This document shows, one piece after another, positions 1-64,000 of a stretch of DNA of 64,000 nt. The position numbers and the translations under genes are program-made. The DNA is from an uncultured Paracoccaceae bacterium. Lineage in GTDB: Bacteria > Pseudomonadota > Alphaproteobacteria > Rhodobacterales > Rhodobacteraceae. How positions within the stretch are numbered: the first letter of the stretch is position 1; the number at the start of each line of letters is the position of its first letter. Where the stretch lies: NCBI GenBank assembly GCA_947494675.1, contig CANLVP010000002.1, positions 1 to 64,000 of the forward strand, written 5' to 3'. The notes beneath the pieces are model-generated. The model searched no databases. It had not been told where the DNA came from and saw only the letters and a program-made list of their open reading frames with translations.

Positions 1-1
1 T

Positions 2-2782
2 ACGGCGGGGGCGGCGAGCCTTTATGGCGGGGCGGGTGATGACACGTTGTCGGCCTCGGGCGGGGCGGACACCGAGTTGCTCTATGGCGATGCGGACAAC
101 GACACGTTCCTGGTGGACGTCCCGGGCGGCAACTACACGAACGACGTGCATATCGGCGGGACCGGATCGGATCGCCAGCTGTTCTTGGGCGACACCGACG
201 GGCAGGTCTTTGACATGGACGGGCTCGAAGTCCTCGGCATCGAAGAGGTGGAGTTCGCGGCCATCGGTGGCAACCGCAACATCACCGTCATCCTGAACCC
301 CGATGAGTTCAGCACCACGGGCAACGAATATTCCAACACGCTGCTGATCGACGGCAACAACGTGGTCGGCTCGACGGACATCCTGCGGGTGGACCTCAAC
401 GACAGCGCGTTCACGACCTTCCTCGACTTCTCAGGCTGGGGCTTCACCGGCTGGGGCGGACAAGGCGACCACGTCCAGATCCAGGGCTCGTCCCGCAACG
501 AAACGATCTATGGCACCAGCCAGGTTGATAGCATCCATGGGGGTGCCGGGAATGACACCTTGTTTGGCGGTGCGGGGGACGATTCCATGTCCGGTGGTGC
601 AGGCAATGATACGCTTGATGCTGGAGTGGGGAATGATACCGCGGACTATTCCACGGATAAGCGGGGCGTTGTCGCAACCACGACCCTGGCGACGGGTGCG
701 GGCATTGGCACCGATACACTGACGGGGTTCGTCAACATCGCTGGCGGCAGCGGAAATGACACGATCACCGGCGACAGCGCGGCCAATACCCTGAGCGGGA
801 ACGGCGGCGATGACACAATCAATGGCGGGATTGGCAGCGACGTCATCTACGGCGGGGATGGGAATGACCATATCCTTGATGGTGGGGGGCTTTCGGGCGG
901 CACAGACACGGTCTTTGGCGGTGACGGCAATGATTGGATTGAAAAAAGCGGCGGCCTGAACGGAGATTTCCGGGATGGTGGCGACGGGATCGACACCCTT
1001 GATCAATCGCAATCCTTCGTCTTTGGGTCGATGATCGTCGATCTTGAGGCCGGAACGATCAACTTTACCATCGGCACAGCCTCCGCAACGGCCATCAACT
1101 TTGAGAACTACAATGGCGACAACCTCGCGGAGACGATCGGCGGGACATCGGGGTCAAACACGATATTCGGCAACGCTGGTGCAGATGTCATCAACGGTCG
1201 CGACGGCGCGGATGAGCTCTATGGCGGCGACGATGGCGACACGATCAATGGCGATGATGGCAATGACACGATCTTTGGCGGTCTGGGAAGTGACGGCCTC
1301 TATGGTGGAATTGGGGACGATTCCATTGACAGCGGTGCAGGAGCGGACACCGTTTATGGTGGCGCTGGTAACGATATCTTGGACAACCGCGGGAATGTGG
1401 GCGCGGCCGGCGAATTGCTTGACGGCGGCGACGACAACGATCTGATCTACTTTAGTGGTCTGGGGTCAGAAACGGCCTATGGCGGCGATGGCATAGATAC
1501 GATTGATACCTCTGACTACAACGGCACATATCAATTGGATTTGGCGACCGGGATCACGAATTTTGTCGAACGTGCGTTTGAGTTTGAGAACGCTGTCCTC
1601 GGCGGTGGCTCGGACAGTGTTTCGGGGACAAGTGGCGCAAATACAATCGACGGAAGGGCCGGGGCTGACACCATCCTGGGCCTCGACGGTCAAGATCACC
1701 TTACCGGTGGCACCAGCGGCGATAGTTTGCGGGGCGGAAATGGCTTTGACAGTCTTTTCGGCGGTGCTGGCAATGACATCTTGCGTGGTGACGGGGGCAA
1801 TGACCTGCTGAACGGTGGGGCTGGCAACGATCTGATTGAATTCGGTGGCGGCATCGATACCACCGTTATGCTCAATACGGTGGCTGCTCAGGACACTGGG
1901 CATGGCATCGACACCATCATCGGGATCGAAAACGTAACCACGTCCGGGGGTGATGATGAAATCACCGGAAGCAGTGCAGCTAATGAGTTACGCGCAGGCG
2001 TTGGCAACGACACGCTGTTTGGTCGCGCGGGCGATGATCAGCTTTATGGCGGCAGCGAAAATGACGCGTTGTATGGCGGGAGCGAGCACGACAGCCTTTA
2101 TGGCGGCGGCGGGAACGACATTCTGCTTGGTGACGCGGGTGACGACCTTATCAATGGCGGATCCGGGACGGACCGGGCGATCTATTCAGGGCCCGTGGAT
2201 GCCCATGTGCGGTTGAACACGGTTGCCGTGCAGGCGACTGGGCACGGCAACGACAAACTTGTCGGTATCGAGGAACTGGAGACCGGTGGCGGCAACGATA
2301 CGCTTGTTGGTAACGGTGGCGACAACATCTTTGAAACGGGGTCAGGCGCGGACAGCGTCTTTGGGCGCAACGGCGATGACACGATTATCGCTGGCGCTGG
2401 CAATGACATCCTGCGCGGCGGGGTCGATGCGGATTCACTTTATGGCGGTGATGACGACGACAACCTGTTTGGTGCCAATGGCGCGGACTGGCTAAATGGC
2501 GGCACCGGAAACGATCAGCTGAATGCAGGAAATGGCACCGACACATTCGAATTCGATGTGGCCTTTGGGGCCGACCGGATTGTCGGGTTCGAGGACGACA
2601 TCGACACAATCCGCATTGATGATGCGCTATGGGGTGGTGGTCTGACAGAAGCGCAGGTGATTGCGACCTATGGATCAATCATCAACGGCGCGACGACGCT
2701 GGACTTTGGTGGCGGCAATACAATCCGTCTGATTGGCTTCACTAACACCAACGCGCTGGTCGATGATCTTGTGATCTTTTGA
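2..2782 (+). CDS. RTX (hemolysin-type calcium-binding) repeat protein, 5' truncated by window edge
   Basis: The reading frame is open from base 2 and the repeats already run there, so the true start lies outside the window. Seen: dozens of glycine/aspartate nonapeptides of the GGxGxDxLx type, interrupted by non-repeat spacers. Two spacers are near duplicates (around bases 1850-1940 and 2200-2290, each with a LNTVA..xTGHG motif and a following GIE). The C-terminus has no repeats and ends in a hydrophobic/acidic stretch (DDLVIF), as in type I secretion signals. Known of the family: RTX repeats fold into a calcium-binding beta roll after export through an ABC/HlyD/TolC channel. Inferred: a secreted or surface protein; no enzymatic domain is visible in the part present. 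The type I exporter at 33.7-38.4 kb is a candidate partner, but it probably serves the adjacent adhesin. Confidence 0.9.
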   Translation, partial: TAGAASLYGGAGDDTLSASGGADTELLYGDADNDTFLVDVPGGNYTNDVHIGGTGSDRQLFLGDTDGQVFDMDGLEVLGIEEVEFAAIGGNRNITVILNPDEFSTTGNEYSNTLLIDGNNVVGSTDILRVDLNDSAFTTFLDFSGWGFTGWGGQGDHVQIQGSSRNETIYGTSQVDSIHGGAGNDTLFGGAGDDSMSGGAGNDTLDAGVGNDTADYSTDKRGVVATTTLATGAGIGTDTLTGFVNIAGGSGNDTITGDSAANTLSGNGGDDTINGGIGSDVIYGGDGNDHILDGGGLSGGTDTVFGGDGNDWIEKSGGLNGDFRDGGDGIDTLDQSQSFVFGSMIVDLEAGTINFTIGTASATAINFENYNGDNLAETIGGTSGSNTIFGNAGADVINGRDGADELYGGDDGDTINGDDGNDTIFGGLGSDGLYGGIGDDSIDSGAGADTVYGGAGNDILDNRGNVGAAGELLDGGDDNDLIYFSGLGSETAYGGDGIDTIDTSDYNGTYQLDLATGITNFVERAFEFENAVLGGGSDSVSGTSGANTIDGRAGADTILGLDGQDHLTGGTSGDSLRGGNGFDSLFGGAGNDILRGDGGNDLLNGGAGNDLIEFGGGIDTTVMLNTVAAQDTGHGIDTIIGIENVTTSGGDDEITGSSAANELRAGVGNDTLFGRAGDDQLYGGSENDALYGGSEHDSLYGGGGNDILLGDAGDDLINGGSGTDRAIYSGPVDAHVRLNTVAVQATGHGNDKLVGIEELETGGGNDTLVGNGGDNIFETGSGADSVFGRNGDDTIIAGAGNDILRGGVDADSLYGGDDDDNLFGANGADWLNGGTGNDQLNAGNGTDTFEFDVAFGADRIVGFEDDIDTIRIDDALWGGGLTEAQVIATYGSIINGATTLDFGGGNTIRLIGFTNTNALVDDLVIF

Positions 2783-2932
2783 CCTCGTTCAGCGAGGTGG
2801 AGGGGGTTGGGCGCCCGCCGCCGCCAAGAGTAAAGGGGAGGGGTCGTCCGCAAACATGGCGAGCCAGCGTCCAATCACGGCCTGCAAAGCCGTCGCACGA
2901 TCAAAAACGTGTCGGATGTTGGCGTATTCCTC

Positions 2933-4213
2933 TTATGTCTCGGCTGCACCGGATCCGGTCAGGAAATAGGTCTGAATTTCGCCCTTGCCCTTGATGTCCA
3001 CGGTGCCGCGCGGCTCAAAGGTGTAGCGATCTGACAAGGCGTCATAGACCTCTCGGGTCGTTTGGATGCGCCCGGGCATGCCGTATGTTTCCAGGCGCGA
3101 TGCGGTATTCACCGTGTCGCCCCAGACGTCGTAAAAGACCTTTCGCGTGCCAATGACACCTGCGACCGCAGGGCCGGTATGAATGCCGATCCGCACCGTA
3201 AAACGCTCACCCATTTCCTCACTGATTTTTTCCGTGACCTGTAAAATGTCAAAGGCCATGTCGGCCACCGCTGCGGCATGATCATCGCGCGGTTCGGGCA
3301 TCCCGCCCGCCACCATATAGGCGTCGCCGATAGTCTTGATCTTTTCCAGACCATGCTTGTCGGCCAGGACGTCAAACTCTGTGAAAACACGGTTGAGGAA
3401 TGCCACCACATCAGGCGCGGACATGCGCGACGCCCGTGGCGTAAAGTCGACGATATCGGCAAATAGGATCGTCATGTGCGGGATATCATCCGCGATCACG
3501 TCCGCTGTTTCATGCTTGAGCCGCTTTGCAATCGACCGCGGCATGATGTTTTCCAACAGGCGTTCCGAACGGCCATATTCATGCTCAAGCTCGGCCTTTT
3601 GAAGCTCGATCAGCTCTCGCGCCGCCTCAAGCTGCCGGTAGCCCGAATAGGTCAGGAAATACACGAAAAACACCCCTGCCGTCATCGCCAAACCTTCGCC
3701 CAAAGCCAGCGGTTGCTTGATGGGGGAATGAAACAGCGATCCGGTTGGGTTTGTCGTGGTCTGGTTTATGGCAAGCGTGATCTCAGGCAGATAGTCGTTG
3801 ATCAACGGCACGATCAACATCACCAGAAAACACACCACGAACCAAGGGCGCGACTTTTGCGGGCCGATCACCACGACAGCAAGTGCCGAGATTACCAGAA
3901 ACGGCAATGTGTCGCCTTCGCGGTTCCCGTTCAGCAAAAAGTAAACCAGATTGACGACGACATAGGGGGGTGCTGCCACGTGGAACAGGTTTTCGGCCTT
4001 TTTCGTCCGGTGAAGCGCAATGAGGCCCGCAAACTGAGCTGCGAGTGCGGCGATATCGACCGCGCGGTAGATCGGTGACCTTGGGCTTTCCAAAAAGAAG
4101 CCGAACGTCACGATCATCAAAACGAATATGCAAATGGCAGAGAGTGATTTCAGCCGTCGACTGCTTTCAGTATCATCTGGCGCATGACCGATACGGACAA
4201 AATCAGTAATCAT
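2933..4213 (-). CDS. Membrane-anchored class III adenylate cyclase
   Basis: 426 aa. The N-terminal half carries about six hydrophobic segments (first near residues 24-41, last near 172-191), then a short charged helix (195-220) and a class III cyclase domain (about 240-420). Key residues are all present: metal-binding Asp253 (FADIVDF) and Asp297 (TIGDAYM), adenine-specifying Lys293 and Asp362 (YDVWGD), and transition-state Asn369 and Arg373. The Lys/Asp pair points to ATP rather than GTP. It makes cAMP at the cytoplasmic face of the inner membrane. It is the last of three minus-strand genes that also encode a cyclic-nucleotide-binding membrane protein and a Crp-type regulator, which suggests a dedicated cAMP circuit. 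The 196-bp gap upstream may hold its own promoter; none was recognised. Confidence 0.93.
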   Translation of the reverse strand: MITDFVRIGHAPDDTESSRRLKSLSAICIFVLMIVTFGFFLESPRSPIYRAVDIAALAAQFAGLIALHRTKKAENLFHVAAPPYVVVNLVYFLLNGNREGDTLPFLVISALAVVVIGPQKSRPWFVVCFLVMLIVPLINDYLPEITLAINQTTTNPTGSLFHSPIKQPLALGEGLAMTAGVFFVYFLTYSGYRQLEAARELIELQKAELEHEYGRSERLLENIMPRSIAKRLKHETADVIADDIPHMTILFADIVDFTPRASRMSAPDVVAFLNRVFTEFDVLADKHGLEKIKTIGDAYMVAGGMPEPRDDHAAAVADMAFDILQVTEKISEEMGERFTVRIGIHTGPAVAGVIGTRKVFYDVWGDTVNTASRLETYGMPGRIQTTREVYDALSDRYTFEPRGTVDIKGKGEIQTYFLTGSGAAET

Positions 4214-4409
4214 AACGTCTATTACATTTCCAATAGCACCCGAAAATGCGTGGGGCGAATGCAGGGGGTCAGGCCAAAATCACAAAGCGTGACCGTCAGC
4301 CCAAGATGCCACGTGGCGCGACAAAGTCATCCCAAAAAAGTGAGGCCAAATTTGACATTTGCATCTGCAGCCGTATTTGCCCCCTGCACCTGTGACCCGT
4401 CTCCGTGGC

Positions 4410-5105
4410 CTAATTGTGATAAACGTCGAGGTTGGTCGCCTCCAGTTTGCTCTTGAGGTTCTGCACAAACCCGCTTTTGACCGCTTCCGCGACCGTCTGT
4501 TCCTGTGCCGCAAGCTTGCGCAGCGCCTCCGTGTTCAGCATCAGATATTGCGAAGGCGCATTGAGCCGCACGGTCGCTGTCGCTACATCGCCCGAAAGTG
4601 CTGTCATTTCGCCGACAAAATCGCCACGCGAACAGACCGCGACTTTCTTGTCGTTCAAATAGACATCCGCGCCCCCCGAATTGAGGTAGATCAGATTTGC
4701 GTTCGGTTTGCCTTGGGTCGTCAGCTCGGTTCCCGCGTCGCCATCAATCCACAATCCCAGATCAAGAACCTTGCGCCCCTGCGCCTTTGTCAGACCAGGA
4801 AGCTTATCTTGCAGAAAGGCGGCGTCATCCTCGGAAAACCGCATCACGCGGGACAAAAGGTGCATCCGCACCAATCCGACGATGGAAATCACGATCCAAC
4901 TGACCTGAATAACGACCGAAGCCGCGTTAAATGAGACGATCAGGCTAATCGCGACACATGAGGCCGCCGTCAGGTTCATCAGGATATAGGTGGTGGAGTT
5001 GCCCCCGATATATCCCAGCTGCAAAAGCGTATAGGACAACAGATAAAGACCGGCACCAAAAAGGCCGACCGCATTCAAAATTTCAAACAAAGTCATTTTT
5101 CTCAA
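4410..5105 (-). CDS. Three-TM membrane protein with C-terminal cyclic nucleotide-binding fold
   Basis: 231 aa. Seen: three hydrophobic helices (about 7-30, 37-58, 62-84), resembling the CBU_0592-like membrane domain, followed by a domain of about 100 residues with the beta-roll pattern of CNMP-binding proteins (about 93-200). The phosphate-binding cassette is recognisable (GDFVGEM, 161-167), but the Arg that contacts the cyclic phosphate is Ala175 (ATATV where the neighbouring Crp has RTATV). cAMP binding may therefore be weak, altered or lost. It lies between the adenylate cyclase and crp-like genes, 75 bp downstream of a perfect CRP-type palindrome, so cAMP-Crp control is likely. The function is unknown; a sensor or regulator of the neighbouring cyclase is one inference. 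Confidence 0.8.
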   Translation of the reverse strand: MRKMTLFEILNAVGLFGAGLYLLSYTLLQLGYIGGNSTTYILMNLTAASCVAISLIVSFNAASVVIQVSWIVISIVGLVRMHLLSRVMRFSEDDAAFLQDKLPGLTKAQGRKVLDLGLWIDGDAGTELTTQGKPNANLIYLNSGGADVYLNDKKVAVCSRGDFVGEMTALSGDVATATVRLNAPSQYLMLNTEALRKLAAQEQTVAEAVKSGFVQNLKSKLEATNLDVYHN

Positions 5106-5179
5106 CCACTATGAATATTGGCGCCCTCCCGATGAGGGCCCAGGATGTGAAAGTGCTAGTGGTAAGAGGCAGATCAGTC

Positions 5180-5195
5180 TGTGACCTTGGTCACA
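5180..5195 (-). promoter_or_regulatory. Perfect CRP-type operator TGTGA-N6-TCACA
   Basis: The 16-bp palindrome TGTGACCTTGGTCACA matches the cAMP-CRP consensus at all ten conserved positions. It lies in the 96-bp gap between the crp-like gene and the downstream membrane CNB gene, about 75 bp before that gene's ATG, a usual distance for an activator site upstream of a promoter. The adjacent Crp-like protein has the SRExV recognition-helix motif that reads this sequence in Escherichia coli CRP. Confidence 0.75.
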
Positions 5196-5201
5196 AATCT
5201 C

Positions 5202-5891
5202 TTAGATTGCATAAACCCCGCTCAGGAACCGCAGTTCTGATCGATCCAAAATCCGAATGTGCTGTCGCTTCATTTCGACGACGCCGGATTGGTTCCAGTT
5301 TGCGAGCGTTTTTGAGACCGCCTCGCGGGATGTTCCGATAAACTCGGAAAGTTCGACATGCGAAAAATCCAGGACCTCTGCCGGAGGGTCCTGATCTGCC
5401 GTCAGATGCAGGATTTTCCGGGCCAGCCGTTCTGGCAGGCGCAGAAACACCTGCTCTTGCAGCTGCTCGGTCAATTGGCGCATGCGTTTGGAGATCAGCG
5501 CGACGATCTCCAGTCCCAGTTCCGGATCATCCCGAAGCGCATCGAGCAAATTCTTGCGGCTGATGGACAACAACGCGCAATCGGTTCGGCCAGAGACCGT
5601 CGCGGTGCGAACACCGGGGTCAAACACTGCAATCTCGCCGATCAGGTTTCCAGCATTCACCAGATCCAAAACCAGTTTACGGCCATTGGACGACAGAACG
5701 CTGACCTCAAGTGACCCGTCGCAAATTGCATAAAGCGTGTCGCCATCATCGCCTTCGCGAAAAAGGGTTTCACCGGCAGTCAGCGCCGTCGGCACGGCAA
5801 TCCGCTCCAGCGCTTGGATCACCTTGGCCGGGGCATATTTCAGGATGCTCGTCCGCGGGAGGCCAAGGTCAGCAACGCCGTCATTTACCAT
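5202..5891 (-). CDS. Crp/Fnr-family transcriptional regulator, CRP-like
   Basis: 229 aa, the usual length. The N-terminal cyclic nucleotide-binding domain (about 15-135) has an intact phosphate-binding cassette, Gly85-Glu86 and Arg95-Thr96-Ala97. A long dimerisation helix follows (about 125-150), then a winged helix-turn-helix whose recognition helix reads TSREAVSKTL (187-196). Arg189 and Glu190 match the DNA-contacting Arg180 and Glu181 of E. coli CRP, and Lys194 replaces Arg185. No N-terminal Cys cluster of the FNR type is present. It is probably a cAMP-responsive regulator, cotranscribed with or closely linked to the CNB membrane protein and adenylate cyclase genes. A consensus CRP box lies just after its stop codon. 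The regulon beyond this cassette cannot be told. Confidence 0.88.
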   Translation of the reverse strand: MVNDGVADLGLPRTSILKYAPAKVIQALERIAVPTALTAGETLFREGDDGDTLYAICDGSLEVSVLSSNGRKLVLDLVNAGNLIGEIAVFDPGVRTATVSGRTDCALLSISRKNLLDALRDDPELGLEIVALISKRMRQLTEQLQEQVFLRLPERLARKILHLTADQDPPAEVLDFSHVELSEFIGTSREAVSKTLANWNQSGVVEMKRQHIRILDRSELRFLSGVYAI

Positions 5892-6182
5892 GAAATGTCT
5901 CCAAACTCGTCATCCAACATACATTGGTGCGGCGCAATGAAGCTGTCCACCCTTGGACCTTGTCTCCGTTATGCTGCTAGTTCTCTGAGCTTTGCAATCG
6001 CAACAGCTTACGGGGGCAGGTAGGCCAACAAGCAAACCCGTCAGTGTCGATAGGGACGATTGGGCAACGTCTGTGACATGCGCCCAGATTGACAACGGGC
6101 CGCAAATGAAGATGGTCATTTGACGGGATGCAACCCGCGCGCCGGTTTGCATTCCGCGCAACAACAGCACTGGCGGAACAAC
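5892..6182. promoter_or_regulatory. Divergent intergenic region between crp-like gene and pca operon
   Basis: About 290 bp with no credible gene. It must hold the promoters for the minus-strand crp-like gene and the plus-strand pca operon. A lone CRP half-site (TGTGA near 6071) is present without its partner half. I recognise no PcaQ-type operator, and no pcaQ gene is adjacent. Confidence 0.4.
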
Positions 6183-6578
6183 ATGTCCGAGCCTGAAGAA
6201 ACGCCTCAGTTCAAAGCCGGAATGGCGACCCGTCGTGCTGTGCTGGGGGACGCCCACGTCGATCAGACTGAAAAAGCGAAAACTGATTTTGACGCGCCAT
6301 TTCAAAAGCTTATCACCGAAAGCGCTTGGGGCACCGTCTGGTCAGACGACACGATCAGCAAACGCGAACGGTCGATGCTGACATTGGCGCTCTTGGCTGC
6401 GACCGGCAATTTCGAAGAAATCCCCATGCACATTCGGGCCACTGCCAACACCGGTGCCAACAAAGACGACGTCATGCAGGCGCTCATGCATGTCGCGATC
6501 TACGCAGGCGTGCCAAAGGCAAATCACGCGATCAAACTGGCCAAACAAACCTATGCCGAGATGGAAGGGTCCCCATGA
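6183..6578 (+). CDS. pcaC: 4-carboxymuconolactone decarboxylase
   Basis: 131 aa from the ATG at 6183, a normal length for free-standing PcaC; a longer frame from 6120 adds residues unlike the family. Seen: an AhpD/CMD-like helical fold with the conserved block WSDDTISKRERSMLTLALLA and the GA...VMQALMHVAIYAGVPKAN segment typical of the family. It converts 4-carboxymuconolactone to 3-oxoadipate enol-lactone in the protocatechuate branch of the beta-ketoadipate pathway. First gene of the operon; its stop overlaps the start of pcaH (ATGA). Confidence 0.92.
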   Translation: MSEPEETPQFKAGMATRRAVLGDAHVDQTEKAKTDFDAPFQKLITESAWGTVWSDDTISKRERSMLTLALLAATGNFEEIPMHIRATANTGANKDDVMQALMHVAIYAGVPKANHAIKLAKQTYAEMEGSP

Positions 6579-7297
6579 CACGCCGCTACAATCCGCGGAA
6601 TCATGACGCCCATCCGCCGCATTTCACCCAAGGCTACAAGTCATCCATCACCCGATCACCGCAACACAAGTTGATCCGGTTGGAGGGCGCGGTGGGTGAA
6701 GTGACCGGTCCGGTGTTTGGCCACAACGACATCGAAGCCAACGACAACAACCTGCTGGTCAACTACGCGACGGCAGGAGAGGGGCCCATCGGCGAACGTA
6801 TCATCCTGCATGGGCACATCTTGGATGAAAGCGCCCGCCCGGTTCCAAACACTCTGGTTGAGATTTGGCAGGCCAATGCAGGTGGGCGCTACCGGCACAA
6901 GAATGACAGCTATCTTGCCCCGATTGATCCCAATTTTGGCGGATGCGGGCGCACCGTCACGGATGAAAACGGGCGCTACAGCTTTCATACCGTCAAACCT
7001 GGCGCTTATCCTTGGCAGAACCATGAAAACAGTTGGCGCCCCGCGCATATCCACGTGTCGGTCTTTGGTTCGGCGTTCTGTCAGCGTCTGATCACCCAGT
7101 GCTATTTTGAAGGCGACCCGCTCATCCCAATCTGCCCCATTGTGCAAACGATCCCGGACCCTGCCGCGATTGACCGGCTCATCGCGCGGCTCGATCTTGA
7201 CGCGACCATCCCCTTTGACAGCGTCGCCTACAGGTTTGACGTCGTGCTGCGGGGCCAAATCTCCACCCCGTTCGAGAACCGGGCAGAGGGGAATTAA
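6575..7297 (+). CDS. pcaH: Protocatechuate 3,4-dioxygenase beta subunit
   Basis: 240 aa starting at the ATG overlapping the pcaC stop. The non-haem Fe(III) ligands are visible: Tyr106 (GRYRHKN), Tyr145 (GAYPW), His158 and His160 (WRPAHIHVSV), at the spacing of Pseudomonas PcaH. With PcaG it cleaves protocatechuate intradiol to 3-carboxy-cis,cis-muconate in the cytoplasm. The following pcaG starts two bases after its stop, so the subunits are translationally linked. Confidence 0.96.
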   Translation: MTRRYNPRNHDAHPPHFTQGYKSSITRSPQHKLIRLEGAVGEVTGPVFGHNDIEANDNNLLVNYATAGEGPIGERIILHGHILDESARPVPNTLVEIWQANAGGRYRHKNDSYLAPIDPNFGGCGRTVTDENGRYSFHTVKPGAYPWQNHENSWRPAHIHVSVFGSAFCQRLITQCYFEGDPLIPICPIVQTIPDPAAIDRLIARLDLDATIPFDSVAYRFDVVLRGQISTPFENRAEGN

Positions 7298-7298
7298 C

Positions 7299-7919
7299 AT
7301 GTCGCAATCATTAGAGAAAAAGACCGAAACATCGTCTCAGACCGCGGGTCCTTACGTTCATATTGGCCTCGCGCCGGGCGCGGCGGGCTTTGACATCTAC
7401 GCCCAAGAACTGGGCCACGACATCGCAGGACCCAATGCGAAAGGGCCCCGTATCCGCGTCGAAGGTCGCGTGTTGGATGGTGCGGGCGACCCGGTCAAAG
7501 ACGTGCTGCTGGAATGCTGGCAAGCCAACGCGGATGGCCACTATGCACACCCCAATGGGGGCGGCCCGGTTGAGGACGACTTTCGCGGGTGGGGCCGTGT
7601 CATCTCTGACTTTGACACCGGTGAATGGGCCTTTGACACGATCAAGCCCGGCGCAACGCCAAACCGTGACGGCATCATGCAAGCCCCCCATCTGAATTTC
7701 TGGATCGTGGCCCGTGGCATCAACATTGGCCTGACGACCCGGATGTATTTTGATGATGAGGACGCAATGAACCGGGCCGACCCGGCCTTGAACCTGATAG
7801 AGGAGCAAGCCCGAAGGGCCACGCTGATCGCCACGCGCCATTCAAGCGAAAACCTGCAAACCTATCGTTTTGATATCCACCTGCAGGGCCCGAAAGAGAC
7901 CGTGTTTTTTGATGTCTAG
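7299..7919 (+). CDS. pcaG: Protocatechuate 3,4-dioxygenase alpha subunit
   Basis: 206 aa from the ATG at 7299, preceded by AGAGGGGAATTAAC, a good ribosome binding site overlapping the end of pcaH. It shares the intradiol dioxygenase fold with PcaH (VEGRVLDGAG...LECWQANADGHYAHP; the catalytic ligand set is incomplete, as expected for alpha). It forms the structural half of the active site in the (alpha-beta)n enzyme. A 123-bp gap follows before the next operon gene, the only sizeable gap in the pca cluster. Confidence 0.95.
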   Translation: MSQSLEKKTETSSQTAGPYVHIGLAPGAAGFDIYAQELGHDIAGPNAKGPRIRVEGRVLDGAGDPVKDVLLECWQANADGHYAHPNGGGPVEDDFRGWGRVISDFDTGEWAFDTIKPGATPNRDGIMQAPHLNFWIVARGINIGLTTRMYFDDEDAMNRADPALNLIEEQARRATLIATRHSSENLQTYRFDIHLQGPKETVFFDV

Positions 7920-8042
7920 GGGGTGCGGCCCGAGGTAGCCGGAAATTGTGATTGAAGTAGCTATCGTGCGCCCAAATGTGCCAAATTGCCAAGAATAACT
8001 GCCGCAAATTTGCGGCTCTGAAGATCAGACTGGACCAAATCC

Positions 8043-8882
8043 ATGCCCGACCCCTGCATCATCTGCGTCGCAATCACCGGATCGGTGCCGACGAAATCCG
8101 CCAATCCCGCGGTGCCGATCTCTGTCTCTGAGCAAATAGAATCCACGCAGGAAGCCTTTGAAGCGGGCGCAAGCATTGTTCACGCCCACGTACGGAATGC
8201 AGACGAATCCCCGTCAAGCGACCCCGAAAAATTCGCGGCCCTGAAAGAGGGGATCGAAAAGCACTGCCCGGGGATGATCATTCAATTCTCAACCGGTGGC
8301 CGATCGGGGGCAGGGCAAGAGCGCGGCGGCATGTTGCCGCTGGGCCCCGACATGGCATCCCTGACGGTAGGGTCCAACAATTTTCCGACCCGCGTCTATG
8401 AAAACCCACCTGATTTGATCGCTTGGCTGACCTCAGAAATGGGCAAATTCGACATTAAGCCTGAGGTTGAAGTCTTTGATCTCAGCCATGTTTTCAAAGC
8501 CAAAGAGATGCTTGATGGCGGCAAATTCGGCCGTGCGCCGTATCTGCAGTTTGTGATGGGCGTCCAGAACGCAATGCCAGTGGACCGGGACGTTTTCGAC
8601 TTCTACGTCAAAACCTTGCACCGCCTTTTCGGCGCGGACACGCCTTGGTGCGCGGCAGGGATAGGGCAGCATCAGATCACGCTCAACGATTGGGCGATTT
8701 CGATGGGCGGCCATGCGCGAACTGGGCTGGAAGACAATGTGCGTCTTGACCGCGACAATCTCGCGCCCTCCAACGCCGCACTTGTGAAACGCACGGTCAG
8801 TGTTTGCGAAAAATACGGGCGTCCCGTGGCGACGCCAACTGAGGCGCGTGGCATCCTTGTGCTTAGGGCAGCCAGCGCATGA
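8043..8882 (+). CDS. BKACE-family (DUF849) beta-keto acid cleavage enzyme
   Basis: 279 aa TIM-barrel protein. Seen: N-terminal VAITGS strand, the zinc-binding HxH motif in SIVHAHVR, FSTGGRSG and a C-terminal GHARTGLEDN block, all marks of the 3-keto-5-aminohexanoate cleavage enzyme family. Known: members condense a beta-keto acid with acetyl-CoA to give acetoacetate and a CoA ester. Position between pcaG and pcaB, with an ATGA overlap to pcaB, suggests action on an intermediate of aromatic degradation, possibly beta-ketoadipate. The substrate is inference; no CoA-transferase (pcaIJ) or thiolase (pcaF) gene is nearby. Confidence 0.88.
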   Translation: MPDPCIICVAITGSVPTKSANPAVPISVSEQIESTQEAFEAGASIVHAHVRNADESPSSDPEKFAALKEGIEKHCPGMIIQFSTGGRSGAGQERGGMLPLGPDMASLTVGSNNFPTRVYENPPDLIAWLTSEMGKFDIKPEVEVFDLSHVFKAKEMLDGGKFGRAPYLQFVMGVQNAMPVDRDVFDFYVKTLHRLFGADTPWCAAGIGQHQITLNDWAISMGGHARTGLEDNVRLDRDNLAPSNAALVKRTVSVCEKYGRPVATPTEARGILVLRAASA

Positions 8883-10153
8883 ACGGCACCTATCTGACCG
8901 GGCCGATCTTTGGTGATGCGGCGGTCGCAAGTATCTTCGCTGACCCCGCAACGACAGATCGTCTTGTTCGGGTTGAGGCCGTATTGGCTCAGGTTCAGGC
9001 GCAACTTGGCATCATTCCGCAGGCCGCGAGCGATGCGATCGCTGCGGCGACATCGGGGCTGAACATCCCAAGCGACACCCTTCGGGCGGGTGTCGCCGCG
9101 ACAGGCGTGCCCGTTCCGGCCTTGGTGGCAACACTGTGCGATGCGGTTCCCGCGCCGCATAACGATTGGGTGCACTGGGGGGCGACAAGCCAAGACATCA
9201 TCGATTGCGAGCGAACGCTCGCTGTCGCGGCTTGCCTCGATCTTTTTGAGGCCCGCCTCGCATCGCTTTTGGACAGCTTGGAACGTCTCAGCCGCTTTCA
9301 TGCCGCGACCGTCATGGCCGGGCGCACACGCACGCAGCTTGCGACCCCAATCACTTTTGGCCTTCGCGTCGCCAATTGGGCGCAACCCTGTATCGCACTC
9401 GAAAACGAGCTGTCGGATCTGCGAGCACTTGCATTGCGGGTGCAATTCGGCGGCGCGTCAGGGGCGCAGACCGCCATCGCGCCACATGGCCCCGCGATAG
9501 CCGATGGCCTCGCACTGGCGCTCGACCTGACTGCGGGTGTGCCGTGGCACACTGACCGCAGCCCCGTGCGGCATGTGGTGTTTTGGGCCAGCAGATTGAT
9601 CGCCGCGATCGCCAAATTGGCAACTGACACGATCATATCATCCCGGTCCGAAATTGGGGAAGTCACCGCCGGGGTCGCAGGCGGGTCATCAACCATGCCG
9701 CAAAAGGCGAACCCGGTTACGTCAGAGGCCATCCTGTCGATTGCCACCGTCGCCCGCGCTGTCGAGGGCGGTTTGACGGAAAGTGCCGTCCATGCCGAGG
9801 AACGCGATGGGTCGAGTTGGTCCGCTGAATGGCTTTTACTGCCGCAGCTCTTAGAGTGCGCTGGCGCCGCGTTGAACCATGCCAATCGCTTGATCGACAC
9901 GATGCTCGCCGACACAGACGCGATGGCCGCGCGGCTGCGCGACAACCCCGAAGTATCGGCCGAGGCCGCTGTGTTTGCCTTGGCTGCAGAACACGGCCGG
10001 ATCAAAGCCCAAGCGCTGGTCAAAGAGGCATTGGCCAACAAAAAGTCGCTGTCCGATCTGGCCGGTCCTGCCATTGATCCGCACAACGTGGTTGAGCCGT
10101 CAGCCGCGATTATCGACGCGATCTTCGCAGGACGGACAAAAACCCCGTCCTAA
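8879..10153 (+). CDS. pcaB: 3-carboxy-cis,cis-muconate cycloisomerase
   Basis: 424 aa member of the fumarase/aspartase superfamily. The signature GSSTMPQKANP is intact, as are the N-terminal HWGATSQD (substrate-binding Thr-Ser) and the GRTRTQLATPITFG segments characteristic of PcaB. It cyclises 3-carboxymuconate to 4-carboxymuconolactone, the substrate of PcaC. Last gene of the operon. pcaD, the next enzyme, and the usual regulator pcaQ are not in the window. Confidence 0.93.
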   Translation: MNGTYLTGPIFGDAAVASIFADPATTDRLVRVEAVLAQVQAQLGIIPQAASDAIAAATSGLNIPSDTLRAGVAATGVPVPALVATLCDAVPAPHNDWVHWGATSQDIIDCERTLAVAACLDLFEARLASLLDSLERLSRFHAATVMAGRTRTQLATPITFGLRVANWAQPCIALENELSDLRALALRVQFGGASGAQTAIAPHGPAIADGLALALDLTAGVPWHTDRSPVRHVVFWASRLIAAIAKLATDTIISSRSEIGEVTAGVAGGSSTMPQKANPVTSEAILSIATVARAVEGGLTESAVHAEERDGSSWSAEWLLLPQLLECAGAALNHANRLIDTMLADTDAMAARLRDNPEVSAEAAVFALAAEHGRIKAQALVKEALANKKSLSDLAGPAIDPHNVVEPSAAIIDAIFAGRTKTPS

Positions 10154-10210
10154 ATGCGGGTGAGGGGGCGAAGGGCCCGGCTTTCTCTCGCGCAATCCCT
10201 CCAAATCGGC

Positions 10211-13093
10211 CTAAGCGGCGAGGATCAAGCGGCCCGCATTGTTGCCAAGCAGGCGTATGAATTCCGAGGTCTTCTCAAATGACAAAGGCCGCCCCAATGC
10301 ATAGCCTTGCAAATAATCGCACCCCAAATCCTTGAGGATTTGCGCATGTTTTGGCGTCTCAACGCCTTCGGCGACAACGGCGACGTCCTGCATCTGACCG
10401 ATGCTGATGATCGTCTTGATCAAGCTGCGCTGCCGCTGGGAATGGGTGATCGGCGCGATCAATTCACGGTCAATCTTAAGCCGATCTGGTGACACCTTGA
10501 GCAAGCTCACGATCGAAGCGTGGCCAGTCCCGAAATCATCGACTTCCACCTCGATCCCCAAATCCTTGAGGGCATCGAGGTTTTCTGCCAGTGCTTCGCC
10601 GTAGGAGTCCAGAAAGGCGGATTCCAACAGTTCAAAGGCAAAGCGGCCAGCAGGTAGGTTCATCGACCGCAACGTCTTGGCAAGATCGGGGTCCGACAAT
10701 CGCGCGGCTGATACGTTGACCGAGACCCTCGGCACGATCAAACCTTGATCGTCCCAAGCCGCTAAGTCCTGATTTGCCCTTTGAAGGACAAGCGCGTCGA
10801 AATCGGCGATCATCCCCATCTCTTCGGCGGTGGGCAGGAATGTGTCCGGCATCAATAAGCCGCGGGTCGGGCTTTGCCAGCGCACCAACGCCTCCAGCCC
10901 CGTTAGCTCCAGTGTCCGCGCGTCAAATTGCGGCTGATAGTGGCAAATGATCTCGCCCTGCTCAAAACCCGCCAGCAAGGCATCAAACGCGTTCTTGCGA
11001 TCCGCTGCGTTCTTTTTCATCTCCGCCCCAAAGAACCGGCACCTGCCGCGCCCGTCTTTCTTGGCGGCGTAAAGTGCCAGATCGGCGGAAATGATCAGCG
11101 AGGCATCGGCCGTATCCTCTTGCCCTGAAACGGCGATTCCGATGCTCACCCCAAAATTGCAGGGCTGTCCTTCGAACGAAAAGGGGGCAGCCATCTGGTC
11201 GATGATTCCGGTCGCGATCTCGCGCAATTCATCGTCGGGCGGGGCATCGGGCAAGAGCATCACAAATTCATCTCCGCCGACGCGTGCCGTGAACCAGTTG
11301 TCTTCTGCCGCCGCCCGCAGAATGCCTGCCGCATGGACCAAGACCGCGTCACCCGCGCCATGCCCAAGCGTGTCGTTGATCTGCTTGAAGTTATCGAGAT
11401 CGATGTGCAGCACGGCGCGCCGTTGACCCGTATCGCCGTTCAAGAATGTCTCCTGAATCTCGTCCAGCCCGCGCCTGTTCGTCAGCCCGGTCAACGCATC
11501 GTGACGGGATTCGTATTCCAAGAGCGCCCGCGCCGCCTCAAGCTGTTGTTGCCGCTCAACATCCTTGCTGACGTCGATATTGACGCCGACAAATCGATCA
11601 CCGCGCGCACTGTCTGGCACAAAGATGGCGCGGCTTCGCACATGCACGACCTTGCCGTCTGGCCGAACGATCCGGTAGTCGAGGTTCAAATCCAGACCTT
11701 TTTCGACGCTTTCTTCGGAAATTCTGTTCGCGCGTTCCTGGTCGTCGGGGTGGATCAAGGTGGCCCAAAAATCGCCGGGCTGAACGTTGCTTTGTCCCTC
11801 CATGCCGAACATTTCAAGAAGCCGGTCATCCCAATAGGCAACTTCATCACGTAAGTTGAATTCCCATCGCCCCATGTCTGCCGCGCGCATTGCAACGCGC
11901 AGGCGGTCGGTCATTTGTGCGTGCTCAAATTCAACCGTTTTGATGTCTGAAATGTCCGTATCCGTGCCAATCACGCGCGCCGGATCACCGTTGGGGCGGC
12001 GTTCCACAACCCGCCCGCGGCTAAGAATCCAGATCCATCGCCCATCGCGATGTTTGGTGCGGTATTGATAGTTCACCGCATCCGTTTCGCCGCTATTCTG
12101 ACTGTCGATCGCGGCACGGACCCGCGGGACGTCATCCGGGTGCATGTCGGTCAACCAACTGGCGAGCATTTCCGCAATGTCGTCGTCCGGGCCGATGCCG
12201 CGCATCGAACGCCAAGTGTCTGATACAAAACGACTCCCTCTGACCAAATCGTAGTCCCAGACTCCTTGATTTGCGCCTTCAATCGCAACTTTCCAACGGA
12301 CCTCGCGACTGGTCAGATCCTCGATCAGATTCTGCGAAGCCTTGAGCCGCGTAATGTCCGTCTCTGTCCCGATCAGCCGAGAGGGCGCACCATTAGCCCC
12401 ACGTGAAACGACATACCCGTTGGTCAAGATCCAGATGTAATGGCCATCCTTATGCCGCTCACGAAATTCCACTGTCAGCGTGTCGGTCTGGCCAGACAGG
12501 ACAGCGGCCAGCTTGTCGTTCACGAGGTCAATATCGTCGGGGTGGATGCGTTCATCAAAGTTGCTCAACTCTGACAAGCTGGTGTCGTCCCGACTTCGCC
12601 CGCGCATTAGGTACCAATCATCCGAAAAGGTGCTGGTGTTTTGCGTCAGATCAATCTCCCAAACGGAGTGTTCGCCCTTGGTCAGGGCGGCGCGCCAGGT
12701 CACTAGTTCTTGGGTCAGCGTGTCATGCGGTTGTTGGCACAAAAAACCAATAAGTGCGTCATCGTTGTCGCGCAGCGCGGTCAATGAAAATGACGCTGAC
12801 TGTCCTTTCCAGTGAACGACAAAACTGGTGTATTCTTCCGCCGTTCCGTCGACGGTACATGCAACAAACTCGGCAAAAAGGTCGCGATCCCTTGGCGTAA
12901 GCAATTCGGAAAATTCAAGACCTTCGGTGACGCGCGCATGCGTTAGTCCGACGATGTCGCTGGTGAGGGTGTTGATCTGCAATACGCGACCGTCAACGGA
13001 CAATGCCATCGCGGGCATTTGCAACGCTCGGATCATGGGTGCGACCGAGAAACCTAGATTGATCTGACTGTGCCGCATCGCTTTTCGCTGCAT
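10211..13093 (-). CDS. Four-PAS GGDEF-EAL protein (cyclic di-GMP turnover)
   Basis: 960 aa, no membrane segment. Order: four PAS/PAC modules (about 20-120, 135-250, 265-385, 395-510; three end in the typical GTDTDIS-like strand), GGDEF domain (about 520-690) with intact GGDEF at 606-610, and EAL domain (about 705-945) with EALVRW at 734, the DDFGTG loop, AEGVET and QGYALGRP. Both cyclase and phosphodiesterase residues look complete, so either or both activities are possible; the RxxD inhibitory site before GGDEF is not evident. Cytoplasmic sensing through PAS ligands is inferred. It may feed the adhesin at 30.9 kb, but nothing in the sequence proves a link. Confidence 0.93.
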   Translation of the reverse strand: MQRKAMRHSQINLGFSVAPMIRALQMPAMALSVDGRVLQINTLTSDIVGLTHARVTEGLEFSELLTPRDRDLFAEFVACTVDGTAEEYTSFVVHWKGQSASFSLTALRDNDDALIGFLCQQPHDTLTQELVTWRAALTKGEHSVWEIDLTQNTSTFSDDWYLMRGRSRDDTSLSELSNFDERIHPDDIDLVNDKLAAVLSGQTDTLTVEFRERHKDGHYIWILTNGYVVSRGANGAPSRLIGTETDITRLKASQNLIEDLTSREVRWKVAIEGANQGVWDYDLVRGSRFVSDTWRSMRGIGPDDDIAEMLASWLTDMHPDDVPRVRAAIDSQNSGETDAVNYQYRTKHRDGRWIWILSRGRVVERRPNGDPARVIGTDTDISDIKTVEFEHAQMTDRLRVAMRAADMGRWEFNLRDEVAYWDDRLLEMFGMEGQSNVQPGDFWATLIHPDDQERANRISEESVEKGLDLNLDYRIVRPDGKVVHVRSRAIFVPDSARGDRFVGVNIDVSKDVERQQQLEAARALLEYESRHDALTGLTNRRGLDEIQETFLNGDTGQRRAVLHIDLDNFKQINDTLGHGAGDAVLVHAAGILRAAAEDNWFTARVGGDEFVMLLPDAPPDDELREIATGIIDQMAAPFSFEGQPCNFGVSIGIAVSGQEDTADASLIISADLALYAAKKDGRGRCRFFGAEMKKNAADRKNAFDALLAGFEQGEIICHYQPQFDARTLELTGLEALVRWQSPTRGLLMPDTFLPTAEEMGMIADFDALVLQRANQDLAAWDDQGLIVPRVSVNVSAARLSDPDLAKTLRSMNLPAGRFAFELLESAFLDSYGEALAENLDALKDLGIEVEVDDFGTGHASIVSLLKVSPDRLKIDRELIAPITHSQRQRSLIKTIISIGQMQDVAVVAEGVETPKHAQILKDLGCDYLQGYALGRPLSFEKTSEFIRLLGNNAGRLILAA

Positions 13094-13294
13094 GTGAAGG
13101 TCCGCTCGTAATATGAGGTCAGTGTTAATTGTGCGTTATTGGCGGACAAGAACTACCGCGTCACGGGAAATCGCTTTTTCTTTTTCGCGCAAAAATTAGG
13201 CACATTCACACGAAGCGATGAGCGTTTAACCATTTGGCCTCAGTGTAGTCGCCAAGCCATTGACCCTCACCATCGCTCCGCCTCATTTTCGCGC
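13094..13294. promoter_or_regulatory. Divergent promoter region, GGDEF-EAL gene and urease operon
   Basis: About 200 bp between divergent starts. It holds no gene I can support; an in-frame extension of ureD to 13139 exists but encodes a Phe-rich stretch with no counterpart in UreD. Promoters for both transcripts must lie here; no operator was recognised. Confidence 0.4.
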
Positions 13295-14134
13295 ATGGGG
13301 TTAATTCAGCAGCATCTTGATTACGCAACGAAGGGGGTGGGCAGTCAACCCCGGGCATTGGGTGAGGCGCATCTTGCGGTTTCTCAGCGCGGCAAATCCT
13401 CTGCGATCCGTGATTTGCGTCAATCCGGCGCGCTTAAGCTGATTTTCCCTCGACGCTACGACAGTCCCGCAAAAGAGGCTGTCTTGATCAACACCGCAGG
13501 CGGCATCACCGGCGGCGACCGCTTTTTTCTGACTGCTGATGTCGGTGCGGGCGCAGATTTGCGCATGACCACGCAGGCGGCAGAGCGGGTCTACCGCGCG
13601 CTTGATGGGGCAGGGCAGGTGTCGACCCGGATCACCGTCGGAAGTGGCGCGCGGCTGCATTGGCTACCGCAGGAAACCATCCTGTTTGATGGGGCCGTCC
13701 TGCGCCGCCGCTTGGATATATCGCTTGCCAAGGACGCGGAGCTTTTGCTGGTCGAACCCATCGTCTTTGGCCGCCAAGCCATGGGCGAAGACTTGACCCA
13801 ATTTTTGCTCGACGACCGCATTGTGGTGCGCCGCGACAATGTGCCGATCTATCTGGATGGCATGCGGCTCACGCGAGGTGCTGACCTCAAACGCCCGGCC
13901 CTGGCTGGCGGTGCCGGGGCCGCGGCCCAAATCGTGTTTGTCGCACCCCGCGCAGAGGCGCAGCTGGATGCCGTGCGCGCCCATCTCACACAACAGGGCG
14001 GGGCAAGCCTGATGCGCGACGACATGCTTGTGGTGCGCCTTCTGGCCAAGGACAGCTTTGCCCTGCGCCAATCGCTTTTGCCGATCCTTGATCTGCTCAC
14101 CGACGACCAAATGCCGACATCATGGAGACTTTGA
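13295..14134 (+). CDS. ureD: Urease accessory protein UreD
   Basis: 279 aa from the ATG at 13295; homologues begin shortly before the [10 protein letters not shown] motif, so this start is preferred over the upstream one at 13139. Seen: [20 protein letters not shown] and [11 protein letters not shown], diagnostic of UreD/UreH. It is part of the UreDFG complex that loads nickel into urease, acting in the cytoplasm. First gene of the urease operon; ureA follows after 4 bp. Confidence 0.93.
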
Positions 14135-14138
14135 CCAG

Positions 14139-14441
14139 ATGCAACTGACCCCCCGCGAAAAAGACAAATTGCTGGTCGCAATGGCCGCAGAGGTGGCCCG
14201 TAAGCGGCTGGCCCGTGGTGTAAAGCTCAACCACCCCGAAGCCATTGCATTGATCACAGACACCGTTGTCGAAGGGGCCCGCGATGGCCGGTCCGTGGCC
14301 GACATGATGCAAGCGGGCGGCCATGTCCTGACCCGCGATCAAGTAATGGAAGGGATCGCCGAGATGATCCCCGAAGTGCAGGTCGAAGCGACATTCCCCG
14401 ATGGCACAAAGCTTGTGACCGTCCACGACCCCATCCGTTAA
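14139..14441 (+). CDS. ureA: Urease gamma subunit
   Basis: Exactly 100 aa, the standard length, with the conserved [12 protein letters not shown] start, [15 protein letters not shown] and the VTVHDPI terminus. Structural subunit of the (alpha-beta-gamma)3 enzyme hydrolysing urea to ammonia and carbamate. Followed after 18 bp by ureB, with AGAGGAG in the gap. Confidence 0.97.
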
Positions 14442-14459
14442 TCAAGAGGAGGCCAGCCC

Positions 14460-14765
14460 ATGATCCCCGGTGAAATCTTCCCCGCAAAAGGCGACCTGAC
14501 CCTCAACGCGGGGGCTGCAGAAATCGTGTTGATGGTAGCCAATACCGGTGACCGTCCGGTGCAGGTCGGCTCGCATTATCATTTCGCCGAAAGCAATCCC
14601 GCGCTCGACTTTGACCGCGATGCGGCCCACGGCCACCGCCTGAACATTGCTGCAGGCACCGCCGTACGGTTTGAGCCTGGCCAACGCCGCGAGGTCACAT
14701 TGATCCCGCTGGGCGGCGCGCGGCGTGTCTTTGGGTTCAACCAAAAGGTCATGGGGGATTTGTGA
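14460..14765 (+). CDS. ureB: Urease beta subunit
   Basis: 101 aa, standard length. Seen: MIPGE start, [26 protein letters not shown] and the GFN near the end, all UreB hallmarks. A strong AAGAGGAGG ribosome binding site lies 8 bp upstream. Its stop overlaps the next start as TGATG. Confidence 0.97.
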
Positions 14766-15214
14766 TGGCGCGCCTCGACATGTCCCATCACTACGATGCT
14801 TCGGCAGAGCGGGTCTGGGCACTCGCGACTGACTACGGCTCTTTCCAAGAGGTGATGGCAGGCGTCGTCACCTTCGATGGCCTGCCGACGCAAGGGCGCT
14901 GCAAAACTGGCGACAGTTTCGCGGTTAAAGTGCGGCTCTTTGGAAAGATGCCGCCGCAAGACTATCGCATGACGGTCGATCTTTGCGATGACGCTGCGAT
15001 GACCCTGCAAAGCCGTGAAAAGGGCGCAGGTGTGCAGCGTTGGGATCACACATTGACCGTGCAGCCCGACGGGGACGGTGCCATCCTGCGCGATCAAATC
15101 GACATAGAAGCGGGCTGGCTGACGCCGCTGTTTCGGCTCTGGGGGCGATACGTTTACGGCAAACGCCACCAACCCCGCGTGAGGATGCTACAGGCAGGTT
15201 ATGGCAATGCCTGA
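14765..15214 (+). CDS. SRPBCC (START-like) family protein inserted between ureB and ureC
   Basis: 149 aa. The N-terminus MSHHYDASAERVWALATDY matches the beta-strand/helix opening of SRPBCC ligand-binding folds (polyketide cyclase/dehydrase group), and a C-terminal amphipathic helix follows. No membrane or signal segment. It is not a known urease subunit or accessory protein. TGATG overlap with ureB makes translational coupling likely, so it is produced with urease. Role unknown: a hydrophobic-ligand binder or stability factor are guesses only. Confidence 0.72.
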   Translation: MARLDMSHHYDASAERVWALATDYGSFQEVMAGVVTFDGLPTQGRCKTGDSFAVKVRLFGKMPPQDYRMTVDLCDDAAMTLQSREKGAGVQRWDHTLTVQPDGDGAILRDQIDIEAGWLTPLFRLWGRYVYGKRHQPRVRMLQAGYGNA

Positions 15215-15296
15215 AACAGCCCGGAACAAACCAACGACACTCAAGACCCTATTTCCTGATGTCCTGCGACAGCACGAAACGAAAGCGAGTTAGACG

Positions 15297-17057
15297 ATGC
15301 CTGCAACCATTTCCCGCGCAAGCTATGCCGCAATGTTTGGCCCGACGACGGGCGATAAGATCCGACTGGCCGATACAGATCTGATTATCGAGGTTGAACG
15401 CGACCTGTCGGCCGAGGCTGTGGGTGCTGCAACCTCCGGCGGCTCAGGTGCAAATGCCGCGATCTACGGCGAAGAGGTCAAATTCGGCGGCGGCAAGGTC
15501 ATCCGCGACGGCATGGGACAATCGCAAGTCACCCGCGCGGCGGGCGCCGTGGACACCGTCATCACCAACGCGCTGATCGTTGATCACAGCGGTATCTACA
15601 AGGCGGACGTGGGCCTGAAGGACGGGCGCATCCACAAGATCGGCAAGGCGGGTAACCCTGACACGCAACCGGGCGTTGACATCATCGTCGGTCCGGGCAC
15701 AGAGGCCATCGCGGGTGAGGGGCGCATCCTGACGGCAGGTGGCTTTGATTCACATATCCACTTCATCTGCCCACAACAAATCGAAGACGCGCTGCATTCG
15801 GGCGTCACCACCATGCTGGGCGGTGGCACAGGGCCTGCACATGGGACGCTTGCCACGACCTGCACACCGGGGCCTTGGCACATTGGACGGATGATGCAGG
15901 CGGCGGATGCCTTTCCGATGAACCTCGCCTTTGCGGGCAAGGGTAACGCCTCTGTCCCCGCTGCCATCGAAGAACAGGTTAAGGCCGGGGCCTGCGCGCT
16001 GAAATTGCACGAGGATTGGGGCACCACACCGGGCGCGATTGATTGCTGTCTGGATGTCGCAGACCAGATGGACGTGCAAGTCATGATCCACACCGACACG
16101 CTCAACGAAAGCGGCTTTGTCGAACACACCGTGGCCGCCATGAAGGGCCGCACGATCCACGCTTTCCACACCGAAGGCGCGGGCGGCGGACATGCCCCGG
16201 ACATTATCAAAATATGCGGCGATGCCAATGTGTTACCGTCCTCAACTAATCCAACCCGCCCCTTCACCGTCAACACGATTGAAGAACACCTCGATATGCT
16301 GATGGTTTGTCACCATCTGGACAAATCGATCCCCGAAGACGTGGCCTTTGCCGAAAGCCGGATCAGGCGCGAAACCATTGCCGCAGAGGACATTCTGCAC
16401 GACATGGGCGCCTTCTCGATCATCGCCTCTGACAGTCAGGCCATGGGCCGCGTGGGCGAGGTGTTGATCCGCACGTGGCAGACCGCCGACAAGATGAAAA
16501 AGCAGCGCGGCGCATTGCCTGAAGAAACCGGCGATAACGACAATATGCGCGTGCGCCGGTATATCGCGAAATATACCATCAACCCCGCCATCGCCCACGG
16601 CATCAGCACGGAAGTCGGGTCGATCGCCGAAGGCAAGCGCGCCGATCTTGTGCTTTGGAACCCAGCCTTCTTTGGGGTGAAACCTGAAATGGTGCTGATG
16701 GCAGGCACCATTGTCTGCGCCCAAATGGGCGACCCCAACGCCTCGATCCCGACACCGCAACCCGTCTACACACGCCCCATGTTCGGCGCCTATGGCCGGT
16801 CCGTGGAACACTCCGCCGTGACATTTGTCTCTGCCGCAGCGCAGGCCGACGGGATTGGTGATAAGCTGGGATTGGCCAAACAAACCGTCGCGGTGCAAGG
16901 CACGCGCGGCATCGGCAAAAAGGACCTGATCTTGAACGACGCATTACCCCATGTCGAAGTCGACCCCGAAACCTACGAGGTCCGCGCCGACGGAGAGCTT
17001 TTAACCTGCCAGCCCGCGCAAGAATTGCCGATGGCACAGCGGTATTTTCTGTTCTGA
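15297..17057 (+). CDS. ureC: Urease alpha (catalytic) subunit with a 19-residue insertion
   Basis: 586 aa. All catalytic residues are present at a constant offset of +19 from Klebsiella UreC: nickel ligands His153, His155, His265, His291 and Asp379, carbamylated Lys236, flap Cys338 and His339. The offset arises from one Ala/Gly/Ser-rich insertion at about residues 39-58, before the conserved [10 protein letters not shown]. The rest is collinear to the PMAQRYFLF terminus. The enzyme binds two nickel ions and hydrolyses urea in the cytoplasm. The stop overlaps the next start as TGATG. Confidence 0.97.
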
Positions 17058-17641
17058 TGCGGGGGCTTATCGCAATATGCGCCCTGACGGCTGGTGCAGC
17101 CTCCGCCTGTCCGACAGCGGACGATCTGGACGGCGGAATTCGCGTCACAGCCGCAGATGGTGCAGTGGATGTCTATCAATCCATGGGTGACGGACAGGTC
17201 GCGCAGATCATCGACTTTGGCGGGGGGGAAGTTGCCCGCAATGTTCTCACGCAGGGCGTCTATGTCTCTCGCCTTGCGGTCGAGGTAGACGGCGTGCTGG
17301 ATTTGCAAAGCGTCTTTGAGACGTCTTACGACCGCCCGCCAACGGCCATGGCACCGCCAGAACCCGGACTGCAAGACCGCTTCCTGACCACTATTGTCAG
17401 CGTGGATGGCACGTTCAAGGAAACCCAGACCCATAACTGGGGGCCACTTGCACCGCTGCAAATCGGTGACTGCACCTATGACAGCATCTTTGGCACTGTC
17501 ACCTATACCGGCGGCGACGCCACGATCCTTGAGGAAATTCAATACGTTCCGGCCCTGGGGTTGGGCCTCTTGGTATCCTACACCTACGGATCAGACGCGC
17601 CCGAGATCTTTCGCCTCACGTCGATTGAGGCGGTCGAATGA
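17057..17641 (+). CDS. Exported hypothetical protein inside the urease operon
   Basis: 194 aa. Seen: an N-terminal signal peptide (hydrophobic residues 3-15, cleavage near ASA-C18), then a soluble beta-rich domain with one further Cys near residue 138 (GDCTYD). The Cys directly after the predicted cleavage could make it a lipoprotein, although the lipobox is weak; alternatively the two Cys may form a disulfide. It overlaps ureC (TGATG) and ureE (ATGA), so it is cotranslated with urease genes. I do not recognise the family. A periplasmic role in urea or nickel handling is conceivable from context only. Confidence 0.65.
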   Translation: MRGLIAICALTAGAASACPTADDLDGGIRVTAADGAVDVYQSMGDGQVAQIIDFGGGEVARNVLTQGVYVSRLAVEVDGVLDLQSVFETSYDRPPTAMAPPEPGLQDRFLTTIVSVDGTFKETQTHNWGPLAPLQIGDCTYDSIFGTVTYTGGDATILEEIQYVPALGLGLLVSYTYGSDAPEIFRLTSIEAVE

Positions 17642-18126
17642 CCGATCTGCCCCGCACGACTAAGCTGCACCCAGTGATCATGGGCGGGCCGCAATCTGCA
17701 AGCTGCACGCTTGACTACGACGGTCGCTTTGTGCGTCGCAAGCGCCTGACCACGGACGAGGGCTGGCCCTTTGTCGTGGACCTTGCCCAGACCACATCGC
17801 TTGAGAGCGGCAATGTGCTGGAGCTTGACGATGGCCGCACCGTGATGGTCAACGCGGCAGTGGAACCCTTGTTGATGGTCAAGGGCGATCTGGCAAAGCT
17901 CGCGTGGCACATCGGCAACCGACACACGCCATGCCAAGTCAATCATGACCACCTCTTGATCCAACGCGATCCCGTCATCGCACATATGCTGGCCCATCTC
18001 GACGCAGACGTGACGGAGGTCGACGCGCCCTTCACCCCCATGGGCGGCGCATATGGCCATGGCCGCACCTTGCCTCACGCCCATGGGCACGGCGCACACG
18101 ATCACGAACATTCCCATGACCACTGA
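17638..18126 (+). CDS. ureE: Urease accessory protein UreE, nickel metallochaperone
   Basis: 162 aa. The N-terminal peptide-binding-like domain (FVRRKRLTTDEGWPFVVDL) and the C-terminal metal domain (AWHIGNRHTPCQV) are typical. The last 25 residues are His-rich ([16 protein letters not shown]), a nickel store found in many but not all UreE proteins. It delivers nickel to the UreDFG-apourease complex. It overlaps both neighbours: ATGA with the preceding gene and about 11 bp with ureF. Confidence 0.94.
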   Translation: MTDLPRTTKLHPVIMGGPQSASCTLDYDGRFVRRKRLTTDEGWPFVVDLAQTTSLESGNVLELDDGRTVMVNAAVEPLLMVKGDLAKLAWHIGNRHTPCQVNHDHLLIQRDPVIAHMLAHLDADVTEVDAPFTPMGGAYGHGRTLPHAHGHGAHDHEHSHDH

Positions 18127-18745
18127 TCCCATCCTTACGATGTCACAATGGCTCTCACCGGGCTTTCCCGTCGGGGCGTTCGCCTATTCGCATGGGCTCG
18201 AGTCGGCGGTTTCGGACGGCTTGATCCCCGATGCGAACGCGCTGACCGCTTGGTTGCTTGACGTGCTGGAACATGGCACAGGGCGTTGCGATGCGATCCT
18301 ACTGCGTGTTGGCTATGACGACCCAGAGGCCGCTGATGCGCACGCCCGGGCGTTTGCCGCCAGCGCCGAGCGGCTGCAAGAGCTTGACCTGCAAGGCCGC
18401 GCCTTTTGCGACACGCTGCGCGCCACCGAAGGCTTTGAGATGGACGGTCTTGCCTATCCTGTGGCCGTGGGCTTTGCCGCATCACAAAAGGGCGTCCCGG
18501 TCGACATCGCCACTGCGCTCTACCTGCAAGCCATGCTGGCCAATCTGGTCTCTGCCGCGCAGCGCTTGATGCCAATGGGGCAAACCGACGGTCAACTCGT
18601 TCTCAACGCGCTCCGCCCTGTGGTCGCAGAAGTAACCGCCGCCACAGATGGGGCAGGGCTTGATGACCTGCACAGCAGCGCGTGGATGTCCGACATCGCT
18701 GCGATGCGCCACGAAACCCTACAACCTCGGATTTTCCGCACATGA
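18116..18745 (+). CDS. ureF: Urease accessory protein UreF
   Basis: 209 aa from the ATG at 18116 (an internal ATG at 18140 is possible). Seen: [17 protein letters not shown], the UreF signature, and the C-terminal [11 protein letters not shown] with the conserved RLFRS-like end that inserts into UreG. All-helical GTPase-gating protein of the UreDFG complex. It overlaps ureE and ureG by a few bases. Confidence 0.93.
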
Positions 18746-19353
18746 AAAGCGAACATGGCCCCGTGCGTATCGGGATCGGCGGCCCGGTGGGCGCTGGCAA
18801 AACGACACTGACCGCCGCTTTGGCCCGTGCCCTGCATCCCAAGATGTCCATTGGTGTCATCACCAACGACATTTACACGCAAGAGGACGCAGAGGCACTG
18901 ACCCGAATGCAGGTGCTGCCCGCAGACCGCATCATCGGCGTCGAAACCGGTGGCTGTCCCCATACTGCAATCCGCGAGGACGCCTCGATCAACTTGGCGG
19001 CAGTTGCGCAAATGCGGTCCCGCCACCCGGACGTCGAAATGGTGCTGATCGAAAGCGGCGGGGATAACCTTTCTGCCACCTTCAGCCCCGAATTGGCCGA
19101 TATCACCGTCTATGTGATCGACGTGGCGGCAGGCGAGGAAATCCCCCGAAAGGGCGGCCCCGCGATCACAAAATCGGACCTCTTGATCATCAATAAGACT
19201 GATCTGGCCCCCTATGTCGGTGCCGATCTTGAGGTCATGCGCCGCGACGCCACCCGGATGCGCAACGGCAAGCCCTTTGTAATGGTCAGCCAGCGCAACG
19301 ATGACCTTTCGCCTGTCGTTAACCATTTGCTATCACTTGCAGGGTTTGACTGA
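18742..19353 (+). CDS. ureG: Urease accessory GTPase UreG
   Basis: 203 aa. SIMIBI-class GTPase motifs: P-loop [10 protein letters not shown] near residue 14, the metal-binding Cys-Pro-His ([13 protein letters not shown]), ESGGDNL and the guanine-specificity NKTDLAP. It hydrolyses GTP to drive nickel insertion. ATGA overlap with ureF. Last gene of the urease operon; a weak hairpin (19371-19389, ACCACG/CGTGGT) follows without a T-tract. Confidence 0.97.
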
Positions 19354-19474
19354 CCAGCCAGATGCAGTAGATACCACGGGGTAGTCGTGGTCATGTAGTT
19401 TAAGGCCCTACGGCAAGTTTCGCACGCGTTCACAGTCGACAAGGTTCAATCGGAACGCGACGGGGTAGGGCTGG

Positions 19475-21481
19475 ATGACGGACAAACATTACCTAGAGGC
19501 GGAATTGGACGCGCGGCTCAAGCGCGATCCTGAGATTTGGGAGTTCATCCGCAAATCGTCGCTGGATGGTGTTTGGTTCTGGGACCTTGAAGACCCCGAA
19601 AACGAATGGATGAGCCCGGAGTTTTGGGAAACCTTCGGCTATGATCCCGCACAAATGCCGCACCGGGCGGATGCTTGGCAAGACATCATCAATCCAGAAG
19701 ACCTTGAATTAGCGACCGAAAACGTTGGCAAACATATTGCTGACCCCTCGCATCCCTATGATCAGGTGGTGCGCTACACCCACGCGGACGGCAACACCGT
19801 CTGGGTCCGTTGCCGCGGTCTGGCGCTGCGCGATGAGACGGGCAAAGCGGTGCGCTTGCTTGGCGCGCATACAGACCTGACACCCATGATCAATGCCGCA
19901 AGGTCGCGCGAGGACGTCATCAAGCGCAGCAACAGCCGCCTGAATGCGGTTCTCAACGCGGCGCATAGTGGCATTGTCGGGCTGAACGCCGACGGCCAGA
20001 TCAGCTTTGTGAACCCCACAGCCCGCCATATGCTGGGCGGTCTTCAGGCCGAACCGCCGATGGATTGGCCGTCTGAATATCTGTTTCTGGATGCGGGCGA
20101 TCTTCATCCGCTGACCACACAATTGAACCCGGTCAACCGCGCGGTGGCAGGCAAGGACCTGCACGGCGAAATCTACGTGATGCGCCGCCGCGATACCACT
20201 GATCTGCGCTACTTGCGGGTCTCCAGCGCCAAGGCAGAGGTTGATGTCGAAACTGATGTTGTCTCTGTTCTGATCCTGGATGACGTGTCGGAACAGGAAC
20301 GCAACCGCCAACAGATCGAACGCTCAAGCCGGTTGGATGCCTTGGGACAGCTGACAGGCGGCATTGCGCACGATTTCAACAACATGCTGGCGACCATCGA
20401 ATATGCGGTTCAACTGTCGCAGGACACGCCGGATACGGTCAAATCCAAGGAATACCTGAACACGGCCCTTGGTGCTGTACGCCGCGGCGCGGACCTGACC
20501 CGCCGGCTGCTGGCGTTCGCAAAAAGCCAGCCGGGTATGTCCAACTCGTGGTCCGTGGAAGAGGTCTTCAAGACCTTCAAATTGCTCATCACGCCCACCA
20601 TTGAGGAACACATCATCCTCAAGTTCACCATCGATGATCCGGGCATGTTCGTCTTTTGTGACCGCAGCCAGCTCGAGAACGCGTTGCTCAACCTTGTGCT
20701 CAACAGTCGCGACGCGATCATGCGCGGCGGACGCGGTGATACGATCCACATCTCGGCCCGCAATATCAGCCATCCGCTGCAGGACGAACACGAGGTTCCT
20801 GACCTCAGCGAAACCCTGGCAGAGAATGAACAATCGCGTTTCGTTGAATTGGCGGTGACCGACAACGGCCCCGGCATGGACGAAGAGGTGAAAGCCCGCG
20901 CCGCCGATCCGTTTTTCACCACCAAAGGTGACGCAGCGGGCACTGGCTTGGGCCTGTCGATGGTTTACGGGTTTGCCACCCAGTCAGACGGACAACTGCG
21001 GATTTATTCCGAAGTGGAACATGGCACCACCGTGCGCATCATCTTGCCGCGCGGCATGCAGGATGGCGGACGGGAAGCCCCGCAACCTCGCAAACGCGCC
21101 GCGACCGGGGCAGGGCAACATGTGCTCTTGGTCGAAAATGAATCCCGTCTCTTGGATATCATGACCGAATTGCTAATGGCGCTGGGCTATAAGGTGACAA
21201 CGGCCTCTTCAGGTGCCGAGGCGATGGGCATTATTGAAGACGGGTTAGAGTTTGACCTTTTGCTGACAGATGTCGTCATGCCCGGACGGCTCGGCGGGTT
21301 TGGCTTGGCGAAAGAGCTGCGTGCGATCAGCCCAGACAAACCCGTGCTTTACATGTCCGGTTATACCGGCTTTTCCTCCGCCGAAATGGGGGACGTCGTC
21401 GCCCCGTTGATCCAAAAACCTTGCCCGCCTGACGAATTGGGCCACGCGATACACAGAGTTCTCAACAAGACACCATCATGA
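19475..21481 (+). CDS. Hybrid sensor histidine kinase (PAS-PAS-HisKA-HATPase-REC)
   Basis: 668 aa, no membrane segment. Two PAS modules (about 25-140 and 150-275), HisKA with His299 in the box GGIAHDFNNML, HATPase (about 390-525) with N box near Asn410, DNGPGMD and GTGLGLSMVYG, then a receiver domain (about 545-665) with phospho-acceptor Asp599 (LLTDVVMP) and Lys648. The acidic pocket reads VENE instead of the usual VDDE/VEDE, which may weaken magnesium binding. HisKA subtype HDFNN is of the HWE-unrelated, phosphorelay type common in alphaproteobacteria. Its stop overlaps the next gene, a lone receiver, as ATGA, so the two form a phosphorelay pair. Signal unknown. Confidence 0.93.
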   Translation: MTDKHYLEAELDARLKRDPEIWEFIRKSSLDGVWFWDLEDPENEWMSPEFWETFGYDPAQMPHRADAWQDIINPEDLELATENVGKHIADPSHPYDQVVRYTHADGNTVWVRCRGLALRDETGKAVRLLGAHTDLTPMINAARSREDVIKRSNSRLNAVLNAAHSGIVGLNADGQISFVNPTARHMLGGLQAEPPMDWPSEYLFLDAGDLHPLTTQLNPVNRAVAGKDLHGEIYVMRRRDTTDLRYLRVSSAKAEVDVETDVVSVLILDDVSEQERNRQQIERSSRLDALGQLTGGIAHDFNNMLATIEYAVQLSQDTPDTVKSKEYLNTALGAVRRGADLTRRLLAFAKSQPGMSNSWSVEEVFKTFKLLITPTIEEHIILKFTIDDPGMFVFCDRSQLENALLNLVLNSRDAIMRGGRGDTIHISARNISHPLQDEHEVPDLSETLAENEQSRFVELAVTDNGPGMDEEVKARAADPFFTTKGDAAGTGLGLSMVYGFATQSDGQLRIYSEVEHGTTVRIILPRGMQDGGREAPQPRKRAATGAGQHVLLVENESRLLDIMTELLMALGYKVTTASSGAEAMGIIEDGLEFDLLLTDVVMPGRLGGFGLAKELRAISPDKPVLYMSGYTGFSSAEMGDVVAPLIQKPCPPDELGHAIHRVLNKTPS

Positions 21482-21891
21482 CCCACATTCTCATTCTAGA
21501 AGACGACACCGACTTCGGTACGCTTATGACCGAAGGCCTTGAAAACGCAGGCTACAAGGTCAGCCTCTTTGACCGCGCCTCCAAAGCGCTCGCATTCATG
21601 AGCAAGGAAAAAGTGGATCTGGTGATCTCGGACGTCTTCGTCGAAAACAACGGCGAGCTGATCCCAGATGGCGGCATCACTCTCATCGGCGGCATCCGTG
21701 CGGTGTCGCAATATAGCAGCTCACCGAACGACCGGAATGTGCCCATCATCGCGATGACGGGGCGGGGTGGTTTGCTGGGCAAGGAATTTGGCCTCGCCAA
21801 CGCAGCAGGCATTGGTGCGGACGCAGGCTTGCAAAAACCCTTTGCACAGCCAGAGCTTTTGGAAGTTATTGAGCGCCTTCTGAAGCGCTAG
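21478..21891 (+). CDS. Single-domain response regulator receiver
   Basis: 137 aa made of one CheY-like domain. Seen: acidic triad in ILILEDDTDF, phospho-acceptor Asp near residue 52 (VISDVF), switch Thr (AMTGRGG) and Lys (LQKPFAQ). A loop of about 20 extra residues after the phosphorylation site makes it longer than CheY. No output domain, so it signals by protein contact or passes phosphate on. Coupled to the upstream kinase by ATGA; its 3' end overlaps the convergent aminotransferase gene by 26 bp. Confidence 0.9.
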   Translation: MTHILILEDDTDFGTLMTEGLENAGYKVSLFDRASKALAFMSKEKVDLVISDVFVENNGELIPDGGITLIGGIRAVSQYSSSPNDRNVPIIAMTGRGGLLGKEFGLANAAGIGADAGLQKPFAQPELLEVIERLLKR

Positions 21892-22795
21892 TCTCGGCAA
21901 CATGGGCAGCAATCATATCCCGATAAAGCGCGCGGATGCGCATCATCACCGGGCGGTCGCCTGACCCAATTGGCTTGCCATCAATGCTGGCAACAGGCGT
22001 CTGCGCACCAAAGGTGCCGGTCAGAAACGCCTCATCCGCGCCATAGGTGTCCACAAGGCTGAAGTTACGCTCAAACACCGGGATATCATTTGCGCGGGAT
22101 AGGTCGATCACCTTTTGCCGGGTCACACCGTTCATGCAGTAATCCCCGGTGCTGGTCCAAACCGCACCTTTGCGGACTATGAAGAAATTGCATGCGTTGG
22201 TCGTGTTCACAAACCCATGCGGGTCAAGCATCAGCCCTTCGTCCGCGCCCGCTTGTTCAGCCTGCAAACAGGCGATCACACAGTTCAGCTTGGAATGACT
22301 GTTGTATTTGGCGTCCTGCGCCATCGGCAAACCCCGCACCTGCGGCACCGTGGCCAGCCGGATGCCGGCCCCAAGCGCGGCTGCGGGCTTTGAATGCTCC
22401 ATGATGATCACAACCGTCGGCCCCGACTGCGACAGGGACGGGTGCTGAAACGGTTTCACCTTTACACCACGCGTGACCATCAGACGACAATGCACATCAC
22501 TGGTCATGCCATTCGCCGCCGCCGTCTTGGCCAAGGCGTCGGCAAACCCCGCCCGGTCCATCCCTGGATCAAGCGAGACCGCTTTGCAGGCTTCAAAAAA
22601 CCGGTCCATGTGCTCGTCGAAAAACGCCCAAAAACCGTTGTAAAGCCGCATCCCTTCCCACATGCCATCGCCCAACATAAAGCCGCTATCGTAAACCGAC
22701 ACCTTGGCCTGATTGCGCGGAACAAGATCACCGTTCACATAAATCAGGATATCCGCATTACGGGCATCTTCTTCGGCGGTATGGGTGGTGGTCAT
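21866..22795 (-). CDS. PLP-dependent class IV aminotransferase (D-amino acid / branched-chain type)
   Basis: 309 aa from the ATG at 22795; a longer frame from 22855 adds residues without family match. Fold-type IV marks: YDSGFMLGDGMWEGMRLYNG near the N-terminus, PLP Lys169 in HSKLN, and GFVNTTNACNFFIV. Such enzymes move amino groups between D-amino acids, branched-chain amino acids or 4-amino-4-deoxychorismate; the motif at the lysine does not decide the substrate. It is divergent from the next plus-strand gene across 136 bp and convergent with the receiver gene. Confidence 0.87.
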   Translation of the reverse strand: MTTTHTAEEDARNADILIYVNGDLVPRNQAKVSVYDSGFMLGDGMWEGMRLYNGFWAFFDEHMDRFFEACKAVSLDPGMDRAGFADALAKTAAANGMTSDVHCRLMVTRGVKVKPFQHPSLSQSGPTVVIIMEHSKPAAALGAGIRLATVPQVRGLPMAQDAKYNSHSKLNCVIACLQAEQAGADEGLMLDPHGFVNTTNACNFFIVRKGAVWTSTGDYCMNGVTRQKVIDLSRANDIPVFERNFSLVDTYGADEAFLTGTFGAQTPVASIDGKPIGSGDRPVMMRIRALYRDMIAAHVAETSASEGAQ

Positions 22796-22931
22796 CTGTC
22801 GGTCCACAGTGTTGGAAATCACGCCGACTGTGCCGCCGGGGCGCGGCATTTGCAATCACGGGAGTGGCACTTGCCAAACACGAACCCCCAGCACATGCTG
22901 TCTGCATTTGAACCCAAAGCGAGTGCCGTCG

Positions 22932-23639
22932 ATGACTCAATGCTCTGCCGTTACCGTCATCGCCGCCCGTTTTGACGCGCCATTGTCCAAAGGCGACGAC
23001 AATTCTTCCCACCCGGATGGCGCAAGCCTGTCTACAGCAGGGACAGAGATCGGCTGGGACACCCCAGACGGCATGGCCCGCCGTGAGCGTCACGTGCGTA
23101 GCTGGTTGTCGATCTGGCCCGACCTTGATGCGGCCATGGCCTTTCACCGCGATCACCGCAACTACCTCCCGGTCTTGGCCCGCGCGACCGAAAGTGTTGC
23201 GATGGTTGGCCTGCCTTATGCCTGCCACGGCACGCTCAACTGGTTGCCCAGCGGCGCGGCAGCGGATCTCTATCCGCAGCTGTCAAAACGCCCTGAAAAG
23301 GCGGGGCCTGTCCTCGTGATGACCAGCCTTGGCATCGGCAACCCGCAAGAGGGACTTGTCGCCTTTGGTCAGGGTGTCACGGCCGTACGCAAAGCCTTCG
23401 CCGAAAACCCGGCCGTCTTGATGGACGTCAACATGCTGCCCGACATGCCGATGATTGACGGACCGACGCTCACGCTCTGGCGATCCGAAAAGGATGTGAT
23501 GGCAGGTGCCTATCGAAGCGACCCACACAAAACCGCCATGAAAATGCGCAACGGTGCTCTCGCGCGCGCCTCCTTTACCCGCATGGCCGTCGTGGCCGCT
23601 GAGGGCATTTGGGACGGCTATGATGTCGGACAGGCTTGA
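22932..23639 (+). CDS. Spheroidene monooxygenase (CrtA)-like protein
   Basis: 235 aa from the ATG at 22932. Seen: a C-terminal half arranged like the dimeric alpha-beta barrel of CrtA, with PVLVMTSLGI, a long helix with NPAVLMDVNM, then PTLTLWRSEKDVMAGAY and HKTAMKMRNG...FTRMAV. CrtA itself hydroxylates/oxidises spheroidene, but no carotenoid or photosynthesis gene is near, so a different haem or redox role is possible. Family assignment is by recalled pattern, not search. Confidence 0.55.
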   Translation: MTQCSAVTVIAARFDAPLSKGDDNSSHPDGASLSTAGTEIGWDTPDGMARRERHVRSWLSIWPDLDAAMAFHRDHRNYLPVLARATESVAMVGLPYACHGTLNWLPSGAAADLYPQLSKRPEKAGPVLVMTSLGIGNPQEGLVAFGQGVTAVRKAFAENPAVLMDVNMLPDMPMIDGPTLTLWRSEKDVMAGAYRSDPHKTAMKMRNGALARASFTRMAVVAAEGIWDGYDVGQA

Positions 23640-23680
23640 CGGCATAGTCCGAAACCATAAGTTCAATGCGAGTTACGCGG

Positions 23681-24145
23681 TCAAGAAATGACTTCTTCCA
23701 GCTCGAACAAGTTCCCCCACGGGTCGGAAAAGAATGCCAACTTGCGTCCAATCGCTTCGACCTCGAACGGTTCAACGGCAATCGCCACGTCGCGTGATCG
23801 CAGGTATTCAACAGTCTTTTCAACTGAGGGAACCGCGAAGCAAAAATGGTGAAGACCGGTTGTGGCAAATGAATTGGGAAAATCGGCTGTGGCGCGTTCT
23901 GAAATTTTGGGATCGTTTCCACCGACCAGTTCGATCACGCAGCGATCATCATCGGCGGCTGCCAAATATCCCATATCAACGTTGAGCATTGCCTCGTGCC
24001 ACTCATGAACGACACGAAAATCAAGCTTTTCCATGAACCACTGCTTGGCCTCACCGTAGTCTGGAACACGAAGGCAGAAATGGCTTGCTCGTAAAGTGGC
24101 TAATGGCGCTGATGGATCGGTAGGGGGCATTGTAAAATTTGGCAT
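23681..24145 (-). CDS. VOC-family (glyoxalase/bleomycin resistance/dioxygenase) protein
   Basis: 154 aa with two beta-alpha-beta-beta-beta modules. The four usual metal ligands appear in order: His (ASHFCLRV), Glu (CVIELVGG), His (TGLHHFCFAV) and Glu (GNLFELEEV), so the site looks competent. The reaction (isomerase, lyase or dioxygenase) cannot be told. Stands alone, convergent with the CrtA-like gene. Confidence 0.85.
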   Translation of the reverse strand: MPNFTMPPTDPSAPLATLRASHFCLRVPDYGEAKQWFMEKLDFRVVHEWHEAMLNVDMGYLAAADDDRCVIELVGGNDPKISERATADFPNSFATTGLHHFCFAVPSVEKTVEYLRSRDVAIAVEPFEVEAIGRKLAFFSDPWGNLFELEEVIS

Positions 24146-24273
24146 CTGAAATCTCCTCAGTGTTCAGAATACCACATCTCGAAGACGACGGATATGACGC
24201 GGGTTTCCGAGCAATGTAAAAGCTTGGGTACCGGTCAAGAACCTCCCAAGCCATCACATCCGGCCTGCGCCCC

Positions 24274-24711
24274 TTACGTCTCAGGGATCGCGCGGGGTTC
24301 GCCGTTCTCGTCCAGTGCCACAAAGACGAAATCAGCGTCTGTGACCTTTTTTGCGTCCTGCGCAAAGCGTGATCGCGCCCAGACATCGATATGAATGCGC
24401 ATCGATGTGCGCCCCACACTGCGCAACGTGGCATAAAGCGTCACCTCGTCGCCGACCTTCACGGGCCGCAGGAATTGCATGCCTTCGACAGCCACGGTAG
24501 CACCACGTCCCTGCGACACGCGGCCCGCCATATTACCCGCGGCTAAATCCATTTGCGACATCAGCCAGCCGCCGAAAATATCGCCTGCCGGGTTGGTATC
24601 AGCGGGCATGGCAATCGTGCGAATGACGATGATGCCATCCTTTTGCTGCCGCCCATGCACACCGCGTTCGCGGGCCCGTGTGAGCGCGTCGGAAGGTGTC
24701 TCCTCGGCCAT
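24274..24711 (-). CDS. Acyl-CoA thioesterase, YciA-like hotdog protein
   Basis: 145 aa. Seen: IRTIAMPADTNPAGDIFGGWLMSQMDLAAGNMA, the hotdog helix with the active-site Asn/Asp region of YciA-type thioesterases, and the VKVGDEVTLYATL strand (motifs spread over residues 30-110). It would hydrolyse short to medium acyl-CoA esters in the cytoplasm. It starts 5 bp after the pqiC-like gene, so it is probably the last gene of the pqi operon. Confidence 0.88.
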   Translation of the reverse strand: MAEETPSDALTRARERGVHGRQQKDGIIVIRTIAMPADTNPAGDIFGGWLMSQMDLAAGNMAGRVSQGRGATVAVEGMQFLRPVKVGDEVTLYATLRSVGRTSMRIHIDVWARSRFAQDAKKVTDADFVFVALDENGEPRAIPET

Positions 24712-24716
24712 CGGCT

Positions 24717-25277
24717 CTAGCGCCCCAACTTGCGGGCGATATCCTCGCTCAGCTGCAAAATTGCCTGCGATTGAGCCGCCGCAACGGCCCCGGCCTCAAC
24801 CGAGGCGAGCGGGATTCTGATGTTGAAGGACGACGATGTGTTGCGGAAATCGATCCCATCGCCACCAACAAAGTAGGTGCCAACGAGATGAAAGTTCCCA
24901 TCCGCCCGCGCGATCATGTCGGACACACGAATATCAATGCCCACATCCGGCAATCCGGGGAAGGGCCATGGATCAGGGCCGACGGTCGCCGTCAGGATAT
25001 CGTCAAGATGACGCGCGATTTCCAGCGTCACAGCGCGCGCCGGATCATCTGCCCAAAGCAGATCACCGGTTGAGGTGATGACCCCCGGTGCCGTCTCAAT
25101 CGCCAGCTCTTCGGCCGCCGCATAGGCGGGCAGGGACACCGTTTGCACCAAGGCCGACCCGACAAAGGCGCGCAATTCCAGCGTAGATTGCGCGGTCGGG
25201 TAGGCCACCCGCGTCAAGGTGCCCGAACAGGCCGCGAGCGCCACAAGCGCCGCAATTTTTAAAAGGTTCTTCATCAT
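24717..25277 (-). CDS. pqiC: PqiC-like outer-membrane lipoprotein (ABC-transport auxiliary)
   Basis: 186 aa with a lipoprotein signal peptide (LVALAAC, Cys17). The mature part matches the LPS-assembly-like ABC auxiliary fold (PqiC/YmbA): an early YPTA segment, TGDLLWADDPARAVTLEIARHL and alternating strands. Known: PqiC sits at the outer membrane and binds the end of the PqiB needle in lipid transport. Starts right after the pqiB stop. Confidence 0.82.
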   Translation of the reverse strand: MMKNLLKIAALVALAACSGTLTRVAYPTAQSTLELRAFVGSALVQTVSLPAYAAAEELAIETAPGVITSTGDLLWADDPARAVTLEIARHLDDILTATVGPDPWPFPGLPDVGIDIRVSDMIARADGNFHLVGTYFVGGDGIDFRNTSSSFNIRIPLASVEAGAVAAAQSQAILQLSEDIARKLGR

Positions 25278-25278
25278 A

Positions 25279-27720
25279 TCAGCGCCCCGTCAGCAGTGAA
25301 TTGGGATTGCGCTGGATCGCGCGGGCCAGCGATGACACCGCATCAGCCGCCTCTTGAATATCCCGTAAGGTCGACATTGTCTCGGCATTGAATCGCGACC
25401 GTTCTCCGTAGGATTGCAGCACAGCGTCGGTCTGTCCGACCAAGGCCGTGGCCCGCGCGGACAGCGCAGGGAGTGACGCCGCAGCCGTCTCAATCGCCTG
25501 CGCGGCGTCAGCGGCAGAGGCGAGTGCGGCATTCACGTTTGTGATGGCACCCCCTTCGCGGACCTCAGCCAGGAACATCGCCATCTCGTCCAAGGCGACC
25601 GACAAGGACGCGGGCAGATCCTGCGTCGTATCAGCCCCGACAAGCGCGTTGATGCTGTTCAGCGTCTCAGAAGTCGCGTTGACCAAGCCCTCAAGATCAA
25701 GCGTATTGGCGCGTGCGGCCAGTGCGTTCAACTCTGCCGTAATCGCGGGCAAGTCGGTCGCTGCCGTGTCGATGCTCGCTGCCGCACTGTTCGCCGCGTT
25801 AATGGCAGAGGTCAGCTGTGTGGCGACATCCGCCTCTGCAAGCGTCGTGAGGATACCGTCAATCTGGCCCACAACGCGGCGCAGGTCGGTGGGGATGGCT
25901 TGCAGGTCTTCAGACGCGATCAGGACCCGCGCCTCGTCCACCAAACCGACCAAGGCCTCAGGCGCCGCCTGCATGGCTTCTGTCGCGATAAAGCCGTCGA
26001 TCTGGTTCAAAGTCGCCGTGGCTTCGGTGATCAGCGCCTCAACTTCAAGTGCATTGGCCTTAGCGACCAGCGCTTCGATTTCAGCAGTCAAAGCGGGCAA
26101 GTTTTGGGTGGCCGCGTCAATGTTGGCAACCGCCACACCTGCAGTATCCACAACCTCGCCAATGCGCCCAACAAGATCAGCCTCGCCCGCGTCACCCACA
26201 ATGCCGTTCAGCTCTGTCACGATGGCCCGCAATTCCGCCGGGATCGCCTGCATGTCTTCGGAGGCGACAATCTCGCGCGTGCTTTGCAAGAGCGCCACGA
26301 TCTCATCCGGGGCCTGGCTCACACCTTCGCTGCGCACCACCTGATCCAGACTGTCCATCAGATCAATGGCAGAGGTCAAAAGCTCTTCGATCGGCAGGTC
26401 ATTTACCCGATCCAGCACGGTCTGCGCCTCGTCACCTACATCGGCGATCGCATTGTCGGTAGTGGGCAGAACGGGGTAGGGCTCGGCCCCCAAATTGACA
26501 AAGGCGCGTTCGGCGTCCGGGTCTTCGTAGAGTTCAACGTGCAGCGCACCCGACAGGATGTTGCCCGTCACCAGACGCGCCCGCAGATTGGCCGTGCGCA
26601 CCATGTCGGTGATCAGGATCAGCGCATCCTCTGGCGTTGCTTCTTCCGACAGGCCCATGCGCCCCGGCTCAACTGCGATGATCGTGCGCAACTGCACCAA
26701 CGGCCCGGTCACCCGGTCTTCAACAGCCACCGCACTCAGGTCCGTGACCGTGCCAACACGCACACCACGGAACCGCACTTCTGCGCCGGCAGTCAGGCCG
26801 CTGACCGATCCGTCAAACAGGATCGCAAGGTTCAGAACAGGCAGGTCCGGGTCATCAAAGAGGCTGTTGCGTGCCACCTCTTCGCTTTCAAACAGATCAA
26901 ACAGATCGCCGTCCTCAACCGGCTCACCACCCGACACGATGGTATCAAAGGCGATCCCGCCCTCGATCAACGACGCGATGGAGTTCACATTCAGCGCAAT
27001 CCCACCGGCACCCAGCGAGATCGAAAAGCCTGATGTGTCCCAAAACCGCGTATTCGTCGTGATCCGGCGGTCATAAGGTGCGTCGACGAAGGCGGAAACA
27101 GTCACGCTTTGCCCATCCGCCGACAGGCGTGGCGTCTCAAGATATCCAACCTGAATGCCCTTGTGCAGGATCGGCGCACCCGATGTCAGTGAGCTGCCAT
27201 CCTTGGTCCGCAGTGTGATCGCCACACCAGCCTGATCAACCCGCGCAATGGGCGGCTCCTCCAGCCCGACAAAAGCATATTGCTGCACATCGGGTTCGTC
27301 ATTCCAGCTGCCCTCGATGTAGACACCCGACAGCACCGTATCGAGGCCCGAAATCCCGCGCACCGAGACATCCGGGCGCACGACCCAGAAACTCGCATCC
27401 TGATCCAGATAGGGCGCAATCGTGGGATCAATCCGCGCATGCACAAGAACCTCGCCCAGACCCTCGGCGAATTCCACGCTTTCGACCCGGCCGATGGTGA
27501 CGTCCTTGTATTTGACCTCGGTTTCCTCGGCCTTGATGCCAGAGGCATTTTCAAACGCGATCTCGATCAGCGTGCCTTGGTTCGCGTAATTGTCCCACGC
27601 CACCCAAAGGCTCGCGGCCAGCGCGATCAGCGGCACCAGCCAGACGAGCGAAAGCCGCTGCAAAAGACCTGGCTTACCGGGCTGAATGTCGAGCGGGGCA
27701 GGGGTCGGCGTATCGGTCAT
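25279..27720 (-). CDS. pqiB: PqiB-like MCE protein, intermembrane lipid transport
   Basis: 813 aa. One N-terminal membrane helix (about 23-42) then three MCE domains (about 47-140, 163-260, 295-405; each begins with a strand like GIKAEETEVKYKDVTIG). The C-terminal half is helical and Ala-rich, and contains a degenerate tandem repeat of about 115 residues (485-600 and 601-716, each starting IVASEDxQAIP or IASEDLQAIP) plus a partial third copy. E. coli PqiB is about 546 aa, so this tail is much longer, which would lengthen the coiled-coil needle bridging the periplasm. ATGA overlap with the upstream PqiA-like gene. Confidence 0.92.
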   Translation of the reverse strand: MTDTPTPAPLDIQPGKPGLLQRLSLVWLVPLIALAASLWVAWDNYANQGTLIEIAFENASGIKAEETEVKYKDVTIGRVESVEFAEGLGEVLVHARIDPTIAPYLDQDASFWVVRPDVSVRGISGLDTVLSGVYIEGSWNDEPDVQQYAFVGLEEPPIARVDQAGVAITLRTKDGSSLTSGAPILHKGIQVGYLETPRLSADGQSVTVSAFVDAPYDRRITTNTRFWDTSGFSISLGAGGIALNVNSIASLIEGGIAFDTIVSGGEPVEDGDLFDLFESEEVARNSLFDDPDLPVLNLAILFDGSVSGLTAGAEVRFRGVRVGTVTDLSAVAVEDRVTGPLVQLRTIIAVEPGRMGLSEEATPEDALILITDMVRTANLRARLVTGNILSGALHVELYEDPDAERAFVNLGAEPYPVLPTTDNAIADVGDEAQTVLDRVNDLPIEELLTSAIDLMDSLDQVVRSEGVSQAPDEIVALLQSTREIVASEDMQAIPAELRAIVTELNGIVGDAGEADLVGRIGEVVDTAGVAVANIDAATQNLPALTAEIEALVAKANALEVEALITEATATLNQIDGFIATEAMQAAPEALVGLVDEARVLIASEDLQAIPTDLRRVVGQIDGILTTLAEADVATQLTSAINAANSAAASIDTAATDLPAITAELNALAARANTLDLEGLVNATSETLNSINALVGADTTQDLPASLSVALDEMAMFLAEVREGGAITNVNAALASAADAAQAIETAAASLPALSARATALVGQTDAVLQSYGERSRFNAETMSTLRDIQEAADAVSSLARAIQRNPNSLLTGR

Positions 27721-28322
27721 GTCGCTGTCCTGTCTGCGTCCCAGATCATGCGCGCGTCAAAGCTTTGGGCCGAGAACATTGTAAAGATGACCGAGAGCGC
27801 AAAGCTGACCGCCGCGATCCCCGGATTGATCGACGCTATCGTATTCAACTGCACGAGCGCCGATAGAATTGCAACGACGAAGACATCAATCATCGACCAC
27901 CTGCCGATGAATTCCACCACGTCATATAGCTTGTGCCGCTGGTGCATGTTGATCACCGACCGCCGCTGCACAGACAGCGCAAGATAGGCGATGGCGAGAA
28001 ACTTGCCCAATGGGATCAGGATCGACGCCACAAAGACAATCGCCGCAATCCCATAAGCATGATGATGCACAAGATCGACGACCCCGCCCAGAATGGTGCT
28101 CTCGGACTTTTCGACCAGCGTATTGGTCAGCAGCATCGGGTAGATATTGGCCGGAATGAACAGGATCACCCCCGCGATCAGCCAGGCCCAGACCTTTTGC
28201 AGGCTTTGGGTATCGCGACTTTGCAGCGCGCCATGACAGCGCGCGCAGCGGGCCGTGCCCATGGCGTGAACACGCCCGCAGCGACGACAGGCGACCAGCC
28301 GGGCCTCACGCGCGGTGATCAA
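27717..28322 (-). CDS. pqiA: PqiA-like membrane protein, second half
   Basis: 201 aa if it starts at the TTG at 28322, which overlaps the upstream stop as TTGA, the same geometry as the ATGA at its own end; an ATG at 28355 would overlap the upstream gene by 37 bp. The start cannot lie further in, because the zinc-ribbon pair (CRRC and CARC) lies within residues 12-32. Four membrane helices follow. Together with the preceding gene it corresponds to one E. coli PqiA, which holds two such domains in one chain. Confidence 0.85.
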   Translation of the reverse strand: MITAREARLVACRRCGRVHAMGTARCARCHGALQSRDTQSLQKVWAWLIAGVILFIPANIYPMLLTNTLVEKSESTILGGVVDLVHHHAYGIAAIVFVASILIPLGKFLAIAYLALSVQRRSVINMHQRHKLYDVVEFIGRWSMIDVFVVAILSALVQLNTIASINPGIAAVSFALSVIFTMFSAQSFDARMIWDADRTAT

Positions 28323-28966
28323 TCCGCTGGCGTGGCTTTGTCCAAGGCTTCCCAAATCGCATACCTATTCATCAGTTGATCTTTAAACACAGTGATCACC
28401 ACCAGCGCCGCAAACGCCCAAAAGGCGGGGCCAAGGGTGACGGTGGCAAGGTCCGCCACTTTGATCAGCGCGACCGTCACGCCAACCATGAAAATCTCGG
28501 CCATCGCCCAGGGACGCAAGGATTCCGCTAATCCAAAGGCCTTACGCGCAAGGGGGCGGGGCGGCGCGCCACGTAGCAGGGGGCTGATCGCATAGATGAT
28601 GGCAAGCAATCGTGTCACGGGCAAAACGACAATAAAAAGCGCGACGGCCACAGCCAATGGCACTGCCAGCCCAGTATTAAACGCCGCAATCGCGTTGAAC
28701 ACGGACGTGGCATTGTGGTTGCCGGAGACATCCAGATCCATGAACGGAAAGCTCACCGCGACGACCATGAGCACGATGGCGGCCACTGCAAGACTGACCA
28801 CGCTTATCAAGGCACCTGGCTGCGCCGTTTGCAGCACCGCGTGGCACCGCTGACAGGCCGCCCGCGCGCCATCAGGCAGCTCTGCAGCCACATGCAACGT
28901 GTCGCAATGCGGGCAGGCGATCAGGTCTTGATGCGGCGGCAGGGCCATGGGGCGGTGGTCCATCAA
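28319..28966 (-). CDS. pqiA: PqiA-like membrane protein, first half
   Basis: 215 aa. An N-terminal zinc-ribbon-like motif (CPHC near residue 18 and CQRC near 38), then four hydrophobic helices and a cytoplasmic tail. Paralogous to the next gene. Known: PqiA is the inner-membrane partner of PqiB. First gene of an operon running pqiA-pqiA-pqiB-pqiC-thioesterase, each junction overlapping or within 5 bp. Confidence 0.87.
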   Translation of the reverse strand: MMDHRPMALPPHQDLIACPHCDTLHVAAELPDGARAACQRCHAVLQTAQPGALISVVSLAVAAIVLMVVAVSFPFMDLDVSGNHNATSVFNAIAAFNTGLAVPLAVAVALFIVVLPVTRLLAIIYAISPLLRGAPPRPLARKAFGLAESLRPWAMAEIFMVGVTVALIKVADLATVTLGPAFWAFAALVVITVFKDQLMNRYAIWEALDKATPAD

Positions 28967-29087
28967 ATGGGGCGCGAGTCGCGCATGAATTAGTATATAA
29001 GGTCCTCAGCAGGCTTACACCATGTGGCGAATTGCGAGATCATGTTTTGATTTTATTTCAGGTGGTTGCGCGGCATACCTCATGTCG

Positions 29088-29714
29088 TCACGTCAGGTTG
29101 ATTTCGCAAGGCAGCGCATGTTTCAGCACGCGCTCTGCATTTGGGATGTCATTGCCTTCGGCCCGCCGCGTCGCAACCGCGCGGGTGTAGTTCAGCGACA
29201 GCCAGCGTTGGATCAGACGCGCACGCAGTTGCTCCATCGGAACGTCCAGCCGTGCTGTCAGGTCCCATAGCGGGGCAAGAAACTCCCACGGGGCCTCATC
29301 AAACATCAGGTAATTGCCTTCAACGATCACCACTTGCGTGGTCGCGGGCACCTCAATCGCGCCTGCAATCGCTTGATCTTGTGCGCGATCAAATGTCGGG
29401 GAGAATACTTCAACATTCTCTTTCAGACGATTGATAAGGTTCAGAAAACCGTCCGCGTCAAACGTCTCTGGCGCGCCTTTTCGGGGCCGCATGTCGCGGG
29501 CATCCAGCACATCGTTATGCAGATGGAACCCGTCCATCGGCACCACCACCGTCTTGACCTTTTGCAACTGCAAGCGCCGCGCCAATTCACTGGCCAGTGT
29601 GGATTTCCCACTCGCAGGAGCGCCGACAATCGCCACCAGCACACGGGTTTTGTCCTGGCAAAGCACATGCACGCGCTCAGCCAGCGTATTGACGTGCATT
29701 GTAATGTCCTGCAC
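29088..29714 (-). CDS. Nucleoside/nucleotide kinase-family P-loop protein
   Basis: 208 aa. Walker A GAPASGKST near residue 31, MDGFHLHN (substrate-binding, as in uridine and pantothenate kinases), RKGAPETFD, and VVIVEGNYLM for Walker B. Members of this group (FrcK/YggC-like) phosphorylate small sugars or nucleosides and are often tied to sugar uptake; no sugar transporter is adjacent here. Divergent from the BrkB gene. Confidence 0.85.
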   Translation of the reverse strand: MQDITMHVNTLAERVHVLCQDKTRVLVAIVGAPASGKSTLASELARRLQLQKVKTVVVPMDGFHLHNDVLDARDMRPRKGAPETFDADGFLNLINRLKENVEVFSPTFDRAQDQAIAGAIEVPATTQVVIVEGNYLMFDEAPWEFLAPLWDLTARLDVPMEQLRARLIQRWLSLNYTRAVATRRAEGNDIPNAERVLKHALPCEINLT

Positions 29715-29846
29715 CGGATCACCTGCTCATTTTTGTGTGTTTCGACCAGATTAGGCAAACCCTCGTTGCGGCGCGAGCGTAAAATGCTGCACCGGCGAAA
29801 AACAGCAGCCCTTGGCGCGATGCGTCTTCTGCCCTAGCTATGAAGT

Positions 29847-30719
29847 ATGACGCAGCCCACCCCATCCCCCACAAAGCCACTTGCTTGGTATTGGCGGCTG
29901 TGGTCGCTGCTTTATGGCACTTGGAACACCGCCAGCGAACGCCATGTGGGTCTGATTTCCGCAGGCGTTGCCTTCTTTGGCATCTTCGCGATCTTCCCCG
30001 CTATTTCCGCTGTGATCGCCATCTTTGGCCTGGTAGCAGACCCCGTCATCGTGCTCGAACAGATCTCCTTGATGAAGGATATCATCCCCAAAGAGGCGTT
30101 TGATCTGCTTGCTGGCCAAATGGCGCGTCTCCTCGCTGCAGGCACGGGCACATTGGGGTGGGCCACATTCGTGTCCATCGCCTTGGCGCTCTGGGCGTCG
30201 CGGGCAGGGGTGGCGGCGCTCATGGGGGGGCTGAACGCCATCGCTGACCGTCCGCCGCGCAACGGGTTCAAGCAGCTCATCGTCGCGCTGACCCTCACCA
30301 TTTGCCTCGTTGCACTTGCGATCACCGCGATGATGGCCGTGATTGTGGCCCCCATCGTCATTGCCTTTGCGCCCATCGGCGCTGGCAGCGCCCAATTGCT
30401 TGAAATCGTCCGCTGGTTCGTCGCGTTCTTCGTGCTCTACGCCGCACTCGCACTGCTTTATCGCTTTGGCCCAAACCAGCGGGGCGCACGGCTGCGGTGG
30501 TTCACCATCGGCGCGCTCACCGCCATCGCCCTCTGGATCGCGGCCTCTGCGGGTCTCAGCTATTACCTGTCCAATTTCGCCAGTTATAATGAGGTCTACG
30601 GCTCCCTCGGGGCCGTCATCGGTATGCTGCTTTGGCTCTACATTACCTCATATCTGATCCTGCTTGGCGCTGCCCTCAACCTGCAGGTCCACGGCCGCAT
30701 CGACGGCGAGGCGACCTGA
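29847..30719 (+). CDS. YihY/virulence factor BrkB-family inner-membrane protein
   Basis: 290 aa with six predicted membrane helices. Seen: AAGVAFFGIFAIFPA-like opening (here SAGVAFFGIFAIFPAISA), LALWASRAGVAALM and YGSLGAVIGMLLWLYITSYLILLGAALN, all typical of the family. Function is unclear in general; proposed roles include lipid or solute export. Monocistronic by spacing. Confidence 0.9.
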   Translation: MTQPTPSPTKPLAWYWRLWSLLYGTWNTASERHVGLISAGVAFFGIFAIFPAISAVIAIFGLVADPVIVLEQISLMKDIIPKEAFDLLAGQMARLLAAGTGTLGWATFVSIALALWASRAGVAALMGGLNAIADRPPRNGFKQLIVALTLTICLVALAITAMMAVIVAPIVIAFAPIGAGSAQLLEIVRWFVAFFVLYAALALLYRFGPNQRGARLRWFTIGALTAIALWIAASAGLSYYLSNFASYNEVYGSLGAVIGMLLWLYITSYLILLGAALNLQVHGRIDGEAT

Positions 30720-30880
30720 AACTGGGTCAGATTTTTGGGAATGTGTCACAAATAGGGCGCAAAAATGGCAATTTTCCCCCTAACTTTTCCTAGAAATAGC
30801 GAATCGATCAAGATAGTGTGGCTCTAATCAAAATGGACACGACCCCAAAAGAGGGCGTGCAACGAGGCGGAGCAAATATA

Positions 30881-33592
30881 ATGTCAGCGATTGATTTCGT
30901 TGTCCGTGGTGACGCGGGCGTAGTAGAGCGCGGCGCAATCGATGCGTCGGGCAACATCGTTGTGGGGGCGGGTCAGGATATCTCGTTGAACCTGCAGCGC
31001 AGCCACATCCTATCCTACACCCGGCAGGGGCAGGCCCTCCAGATCACACTGGTCGACGGTCAGGTGATCACGATCGAGGGTTTCTTTGGCGTCGATGGGT
31101 CTATCGAAAACCAGCTGTTCATCTCGTCCAGCGGTCAATTGGCCGAGGTGCAATTGTCCGCCTCTGACGGCAACCTCTTTTATGCGCAATACGCGGATGC
31201 AGACAGCTTTGGTAAGTGGTCACCCGATGATGACCTTTACTTTGTGCAGGCCGCCGATCTGCCGATTGCGGGTGTCGAACCTGCGTCCGAAGCAGGCATG
31301 CTTGGCGTGCCGCTCTTGGCAGGTCTTGGCGGTCTGGGTGCAGCACTGCCTGTCGCGGCTGCGGCCACGGGTGCCGCACTTTTGCTGACGGGAAACGATG
31401 ATCCCGACGCGGTCGAGGAAGAAGAAGTCGAAGAGGGCGGCGGCGGCGGTGGCGTTGATGCACCTGGTCCTTCGACCCCCGATGACGTTGACGGCGACGA
31501 CACGGATGACACGGACGACACAGATGACACTGTTGACCCGCCCGAGGTCGCGATCACCGGCGGCACCAAATCGCAGGGCCACGTCGTCAATGACGAAGAC
31601 CACAGCGATGGCGTTGACCTGTCCGGCACAGGCACCCCCGGCGCCACCGGCACCGTCACCATCGGCGACGTCACCCATGACATCACCGTTGGCGATGACG
31701 GCACCTGGGAGGTCACATTTGACCCATCCGAGGTTGATGGCGGCGAATACGAGGTAGACGTCACCGTCACGCTCACCAACGAGGGCGGCACAGCGACATC
31801 TTCCGACGTGGTTGTGATCGACACCTTTACAACCGTTAGCTTTGACGCCTCCACGGTTGAGGGCGAAGGCACCGTCAACTTTGTTGAGGAATCCGATGGC
31901 GTTGTCCTGAACGGCACCACGCAAGAAGGCTCCACCGTTGTGGTCAGCTTTGGCGGCAACGACTACAACGCTACCGTAACTGGCGGTACATGGTCGCTGG
32001 ACGTGCCTGCGGGCACCTTCGCGCAGGGCGAATACGACGTTGATATCACGGTCACCGCGACAGATGCCTATGGCAACACCGCATCGACTACTGACACGCT
32101 GAACATCGACACGATCACCTCGATCACCATGGACACAAGCGCTGTGGGTGGTGACGGCACGATCAACATGTTCGAACATGATGGCGGCGCGACCGTTGTT
32201 GGCACGGCGCAGGCCTTCGCCAGCGTTGAGGTCACGATGAACGGCCACGTTAACACCGTGCAGGCGGACGGCGACGGCAATTGGTCCACGACCTACACCA
32301 GCGCACAGGTGCCAACCGGAACGCTGACGCAAGAGGTGACAGCCATTGCAACAGACGCGGCTGGCAACACTGCCAGCACATCGGGCACCTTCCAGATCGA
32401 CACCGAACTGGCCGTGACCGTTGAAACCGCAACGGTTGAAACCGACGGTATCGTCAACATGGTCGAACGTTCTGATGGTGTGACGCTGACCGGCACATCC
32501 GATGCCGGCGCATCGGTGCAGGTTGTGTTTGAAAACGGTGTCCGCACCGTGACCGCAGACGATGATGGCAACTGGTCGGCTGACTTTGCAGCGTCTGAAA
32601 TCCGCACCGGCGATGTTGAGGTCGGCGCGCCGGTCACAGTCACCGCCACGGATGCGGCGGGCAACGTGGCCACGACATCTGGTACCGTTCAGCTTGATAC
32701 CTACGTGAACCGCTTGGCCAACGTCGGTGTGGTTGAAGGCGACGATGTTGTCAGCAACGCCGAAGCCGCCGATGGTATCACCTTGCAGGGCGTGGTTGAG
32801 CAGGGCTCGACCGTCAACGTCACCTTCGAGGGCGTGACCCATGCCGCCACCGTCAACTCTGATGGCACATGGTCGGTGGACTTTGCCGCCGATGAAATCC
32901 CATCCGGCGAATACGTGGCCAACGTGCTGATCGAGGCGACAGATGCCGCAGGCAACACCGCCTCTATCACTGACACCTTCACAGTGGATACCGTCGCACC
33001 CGATGCGCCCAACATCCAAGGCTTTGGCAAGGATCACGACGGCGTTGACACCGTCCGTGTGCTGGCCGAAGGCGACACAACCGCAAACCCACGTGAATTC
33101 CACGCCACCGAAAACGGCGGTGATGATGCCACGCAGTTGGATGCAACCGGTTTTGCTGGGCCGAGCAGCCAGACATGGTATGAATTCCCCGATGGCCAGT
33201 CCGTGCCGGACGGCAGCCACATCGTGGTCACCGACAGCGACGCGGCAGGCAACTCCAACAGTACGCTTTTTGTGCTGGACGATATCAACGGCTCGACCGT
33301 TGACGTCACCGGTGCCGGGCTGGACGGATTTAACATCGGCGCGATCGATCTGGAATTTGCCGAAGACAGTGAGCTGACCCTGTCGCTCGCCGATCTCGAA
33401 AGCATGAGCCAGAACGACAACACATTGATCGTCCACGGCAATTCCGATGACACAGTGACCCTTGAAGCTGCGGCAACTGCAGCCGGGACCACGACCATCG
33501 ATAACAAGACCTACGACGTCTACACCGTTGGCGATGACGGCGGTAAGCTGATCATCGGCGAGGATGTGAACTTGATCACGCCAGTGGTCTAA
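30881..33592 (+). CDS. BapA-like secreted adhesin with five Ig-like repeats
   Basis: 903 aa from the ATG at 30881, chosen because GGCGGAG lies 8 bp upstream; ATG at 30833 and GTG at 30818 lack a ribosome site. Order: N-terminal Bap/BapA prefix-like domain (about 1-130, with LSYTRQGQALQITLVDG and IEGFFG), a hydrophobic Gly/Ala segment (about 140-170), an Asp/Glu/Gly-rich linker, five Ig-like repeats of about 95-100 residues each ending in xIDT/VDT with TDAAGNTAST before it, then a C-terminal domain (TLIVHGNSDDTVTLE...TTTIDNKTYDVYT) resembling type I secretion C-termini of biofilm proteins. Very acidic. Secreted without a Sec signal; the genes following encode its likely exporter. Confidence 0.88.
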   Translation: MSAIDFVVRGDAGVVERGAIDASGNIVVGAGQDISLNLQRSHILSYTRQGQALQITLVDGQVITIEGFFGVDGSIENQLFISSSGQLAEVQLSASDGNLFYAQYADADSFGKWSPDDDLYFVQAADLPIAGVEPASEAGMLGVPLLAGLGGLGAALPVAAAATGAALLLTGNDDPDAVEEEEVEEGGGGGGVDAPGPSTPDDVDGDDTDDTDDTDDTVDPPEVAITGGTKSQGHVVNDEDHSDGVDLSGTGTPGATGTVTIGDVTHDITVGDDGTWEVTFDPSEVDGGEYEVDVTVTLTNEGGTATSSDVVVIDTFTTVSFDASTVEGEGTVNFVEESDGVVLNGTTQEGSTVVVSFGGNDYNATVTGGTWSLDVPAGTFAQGEYDVDITVTATDAYGNTASTTDTLNIDTITSITMDTSAVGGDGTINMFEHDGGATVVGTAQAFASVEVTMNGHVNTVQADGDGNWSTTYTSAQVPTGTLTQEVTAIATDAAGNTASTSGTFQIDTELAVTVETATVETDGIVNMVERSDGVTLTGTSDAGASVQVVFENGVRTVTADDDGNWSADFAASEIRTGDVEVGAPVTVTATDAAGNVATTSGTVQLDTYVNRLANVGVVEGDDVVSNAEAADGITLQGVVEQGSTVNVTFEGVTHAATVNSDGTWSVDFAADEIPSGEYVANVLIEATDAAGNTASITDTFTVDTVAPDAPNIQGFGKDHDGVDTVRVLAEGDTTANPREFHATENGGDDATQLDATGFAGPSSQTWYEFPDGQSVPDGSHIVVTDSDAAGNSNSTLFVLDDINGSTVDVTGAGLDGFNIGAIDLEFAEDSELTLSLADLESMSQNDNTLIVHGNSDDTVTLEAAATAAGTTTIDNKTYDVYTVGDDGGKLIIGEDVNLITPVV

Positions 33593-33605
33593 GACAAAAA
33601 TAACG

Positions 33606-33636
33606 ACCGGGGCCAGCAACGACTGGCCCCGTTTCG
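33606..33636 (+). terminator. Intrinsic terminator after the adhesin gene
   Basis: Perfect 9-bp stem CGGGGCCAG/CTGGCCCCG with loop CAACGA, followed by TTTCG. The T-run is short. It probably reduces read-through from the adhesin gene into the exporter genes, setting a high adhesin to exporter ratio. Confidence 0.75.
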
Positions 33637-33672
33637 CCCAAGCGACAATAATAAATATCCGGGGCACATACG

Positions 33673-34983
33673 GTGGTACGACAGGCAGTTTTTTACAGGA
33701 CAGGTGCGTTTTGCGCAGTTCTTTCCCTGAGCGCATGTATGGAAGGGGCAGGGGTCAACCTGCCGTCACTTCCCACCATGGGCGCAGCAAGCCAACCCAG
33801 CACGCAGGCGCTCTCGCCGGTGCAGGCCAATGGCGAAAGCTCTGCCATTATCGAGCGCCTGATTGACCGCCGCTCGCTCTTGCCATCCGGCCCCTACACC
33901 CAGGTTTCTAACGCCGTCCTCGCTGCAAACGCCCGCGCGGCAGAGGCGGATCTCCGCGCGGCCAAGCTGCGGGCAGAGGCGCGGAATTCAAACTGGCTGC
34001 CCACCATCGGTCCGAACGTCTCGCTTACGTCCTTGGGCGACGTGGTGACATCATTGGTTGTTGATGCCGTGCTCTTTGACAACGGTGGCAAAAAGGCAGA
34101 GCGTGATTACGCCGCCGCCGACGTCGAAGTCGCCGCCGTGGCCCTTGCCCAAGACACCAACCAGCGCGTTTTGCAGGGGTTGGAGCTTTACCTCGCCGCT
34201 GAAAAATCCCGCGCGCAGGCGCAAGTCAACGCCGATGCCATGGCGCAGATGGAACGCTACGCCTACATCATGTCCGAACGGGTCAAGGGCGGCGTGTCCA
34301 GCCGCGTAGACCTGAATATCGTGCAGCAAAAGCTCAATCAGATGCAGGCGCAAATGTCCTCTGACCGCGAGGCGACGAATACCGCACTGGCCGAACTTTC
34401 TGCCATGTCCGCAGCCCCCGTCGATGGCATCCGTGGCATCTCCCCCATGGGCGCCGAGCACACCGCCAAGCCGCTCAGCGTGCTCAAGGCCGAAGCCGAA
34501 GCAAGCCGCGCCATGGCCGAGGCCCGCGCCGCCCGCGCTGGTCTCTTGCCCAGCCTGACCGCATCGGCCAGCCGCTCTGGCGGCGAAACGAACACCGGCT
34601 TGAACCTTGGTGGGTCCGGTATCGGATTTGGCACCGGGGCCTCGCTCAAAGCGCTCGAAGAACAGCAAGCCGCCGCCAATGCGCGCGTGGGGCAAGTGCA
34701 AGAGGATGCCAACCGCTCCTTGCGCGCGCTCGAGGCTGAACTGGCCTCGCTTCAGCGGCAAGAGGCGCAGGCCCAGACCCTCGCATCCCAAGCCGCCGCC
34801 AACTATCAGGTCTACGCCGCACAACAGCGCGAAGGCACGCGGTCCGTCCCTGAAACGGTCGGCCTGTTTGAAACCAAAGTCCGCGCCGAACGCGAAGCCG
34901 CCGCCCTGAAATTTGACGTCGCCCGCGTGGCGCTGCAAATCGCCGCCCAAAAGGGTGTGCTGGTTGACGGTGACAAAATATGA
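33673..34983 (+). CDS. TolC/LapE-like outer-membrane efflux lipoprotein of type I secretion
   Basis: 436 aa starting with GTG. Signal peptide with lipobox LSAC (Cys22). The rest is heptad-rich helix with the TolC-type repeats (AARAGLLPSLTASAS in the second half; TNWLP-like NSNWLPTIGPNVSLTS in the first). It forms the outer-membrane channel. ATGA overlap with the ABC exporter gene. Confidence 0.87.
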   Translation: MVRQAVFYRTGAFCAVLSLSACMEGAGVNLPSLPTMGAASQPSTQALSPVQANGESSAIIERLIDRRSLLPSGPYTQVSNAVLAANARAAEADLRAAKLRAEARNSNWLPTIGPNVSLTSLGDVVTSLVVDAVLFDNGGKKAERDYAAADVEVAAVALAQDTNQRVLQGLELYLAAEKSRAQAQVNADAMAQMERYAYIMSERVKGGVSSRVDLNIVQQKLNQMQAQMSSDREATNTALAELSAMSAAPVDGIRGISPMGAEHTAKPLSVLKAEAEASRAMAEARAARAGLLPSLTASASRSGGETNTGLNLGGSGIGFGTGASLKALEEQQAAANARVGQVQEDANRSLRALEAELASLQRQEAQAQTLASQAAANYQVYAAQQREGTRSVPETVGLFETKVRAEREAAALKFDVARVALQIAAQKGVLVDGDKI

Positions 34984-37226
34984 CCGGGCCGGTGCTCGCC
35001 TTTGACATGAACGCCACCCAAGGCGCCAAACTTGGCCGCATTGAACCCAAACAGGTCGAAGTCGCGGTTGCAAACACCGTCGAAGAAGCGCCCATCATCC
35101 ACGTCGAAACACCCGTTTCGCGCTATAATGAAAAGGCCGTCCACCGCGCCGACATTGCCGCCGTCTACGCGGGCGTCCTTGGGGTTGAGCTGCAAAAGAC
35201 CGATATCCTCGAACGTCTGACCGCCGACAGCGAGGACTTGTCCAGCGACGCCATTGCTGCAGCGCTTTCAAACGTTGGCCTGATCGCCAATGTCACCCGC
35301 GCCCTGCCGCCCAAGTCCAAGATGTGGCCCGCACTGGCCGAAATGACCAGCGGGCAGGTGGTGCTTGTCCTGCGTCAGGACGACAAGATCCTCACCGTCT
35401 ATGACACCACCCAGCCTGACAATCAGGCCGAGGTTGATCTTGACGATTTCCTCCCCGTTTTCGCCGGTCGCATCATCCGCGCCGACATCGCGCTGACCGA
35501 ACTCAACCGCCGCCACGCTGACAAAGGCATGAAGGCGCATTGGTTCTGGGGCGAGATCTACAAATTCCGCCGCATCGTGGGCGAGGTCGCACTGGGTTCA
35601 TTCGTGGCCAACCTTCTGGCCGTCGCCGTGGCGCTGTTCTCCCTGCAAGTCTACGACCGGGTGATCCCGCATCAATCCATCGCCACCCTCTGGGTGCTGG
35701 CCATCGGCGCTGGCATGGCCATGCTGCTTGAGGCGTTTTTGCGCATCGCGCGCGCCCGCTTGATGGACGGGGCAGGGCGGCGGATCGAAATGCGCATCCA
35801 ATCGCTCCTCATGGATCGTCTCTTGGGGATGCAGGCCGGTCAGCCCGGTCAAACCCCCTCTGGCACCTTTGCCGCTGTGCGCGAATTCTCCGCCATCCGC
35901 GAGTTTTTTACTGCTTCCACCATCGGCACGCTGACCGACTTGCCATTCATCGTGCTCTTCCTTGCCCTCGTCGCCTCTATTGGTGGTAACGTCGTCTGGG
36001 TTCTTTTCATCGGCGGCATCCTCATGGTGCTGCCCAGCTTCTTTATGCAGAAAAAGATGATGGAACTGACGCTCGCCACCCAAGGCGCGTCCACCAAATC
36101 CAGCCGTCTGCTGCACGAGGCGATCTACGACGCCGACACGATCAAGGCCCAACGCGGTGAGGAACGTTTTCGCCGCATCTGGGGCGAACTCACCGCGCTG
36201 TCCTCCATCGCCACATCCGAGCAGCGCAAACTGGCCACCACGCTGACCTTCTGGTCGCAAGGCGTGCAACAGGCGACCTATGTCGCCGCCGTGGTTGTCG
36301 GCACCTTCATGGTGTTTCAAGGCACATTCACCATCGGCACAATCATCGCCGTCGGCATCCTGACCAGCCGCACCCTTGGGCCTCTCACTGGCCTTGCGGC
36401 AACACTCGCCCGTTGGGCCAACGTCAAAGCCGCACTTGAGGCGCTGGACGGGATCGCCGAGGCCCCGCAAGACAACGAAGAAGACCGCACCTACCTGCGT
36501 CGCGAGGCGCTGCGCGGCGAATATGAAATCCGCGAAATGGGTTATGCCTACGACCAAGACGGCGCGCGCACCCTCGATATTCCCGCCCTGAAAATTCCCG
36601 CAGGCCAGCACGTCGCGGTCCTTGGGGCCAACGGGTCTGGCAAATCGACATTGCTCAAGGTCCTCTCTGGCCTGCACCGCCCCACCAATGGCCGCGTGCT
36701 GATCGATGGCGTTGATATGGGCCAGGTCATGGCCCGCGATCTGCGCCGCTCTATCGGCTATCTGGGGCAAGAAGTCCGTCTTTTTGCAGGCACCCTGCGC
36801 GAGAACCTGAACCTCACCCTGCTGGAACGCGACGACAACCGGCTGATGGCCGCCTTAGACTTTGCAGGCCTCGGCCCCTTTGTCGCCAACCACCCCAAAG
36901 GCCTCGACCTTGAAATTCGCGATGGCGGCGAAGGCCTATCCATCGGTCAGCGCCAATCCATCGGCTGGGCGCGGCTCTGGCTGCAAGACCCCAAGGTCTG
37001 CCTGTTGGACGAACCCACTGCCGCCCTTGATCAAACGCTGGAACAAACGCTCGTCAGCCGCCTTGCCACATGGCTCGAAGGGCGTACCGCGATCATCGCC
37101 ACCCACCGCGTGCCGATCCTGCAACTGACCGACCGCGTGACGATCCTGCAAAACGGACGCCTCTCTGTGGATGGCCCCCGCGATGAAGTCCTTGCGCATA
37201 TGCAAAAGAAGAAAAAGGCAGGCTAA
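34980..37226 (+). CDS. Type I secretion ABC exporter, LapB-like
   Basis: 748 aa. A degenerate C39-like domain (about 50-175) lacking the protease Cys, a membrane domain with about six helices (about 200-465), then an ATPase domain: Walker A GANGSGKST (549-557), signature LSIGQ (653-657), Walker B VCLLDEP (673-679), H-loop ATHR. The C39-like domain recognises unfolded substrate in this family. It exports the adhesin, inferred from position. The stop shares one base with the next ATG. Confidence 0.93.
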   Translation: MTGPVLAFDMNATQGAKLGRIEPKQVEVAVANTVEEAPIIHVETPVSRYNEKAVHRADIAAVYAGVLGVELQKTDILERLTADSEDLSSDAIAAALSNVGLIANVTRALPPKSKMWPALAEMTSGQVVLVLRQDDKILTVYDTTQPDNQAEVDLDDFLPVFAGRIIRADIALTELNRRHADKGMKAHWFWGEIYKFRRIVGEVALGSFVANLLAVAVALFSLQVYDRVIPHQSIATLWVLAIGAGMAMLLEAFLRIARARLMDGAGRRIEMRIQSLLMDRLLGMQAGQPGQTPSGTFAAVREFSAIREFFTASTIGTLTDLPFIVLFLALVASIGGNVVWVLFIGGILMVLPSFFMQKKMMELTLATQGASTKSSRLLHEAIYDADTIKAQRGEERFRRIWGELTALSSIATSEQRKLATTLTFWSQGVQQATYVAAVVVGTFMVFQGTFTIGTIIAVGILTSRTLGPLTGLAATLARWANVKAALEALDGIAEAPQDNEEDRTYLRREALRGEYEIREMGYAYDQDGARTLDIPALKIPAGQHVAVLGANGSGKSTLLKVLSGLHRPTNGRVLIDGVDMGQVMARDLRRSIGYLGQEVRLFAGTLRENLNLTLLERDDNRLMAALDFAGLGPFVANHPKGLDLEIRDGGEGLSIGQRQSIGWARLWLQDPKVCLLDEPTAALDQTLEQTLVSRLATWLEGRTAIIATHRVPILQLTDRVTILQNGRLSVDGPRDEVLAHMQKKKKAG

Positions 37227-38395
37227 TGGCGACAGTCGACGCAGAATTCGAAAGCGGCATGCGCGGGTCCAGCCTGACGATCTGGCTGGTGGGCGCGACC
37301 GTGTTGCTGTTCCTGCTCTGGGCCAAATTTGCTTGGATCGATGAAATCGTCCGCGCACCGGGCGAAGTCGTCAGCGCCTCGCGCCCGCAGATCATCCAGA
37401 ACCTCGAAGGCGGCATTCTGGCGGAACTTCTGGTTGGTGAAGGCCACGTCGTGCAAAAGGGCGACGTACTGGCCCGCCTGCGTGGCACGCAGTTTTCGAC
37501 CTCGGTGACCGACCTCGAAGACCAGGTGATCGCCGCCGAAATCCGCCGTCTCCGGCTCGAGGCTGAAATCGCAGGTCTCTTTGATTTTTCCGTCCCCGCA
37601 GATGTCGCCGCCCGTTCGCCCGAAATCCTCGCCTCTGAACGCGCGCTTTTGGCCGCCCGCCAGTCCGACTATGCCGCTAAAGTCGATGGCGCAAAGCGCG
37701 TCATGACCGAAACCGCACGCGAACTGGCCAGCATGGAAGACATGTATGCCCGCGAAATCGTCTCCCTCCTGGAAACGACCCGCGCCCGCAAGGCCCACGC
37801 CGATGCGGAAGTGAAATACAACGAAATCGTTACCGGGGCAGAGCTTGAACGCGCAGGGGCCTATTCGGAAACCCTGCAAGAGCTGTCCACGCTGGCACAA
37901 GACCTGCGCATGGCCTCTGACCGGCTGCAACGCACCACAATCCGCGCGCCTATGCGGGGCATCGTCAACAACCTTGGCGTTACCACCATCGGCGGCGTTG
38001 TTCGTCCGGGCGAGGAGATTTTCCAGATCATCCCGCTCGATGATGAACTGTTCGTTGAGGCCCACGTCAAACCCAAAGACATCGCCAACGTGATCCCCGG
38101 CCAGGAGGCCACGATAAAGTTTTCCGCCTATGACTATACCATTTACGGCAGCATGACCGGGCAGGTCACTGTGATCTCGGCAGATACCTTCAAGGACGAA
38201 CGCCGCGCCGATGATGACGCGCACTACAAAGTCACGCTCAAGGTCGACACAACAAATCTCGATGCGCGCCAGCAGCAAATCCTGATCCGTCCGGGCATGC
38301 AGGCAGCGGTCGAATTGCACACGGGTGAAAAGACCGTGCTGCACTATCTTACCAAGCCGCTTTATCGCTCACGCGAGGCGCTGCGCGAACCCTAG
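37226..38395 (+). CDS. HlyD-family membrane fusion protein of type I secretion
   Basis: 389 aa. One N-terminal membrane helix (about 17-36), the lipoyl/beta-barrel half motif (APGEVVSASRPQIIQNLEGG), a long coiled coil (about 95-235) and the C-terminal GMQAAVELHTGEKTVLHYLTKPL that marks HlyD adaptors. Bridges the ABC exporter and the outer-membrane lipoprotein. Last gene of the secretion operon. Confidence 0.93.
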   Translation: MATVDAEFESGMRGSSLTIWLVGATVLLFLLWAKFAWIDEIVRAPGEVVSASRPQIIQNLEGGILAELLVGEGHVVQKGDVLARLRGTQFSTSVTDLEDQVIAAEIRRLRLEAEIAGLFDFSVPADVAARSPEILASERALLAARQSDYAAKVDGAKRVMTETARELASMEDMYAREIVSLLETTRARKAHADAEVKYNEIVTGAELERAGAYSETLQELSTLAQDLRMASDRLQRTTIRAPMRGIVNNLGVTTIGGVVRPGEEIFQIIPLDDELFVEAHVKPKDIANVIPGQEATIKFSAYDYTIYGSMTGQVTVISADTFKDERRADDDAHYKVTLKVDTTNLDARQQQILIRPGMQAAVELHTGEKTVLHYLTKPLYRSREALREP

Positions 38396-38467
38396 GTGGC
38401 TGTTGACAGCGGCGCTGCAGTTTCTCACCCTACACCCATTGGTTGAAGTCACTGTCAGGATCGCACA

Positions 38468-38986
38468 ATGCCCAATTGGCACCAGCAAATCATCTGGAAC
38501 AAACCCGCCTCCATCCACAGCATCATCCACGGTGCCGCAGGCCGGACGGTGATCCCGCAAGATCGCGGCTATTATGCCTTTGTCGAAGGTGCGATGGCCC
38601 CGTCGCCCACACGTTGTCTTTATGTGGGTATCGCGGTCGGCAAACGCGGCCTCTATGGGCGGCTCGGTTCCTATCTGCGCACATCCGTGACAACCGCCAA
38701 GGCCGCCTCGATGAAGCATACGGGCAAGAAACGCTTGTCCTTCGCGCGGATCAGGGGCGTTGATGCCATGGGCTCCGCACAAAGCAATACGGTCGAGAAT
38801 GACAAGTTCATCCACGTCTGTTGGGCCAAGGCACCCTTTGATTTTGACAGCGAAAGCAAAGGCCGGAACGAACGCGAAGTCGCCTATATGCTGGAACGCG
38901 CGCTCATCGACTACTACCGCCCGCTCTACAACACAGCCGATTGGGACCGGTACAACGACTTTGATCTTGAAGACGAGGCGTTCTAA
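38468..38986 (+). CDS. Divergent GIY-YIG-like nuclease domain protein
   Basis: 172 aa. Seen: GYY at 34-36, LYVGIA at 51-56, an Arg-bearing loop (GLYGRLGSYLR), and ERALIDYYRPLYN at 143-155. Spacing and motifs match the GIY, YIG, Arg, Glu and Asn elements of the GIY-YIG nuclease fold. Whether it cuts DNA is unknown; no methylase or recombinase is next to it. Its 3' end overlaps the convergent DUF1304 gene by 4 bp. Confidence 0.6.
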   Translation: MPNWHQQIIWNKPASIHSIIHGAAGRTVIPQDRGYYAFVEGAMAPSPTRCLYVGIAVGKRGLYGRLGSYLRTSVTTAKAASMKHTGKKRLSFARIRGVDAMGSAQSNTVENDKFIHVCWAKAPFDFDSESKGRNEREVAYMLERALIDYYRPLYNTADWDRYNDFDLEDEAF

Positions 38987-39336
38987 ATCCCTAGCGCCAA
39001 TGCCCCCAACGCCAGACCCGCTGGGATCGTCTGAGCGTAAAGCGCTGCCTTGACCGCCGTCATCGCCCCAATGATCCCAGCGATGGCAACGCAGAGCAGC
39101 AAGAACACCTGCATCGCCGTGTTGCCGGTGGCCAGCGCATAGATAACACCGACACCCAGAAACGCGTTATAAAGCCCCTGATTGGCGGCCATCGCCTTGG
39201 TCTGCGCGGCAAGCTCCTCGGTCATGCCAAAAACCTTCCGTGTACGGGGATGTTCCCAGCGAAAGCTCTCAAGCACCATGAAATAGAGGTGAATCCCACC
39301 CACCAAAACCGTCAGCACAGACATGATCATCGGCAT
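38983..39336 (-). CDS. DUF1304 family membrane protein
   Basis: 117 aa with four membrane helices and the family's HLYFMVLESFRWEHPRTRKVFG and NQGLYNAFLG motifs. Function unknown. Downstream of and in the same direction as the SDR gene, separated by an inverted-repeat region. Confidence 0.85.
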   Translation of the reverse strand: MPMIMSVLTVLVGGIHLYFMVLESFRWEHPRTRKVFGMTEELAAQTKAMAANQGLYNAFLGVGVIYALATGNTAMQVFLLLCVAIAGIIGAMTAVKAALYAQTIPAGLALGALALGI

Positions 39337-39352
39337 CTCCTTTCAGGGAGGC

Positions 39353-39397
39353 AAAATCTGACACAGATTTTGTGTCAGAATTTTTTCAAAAATTCTG
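39353..39397 (-). terminator. Overlapping inverted repeats, likely terminator of the SDR gene
   Basis: Three perfect inverted repeats in 45 bp: AAAATCT/AGATTTT (39353-39371), CTGACAC/GTGTCAG (39358-39378, mutually exclusive with the first), and CAGAATTTTT/AAAAATTCTG (39376-39397, 2-base loop). On the minus strand these follow the SDR stop. A terminator is the simplest reading; T-rich ends support both directions. Confidence 0.5.
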
Positions 39398-39402
39398 GGC
39401 CC

Positions 39403-40161
39403 TCAGACCTGACCGCCCGCAATTTGGATCGTTTGGCCATTGATGCTCCGCGCACCGTCCGAACACAACCACATCGCGGCAGCGGTTGTCTCATCGACTT
39501 CCAGCAACTTCTGATGCCGGTTTCCCTTGGCAATTGCCGCCACTGCACCGGCTTCATCGGTGTCAAACCGGCGCATCAATCCCGGAATTTGCCCCTGCAC
39601 GATGGCCGTATCCACATATCCGGGGCAAATCGCGTTAAAGGTGATGGGACGACGCATGTATTCCTCGCTCAGCCCCCGGATCAGCCCGATCACGCCGTGT
39701 TTTGTCACCGTATAGGGGATCGCACCCTTCAAACCGCGCACCCCGGCGATTGAGCTGATCACGATCATCCGCCCCGGGGCCTCTGGTGCTAGCGTGGCCA
39801 AAGCCGCCTGAAACGTCAGGAACACACCGTCAAGGTTGATCGCCATCATCCGCCGCCAATCCGCAAGGCTCAGCCCTTCAAACGGTCCGCCCTCGGCAAT
39901 GCCCGCATTGGCCACACAAATCGTAACCGGACCACGCGCGTCGGCAGCCGCAGCGATACCATCCCGCACCGATGCCTCATCAGCCACATCCATCTGCAAA
40001 GGATGCAACCGCGCATCCCCGGCTGCCACCTCTTCCAACACATCCAGCCGCCGCCCGGTAATCGTGACCTCTGCGCCGGCCGCGGCCAAAGCCTCTGCAA
40101 TGTCGCGCCCAATGCCTGTGCCGCCACCCGTGACCAGCGCGTGTTTGCCGTGATGTTCCAT
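39403..40161 (-). CDS. Short-chain dehydrogenase/reductase
   Basis: 252 aa classical SDR. Seen: cofactor motif TGGGTGIG (11-18), NAG in the fourth strand (VANAGIAEGG), catalytic Ser (VISSIAG), Tyr and Lys (YTVTKHG), and the PGYVDT loop. Arg38 after TITG hints at NADP or mixed use. Similar to 3-hydroxybutyrate dehydrogenases (LRVNAICPGYV-like segment), but the substrate is not settled. Confidence 0.9.
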   Translation of the reverse strand: MEHHGKHALVTGGGTGIGRDIAEALAAAGAEVTITGRRLDVLEEVAAGDARLHPLQMDVADEASVRDGIAAAADARGPVTICVANAGIAEGGPFEGLSLADWRRMMAINLDGVFLTFQAALATLAPEAPGRMIVISSIAGVRGLKGAIPYTVTKHGVIGLIRGLSEEYMRRPITFNAICPGYVDTAIVQGQIPGLMRRFDTDEAGAVAAIAKGNRHQKLLEVDETTAAAMWLCSDGARSINGQTIQIAGGQV

Positions 40162-40228
40162 GATGCCCCCTTGGTTGGCCCCACACTACCGGGTGACAGG
40201 GGCGGGGCAAGTGGGCATGGTGGCACTC

Positions 40229-40660
40229 ATGAAATGGATCGACCTCCCGCCCATCTGGCTCTTAGTGTTCGCAGTGCTGACATGGTTCAGCAAGACCATC
40301 CTCACGCTCCCATTGCCCACATGGCTTGGCACTGGGCTGGTGATCTTTGGCATTGCCTTGATAGTGATGGCCGTGCTGCAAATGACCCGCAAACGGACAA
40401 CGCCAATCCCGCATATGCAGCCAAGCGCATTGGTCGACGACGGCATCTTTGGGTTCAGCCGCAACCCGATCTATCTGGGCGACGCCATCGTCTTGGCCGG
40501 GCTGTCCCTACGTTGGGACGCGCCGCTTGGACTGCTCTTGGTGCCGGTGTTCATGTGGGTGATCCAAACCCGGTTCATCATCGCGGAAGAGGCGCGTCTG
40601 AAGGACGCTTTTGGACCCGCGTTTGTCGCTTATCAGGCGCGAACCCGCCGCTGGTGTTAG
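40229..40660 (+). CDS. Isoprenylcysteine carboxyl methyltransferase (ICMT/PEMT)-family membrane protein
   Basis: 143 aa from the ATG at 40229 (ATG at 40217 also possible). Three to four membrane helices, then the family core: GIFGFSRNPIYLGD (SAM-binding region) and the C-terminal EEARLKDAFGPAFVAYQARTRRW. Bacterial members methylate lipids or small molecules; the substrate is unknown. Confidence 0.82.
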   Translation: MKWIDLPPIWLLVFAVLTWFSKTILTLPLPTWLGTGLVIFGIALIVMAVLQMTRKRTTPIPHMQPSALVDDGIFGFSRNPIYLGDAIVLAGLSLRWDAPLGLLLVPVFMWVIQTRFIIAEEARLKDAFGPAFVAYQARTRRWC

Positions 40661-40692
40661 CGCAATCACTGACGGAACGTCACCGGGTTCTC

Positions 40693-40719
40693 TTGTGAAA
40701 TATTGTTGCGCCCTATAAT
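40693..40719 (+). promoter_or_regulatory. Candidate sigma-70-type promoter for pntAB
   Basis: TTGTGA at 40693-40698 and a perfect TATAAT at 40714-40719, spacer 15 bp, 37 bp before the GTG start of pntA. The short spacer lowers confidence. Confidence 0.45.
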
Positions 40720-40755
40720 CAACCGCGAAAGCTGACCGCCAATGGGGGATCCTTC

Positions 40756-42327
40756 GTGAAAATCGGTACGCCAAAAGAGACATTTGAGGGCGAAGCCCGC
40801 GTCGCCATGACGCCCGCTTCAGCCAAAGACCTTCAGAAATTGGGCCACGAATGCCTGATTGAAACGGGTGCTGGCGCGCTCGCAGGGTTTTCGGACAAAG
40901 ACTACAAAGACGCAGGCGTCAAAGTGGTCAAAACCGCCACCGCCCTGTTCAAAGAGGCCGACACCATAGCCAAAGTCCGCGCGCCATCCGACGCTGAGAT
41001 GAAAAAGCTGCGTGCCGAACAAACCCTGATCTCTTTCTTCTCGCCCGTGGCCGACGAGGCCAAGATGAAGTCTGCCGCCAAGAAGGGCACGACCGTCATC
41101 GCGATGGAAATGATCCCGCGCATCAGCCGCGCCCAGAAAATGGACGCGCTGTCGTCCATGGCCAATATCGCGGGCTACCGCGCCGTGATCGAGGCAGGCA
41201 ACAACTTTGGCCGCTTCTTTACCGGTCAGATTACCGCCGCCGGTAAGGTGCCACCCGCCAAAGTCCTCGTCGTCGGGGCAGGGGTCGCCGGTCTCGCTGC
41301 TATCGGCACATCAACCTCGCTTGGTGCCATCACGCTGGCCTTTGACGTGCGCCCCGAAGTGGCAGAGCAAGTTGAAAGCATGGGCGCAGAATTTGTCTAC
41401 CTCGACTTTGAGGAAGAACAGGCAGACGGCGCATCATCGGGCGGCTATGCCTCTGTGTCTTCACCAGAATTCCGCGAAGCCCAGCTTGCGAAGTTCCGCG
41501 AATTGGCCCCAGAGGTCGACATCGTCATCACCACGGCCCTGATCCCAAACCGCGAAGCGCCAGAGCTTTGGACCGAAGATATGGTCAAGGCGATGAAGCC
41601 CGGCTCGGTCATCGTTGACCTCGCGGCGGAAAAGGGCGGCAACTGCAAATTGACCGTCGCGGATGAGAAAATCGTCACCGACAACGGCGTGACGATCATC
41701 GGCTACACCGACTTCCCAAGCCGGATGGCCACGCAGGCCTCGACGCTTTACGCCACCAACATCCGTCACCTGATGACCGACCTGACCCCGGAAAAAGACG
41801 GCGTCGTGGTCCACAACATGGAAGACGACGTGATCCGTGGCGCCACAATTGCCCACGAAAAGGCCGTCACCTTCCCGCCACCACCGCCCAAGGTGCAGGC
41901 CATCGCGGCCCAACCCAAGGCAGAGGTCAAGGAACTGACGCCTGAAGAGATCCGCGCAAAAGAGGTCGCAGACTTCAAACAACAGACCCGCAATCAGGTG
42001 ACCTTGCTAGCCGTCGGCGCGACGCTGCTCCTGGCCGTGGGCCTTGTGGCGCCGGCGAGCTTTATGCAGCACTTCATCGTCTTTGTGCTCTCGGTCTTTG
42101 TTGGCTTTCAGGTCATCTGGGGCGTGGCACACAGCCTGCACACCCCGCTGATGGCCGTGACCAACGCGATCTCATCGATCATCATTCTGGGGGCTTTGAC
42201 CCAGATCGGATCGGGATCGGTGCTGGTCGTCATCCTTGCCGCATTGGCCGTCTTTATGACCGGCATCAACATCTTTGGCGGCTTCCTCGTGACACGGCGC
42301 ATGCTCGCCATGTTCCAAAAGTCTTAA
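40756..42327 (+). CDS. pntA: Proton-translocating NAD(P) transhydrogenase alpha subunit
   Basis: 523 aa starting with GTG, preceded by GGGGGA. MKIGTPKETFEGEARVAMTP and the AlaDH-like N-terminal domains, GAGVAGLAAIGTSTSLGA for NAD binding, a Lys/Pro-rich linker near 375-405, then four C-terminal membrane helices. So domain I and the first part of domain II are in one chain, as in E. coli rather than the split PntAA/PntAB of Rhodospirillum. It couples hydride transfer from NADH to NADP with proton entry. ureG-like operon spacing: pntB starts 12 bp on. Confidence 0.96.
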   Translation: MKIGTPKETFEGEARVAMTPASAKDLQKLGHECLIETGAGALAGFSDKDYKDAGVKVVKTATALFKEADTIAKVRAPSDAEMKKLRAEQTLISFFSPVADEAKMKSAAKKGTTVIAMEMIPRISRAQKMDALSSMANIAGYRAVIEAGNNFGRFFTGQITAAGKVPPAKVLVVGAGVAGLAAIGTSTSLGAITLAFDVRPEVAEQVESMGAEFVYLDFEEEQADGASSGGYASVSSPEFREAQLAKFRELAPEVDIVITTALIPNREAPELWTEDMVKAMKPGSVIVDLAAEKGGNCKLTVADEKIVTDNGVTIIGYTDFPSRMATQASTLYATNIRHLMTDLTPEKDGVVVHNMEDDVIRGATIAHEKAVTFPPPPPKVQAIAAQPKAEVKELTPEEIRAKEVADFKQQTRNQVTLLAVGATLLLAVGLVAPASFMQHFIVFVLSVFVGFQVIWGVAHSLHTPLMAVTNAISSIIILGALTQIGSGSVLVVILAALAVFMTGINIFGGFLVTRRMLAMFQKS

Positions 42328-42339
42328 GGGGTAGGAAAT

Positions 42340-43773
42340 ATGGAATTCGGATTTACAACAGCGGCTTACGTCGTCGCAGCGATCCTCTTTATCCTGTCCC
42401 TCGGGGGCCTCTCAGGGCAGGAAAGCGCCAAGCGCGCCGTCTGGTATGGCATCGTCGGCATGGCGCTCGCTGTGGCCGCCACGCTCATCGGACCGGGCTC
42501 TGGCCTGTGGCTTTTGTCGATCATCCTGATCGCTGGTGGCGGCGTGATCGGCTATCAACTGGCCACCAAGGTCGAAATGACCCAGATGCCAGAACTCGTC
42601 GCGGCCATGCACTCCCTCGTGGGTCTGGCAGCGGTCTTTGTCGGCTTCATCGCGCATTTTGAGCTGAACCGCGTCGCCGGTATCTCCGGCGATGAGGCGA
42701 AAGACCTCGGCACCTTCGCGGCCCTTCTGGCCAAGAAAACTCCTGTGGAAATCAACATCCTGCGGGTAGAGCTTTTCCTGGGCATCTTCATCGGTGCCGT
42801 GACCTTTACGGGATCGGTCATTGCCTACGGCAAACTGGCGGGCAAAGTCTCCTCGGCGGCAGAAAAACTGCCCGGCGGTCACCTGCTGAACATTGCCGCA
42901 GCGGTGGTCTCGGTCATCACGCTGATCTGGTACTTCAACACCGGCGGCTTCTTCCCGCTCTTTATCATGACGCTGGCCGCACTCTTTATCGGCTACCACC
43001 TGATCATGGGCATCGGCGGCGCGGATATGCCCGTCGTTGTCTCCATGCTCAACAGCTACTCTGGCTGGGCCGCTGCCGCGATTGGCTTCTCGCTGGGCAA
43101 CGACCTGTTGATCGTCGTGGGCGCGCTTGTGGGCTCTTCCGGTGCGATCCTGTCCTACATCATGTGTAAGGCGATGAACCGCTCGTTCATCAGCGTGATC
43201 CTGGGTGGCTTCGGCGGCCCACAGGGCGAACAGATGGCCGTCGAGGGCGAACAGATCGCCATCGACGCCGACGGTGTTGCGACCGCGCTGAACGAAGCTG
43301 ACAGCGTCATCATCATCCCCGGCTACGGCATGGCGGTGGCACAGGCACAGACCGCCGTTGCCGAACTGGTCCGCAAGCTGCGTGCCAAGGGCAAAACCGT
43401 GCGCTTTGCGATCCACCCCGTTGCGGGGCGTTTGCCCGGCCACATGAACGTGCTGCTTGCCGAGGCCAAAGTGCCTTATGACATCGTGATGGAAATGGAC
43501 GAGATCAACGAAGACTTCCCCGATACGGACGTCGCCATCGTGATCGGCTCCAACGACATCGTGAACCCCGCCGCCCAAGACGACCCCAACAGCCCCATCG
43601 CTGGCATGCCAGTGCTGGAATGCTGGAAGGCCAAGCAGGTCTTCGTCTCCAAGCGCGGGCAGGGCACCGGCTATTCGGGCATCGAAAACCCGCTGTTCTT
43701 CAAGGACAACACACGCATGTTCTACGGCGACGCCAAGGCGTCATTGGACAGCTTGCTGCCCAAGATCGACTGA
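42340..43773 (+). CDS. pntB: Proton-translocating NAD(P) transhydrogenase beta subunit
   Basis: 477 aa. About nine membrane helices (1-275), then the NADP-binding domain III with [30 protein letters not shown] and [10 protein letters not shown]...[17 protein letters not shown]. Ribosome site AGGGGTAGG lies upstream. Ends shortly before a strong terminator. Confidence 0.97.
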
Positions 43774-43795
43774 TCACGCCCAGATCGGAAACAAC

Positions 43796-43834
43796 AAAAA
43801 GCCCCGCCCATTCGGCGGGGTTTCTTGTTTTTGA
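43796..43834 (+). terminator. Intrinsic terminator of pntAB
   Basis: AAAAAG then CCCCGCC / GGCGGGG stem (43802-43808 with 43814-43820), loop CATTC, then TTTCTTGTTTTT. Textbook rho-independent form, 22 bp after the pntB stop. Confidence 0.92.
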
Positions 43835-43966
43835 AGACCTGCCCAGAGGTCATTGCGCCAAATTCTGCGGGATGTTGTAGTGACCGCAATCAACGATATC
43901 GCGCGACCTGGCAAAGCTGTGCTTTTCGATCCACGCATAACCTCGCCAACAAAAGCAGAGGAAGAC

Positions 43967-44371
43967 ATGAAAATTACCGGTGGCTGTCATTGTGGAAAGA
44001 TTACCTACGCCGGAGAAATCGACCTCGAAAACGTGGTGATCTGTCATTGCACGGATTGCCAAAGCTTGTCCGGCTCCGCATTTCGCACGGTTGCAATGAC
44101 CGAAAGCGGGGCCTTTGAATTTCTCACAGGTGAACCCAAAACCTACGTCAAAACCGGTGATAGCGGGAATAAGCGCGAGCAAACGTTCTGCCCCGACTGC
44201 GGATCTCCAATTTACTCGACCTCTGTCGGCGACGGCCCCAAAATTTATGGCATTAGGCTCGGCACCGTCGATCAACGTATTGAGATCGCGCCGACAAAAC
44301 AGAAATGGATCGGATCATCTCAGCCTTGGACGCAAGAGATCGGTCAGCTGCCTCACACCGACAAATCGTGA
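43967..44371 (+). CDS. GFA-family (CENP-V) zinc protein
   Basis: 134 aa from the ATG at 43967, which has AGAGGAAG 6 bp upstream; an upstream in-frame ATG adds residues without match. Zinc motifs: CHCGK (residues 7-11), CHCTDC (27-32) and CPDCG near 80. Known relatives include glutathione-dependent formaldehyde-activating enzyme, but most members have no proven activity. Confidence 0.88.
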   Translation: MKITGGCHCGKITYAGEIDLENVVICHCTDCQSLSGSAFRTVAMTESGAFEFLTGEPKTYVKTGDSGNKREQTFCPDCGSPIYSTSVGDGPKIYGIRLGTVDQRIEIAPTKQKWIGSSQPWTQEIGQLPHTDKS

Positions 44372-44426
44372 AGATTTCAAACATCTCTGCCATCGGTGCA
44401 GCCCCGGCGCAGGGCCGCTGCATCCT

Positions 44427-44975
44427 TCACGAGCCAGCATCCCGCCACGCCCCCGGCGCGATCCCAGCAACCGACCAATCGCCCACCGACCAGCGCACAA
44501 GCCGCAGGGTCGGGAATCCCACATGCGCCGTCATGCGCCGCACCTGCCGGTTGCGGCCTTCCTTCAACACCACCTCGATCCATTGATCCGGCACCGATTT
44601 GCGAAACCGTACAGGGGGGTCACGGTCCCACAGGGCAGGGGGTTCAATCAGGCGCACCCGCGCAGGCAGCGTCGGCCCGTCCTTGAGCGTCACACCATCC
44701 CGCAAGGGCTGCAAATCCGCTTCCGTCGGCGCGCCCTCGACCTGCACCAGATAGGTCTTTGCCGCCTTGTGCTTGGGGTCCGCGATCCGGGTCTGCAACC
44801 GCCCATCATCGGTCAGCACCATCAGCCCCTCACTGTCGCGATCCAGACGCCCCGCCGGATAAACCCCCGGAACATCAACATATTGCGACAATGTCGGACG
44901 CGGCGAAGGGCTGCGCGCATCCGTAAACTGCGACAGCACACCAAAGGGCTTATTCAATAAAATCACACGCGCCAT
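44427..44975 (-). CDS. RsuA/RluE-family rRNA pseudouridine synthase
   Basis: 182 aa, short and without an S4 domain, as in RluE. Catalytic motif GRLDRDSEGL, then KTYLVQVEG and LKEGRNRQVRRM. Best fit is RluE, which modifies 23S rRNA U2457, but RsuA-type target choice cannot be fixed by eye. Confidence 0.9.
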   Translation of the reverse strand: MARVILLNKPFGVLSQFTDARSPSPRPTLSQYVDVPGVYPAGRLDRDSEGLMVLTDDGRLQTRIADPKHKAAKTYLVQVEGAPTEADLQPLRDGVTLKDGPTLPARVRLIEPPALWDRDPPVRFRKSVPDQWIEVVLKEGRNRQVRRMTAHVGFPTLRLVRWSVGDWSVAGIAPGAWRDAGS

Positions 44976-45146
44976 AGACGCGTCACTAGCCCGACAAACA
45001 GGTCGGCGTCCACGCCAAATCGTACAAGCCGCCCCCCAATGTATACCATTGTGCGCAGCTAACCAATTATAAATGTTGAGTTTTTTCTTGCGCCATCACG
45101 AATTCACGCTAGGTTCGGCCCATGAAATTTCGCAAAGGCCGCACCC

Positions 45147-46427
45147 ATGCCACCCATCGCTGATCACCCGCTGCGCTACGCGATGGCGAATGAGCTTCAC
45201 GCGCGCCCCTTTCCCCGTGTCGCCGCGCCCAGCCGCGCCGCCTATCTGGCGATCAAACCGGCAGAGAACGCCGCAGGCCGTGACCGCGATGCCGACCGCG
45301 CCCATTTGATCGCCTTGCTTGACCGCTTCGGGGCACAGCATCCGCAACCCGGCGCCACCCATTACTCGGGCCAGATCGGCAAGCACACCCTGAAATGGGA
45401 AAGCCATACGGAATTCGTGACCTACACGATCTTTGGGGAAGGTCTGGCAGAGCGCCCATTTGACGCGGGCACCTTCGCCGTCTTCCCCGAGGATTGGCTC
45501 GAAATGGCCCCCGGCACCCGTGTCACCTCTGCCCTGATCCGGGTTGAGGTCGCAAAGGACGACAGCGGCATCGTTGAAAAGGTCAATGATTGGTTCGTGC
45601 CCGAAAGCCTCGCCATCAGCCGGATGCTGGATGATGAACTGATCGTGGCCGCTGACTTTCGGATCGATGTCGGCGGGCACATGCGGTTTGCGGTCTTTGC
45701 CCGACCAGAGACCGGCAGCCAGCGGATCGGGCGTGTCGTCCAGCGCCTGTGCGAGATTGAGACTTATAAGGCGATGTCGATGCTGGGCCTCAGCCGGGCG
45801 CGTGGCCTGTCGCGCACCATGGCCGCCATGGATGACCGGCTGACCTCGCTTCTCAGCCGCATGAGTGACGCGCCCAGTGACCCCGCAGAGGTGTTGCAGG
45901 AGCTGTTGGAAGTCTCCTCAGAGCTTGAGAATATCTCGGCCCAATCCAGCTTTCGCTTTGGTGCCACCGCCGCCTATGAGCAAATCGTTAACCAGCGCAT
46001 TGATGTGCTGCGCGAAGAACGCTTCAAAGGGCGGCAGACCTTTTCGGAATTCATGATGCGCCGCTTTGACCCCGCCATGCGCACCGTCAAGGCGACAGAG
46101 GCGCGGCTGCAAACCATGTCCGACAGGGCACTGCGCGCGGGCAATCTGCTGCGGACACGGGTGGACGTCGAACGCTCTGCCCAGAACCAGAACCTCTTGG
46201 AAAGCATGGACAAACGCGCCGACCTGCAACTGCGCCTGCAACGCACGGTCGAGGGACTATCGGTCGTGGCCATCAGCTACTACGCGGTCAATCTGGCGCT
46301 TTATGTACTGGGTCCGGTTGAAAAGGGGCTGGGCATCTCAAAGACGTTATTGGCCGCTGGTGTGACACCCATCATCCTTGTGCTGGTCTGGCTTTTGGTG
46401 CGTCGCATTCGCAAACACATCGACTGA
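45147..46427 (+). CDS. DUF3422 family membrane protein
   Basis: 426 aa. N-terminal HPLRYAMANELHARPFP motif, a long middle region with helical heptads (about 240-370) and two C-terminal membrane helices (about 372-390 and 398-418). The family is common in proteobacteria and its function is unknown. Convergent with the tail sheath gene, 6 bp apart. Confidence 0.85.
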   Translation: MPPIADHPLRYAMANELHARPFPRVAAPSRAAYLAIKPAENAAGRDRDADRAHLIALLDRFGAQHPQPGATHYSGQIGKHTLKWESHTEFVTYTIFGEGLAERPFDAGTFAVFPEDWLEMAPGTRVTSALIRVEVAKDDSGIVEKVNDWFVPESLAISRMLDDELIVAADFRIDVGGHMRFAVFARPETGSQRIGRVVQRLCEIETYKAMSMLGLSRARGLSRTMAAMDDRLTSLLSRMSDAPSDPAEVLQELLEVSSELENISAQSSFRFGATAAYEQIVNQRIDVLREERFKGRQTFSEFMMRRFDPAMRTVKATEARLQTMSDRALRAGNLLRTRVDVERSAQNQNLLESMDKRADLQLRLQRTVEGLSVVAISYYAVNLALYVLGPVEKGLGISKTLLAAGVTPIILVLVWLLVRRIRKHID

Positions 46428-46433
46428 CGCGGG

Positions 46434-47882
46434 CTAGTCAGACCCGGTGTTGAATTCAAACCGCAATATGATGAATTCCGCCGGACGCAGCGGTGCCACG
46501 CCAACCTCGCAAACCAATCGCCCGTTGTCCAAGTCACTTTGCGTCATCGTTTCGCCCAGGCCGACACGCACAAAAAACGCCTCTTCCTGCCGCGCGCCCT
46601 GCAACGCGCCAGAGCGGAACATCTGGTTCAGAAACGCGCTCACATCCCGGCGAACAGATTTCCATAAGGGCTCGTCGTTGGGTTCAAAAACCACCCATTG
46701 CAGGCCCACGGTGATCGACGCTCGCAGCATCAACGCGACGCGGCGCACACTCACATAGCGATAGTCAGTGTCGCCCCCGTCCAGCGTCCGCGCGCCCCAA
46801 ACCAGATGCCCACGCCCCTCAAATGTCCGCAAGCTATTCACATGAACCGCGCTGCCGGGCGGGTTCAACGCTGTCTCATCTGCGTCCGTCAGGCTCTGCG
46901 CGAACCCAGTGATGTTCCGCACCTCGAGCCCGGCAGGGGCCTTCCAGACACCGCGCGTGGCATCGGTCTGCGCCATGACCCCAGCGATGCTCGAACTTGG
47001 GGGGAACAGTAGCGAAGGCGTTGGCAGGCTGTCCACAAGGCTGCGGTAAAGATCACTCGTCCCCAGCAAGGTGTCATGGCTCTTCTGCCGCGTCCTATCC
47101 GATGCAGCCCCTAACCCGTCTACAGATTTCTCGCCGCCACTCCCCTCGGCCACAACAGCGCGGCGCAGGATGGCGATGCTCGCGTCGTCCAACCGGAACC
47201 CCGGCGACCGGACCGGCCCAGATTGCCGCAACTCTATCCAAGGGTAATAGGCCGCACCAAAGCTAATATCGCGCCCCGCAACCATGCTCCGAAACCCGGT
47301 TTGCGCCCCTGAAATCACGTCGTGATCCGGGTCGCCATCCATCGCCTTGTGCCCCTGATGGATGTCGATAATGGCAAAGCGGTCGCCATGCTTTTCGCAA
47401 TGGTTCAGCGTTGTTTTTAGCAATCGAGCATAGTTCTTGCGCGACAAGAGCACCGCATCAGGGATCACCACCAGCTGGACATCGCCCCGTGCATTTAGCG
47501 CCTTCAGCCCGCTGCGCAGCACCTTGCGGCGCTTTTTGGTCGGGGCATCCGCCGGGCCATAATCGCCGACCGAGACGATCACGCAGCGCGATCCACCATT
47601 GGCAAAAAACTGCGCCACTGCATCATAAAGATAGAATTGGCTGTGCTTGCGCACCTTTGCCTTCAGCCCGCCCACACTTTCCTTGATCTCAATCGCAGGG
47701 GCGGCAGGTCCCCCAAAATCACGCACGTATTCTGCAAGTGAGGTGATCGGCGTTGGCGCCAGCAACGCGCCCTTTTCAGTGTAGCCGATCAGCGCAGTCA
47801 GGCTCGTATCCACAGCCGCAATCGGCCGCGCCCCGCTGGGAATTTCTTCAATATAGACACCGGGTGATAAATATTCTGGCAT
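46434..47882 (-). CDS. Phage tail sheath-family protein, orphan
   Basis: 482 aa from the ATG at 47882, preceded on its strand by GGAGG 6 bp upstream. N-terminus PEYLSPGVYIEEIPSG and TSLTALIGYTEKG, and C-terminus VCEVGVAPLRPAEFIILRF, are typical of sheath proteins of contractile tails and extracellular contractile injection systems (Pvc2/afp-like). No tube, baseplate, spike, collar or ATPase gene is present on either side. It lies 25 bp after the last permease gene of a peptide ABC operon, same strand, so it is probably cotranscribed. Either a remnant of a tail cassette or a repurposed protein. Confidence 0.87.
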   Translation of the reverse strand: MPEYLSPGVYIEEIPSGARPIAAVDTSLTALIGYTEKGALLAPTPITSLAEYVRDFGGPAAPAIEIKESVGGLKAKVRKHSQFYLYDAVAQFFANGGSRCVIVSVGDYGPADAPTKKRRKVLRSGLKALNARGDVQLVVIPDAVLLSRKNYARLLKTTLNHCEKHGDRFAIIDIHQGHKAMDGDPDHDVISGAQTGFRSMVAGRDISFGAAYYPWIELRQSGPVRSPGFRLDDASIAILRRAVVAEGSGGEKSVDGLGAASDRTRQKSHDTLLGTSDLYRSLVDSLPTPSLLFPPSSSIAGVMAQTDATRGVWKAPAGLEVRNITGFAQSLTDADETALNPPGSAVHVNSLRTFEGRGHLVWGARTLDGGDTDYRYVSVRRVALMLRASITVGLQWVVFEPNDEPLWKSVRRDVSAFLNQMFRSGALQGARQEEAFFVRVGLGETMTQSDLDNGRLVCEVGVAPLRPAEFIILRFEFNTGSD

Positions 47883-47907
47883 CTGGCCCTCCGGGCTTGG
47901 GGCGGAA

Positions 47908-48864
47908 TTATTGCCCCCTGATCCGGGGATCAAGCGCATCGCGCAAGCCGTCCCCGATATAATTGACCGACAATACGGTCAGCGAAATCGCCAGCCCCGG
48001 CCAGATCACACGCTCGGGGAACGCGGTCATCCGGTCAACGCTATCAAATAGAATTTTGCCCCAGGTGGGGAAATCAGATGGAAAGCCTAAGCCCAGAAAA
48101 GACAGCGCGCTTTCGGTGATGATCGCCGTGGCGAGCCCCAGCGTGGCCGACACCATGATCGGCGACATCACGTTGGGCAGCAAATGCCGGGTGATCATCC
48201 GCCGGGCAGGGGTGCCAATGGATCGCGCCGCCAGCACAAATTCGCGCTCTTTGATGGCCATCACATCGCCGCGCACGATCCGCGCCGTCTGCATCCAGCT
48301 TGTGATCCCGATGCCCGTCACAATCAGAATGAATATCCCCTGTTCCGGCCCAAAGGCCGCCCGCAGCGGATCACGAAACAGCAGCATCATCACCAACAAC
48401 AGCGGCAGAATGGGCAGCGACAGCACCAGATCGGTAAACCGCATCAGCAACCCGTCGAGCCGCTTGAAATACCCCGCAAAGACGCCGACCAGCGTGCCAA
48501 TCAGCACGGCGAGGATCATCGCCGTCCAGCCCACCGCCAGCGAAATCCGCCCGCCCTGCATGGTGTTGGCCATGATATCGCGCCCAAGGTGATCAGTGCC
48601 CATGGGCCGCGCCCATGACGTCTTGGCGTCACTGTCAAAGATCGCCATGTAGATCGGGCGCACGTCCTTGTTGCGGATGTCCAGCTTGCCAGGATCCACA
48701 TCCCAAACCAAAGGACCAAAGGCGCAAAACAACGTGATAAAGATCAGGAACCCAAGGCCCATCACAGCGCCCTTGTGGGTCTTGAACTGGTCCCAGACAT
48801 CCAGCCACTGGTTGCGCGGCTTGGTGAGCTCCTCGACGGCGGTATCCACAGATTGATCAGTCAT
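47908..48864 (-). CDS. Peptide/opine ABC transporter permease, DppC-type
   Basis: 318 aa from the ATG at 48864. One N-terminal helix, GTDHLGRDI, then five helices with the EAA loop (EFVLAARSIGTPARRMITRHLLPN). It overlaps the DppB-type gene by 8 bp. Forms the inner-membrane channel with the partner permease. Confidence 0.93.
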   Translation of the reverse strand: MTDQSVDTAVEELTKPRNQWLDVWDQFKTHKGAVMGLGFLIFITLFCAFGPLVWDVDPGKLDIRNKDVRPIYMAIFDSDAKTSWARPMGTDHLGRDIMANTMQGGRISLAVGWTAMILAVLIGTLVGVFAGYFKRLDGLLMRFTDLVLSLPILPLLLVMMLLFRDPLRAAFGPEQGIFILIVTGIGITSWMQTARIVRGDVMAIKEREFVLAARSIGTPARRMITRHLLPNVMSPIMVSATLGLATAIITESALSFLGLGFPSDFPTWGKILFDSVDRMTAFPERVIWPGLAISLTVLSVNYIGDGLRDALDPRIRGQ

Positions 48865-49864
48865 AGCGGATCCTCGGGTCCAGAACACCGTAAAGAATAT
48901 CGGCAATCAGGTTCATCATCACGATCAACACCGCCAGCAGGAAAGTGATCGTCATCACCATCGGAATGTCCGAGCCCTGCAGCGCAATGATCAGCAATTG
49001 CCCAAGACCGTTCACCTTAAAAATCTGTTCCGTAATGATCGCGCCGCCAAAAATGCTCGGAATACCCAGCGCAATCACCGTGACCACGGGGATCATCGAA
49101 TTGCGCAGCACATGTTTCATCACCACGACGCTCTCGGTCATGCCTTTGGCGCGGGCCGTGCGCACATAATCCTGCCCAAGGTTATCCAGCATCGACGCCC
49201 GCATATAGCGGCTCACCTGCGCCGTGGTCTGCAAAGCCAGCACCATCACCGGCATCACCATCTGGCGCAGCTGAAACACGAAACTGTCCCAATCCATCAC
49301 CTGATGGGTGGTGTCATATATCGACGGCAGCCAGCCCAGCGAGACCGAGAAGATCACAATCAGCACCACACCAGAAAAGAACGGTGGCACTGAAAAGCCG
49401 ATCATGCTGACGAAGGTGCCGACATTGTCAAAAACCGAATACTGCCGATAGGCGCTGATAATCCCAATCGGCAGGGCGATCAGCACGCCCACGACATAGG
49501 ACATGCCGACAACCCACAGGGTCTGCGGCATCCGCTCGGAAATCGTGTCGAACACCGGGCTGCGCGACTGGAAAGAGATGATCCGCTGCGCGCCATCAGC
49601 AAAGTTGGTGCCAAAGGTGTTGTCGATCCAATACTGCGGTTCAACGATGAAGAACTGCTTCAGCCACAGCGGAAAGCGCACCCACCACGGCTCTCCAAGG
49701 CCAAGGGCCAGCCGCATCTTTTCCTTCACCTCCGGCGGAATGGTCAGCGGCATCTGTGCCATGGGGTCGCCGGGGGCAAGCTCCAGCAGCATGAAAATAA
49801 CAAACGCAATGAACAAAAGCGTCGGGATCGACAGCAATAGTCTACGGATCGTGTAGGTCAGCAT
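48857..49864 (-). CDS. Peptide/opine ABC transporter permease, DppB-type
   Basis: 335 aa with six membrane helices, start TIRRLLLSIPTLLF, EAA loop DYVRTARAKGMTESVVVMKH, and the end DPRIRYD shared by the family. An insertion of about 40 residues lies between helices 1 and 2, as in several DppB members. Confidence 0.93.
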   Translation of the reverse strand: MLTYTIRRLLLSIPTLLFIAFVIFMLLELAPGDPMAQMPLTIPPEVKEKMRLALGLGEPWWVRFPLWLKQFFIVEPQYWIDNTFGTNFADGAQRIISFQSRSPVFDTISERMPQTLWVVGMSYVVGVLIALPIGIISAYRQYSVFDNVGTFVSMIGFSVPPFFSGVVLIVIFSVSLGWLPSIYDTTHQVMDWDSFVFQLRQMVMPVMVLALQTTAQVSRYMRASMLDNLGQDYVRTARAKGMTESVVVMKHVLRNSMIPVVTVIALGIPSIFGGAIITEQIFKVNGLGQLLIIALQGSDIPMVMTITFLLAVLIVMMNLIADILYGVLDPRIRYD

Positions 49865-49933
49865 CTAAGGCGCCTTGGTTCAGTGGTTTGGGGGTAGGGT
49901 GGGCAATGCTGCCCACCCCTTTTGTCAGACCGA

Positions 49934-51652
49934 TTACTCGGTGCGGTACCAGTCAGCGACGTTCCACAGCTCGGAATCCCAAGTGTTCAGGATCACACCA
50001 CCAAGGGTGTTGGCGTGGGCCGAAACACGACCACGATCAACCAGCGGCACGATTGTCATGCTGTCTTTGGTCAGCATGTCGTTCATGGCGCGCGCGATCT
50101 CACCGCGACGGTCCAGATCGGCTGTCTGTGCCAGCTCATCGATCATCGCGTCATAGGCAGGATCACAGAAGCGGTTGATGTTCTCACCCTGCCACTGGCT
50201 GTCTGGCTTTGGCTCATTGCCGCAGCGGTAAGCTGCCAGATAGGCCTGTGGATCAGTGCCATCAAAGTTGTTGGCGTACATTTCCACGTCCGCATAGAAC
50301 TTCTGGAAGGTATCAGGCGAACCTGGGTCACCACCAAAGAACACGGATGCGTCAATGTTGCGCAGCTCGGTTTCAACACCGATCTCGCTCCACCATTCCT
50401 TGATCAACGCCTGGAAATCCTGACGGACAGCGTTGGTCGAGGTCTGGTAAAGGATGCGCAGCTCAACACCGTCTTTTTCACGGATGCCGTCGCCATTGCT
50501 GTCGACCCAGCCCGCTGCTTCCAGCATGGCCTTTGCGCCTTCGATGTCCTGCGTCAGGCAGCCATCGTTGTCAGAGGCATAGATCGCAGGTCCGGGAACC
50601 AGATTACAGGTCGGACGACCGGCCTGACCATAACCGACTTCCACCAGAAGTGGACGGTCGATGGCCATCGACAATGCGGTGCGCACAGCGATGTCAGACA
50701 GGAACGGATGCGGCTCTGCCACGGTTGAACGGACACCTTCGGCCAGATCGGGCGAGGGGTTCGTCAGGTTCATTTCCAGACGTTCCACCAGCGTACCGAA
50801 TGCCGACACAGGTGTGCCAACGCCAGCTTCTGCCATCGACGCGATCACGTCGGGTGCCAGCTGCAGGTTCCACGCATAGTCAAACTCGCCGGTTTCCAGA
50901 ACCGCACGGCCAGAGGCTGTGGCGTCGCCACCGCCTTTGAACGTCAGGCTTGCAAAGGCAGGCTTGCCAGCTTCGCGGAAGTTCTCGTTGGCCACGCCGG
51001 TCCACACGTCGTTGGTGCGGAATTCGGTGACGACAAACGGACCCGTGCCGATGGGCATAAAGTTGGCGTCGGTGCACTCAGGTGCTTTGGCACCAAGGCA
51101 ATCCGCAAACTGTGCGGCCTGAATGATGGGCGACTGGCCACCCATGAACGGGCCGTAGGGGTTTGGTGTGGGCTTGTCGAATGTGACCGTCACGGTCAGA
51201 TCGTCCACCACGGATACGTCTGTCACACCATCAAACTTTGCGCCCTGCGCACAACCGCCTTCGGGGTTCATGCAGTAGTCAGCGGTGAACTTCACGTCAG
51301 CCGAGGTCACAGGCGTGCCATCAGACCAGACAAGGCCTTCCTTCAGCTTCCAAGTGATCTGCGTCAGATCCTCCGAAACGCCGCCATTGCCAACCGTCGG
51401 GATTTCTTCGGCAAGGTAGGGGATCAACGCGCCAGTTTCGTCGTAGCGGCCAAGCGGCTCAATCACGAGCGATGCCGCTTCGATTTCCTTGGTGCCGCCC
51501 GACAGATAGGGGTTCAGGATCGATGGCGCTTGCCAATAGATGATTTTCAGCTCGCCGTCGCGGCCCCGCTCGCCTTCGTGACCGTCGGCATAGGCCATCG
51601 GTGCAAGGGCAAGCGACGCGGCGGCGCCAAGCAGTGCTGTTTTGAGTTTCAT
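49934..51652 (-). CDS. Peptide/opine ABC transporter periplasmic binding protein (family 5)
   Basis: 572 aa from the ATG at 51652, giving a clean signal peptide (KLKTALLGAAASLALAPMAYA); an ATG 9 bp upstream is an alternative. SBP_bac_5 features: YWQAPSILNPYLSGG, LVWSDGTPVTSADVKFT, and the late IDRPLLVEVGYGQAGRP. Binds di/oligopeptides, opines or related compounds. 69 bp before the permease gene, room for an attenuating structure. Confidence 0.93.
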   Translation of the reverse strand: MKLKTALLGAAASLALAPMAYADGHEGERGRDGELKIIYWQAPSILNPYLSGGTKEIEAASLVIEPLGRYDETGALIPYLAEEIPTVGNGGVSEDLTQITWKLKEGLVWSDGTPVTSADVKFTADYCMNPEGGCAQGAKFDGVTDVSVVDDLTVTVTFDKPTPNPYGPFMGGQSPIIQAAQFADCLGAKAPECTDANFMPIGTGPFVVTEFRTNDVWTGVANENFREAGKPAFASLTFKGGGDATASGRAVLETGEFDYAWNLQLAPDVIASMAEAGVGTPVSAFGTLVERLEMNLTNPSPDLAEGVRSTVAEPHPFLSDIAVRTALSMAIDRPLLVEVGYGQAGRPTCNLVPGPAIYASDNDGCLTQDIEGAKAMLEAAGWVDSNGDGIREKDGVELRILYQTSTNAVRQDFQALIKEWWSEIGVETELRNIDASVFFGGDPGSPDTFQKFYADVEMYANNFDGTDPQAYLAAYRCGNEPKPDSQWQGENINRFCDPAYDAMIDELAQTADLDRRGEIARAMNDMLTKDSMTIVPLVDRGRVSAHANTLGGVILNTWDSELWNVADWYRTE

Positions 51653-51679
51653 ATTATCCATTCTCCTTGTTGGACGCTC

Positions 51680-52699
51680 TTAAACCTCAGTGCCTGCGGT
51701 TTGCTCCGCAGTGTCATTGTATAAGTGACAGGCGACATAGCGCCCGGGCTGAACCTCATGAGTTTTGGGTTCATCTTGTTTGCAAATATCCATCACCGCC
51801 GGGCATCGGGTGCAGAAATTGCAGCCCTTGGGCGGGTTCGACGGGCTGGGCACATCACCTTGCAGAATGATCCGCTCTTTGGTGGTGGCAAGGGCCGGAT
51901 CAGGTTCCGGCACGGCAGACAGCAGCGCCTTGGTATAGGGATGCAGCGGTTCGGCATAAAGCGCCTCGCGCGGCGACAGCTCCACCACTTTGCCCAGATA
52001 CATCACCGCCACCCGCGTCGCGATATGACGCACCATCGACAGATCGTGACTGATGAACAGATAGGTCAGGCCGAATTTTTCCTGTAGGTCTTCCAGCAGG
52101 TTCACCACCTGCGCCTGAATGGACACATCAAGCGCTGCAATCGGCTCATCACAGACGATGAATTTGGGGTTCAACGCCAGCGCCCGCGCAATCCCGATCC
52201 GCTGCCGCTGCCCGCCCGAAAACGCATGTGGATAGCGCTTGGCGAACTTCCGGTTCAGCCCCACCGCATCCATCAGTTCCGCGACTTTCTCACGTTTTTC
52301 CGCCTCGGACAGCTTTGTATGCTCATCCAGCGGCTCTTTGATAATTGCCTCGACCGTCATGCGCGGGTTCAGACTTGCTTGCGGGTCTTGAAACACCATC
52401 TGCATCGTCGGCCGCATGGTCCGCAACTCAGGCTGCGGCACCGCGCCGATCTCGCGCCCGTCGATCTCAATCTCGCCGCTGGTAATGTCGTAAAGCCGCA
52501 GCACCGCGCGGCCACAGGTGGACTTGCCGCAACCGGATTCGCCCACCAGCCCCAGCGTCTCACCTTCCATGACGTCAAAAGAGACACCATCAACAGCCTT
52601 CACCTCACCAACACGCCGCCGAAAAAGGCCTGCGTAAATCGGAAAGTGCATCTTCAGGTCACGGACACTGACCAACGGGGCTGGGGTTTGATCCAACAT
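51680..52699 (-). CDS. Peptide/opine ABC transporter ATPase, DppF-type
   Basis: 339 aa from the ATG at 52699, whose A is the last base of the dppD-type stop (TGATG); GTG at 52702 is the alternative. Walker [10 protein letters not shown], signature FSGGQRQR, Walker B FIVCDEPI, and the C-terminal oligopeptide extension with Cys residues (CNFCTRCP), typical of OppF-type proteins. Confidence 0.94.
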
Positions 52700-53685
52700 C
52701 ACAGCCCCTCCGCATGGAAACAGGCCACATCATGGCCCTCGCCGACGTCATAGCGCGCGGGGTTCTCCACTGCGCACCGGTCAAAGGCCGCATCACACCG
52801 GTCCCGAAACGGACAGGCCCGTGGCGCGCCCGCCAAAATCGGCGGCTGCCCTTCAATGATCGTCAACCGCTTCTCGCGGCTGCCCGAAATCTTGGGGATC
52901 GTGGTCAAAAGCGCCTTGGTATAAGGATGCCCGGGATTGCCAAACAGCTCTTTCACTGGGGCATGTTCCACCACTTGCCCGCCATACATCACCATCACCT
53001 GATCCGCGATGCCGGCGATCACACCCAGATCATGGGTGATCCAGATCACCGCCATGCCCAGCTTGTCGCGCAGGTCTTTCATCAATTCCAGAATTTGCGC
53101 CTGAATGGTCACATCCAGCGCAGTCGTCGGCTCATCTGCAATCAACACCTTGGGATCACAGGCCAGCGCAATCGCAATCATCACACGTTGCCGCATCCCG
53201 CCCGAAAACTGATGCGGATAATCTTGCAATCGCTGATCCGCATCGGGAATCCCGACCAGTTCCAATAGCTCCTTGGACCGCACCGCCGCCTCGCGCTTGC
53301 TCATCCCCATATGCTTGCGCAAGGGCTCTGCGATCTGCATGCCAACCGTAAACACGGGGTTGAGAGAGGTCATCGGATCCTGAAACACAAACCCGATCTT
53401 GCCGCCGCGCACTGACCGCAAGCCTTCGGGATCAAGCTGCAAAAGGTCCTGACCGTCAAAGGTCACCGTGCCGCCGCGCACATCCGCAGGCGGCGAGGGC
53501 AGCAGCCCCAATAGCGACATCATCGTCACCGATTTACCCGACCCGCTTTCGCCAACGACCCCTAGCAATTCGCCGGGGCGCAGATCAAAGGACACGTCAT
53601 TTACGGCGTGCACTTCGCCGCCACGTGTCTGAAAAACTGTTTTGAGGTCCCGGACATCCAGAACAGGCAGCGCCCCGTCGGGCAT
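52699..53685 (-). CDS. Peptide/opine ABC transporter ATPase, DppD-type
   Basis: 328 aa from the ATG at 53685, with GGGAGG 7 bp upstream; the open frame runs on to 53961 without family match. Walker [30 protein letters not shown]-terminal RACPFRDRC Cys pair. First gene of a five-gene transporter operon (D, F, binding protein, B, C), followed by the tail sheath gene. Confidence 0.94.
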
Positions 53686-53893
53686 GAACGCACCTCCCAA
53701 GTGGTTCCAACGGTTATATTTATTCGGACCCGTCTTTGCGCGGATCACCAACACAGAAGACGGTAACACGGAATCAAATGCCCGCAAGTCATTTCCACAT
53801 TGCGCTTCATTGCCCCAACGGCAACACTGGTGGCGCGCGCAAATCCGCGCCACCTTGCAAGCGATTTCACACCATAAGAAACGGGGCGCTGCC

Positions 53894-55054
53894 ATGCCGA
53901 TGACTGCCAAAGACCTGATGGATCGCCTCGTGGGATTCCCGACCGTCAGCCGCGACAGCAACCTCGATCTGATTGATTTCGCCGAAGATTACCTGAACGG
54001 ATTCGGTGTCAAATCCGTCCGCGTCCCAAACGAAGATGGCACCAAGGCCGCACTTTATGCCCACATCGGGCCAGAGGTTGACGGCGGCGTCGTCCTCTCT
54101 GGTCATACTGATGTGGTCCCCGTTGACGGCCAGCCATGGGACACCGACCCGTTTACCGTTACCGAAAAAGATGGCCGCTATTACGGGCGCGGGACCTGCG
54201 ATATGAAAGGCTTTGACGCGCTCGCCCTCTCTGCCGTGCCCTTGGCCATCGAACGTGGCCTGAAACGTCCGCTCCAAATCGCGCTTAGCTACGATGAAGA
54301 GGTCGGATGCACAGGCGCGCCGCCTATGATCGACCACATGGTCGCGCATGGCATGCCCCGCGCTGACACTGTCCTTGTAGGTGAGCCCTCCATGATGAAG
54401 GTTGTCACAGGCCATAAGGGCGGACTTGGCTTTCACATGCATTTTCAGGGATTTGAAGTGCATTCTTCAATCGCCTACCAAGGGGTGAGCGCGATCATGA
54501 TGGCCGCCAAACTGATCGACTGGGCCAATCAGGTGAACGTCGAAAACGCGGCCAAAACGCCCAACGAAATCGCTGCCCCCTTTGACCCGCCCTATACCAC
54601 GCTGCACGTGGGCCAGATCAGCGGCGGCACCGCCCATAACATCACTGCCAAAGACTGCCGCTTCGGCTTTGATTTCCGCGTGGTCCCCGGCGATGATATT
54701 GAGGCTTGGAAGACCCGCTTTCACGCTAAACTGGCCGAGATTGAGGCCGAGATGAAAGCCATCCGGCCCGAAGCAGGGATCATGGCCGACCCAAAGTTCT
54801 TTGTGCCCGGCCTCGTGCCCGAAACCCAAGGCAGCGCCGAAGAACTCGCGCGTCGCCTCACAGGCGACAACAGCCACAACGTTGTCAGCTACGGGACCGA
54901 AGCAGGCCAGTTTCAGGAACGCGGCTATTCTGCCGTGGTCTGCGGCCCCGGCGACATCGCCCAAGCGCACCAGCCCAACGAATTCATCACCGTCGATCAG
55001 TTTCGACAGGGTGAGGCATTCATCGCCCGGCTCGTCGACACGCTTGCCGCATGA
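53894..55054 (+). CDS. argE: Acetylornithine deacetylase-like M20 peptidase
   Basis: 386 aa from the ATG at 53894. M20 metal motifs: SGHTDVVPVDG, GRGTCDMKG, YDEEVGCTG (catalytic Glu-Glu), and C-terminal AHQPNEFI. Closest to ArgE. Because it is divergent from a peptide-type transporter and followed by catabolic genes, N-acyl amino acid deacylation rather than arginine synthesis is likely; inference. ATGA overlap with the next gene. Confidence 0.87.
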   Translation: MPMTAKDLMDRLVGFPTVSRDSNLDLIDFAEDYLNGFGVKSVRVPNEDGTKAALYAHIGPEVDGGVVLSGHTDVVPVDGQPWDTDPFTVTEKDGRYYGRGTCDMKGFDALALSAVPLAIERGLKRPLQIALSYDEEVGCTGAPPMIDHMVAHGMPRADTVLVGEPSMMKVVTGHKGGLGFHMHFQGFEVHSSIAYQGVSAIMMAAKLIDWANQVNVENAAKTPNEIAAPFDPPYTTLHVGQISGGTAHNITAKDCRFGFDFRVVPGDDIEAWKTRFHAKLAEIEAEMKAIRPEAGIMADPKFFVPGLVPETQGSAEELARRLTGDNSHNVVSYGTEAGQFQERGYSAVVCGPGDIAQAHQPNEFITVDQFRQGEAFIARLVDTLAA

Positions 55055-56385
55055 TCACCGCGGCCACGGCCATCGAACACCGCGCAACTTTGCCGCGGCA
55101 GGCCGATGTGGTTGTCATCGGTGGAGGCATCATCGGGGTCATGACCGCGTGGGAGGCTGCAAAAGCTGGCCACAAGGTCGTGCTTTTGGAAAAGGGCCGC
55201 ATCGCTGGCGAACAATCCAGCCGCAACTGGGGCTGGATCAGGGCGCAGGGCCGCGACATCGCCGAACTGCCAATCATGCTCGAGGCGCAAACCATGTGGT
55301 CCGGGCTCGAGGCTGTAACAGGCAGCATTGGCCTGCGCGACACCGGCACGCTTTATCTGGCGAAAGATCAGGCCGAGATGGACCGCTATGCCGATTGGCT
55401 CACCCAAGCCGCGCCTTATCAAGTCTCCTCCCGCATTCTCGACAGCAATGACGTAGCGACCATGTTGCCGGGGGCAGGGCGCTCCTGGGCAGGTGCGCTG
55501 CATACGCCCACTGATATGCGGGCAGAGCCGTGGGTCGCCGTGCCTGCCATGGCCCGGGCCGCCGTCCGCGATGGTGTGACGGTGATCGAAAACTGCGCCG
55601 TGCGGCTTTTGGATATCGCCGCCGGAGCCGTCAAAGGCGTGATCACAGAAAAGGGCCGCATCGCCGCCGATGCCGTGGTATTGGCAGGCGGCGCGTGGTC
55701 CTCGCTTCTGCTGCGCCGCCACGGTGTCTCAATCCCGCAACTCTCGGTCCGCGCCACAGTCGCCCAAACCGACCCCATGGCGGCCCTCGATTATGCAGGC
55801 GGCGGCGTTGATAACCGCCTCGCATGGCGTCGCCGCGAAGATGGTGGATATACGCTGGCCCCCGCAGGCTTCCACGAACTCTTCGTCGGCCCCGATGCCT
55901 TCCGCGCCTTCACCAATTTCGCGCCGCAACTGATCAAGGACCCGCTTGGCACGCGGCTTTTGCCCGCTGCCCCGCGCGGATACCCCGACGCATGGCGCAC
56001 GCCGCGCCGCTGGTCCGGCGACACCCCCAGCCCGTTTGAGGCGATGCGCGTCCTCGACCCATCCCCCAATCGCACCAAAGTCGCCAAACTGGCCCGCGAC
56101 TTCACCGACACATTCCCATCGCTAGGCCGCACCCGGATCAAGGCGTCATGGGCCGGGCTGATCGATACCATGCCTGACGTGGTGCCCGTTGTGGACACAT
56201 GCGCAGACTTGCAGGGCCTGACGATCTGCACCGGCATGTGCGGCCACGGCTTTGGCATCGGCCCCGCCATGGGCCGCATCGCCACTCGCCTCGCCACCAA
56301 CACCCCCACCGGTCACGATCTCTCCCGCTTCCGCCTGTCCCGTTTCACCGATGGCGCGCCCCTCGTCCTTGGACCAAATCTTTAG
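55051..56385 (+). CDS. FAD-dependent oxidoreductase, DadA/opine oxidase-like
   Basis: 444 aa DAO-family protein. FAD motif VVVIGGGIIGVMTAW, second GG doublet in VVLAGGAWS, and C-terminal CGHGFGIGPAMGRI. It would oxidise a D-amino or secondary amino acid in the cytoplasm or on the membrane. Coupled to argE-like by ATGA. Its stop codon is part of a dispersed repeat element. Confidence 0.88.
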   Translation: MITAATAIEHRATLPRQADVVVIGGGIIGVMTAWEAAKAGHKVVLLEKGRIAGEQSSRNWGWIRAQGRDIAELPIMLEAQTMWSGLEAVTGSIGLRDTGTLYLAKDQAEMDRYADWLTQAAPYQVSSRILDSNDVATMLPGAGRSWAGALHTPTDMRAEPWVAVPAMARAAVRDGVTVIENCAVRLLDIAAGAVKGVITEKGRIAADAVVLAGGAWSSLLLRRHGVSIPQLSVRATVAQTDPMAALDYAGGGVDNRLAWRRREDGGYTLAPAGFHELFVGPDAFRAFTNFAPQLIKDPLGTRLLPAAPRGYPDAWRTPRRWSGDTPSPFEAMRVLDPSPNRTKVAKLARDFTDTFPSLGRTRIKASWAGLIDTMPDVVPVVDTCADLQGLTICTGMCGHGFGIGPAMGRIATRLATNTPTGHDLSRFRLSRFTDGAPLVLGPNL

Positions 56386-56444
56386 GCTTTCTTTGGTCCA
56401 TAAATATCTCGGGGGAGGCCGCTCGCTGCCGGGGGCAGCGCCCC
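56384..56444 (+). repeat. Dispersed 3'-end repeat, copy 1
   Basis: Begins within the TAG stop of the FAD gene: AGGCTTTCTTTGGTCCA, TAAATATC, CGGGG, then a GGGGGC-AGC-GCCCCC hairpin. A reverse-orientation copy is at 61940-61990. Bases 56369-56378 (TTGGACCAAA) form an inverted repeat with TTTGGTCCA here, so a further hairpin can form. Probably also a terminator. Confidence 0.7.
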
Positions 56445-56494
56445 CTGTTCCTTCGCCGCCAAAGCACTATGATCACCGCAAAAGGAGTCTCCCC

Positions 56495-57658
56495 ATGCCC
56501 GTCAAAAACCGCTTCGCCGAACTCTTGCCCGATCTCACCGCGATCCGCCGCGATCTGCACGAAAACCCAGAGATCCTGTTCGAAACCCACCGCACGTCGC
56601 AAATCGTCGCCGACAAGCTGAAATCATACGGCGTCGATGACATCACCACCGGTATTGGCCGCACGGGTGTAGTGGGCGTGATCAAAGGCAAAACCAATAC
56701 GTCTGGCCGCACAATCGGCTTGCGCGCTGACATGGACGCCCTGCCAATCCTCGAAGACACAGGCCTGCCCTATGCCTCCAAAACCAAAGGCGCGATGCAC
56801 GCCTGCGGCCACGACGGCCACACCACGATGCTGCTCGGTGCCGCGCAATATCTTGCCGAAACTCGCAATTTCGACGGCACCGTCGTCGTCATTTTCCAAC
56901 CCGCCGAAGAGGGTGGCGGCGGTGGCCGTGAAATGTGCGAAGACGGGTTGATGGAACGCTGGTCCATCGACGAGGTTTACGGCATGCACAATTGGCCCGG
57001 TAAACCCGTCGGCCATTTCGCGATCCGCCCCGGCGCCTTCTTTGCCGCCGCCGACCAGTTCGAGATCGTGGTCGAGGGCAAGGGCGGCCACGCCGCTAAA
57101 CCGCAGGAAACCGTCGATACAACCGTCATGGCCAGCCACATGGTCGTCGCCTTCCAGACCATCGCCAGCCGCAACGCCGATCCCGTCGAACAGGTTGTCG
57201 TCTCGGTCACCAGCTTTGAAACCTCGTCCAAGGCCCACAACGTGATCCCGCAATCGGTCAAACTGCGGGGTACCGTGCGAACCCTCTCGCCTGAAATCCG
57301 GGACCTTGCCGAAAAGCGCCTGACCGAGATCGCCACCGGCATCGCCGCAACTTTTGGCGGCACCGCAGACGTCGACTACGTCCGCGGCTACCCGGTCATG
57401 ATCAACTCGGACGAGCAAACCGCCTTTGCCGCCGATGTCGCCAAATCCGTCTCGGGCCAATGCGAAACGGCACCCCTTGTCATGGGCGGCGAGGATTTCG
57501 CCTTCATGCTCGAAGAGCGCCCCGGCGCTTATATCCTTGTGGGCAACGGCGATGGCGCATCCGTCCACCACCCTAAATACAATTTTAACGATGAAGCGAT
57601 CCCTGCGGGCTGTTCTTGGTGGGCGGAAGTGGTTGAACAGCGTCTGCCAGCCCGGTAA
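56495..57658 (+). CDS. M20 amidohydrolase (hippurate hydrolase/IAA-amino acid hydrolase type)
   Basis: 387 aa from the ATG at 56495, with AAAGGAG 7 bp upstream. Motifs LRADMDALPI, MHACGHDGHTTMLLG, PAEEGGGGG and GGEDFAFM place it in the M20D group. It cleaves N-acyl or N-aroyl amino acids. Separated from the FAD gene by the repeat element, so it may have its own promoter. Confidence 0.92.
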   Translation: MPVKNRFAELLPDLTAIRRDLHENPEILFETHRTSQIVADKLKSYGVDDITTGIGRTGVVGVIKGKTNTSGRTIGLRADMDALPILEDTGLPYASKTKGAMHACGHDGHTTMLLGAAQYLAETRNFDGTVVVIFQPAEEGGGGGREMCEDGLMERWSIDEVYGMHNWPGKPVGHFAIRPGAFFAAADQFEIVVEGKGGHAAKPQETVDTTVMASHMVVAFQTIASRNADPVEQVVVSVTSFETSSKAHNVIPQSVKLRGTVRTLSPEIRDLAEKRLTEIATGIAATFGGTADVDYVRGYPVMINSDEQTAFAADVAKSVSGQCETAPLVMGGEDFAFMLEERPGAYILVGNGDGASVHHPKYNFNDEAIPAGCSWWAEVVEQRLPAR

Positions 57659-57692
57659 GTTGCGGTATGCAACCACGAATTGAAAGTTCAAC

Positions 57693-58124
57693 ATGTTAAA
57701 ATACTTGGCGACCGCCACCTGCCTGTTCTTCGCTGCAACGACCGCACAAGCGCAAAGCGTTCCAGTCGATGATAATTTCTTGACATCGACCATCCCTTGG
57801 GACCGCAGTGGAAAGATCACTTTGTCCGTTGGGGTTCGGGAAACCGGCGAAGGCCAACTGGTGCTCTGTGGGGCTTGGGCGTCGCATGGCGGGCCGAAAT
57901 TTACCCGCCTCAACCGACAGCTGTTGGCCAAGTCCCGGCTTGTCGCTGGCCGCGAAGTTTTGTCGCGTGATCTGACTTTCTTTCACCAGGTCACGAATGC
58001 ATACACCAGCCGCGGCATGATTGGGGCGGAAGCAAAATGCGTGAACACTGGCAAGCCCATCGATACCATCGACTTTTCGCAATTTACCTTCGACATCTAC
58101 GAAGGTCCGTATCGCGACCGCTAA
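57693..58124 (+). CDS. Exported hypothetical protein
   Basis: 143 aa with a clear signal peptide (YLATATCLFFAATTAQA, cleavage near residue 20). The mature part has two Cys (about residues 60 and 117) that could form a disulfide. No recognised family. Confidence 0.6.
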   Translation: MLKYLATATCLFFAATTAQAQSVPVDDNFLTSTIPWDRSGKITLSVGVRETGEGQLVLCGAWASHGGPKFTRLNRQLLAKSRLVAGREVLSRDLTFFHQVTNAYTSRGMIGAEAKCVNTGKPIDTIDFSQFTFDIYEGPYRDR

Positions 58125-58214
58125 CGCATAGATCATTTTGGCTCACCACCGGCGTTAGGCGTGAAAACCGCCTGACGTCTACCGTTTGCCAAAGTGATCG
58201 CTTATCAAGCAGCC

Positions 58215-59315
58215 ATGACCCGTATTGCATGGCTGCCTGAACCGACCAAACACCGCCAGAAGGCCCGGTTCTTTGCCGCCATCACGCAGGCGGCAGGGGG
58301 CGGGCAGGCGCTGTCTGCCGTGGCTGTGTCGGGGAAAGGCTTTCCCGAAACCACGGCCCGTGCCGTTGACTGCCTGAACCGCGCCAAACGCAAACCACGC
58401 AGTCCCTGGGGCAAGGCCGCCAAGCTCGCCTTTCTCAAGGGCCGCTATAACTTCGCCCGCCGCTGGTTCGCCGCGCACCCTGACCATATCGCCCTGTGCT
58501 GGCAGGGCCTGACTGGCACACGGCGCGCGGTGATGTTGGCCGCACAAGACGCCGGGGCCGCCCGGCTTTTTGCCGAACTCAGCCCGCTACCGGGCTACCT
58601 CACCCTTGATCCAAAAGGCGTCAACGCCGAAGGGTCAGTCCCGCAACACCCGGCCCATTACGCCGATATCCCCCCCGACGCGGAACTCTTGGACAAGATC
58701 AAATCGCAATTCGAATCCCGTACAGCACGGCGTAGTGACGTCGCCCAATCAAATGACGCGGCCCCAGATGAACCCTATATTTTTGTTCCGCTTCAGGTGC
58801 CCGACGACAGCCAAATGATCCTCTTTGCAGGCTGGGTCGGCTCTGCGACCGGGTTCATCGCAGCGCTTGCCAAAGCCTCCGCCGCACTGCCCGATGGCTG
58901 GCACCTGCGGCTCAAGGAACACCCCAGCGCCAAGGTGAAACTCACCGATCAGATCAACGCGGCCATCGCGTCAGGCGCGCGGATCGTGCTGGATAATCAA
59001 ACCGATAGCTTTGCCCAGGTGGCGGCCTCCCGCGCTGTGCTCACGGTCAATTCCTCCATGGGGTTGCAAGCGATGTTCTGGGACAAACCTGTCATCACCA
59101 CCGGCGACAGCTTTTACGCCATCCCCGGTATCGCCGATCACGCAGGCTCTGCCGATGCCCTCGCGCAGGCCCTGCAAAACGCGCCCAACGCCGGTTTTGA
59201 CGCCGATTTACGCGCGCGTTTCCTGACATGGCTTGCCACCCGCTACTATATCCCGCAGACGGACGCAGGGTTTGACACGGCCCGTATTGCCGCCCGGTTG
59301 AAAGGGGATTTGTGA
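58215..59315 (+). CDS. Capsular polysaccharide synthesis/export-like protein (KpsS/LipB type)
   Basis: 366 aa from the ATG at 58215 (GTG at 58194 possible). Seen: FVPLQVPDDSQMI, HLRLKEHPSAK and VLTVNSSMGLQAMFWDKPVITTGDSFYAIPG, typical of the Capsule_synth family, which adds Kdo linkers or other sugars to lipid-linked capsule. Ends 1 bp before the glycosyltransferase start. Confidence 0.75.
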   Translation: MTRIAWLPEPTKHRQKARFFAAITQAAGGGQALSAVAVSGKGFPETTARAVDCLNRAKRKPRSPWGKAAKLAFLKGRYNFARRWFAAHPDHIALCWQGLTGTRRAVMLAAQDAGAARLFAELSPLPGYLTLDPKGVNAEGSVPQHPAHYADIPPDAELLDKIKSQFESRTARRSDVAQSNDAAPDEPYIFVPLQVPDDSQMILFAGWVGSATGFIAALAKASAALPDGWHLRLKEHPSAKVKLTDQINAAIASGARIVLDNQTDSFAQVAASRAVLTVNSSMGLQAMFWDKPVITTGDSFYAIPGIADHAGSADALAQALQNAPNAGFDADLRARFLTWLATRYYIPQTDAGFDTARIAARLKGDL

Positions 59316-59316
59316 C

Positions 59317-60201
59317 ATGTTCTGGCGTCCGCGCACCATCACCAAACTGGCCCTGACACCACCCGTGGCACAGCCCAACCGCGCGGACCTTGGCATCGTG
59401 CTGATCGTCAAGAATGAGGCGAGGCATATCGCCGAATGGGCCGCCTTTCATCACGCCGCCGGTGTGCGCCACTTCATCGTCTACGACAACGGCTCGACCG
59501 ATGGCACGGCTGATGTCCTGCGCGACACGCTGCCTGCCGATGCGTTGACAGTGTTTCCATGGGACCAAAAGCTGAAGGACGGCCGCAGCGGTGCCGAAAT
59601 TCATAACCAAGTCCTCGCCTACGCCCATGCCCTGCGCAACTTTGGCGCAGGCTTTCGTTGGCTGGCCTTCATCGATGTCGATGAATTTCTGATCCCAGTG
59701 ACGGCCCCTGATCTGCCCACCGCCTTGGTGGACCTTTCAGATCACGCGCAAGTCTCGCTGCCATGGCATATGTTCGGACGAAATGGCTTTGAGGATGCGC
59801 CAGAGGGCGGGATCTTAACCAACTACCTGCAACGGTCCGACCCGACCAAGGCGACCCATAGTCTGAACTGGAAATGTATCGTCGACCCGACCCGCGTCAC
59901 AGGCGTCCGGGTGCATAGCTTTGACATCGACGGGGCAGGGATCGGCGTGAATGACGTGGGCACCTTGGCCACGCATAAGGACCGCGCCAACCGTGCCTTT
60001 TATTCCAACGCGGCGATCCAGTTGAACCATTACTACAGCCGTTCGAACGCGGAACTGCAGGCCAAGATCAACCGCGGCTCGAACAAGATCGTGCAGGCGC
60101 AAAAACATGTGGCGCGTGTAATGCGGATCGTGGATGAAATCGAAGCCGAAACGGTGGAAGACACATTAGCCCGCGACGTCGCTGCCCGTCTGCTTGGTTA
60201 A
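59317..60201 (+). CDS. Glycosyltransferase family 2/92-like protein
   Basis: 294 aa. GT-A fold: LGIVLIVKNEARHIAEWAAFH, VYDNGSTDGT, and the DxD motif in FIDVDEFLIP; then a C-terminal NHYYSRSNAELQAKI. Similar to the Glyco_tranf_2_4 group. Likely acts on surface polysaccharide with the upstream gene. Confidence 0.85.
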   Translation: MFWRPRTITKLALTPPVAQPNRADLGIVLIVKNEARHIAEWAAFHHAAGVRHFIVYDNGSTDGTADVLRDTLPADALTVFPWDQKLKDGRSGAEIHNQVLAYAHALRNFGAGFRWLAFIDVDEFLIPVTAPDLPTALVDLSDHAQVSLPWHMFGRNGFEDAPEGGILTNYLQRSDPTKATHSLNWKCIVDPTRVTGVRVHSFDIDGAGIGVNDVGTLATHKDRANRAFYSNAAIQLNHYYSRSNAELQAKINRGSNKIVQAQKHVARVMRIVDEIEAETVEDTLARDVAARLLG

Positions 60202-60278
60202 CGCAGCTTAAGACTTCGATGCATATGGTTTGTGCATCGTTTCTGCACGGTTTCTTGGCAGTTTCTGCATTGGCGAAT

Positions 60279-61283
60279 CTAACCGCCCGTATGGCTCATA
60301 TGTCTGTTAACCTGACCGTCCACCTTTTGGCGGGAATAGTCGAAGTCATGCCCCTTGGGCTTGTTGGAAATCGCCGCGCGAATGGCCTCTTCCAGCGGTG
60401 AATTGCTCTCGGATGACCGCAGCGGCCCACGCAAATCGGCGTGCCCCTCTTGCCCCAGACAGGTATAGATTTCGCCGGTGCAAGTGATCCGCACACGGTT
60501 GCAGCTTTCGCAGAAATTGTGGGACAAAGGTGTAATGAAACCAATGCGTTGCCCTGTTTCTTCGATGCGCACGTAACGGGCCGGACCACCGGTGCGGTCG
60601 GGCAAATCGGTCAGCGTGAATTGGTTTTCAAGCGTTTTGCGAAGGTCCTTGAGTGACCAAAACTGGCCGATCCGGTCCTCATTGCCCAAATCCCCCATCG
60701 GCATGACCTCAATAAAGGTCAGATCCACGTCCCGCGCCGCACACCATGCGGCCATGGTGAACAGCTCATCCTCGTTGAAACCCTTGAGTGCCACGGCATT
60801 GATTTTTACTTTCAAACCAACAGCTTGCGCCGCATCAATCCCACGCAAAACTTGCGGCAAGCGCCCCCAGCGGGTGATCTTGGCGAACTTGTCTTCGTCC
60901 AACGTATCCAGCGAAACATTAATCCGCCGCACCCCTGCGGCATATAGATCCGCCGCATGTTTTTCCAGCTGGCTGCCATTCGTCGTCAGCGTCAGCTCTT
61001 CCAGATCGCCACTGTCCAGATGGCGGGTCATCCCCTTGAAAAACTTGAGGATATCGCGCCGGACCAGCGGTTCCCCGCCAGTGATCCGCAGCTTTTTGAC
61101 GCCCATCCCGATAAAGGTCGAACACATGCGATCCAGCTCTTCCAGCGTCAACAGGTCCTTCTTGGGCAGGAAGGTCATCGTTTCGGACATGCAATAAACG
61201 CAGCGAAAATCGCAGCGATCCGTGACGGAAAGGCGCAAGTAATTGATCGCGCGGGCAAAAGGATCGATCAGGGGAGCATTCAT
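60279..61283 (-). CDS. moaA: GTP 3',8-cyclase
   Basis: 334 aa radical SAM enzyme. N-terminal cluster Cys24, Cys28, Cys31 (CDFRCVYC), GGEPLVRRD for SAM, second cluster CESCNRVR...[10 protein letters not shown], and the essential terminal Gly-Gly. It makes cyclic 3',8-dihydro-GTP, first step of molybdenum cofactor synthesis. No other moa gene is adjacent. Confidence 0.97.
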
Positions 61284-61369
61284 GAGGATAACCTAAGCCC
61301 CGGCAAAGCCCTGCGCAAGGTGACACGCGGCGCTTGTCACGCCCTTTGCGGCACCATAACGTCTGCGCC

Positions 61370-61840
61370 ATGAAACGTCTTATCCTGATCCCGCTCTTGG
61401 CTGTCACGGCCTGTACCGAATTCCAAGCGGCCTTCGCGCCCGGCGTCGTCGACGCCCCGACCACGGCCCCGCAACCAACGCTTGACCCAACCCCGCCACC
61501 GCCGCCGCCACCCACCGCGCGCACGGTTGAACAATTTGACACCACAACGCAGGAAGATCGCGAAGCGGCTCTTGCGGCACCCGAACCCGCCGGCGAACAA
61601 AATCTCGGCACGGCCATCGGCACTTTGGGCAATCCAGCAGAGCCCGGAATCTGGGTTGAGACAGCATTGGTGAGCGAGCTCAAACCCGGTCGGATCACGT
61701 GGGAGGGCAATTCGGTGAATGTCGAACTGCGCCCCTCTGGCGGAGCAGCGGGGTCGGGGGCAGAAATCTCGCTCGCCGCGATGCGGTTGCTTGAGGCGCC
61801 ATTGGCCGGTCTGCACGAGATCAGCGTTTTCGCCGAATAG
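61370..61840 (+). CDS. Small lipoprotein, unknown function
   Basis: 156 aa from the ATG at 61370. Lipoprotein signal LAVTAC (Cys15), a Pro/Thr-rich linker with a run of seven prolines, then a small C-terminal domain (about 95-150) with GIWVETALVSELKPGRI. Family not recognised. Divergent from moaA. Confidence 0.65.
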   Translation: MKRLILIPLLAVTACTEFQAAFAPGVVDAPTTAPQPTLDPTPPPPPPPTARTVEQFDTTTQEDREAALAAPEPAGEQNLGTAIGTLGNPAEPGIWVETALVSELKPGRITWEGNSVNVELRPSGGAAGSGAEISLAAMRLLEAPLAGLHEISVFAE

Positions 61841-61939
61841 TTCGCCGGGCGCCGCTGTTGCCCGCTCGCGCGGTCAAGGCGCCCCGCCCACCGTCCCGGA
61901 AGCCATTGAATTAATGTGGTTATTTTTCTGATGTTGACT

Positions 61940-61990
61940 GGGGCGCTGCCCCAGACCCCGGGATATTTGTGGACCAAAGAAAGCCTAAGG
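61940..61990 (-). repeat. Dispersed 3'-end repeat, copy 2
   Basis: On the minus strand it starts at the TAG stop of the AlkD-like gene and reads TAGGCTTTCTTTGGTCCA, CAAATATCCCGGGGTC, then the perfect hairpin CTGGGGC-AGC-GCCCCAG. It matches copy 1 at 56384-56444 over the first 20 bases except one and ends in the same G/C hairpin. Confidence 0.7.
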
Positions 61991-62659
61991 CAATTTGCGT
62001 GCAGCGTCCTTGCGGGCGAAGGGTTTCATGCTTTCGCCGTGATTGTCGAGGAATGTGATGACGCGGGGCGCGTCGTGTTTGGACAATTCGCGCAGCCACC
62101 ACGCCACGGCCTTTTGGATGAACCATTCGGAATCGGTGACATAGGTCGCAGCCCAGCCGAGGATGCGGTCACGTGCTTCGAGTTCCGCTGGTTTGGGGTT
62201 GTTTTGCTTGGTCCATGGCAGCGTCATCACAAGCGCCGCGCGGCGGGTCCACATGTGGTCTGACGTTGTCCAGCTTTCCACCTGATCAAGGCGGCTGGGG
62301 TCCATCACCAGCCGTTTTTGACCTGCAATGCTGGCGTGATCGGCCACGGCCCAGGCGTCAAATTCAGGGACCCAGCTTGCGATCAGCTCCCAGGCGGCGG
62401 TGTCGTCGGGGCGGATGCGGGCTTGGGTCAAAAGCTTGGCCGCGGCAACCCGGCCTTCGTGGACGTTACTGCGCCATAGATCTGCGGCCAACGCCAGCCG
62501 GTCGTCGAGGGTGAGCGCGGCACGCCAGTCTTTCACGTGGGCATCGATCACCGGGTTGGCGACGCCAAGGTAGACACGGTCGACCTTGTGATAGGCCCGC
62601 ATTTCGGTGGCTTTTTGGACGTCACCGCCCAGTTGCGCGAGGGCGTCATCAGCCGTCAT
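61985..62659 (-). CDS. AlkD-like DNA alkylation repair protein (HEAT-repeat)
   Basis: 224 aa, all helical. ALK-repeat features: LAADLWRSNVHEGRVAAAKLL, WELIASWVPEFDAWAVADH and DSEWFIQKAVAWWLRELSKHD. Members excise or bind alkylated bases by a HEAT-like fold. ATGA overlap with glmS upstream. Confidence 0.87.
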   Translation of the reverse strand: MTADDALAQLGGDVQKATEMRAYHKVDRVYLGVANPVIDAHVKDWRAALTLDDRLALAADLWRSNVHEGRVAAAKLLTQARIRPDDTAAWELIASWVPEFDAWAVADHASIAGQKRLVMDPSRLDQVESWTTSDHMWTRRAALVMTLPWTKQNNPKPAELEARDRILGWAATYVTDSEWFIQKAVAWWLRELSKHDAPRVITFLDNHGESMKPFARKDAARKLP

Positions 62660-64000
62660 TCGACCGTCACGGATTTGGCCAGATTGCGGGGCTGATCGAC
62701 ATCCGTGCCCTTGGCCACAGCCGTATGATATGCGAGCAACTGCGCGGGCACCGCATAGACGATGGGCGCGAGCAGGTCAGGCGCCTCGGGCATAATCAGA
62801 GTGCGCCAGACACCTGATCCTGCTTCCTCTGCGCCCTTGCGGTCGGTGATCAACAGCACTTTGCCGCCGCGGGCCATGACCTCTTGCATGTTTGAGATCG
62901 TCTTGTCGAAAAGCGCATCGCGCGGGGCCATCACGATGACCGGCACATGGGCGTCGACCAGTGCGATGGGGCCATGCTTGAGCTCTCCAGAAGCATAAGC
63001 TTCGGCGTGTATGTAGCTGATTTCTTTCAGCTTCAACGCGCCTTCGTGGGCGAGCGGATACATCTGGCCCCGGCCCAGAAACAGGATGTCACGAGCCTCT
63101 GCCAATTCCTGCGCAATGTCCTGAACGGCCCCTTCGATGGTCAGCGCGACGTTCATGATGCCAGGCAACGCGGCGAGGTCCGCCAGATATGGCGCGAGGT
63201 CGGTGATGTGCCCACGATCCTGCGCGGCCTTCAGCACCAGCATCGCCAGAGTGGTCAATTGGCAGGTAAATGCCTTGGTTGAGGCCACGCCGATTTCCGC
63301 CCCAGCGAGGATCGGCAGGGCAAGATCGCTTTCCCGCGCAATCGTGCTTTCGGCGACGTTGACTACCGACACGATCTTCTCCGCTTTGCCTTCCATATAG
63401 CGCAGCGCGGCAAGGGTATCCGCTGTCTCGCCCGATTGGCTGACGAACAGCGCCACGGTGCCATCCGGCACGGGCGGTTCGCGGTAGCGAAACTCGGACG
63501 CCACATCGATTTCGACGGGCAGACGTGCGATTTGTTCGAACCAGTATTTGGCCACCATGCAGGCGTAGTAGGCGGTGCCGCAGGCAACCATGGTCAAGCG
63601 GTCGACCTTTGCGAAATCGAGGCCATCGCCAGGCAGGGTGACGGTCTTACCATCCGTGTAATGAGCCAGTGCGCCTTGTAGAACGGTGGGTTGTTCGGCG
63701 ATTTCCTTGGCCATGAAGTGTTTGAACCCGGCTTTATCGACGCGGGTCGTGTCAATCTGGATGACACGCATGTCGCGGTTGGCCAGCGCGCCATTGGCGT
63801 CGCGGATTTCAACCGAGTTGCGGGTGATGATGGCCCAGTCGCCTTCATCCAGATAGGTGATTTTGTCGGTCATCGGCGCCAGCGCAATGGCGTCAGAGCC
63901 TACGAACATTTCGCCTTCTCCGTGTCCAATCGCGAGGGGAGAGCCCTTGCGCGCCGCGATCAGCAGATCGTCCTCGCCGTCAAAAAGAAAACACAGCGCG
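62656..64000 (-). CDS. glmS: Glutamine-fructose-6-phosphate aminotransferase, 5' part beyond window
   Basis: The frame is open to the right edge, so the N-terminal glutaminase start is missing; the visible part begins in FLFDGEDDLL and IGHGEGEMFVGSD. Two SIS domains follow (VACGTAYYACMVAKYW; SQSGETADTLAALRYME; GRGQMYPLAHEGALKLKEISY), and the C-terminus is the conserved DQPRNLAKSVTVE. It makes glucosamine-6-phosphate for cell-wall and lipid A synthesis. Confidence 0.97.
   Translation of the reverse strand, partial: ALCFLFDGEDDLLIAARKGSPLAIGHGEGEMFVGSDAIALAPMTDKITYLDEGDWAIITRNSVEIRDANGALANRDMRVIQIDTTRVDKAGFKHFMAKEIAEQPTVLQGALAHYTDGKTVTLPGDGLDFAKVDRLTMVACGTAYYACMVAKYWFEQIARLPVEIDVASEFRYREPPVPDGTVALFVSQSGETADTLAALRYMEGKAEKIVSVVNVAESTIARESDLALPILAGAEIGVASTKAFTCQLTTLAMLVLKAAQDRGHITDLAPYLADLAALPGIMNVALTIEGAVQDIAQELAEARDILFLGRGQMYPLAHEGALKLKEISYIHAEAYASGELKHGPIALVDAHVPVIVMAPRDALFDKTISNMQEVMARGGKVLLITDRKGAEEAGSGVWRTLIMPEAPDLLAPIVYAVPAQLLAYHTAVAKGTDVDQPRNLAKSVTVE

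What the first reader, a model, noticed from the sequence alone, without database searches (positions are those of the whole stretch)
2933..5891. Compact cAMP circuit: adenylate cyclase, CNB membrane protein and Crp in one strand block
Three adjacent minus-strand genes encode a complete class III adenylate cyclase, a three-helix membrane protein with a CNMP-binding fold, and a CRP-like regulator with intact cAMP and DNA contacts. Usually cya and crp are unlinked. Together they look like a self-contained sensing and response module.
Basis: partly seen in the sequence, partly recalled or inferred. Interest (0 to 1): 0.72.

Follow-up and report, generated by a model that had tools for sequence, protein, structure and literature searches.

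The report
Cyclase partnered with Popeye-like membrane protein
A bacterium carries side by side an enzyme expected to make the signal molecule cAMP, a gene regulator expected to read it, and a small membrane protein built like the animal Popeye proteins of heart and muscle; relatives of that membrane protein repeatedly sit beside very different cAMP enzymes, so it is probably a general partner of them.

Summary
The three minus-strand genes are real: a class III adenylate cyclase (AC, 2933-4213), a three-helix membrane protein with a C-terminal cyclic-nucleotide-binding fold (CNM, 4410-5096) and a Crp-like regulator (5202-5891). Two points need correction. CNM's cassette lacks the phosphate-anchoring arginine, as do all 30 aligned sequences. 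Crp keeps its cassette, but the residue at the E. coli T127 place is Leu. The AC is the genome's only PF00211 cyclase. Five same-genus genomes lack AC, the CNM fusion and a close Crp relative. One of only two perfect TGTGAN6TCACA sites in 3.9 Mb lies in the 105-bp crp-cnm gap. The exact gene order was seen only here; one other genome has the trio reversed. What recurs is the pair: in 13 of 32 CNM genomes a cyclase lies within 10 kb (11 of 16 single-cyclase genomes; 0.1 expected), and these cyclases have at least five architectures. A related branch scores as POPDC (Popeye, PF04831), though CNM itself does not; animal POPDC1 binds and inhibits adenylyl cyclase 9. Best reading: a Crp-regulated cAMP cassette with a Popeye-like membrane partner of the cyclase. 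Nothing was tested biochemically. Pycsar-type defence is disfavoured.

The parts
2933..4213 (-). Membrane class III adenylate cyclase (426 aa): five hydrophobic stretches by hydropathy in the N-terminal half, then one catalytic domain 243-419
   Evidence: PF00211 202.9 bits. Best PDB matches are adenylate cyclases type 5, 9 and 8 and entries named 'Adenylate cyclase' such as 7yzi. D253 and D297 (metal), K293 and D362 (adenine), N369 and R373 are present (residue roles recalled).
4410..5096 (-). CNM: three-helix membrane protein (CBU_0592 type) with C-terminal CNB fold, Popeye-like architecture
   Evidence: NF047864 79 bits; PF00027 39.8 bits; AlphaFold2 pLDDT 92.6; Foldseek CNB matches; cassette Arg absent in 30 of 30 aligned sequences, this one included.
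5180..5195 (.). Perfect Crp-type site TGTGACCTTGGTCACA in the crp-cnm gap, centre 91.5 bp upstream of the cnm ATG
   Evidence: One of 2 exact places in 3.92 Mb; only exact match in the window; expectation in the gap 4.9e-5.
5202..5891 (-). Crp-family regulator (229 aa): CNB with GE...R-T-A cassette, HTH with TSREAVSK recognition helix
   Evidence: PF00027 71.9 and PF13545 59.5 bits; best PDB matches are 3d0s and relatives, then 4byy and relatives (M. tuberculosis CRP and C. glutamicum GlxR, organism names from recall).

Best explanation
A patchily distributed, self-wired cAMP cassette. (1) The membrane AC makes cAMP (inferred from intact catalytic residues). (2) Crp binds cAMP or a close relative of it (inferred from its intact phosphate cassette; the base contact is altered, so ligand preference is open) and binds the perfect site between crp and cnm, controlling cnm and possibly AC (site shown, regulation inferred). 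(3) CNM is a dedicated membrane partner of class III cyclases. It most likely binds the cyclase through its transmembrane helices and works as an anchor or feedback brake, as animal POPDC1 does with adenylyl cyclase 9. Its CNB domain either reads cAMP in a non-canonical way or works as a ligand-free docking domain. The functional CNM-cyclase link is well supported by comparative genomics; the direction (brake, activator or scaffold) is inferred by analogy only.
For: Linkage: 13 of 32 CNM genomes have a PF00211 cyclase within 10 kb; 11 of 16 genomes with exactly one such cyclase, against 0.10 expected (genomes not independent). Linked cyclases differ in kind: CHASE2-AC, AC-AAA, response-regulator-AC, HNOBA-AC, one unclassified and the window AC. 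Co-occurrence: 28 of 32 CNM genomes against 143 of 362 others have PF00211 (Fisher 1e-7). In a 44-row tree all 13 linked rows fall in the 27-row CBU_0592-type clade (SH-aLRT 100) and none of the 17 other rows is linked. Fold and three-helix build. A related branch passes the PF04831 cut-off (5 of 10 proteins scanned). POPDC1 binds AC9 through TM and Popeye parts (PMC9724675) and inhibits it (PMC10063672). Crp site. Sole PF00211 cyclase.
Against: 19 of 32 CNM genomes show no PF00211 cyclase within 10 kb. Two of these (G139, G201) have the CNM on contigs of 3 and 9 kb; four have no PF00211 at all; in six cyclase-rich genomes the nearest listed cyclase on the CNM contig is 38 kb or more away and in a seventh none is listed there, though the listing was cut for some of them. 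The window CNM does not match PF04831 even at E 10, and its membrane half aligns only inconclusively with that of the POPDC-scoring branch (hhalign probability 38%). Crp's T127-equivalent is Leu. Two perfect sites genome-wide equal the chance expectation of 2.1, so only the position is informative. The promoter scan found nothing in either gap. No physical interaction was tested.
Confidence: 0.5

Rival explanations
1. Pycsar-like defence: the cyclase makes a cyclic pyrimidine on phage attack and the membrane CNB protein is the pore-forming effector (PycTM-like).
For: A cyclase next to a membrane CNB protein is the Pycsar layout (PMC11224242 passages). A PADLOC PycC model hits the AC at 49 bits, and PycTIR models hit the CNB of CNM at 38 bits. 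PDB 8jsk PycTIR is among the profile hits.
Against: The same PADLOC PycTIR model hits the Crp equally well (41 bits), so these look like superfamily hits. The AC has the adenine-type Lys/Asp pair (roles recalled). G, E and R of PycTIR are conserved ligand contacts whereas the CNM family lacks the R in 30 of 30. Linked cyclases include two-component, CHASE2 and HNOBA types, which suit environmental sensing. A Crp is present.
Confidence: 0.1
2. Plain neighbours: crp and AC form an ordinary local cAMP pair, and CNM is a passenger with an unrelated membrane role (for example in surface or secretion functions that happen to be cAMP-regulated).
For: CNM also occurs without a near cyclase: beside folD (L063 scanned; L064, L072, L075 by cluster) or with type I secretion genes in G163, a genome without PF00211 (L078). 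The 17 rows outside the CBU_0592-type clade are not cyclase-linked. Several linked loci also carry FecR, type I secretion or SulP-CNB genes.
Against: Linkage to five or more cyclase architectures is not expected of a passenger; 11 of 16 single-cyclase genomes are linked against 0.10 expected.
Confidence: 0.25
3. Cassette regulator of the neighbouring pca-like operon: crp-cnm-AC replaces a LysR-type gene as divergent regulator of pcaC.
For: In same-genus G004 a LysR-like gene (named by eye) lies divergent to pcaC where the window has crp; the crp-pcaC gap is 228 bp.
Against: No Crp site with up to one mismatch in the crp-pcaC gap, only a TGTGAC half. Whether the LysR-type gene lies elsewhere in this genome was not looked for.
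Confidence: 0.1

Closest known systems
Animal POPDC/Popeye proteins (PF04831) with adenylyl cyclase 9
   Same: Three TM helices followed by a cytosolic CNB fold without canonical cassette; partner of a membrane class III adenylyl cyclase (PMC9724675, PMC10063672).
   Different: Window CNM has the CBU_0592 membrane domain and no PF04831 match. GE of the cassette is kept, whereas POPDC uses DSPE/FQVT (PMC5872366 passages). Bacterial interaction is not shown.
CBU_0592 family membrane proteins (NCBIfam NF047864)
   Same: 27 of the 30 aligned sequences, the window CNM among them, match it.
   Different: The NCBIfam profile is 72 aa long and covers the membrane part only; here it is fused to a CNB domain.
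S. meliloti CyaC/CyaD1-Clr cAMP system
   Same: Membrane AC and Crp-type Clr; CyaC and Clr interact (PMC10463352 abstract); a FecR protein and a TPR protein among Clr targets (PMC5498481 passages).
   Different: No CNM-type protein came up in the passages I read; Clr binds cAMP and cGMP through a TT motif (PMC10127613 passages), while the window Crp reads LT there.
Pycsar (PycC with PycTM/PycTIR)
   Same: Class III-type cyclase and a receptor with a TM or TIR domain (PMC11224242 passages).
   Different: Adenine-type cyclase residues, no cassette Arg in CNM, PADLOC hits no stronger than those of the Crp.

Membership tests
Class III adenylate cyclase (PF00211) | Full catalytic domain over the gathering score | tested here: met
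   202.9 bits against 21.9, profile 5-182 of 183.
Class III adenylate cyclase (PF00211) | Metal Asp pair, adenine-type Lys/Asp, transition-state Asn/Arg | tested here: met
   D253, D297, K293, D362, N369, R373, in alignment with AC5; the role of each residue is recalled.
Class III adenylate cyclase (PF00211) | Makes cAMP | not testable with these tools
   Needs an assay.
Crp (cAMP receptor protein) | CNB plus Crp HTH domains | tested here: met
   PF00027 and PF13545 over cut-off.
Crp (cAMP receptor protein) | Phosphate cassette G-E...R-(S/T) | tested here: met
   GEIAVFDPGVRTATV aligned with M. tuberculosis CRP.
Crp (cAMP receptor protein) | C-helix T127/S128 base contacts | tested here: not met
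   The T127-equivalent is Leu; the S128-equivalent is Thr (the two residues are named in PMC10127613; their placing through the M. tuberculosis alignment is mine).
Crp (cAMP receptor protein) | NCBIfam CRP equivalog NF008732 over cut-off | tested here: not met
   92.4 bits against 266: a Crp-family protein, not that equivalog.
POPDC / Popeye (PF04831) | Window CNM reaches the PF04831 gathering score | tested here: not met
   No match reported at E up to 10 (HMMER's filters drop most weak matches).
POPDC / Popeye (PF04831) | Related bacterial proteins reach the PF04831 gathering score | tested here: met
   5 of 10 scanned (48.2, 46.4, 41.1, 35.7, 29.6 bits; cut-off 28.1); 0 of 10 (best 27.7).
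POPDC / Popeye (PF04831) | Membrane half homologous to that of the POPDC-scoring branch | tested here: inconclusive
   hhalign of the membrane halves alone: probability 37.6%, E 3e-4.
POPDC / Popeye (PF04831) | Three TM helices then CNB fold, cassette Arg absent | tested here: met
   AlphaFold2 model; cassette columns.
POPDC / Popeye (PF04831) | Binds cAMP and adenylyl cyclase | not testable with these tools
   Needs biochemistry.
Pycsar | CNB effector with cassette G, E, R | tested here: not met
   R absent in CNM and its 29 aligned relatives; the three residues named for PycTIR in PMC11224242.
Pycsar | PycC/PycTM-specific models | tested here: inconclusive
   Hits of superfamily strength only, also to the Crp; PADLOC gives no cut-offs here.
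CBU_0592 membrane protein (NF047864) | Profile over cut-off | tested here: met
   79 bits against 25, positions 2-72 of 72.

The most novel reading that the evidence does not exclude
CNM and its POPDC-scoring relatives are bacterial members of the POPDC superfamily, and anchoring or braking a membrane adenylyl cyclase by a three-helix CNB-fold protein is an ancient partnership that predates animals, here packaged with its own Crp and Crp site as a portable cassette.
Probability: 0.27. Interest if true: 0.85.

Novelty: new variant of a known kind. Interest (0 to 1): 0.6.

Why it matters
If CNM is a cyclase partner, bacterial cAMP systems have a modular membrane component that I found named in no paper. 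How POPDC proteins, linked to human muscular dystrophy and arrhythmia, control adenylyl cyclase could then be studied in a 228-residue bacterial protein with a 426-residue cyclase. [quoted passage not shown] alphaproteobacterial proteins over the PF04831 cut-off argue otherwise.

Tried and rejected
Looked for named relatives with alignments A1 and A2: no stretch conserved enough. The single-protein scan gave 13 loci, of which six (L124-L128, L131) carry all or part of the CNB fusion. One plasmid relative, not followed. Crp sites in 41 other loci (some overlapping, some without a called CNM): no exact site near a CNM, one exact site elsewhere (L085 12430), and a one-mismatch site beside the Crp of L105. 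The second perfect site of the genome (C2:353806) lies inside a 482-aa permease-like ORF, so it is probably a chance match. CNM relatives drawn from the class search: none of 15 neighbourhoods (13 outside the family, one same-family, and the genome's own second copy) held a cyclase by a home-made HMM. That HMM finds two cyclases it was not trained on, L096 and L110, at 147 and 149 bits. The two nearest relatives outside the family sit on contigs of 12.7 and 6 kb. PF04831 over 398 genomes of the phylum: matches in 2, one over the cut-off, so this DNA-level search sees few bacterial POPDC-like genes. I had guessed that the genome's own second copy (L175) would sit beside rpsA-aroA as in six other loci; it does not. 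No POPDC chain is among the 60 rows shown (of 187) for the profile of the related branches. Pycsar considered and disfavoured.

Corrected on checking: the first profile comparison shared three rows between its two sides; repeated without them, on the 27-row clade against the 10-row branch, it gives probability 99.9% and E 1e-37 over 220 columns, but the membrane halves alone are inconclusive, so I lowered the novel reading from 0.30 to 0.27. The distance script left out cyclase positions of seven cyclase-rich genomes; those listed on the CNM contig were added and none is nearer than 37.8 kb (one of the seven, G160, has none listed on that contig).

Rows dropped: of 36 genomes matching CNM at 1e-15, four (G070, G167, G169, G208) were left out because the match covered only the short membrane domain or part of the protein. 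Three of those four (G167, G169, G208) do have PF00211.

Papers: PMC10127613, PMC5872366, PMC6562197, PMC5498481, PMC4222275 and PMC11224242 in passages; PMC10463352 outline and abstract; PMC9724675 passages and section 14; PMC10063672 outline, abstract and section 8; others only as search listings. The library is open-access only.
Full report
WHAT IS THERE. The window starts at base 1 of contig C2 of a 3.92-Mb genome, so it sits at a contig edge. Three minus-strand ORFs lie at the stated place. In the direction of transcription they are crp (5202-5891), cnm (4410-5096) and the cyclase (2933-4213), with gaps of 105 and 196 bp. They are flanked by a convergent RTX-repeat gene whose frame runs off the contig start and by a divergent pcaC (PcaC equivalog) with genes I name pcaH and pcaG by similarity and recall. 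Named relatives of the membrane protein are mostly Rhodobacteraceae and other alphaproteobacteria.

THE CYCLASE. PF00211 covers residues 243-419 at 202.9 bits. The best solved relatives are adenylate cyclases type 5, 9 and 8 and entries named 'Adenylate cyclase'. Hydropathy gives five clear hydrophobic stretches; a sixth was not resolved. The catalytic residues D253, D297, K293, D362, N369 and R373 are present (roles recalled). It is the only PF00211 cyclase in the genome; other cyclase classes were not searched.

THE CRP. CNB and HTH_Crp_2 domains are both over cut-off. Its cassette GEIAVFDPGVRTATV is complete. Eight CNB matches exist in the genome; of the four aligned, the other three lack the GE...R cassette. 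Its C helix reads QLTEQ where E. coli has VTSEK (recalled), so the residue at the T127 position is Leu, in line with the M. tuberculosis alignment. The relative in L105 reads WMSEE. cAMP is therefore plausible but unproven, and another cyclic nucleotide is not excluded.

THE SITE. The exact pattern TGTGAN6TCACA occurs at two places in the genome, against none for the pattern read backwards. One is 5180-5195, in the gap between crp and cnm. The genome-wide number matches chance (2.1 expected), but a hit in that 105-bp gap has an expectation of 4.9e-5, and 2.6e-4 for all 529 non-coding bases around the three genes. The recognition helix TSREAVSK keeps the R-E pair; M. tuberculosis CRP reads SRETVNK at the aligned place. 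Autoregulation is inferred.

THE MEMBRANE PROTEIN. CNM is a CBU_0592-type membrane domain (NF047864, 79 bits) fused to a CNB. AlphaFold2 with 14 sequences gave pLDDT 92.6: three long helices, a short linker, the CNB roll and a long C-terminal helix. The 50 Foldseek rows shown are CNB proteins or channels that contain a CNB. In an alignment of 30 sequences, the window's included, the cassette G and E are invariant, but the Arg position is Ala in 29 and Ser in 1. The ten sequences of the POPDC-scoring branch also lack it (6 Ala, 3 Thr, 1 Ser).

WHO ELSE HAS IT. The fusion is absent from five same-genus genomes, which match only in the short membrane domain. The AC has no match there at E 1e-5 (0 of 5) and the Crp none closer than 25% identity. 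In 394 family genomes 36 match at 1e-15, of which four were dropped as partial. In the 32 kept, 28 have PF00211, against 143 of the other 362 (Fisher 1e-7); counting the four dropped genomes as carriers gives 31 of 36. In 13 of 32 a PF00211 cyclase lies within 10 kb. Of 16 genomes with exactly one such cyclase, 11 are linked where 0.10 are expected (genomes are not independent). The linked cyclases are CHASE2-AC in seven loci (L094 scanned, six by cluster), AC-AAA in two (L105 scanned, L098 by cluster), response-regulator-AC (L100), HNOBA-AC (L104), an unclassified one (G265) and the window's. Among the 36 neighbourhoods only L067/L105 also has a full-length Crp match next to CNM, in reversed order. 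A 44-row tree puts all 13 linked rows in the 27-row CBU_0592-type clade, with seven changes of label against 11.3 in shuffles. The other 17 rows fall in two groups, of 7 and 10, and are unlinked. In 385 class genomes 46 match the profile at 1e-15, many through one domain only. Fourteen of the neighbourhoods fetched from them and the genome's own second copy showed no cyclase with a home-made HMM.

POPEYE. Five of 10 proteins scanned exceed the PF04831 gathering score; all five lie in the 10-row group of the tree, the one farther from CNM. The 7-row group scores below it (best 27.7 against 28.1), and the genome's own second copy scores 26.7 (L175). With shared rows removed, the profiles of the CBU_0592-type clade and the 10-row group align at probability 99.9%, but their membrane halves alone do so only inconclusively (37.6%). 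The window CNM is not a PF04831 match, so it is Popeye-like in build, not a proven member. Animal POPDC1 binds AC9 through its TM and Popeye parts independently of cAMP (PMC9724675), and BVES/POPDC1 lowers AC9-made cAMP (PMC10063672). That gives the working model: CNM anchors or restrains the cyclase, and Crp sets the dose of CNM.

RIVALS. Pycsar has a similar layout, but the PADLOC hits of CNM are no stronger than those of the Crp, and the cassette Arg conserved in PycTIR is missing. A passenger role is weakened by the variety of linked cyclases but not excluded, since 19 of 32 genomes show no close cyclase. Control of the pca-like operon is possible because the cassette sits where a same-genus genome has a LysR-like gene, but no Crp site with up to one mismatch is there.

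VERDICT. The trio itself is rare, but the pair behind it is a recurrent association that I found unnamed in the open-access library.

Noticed in passing
window 47-2782 (+): RTX-repeat protein fragment (18 HemolysinCabind stretches) whose frame runs off the contig start, convergent with the cyclase; several CNM loci elsewhere also carry type I secretion, FecR or adhesin-repeat genes (L078, L094, L095, L097).
   Followed up: partly
L094 8456-10654, L095 6219-8396, L097 10636-12804, L098 4908-7136, L065 3483-5729: SulP-STAS transporter with a C-terminal CNB domain (L094 scanned, others by cluster) lies next to or near CNM in several genomes: a second membrane CNB protein in the same clusters.
   Followed up: partly
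L175 5977-6678 (-): The window's own genome has a second, Popeye-type copy (PF04831 26.7 bits, just under the cut-off 28.1) 1.15 Mb away on the same contig.
   Followed up: partly
L074, L085, L086, L087, L088, L090: CNM relatives in these six loci sit in a conserved housekeeping neighbourhood with genes for ribosomal protein S1 and EPSP synthase (L074 scanned, others by cluster).
   Followed up: partly
window 10211-13093 (-): PAS-GGDEF-EAL protein (960 aa) close by: c-di-GMP turnover near the cAMP cassette.
   Followed up: no
window 5892-6119 against L137 7659-8682: The cassette stands divergent to pcaC where a same-genus genome has a LysR-like gene (possibly pcaQ, by eye).
   Followed up: partly
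L105 13175: One-mismatch Crp site TGTGAACCACATCACG just downstream of the Crp gene in the only other trio locus.
   Followed up: no
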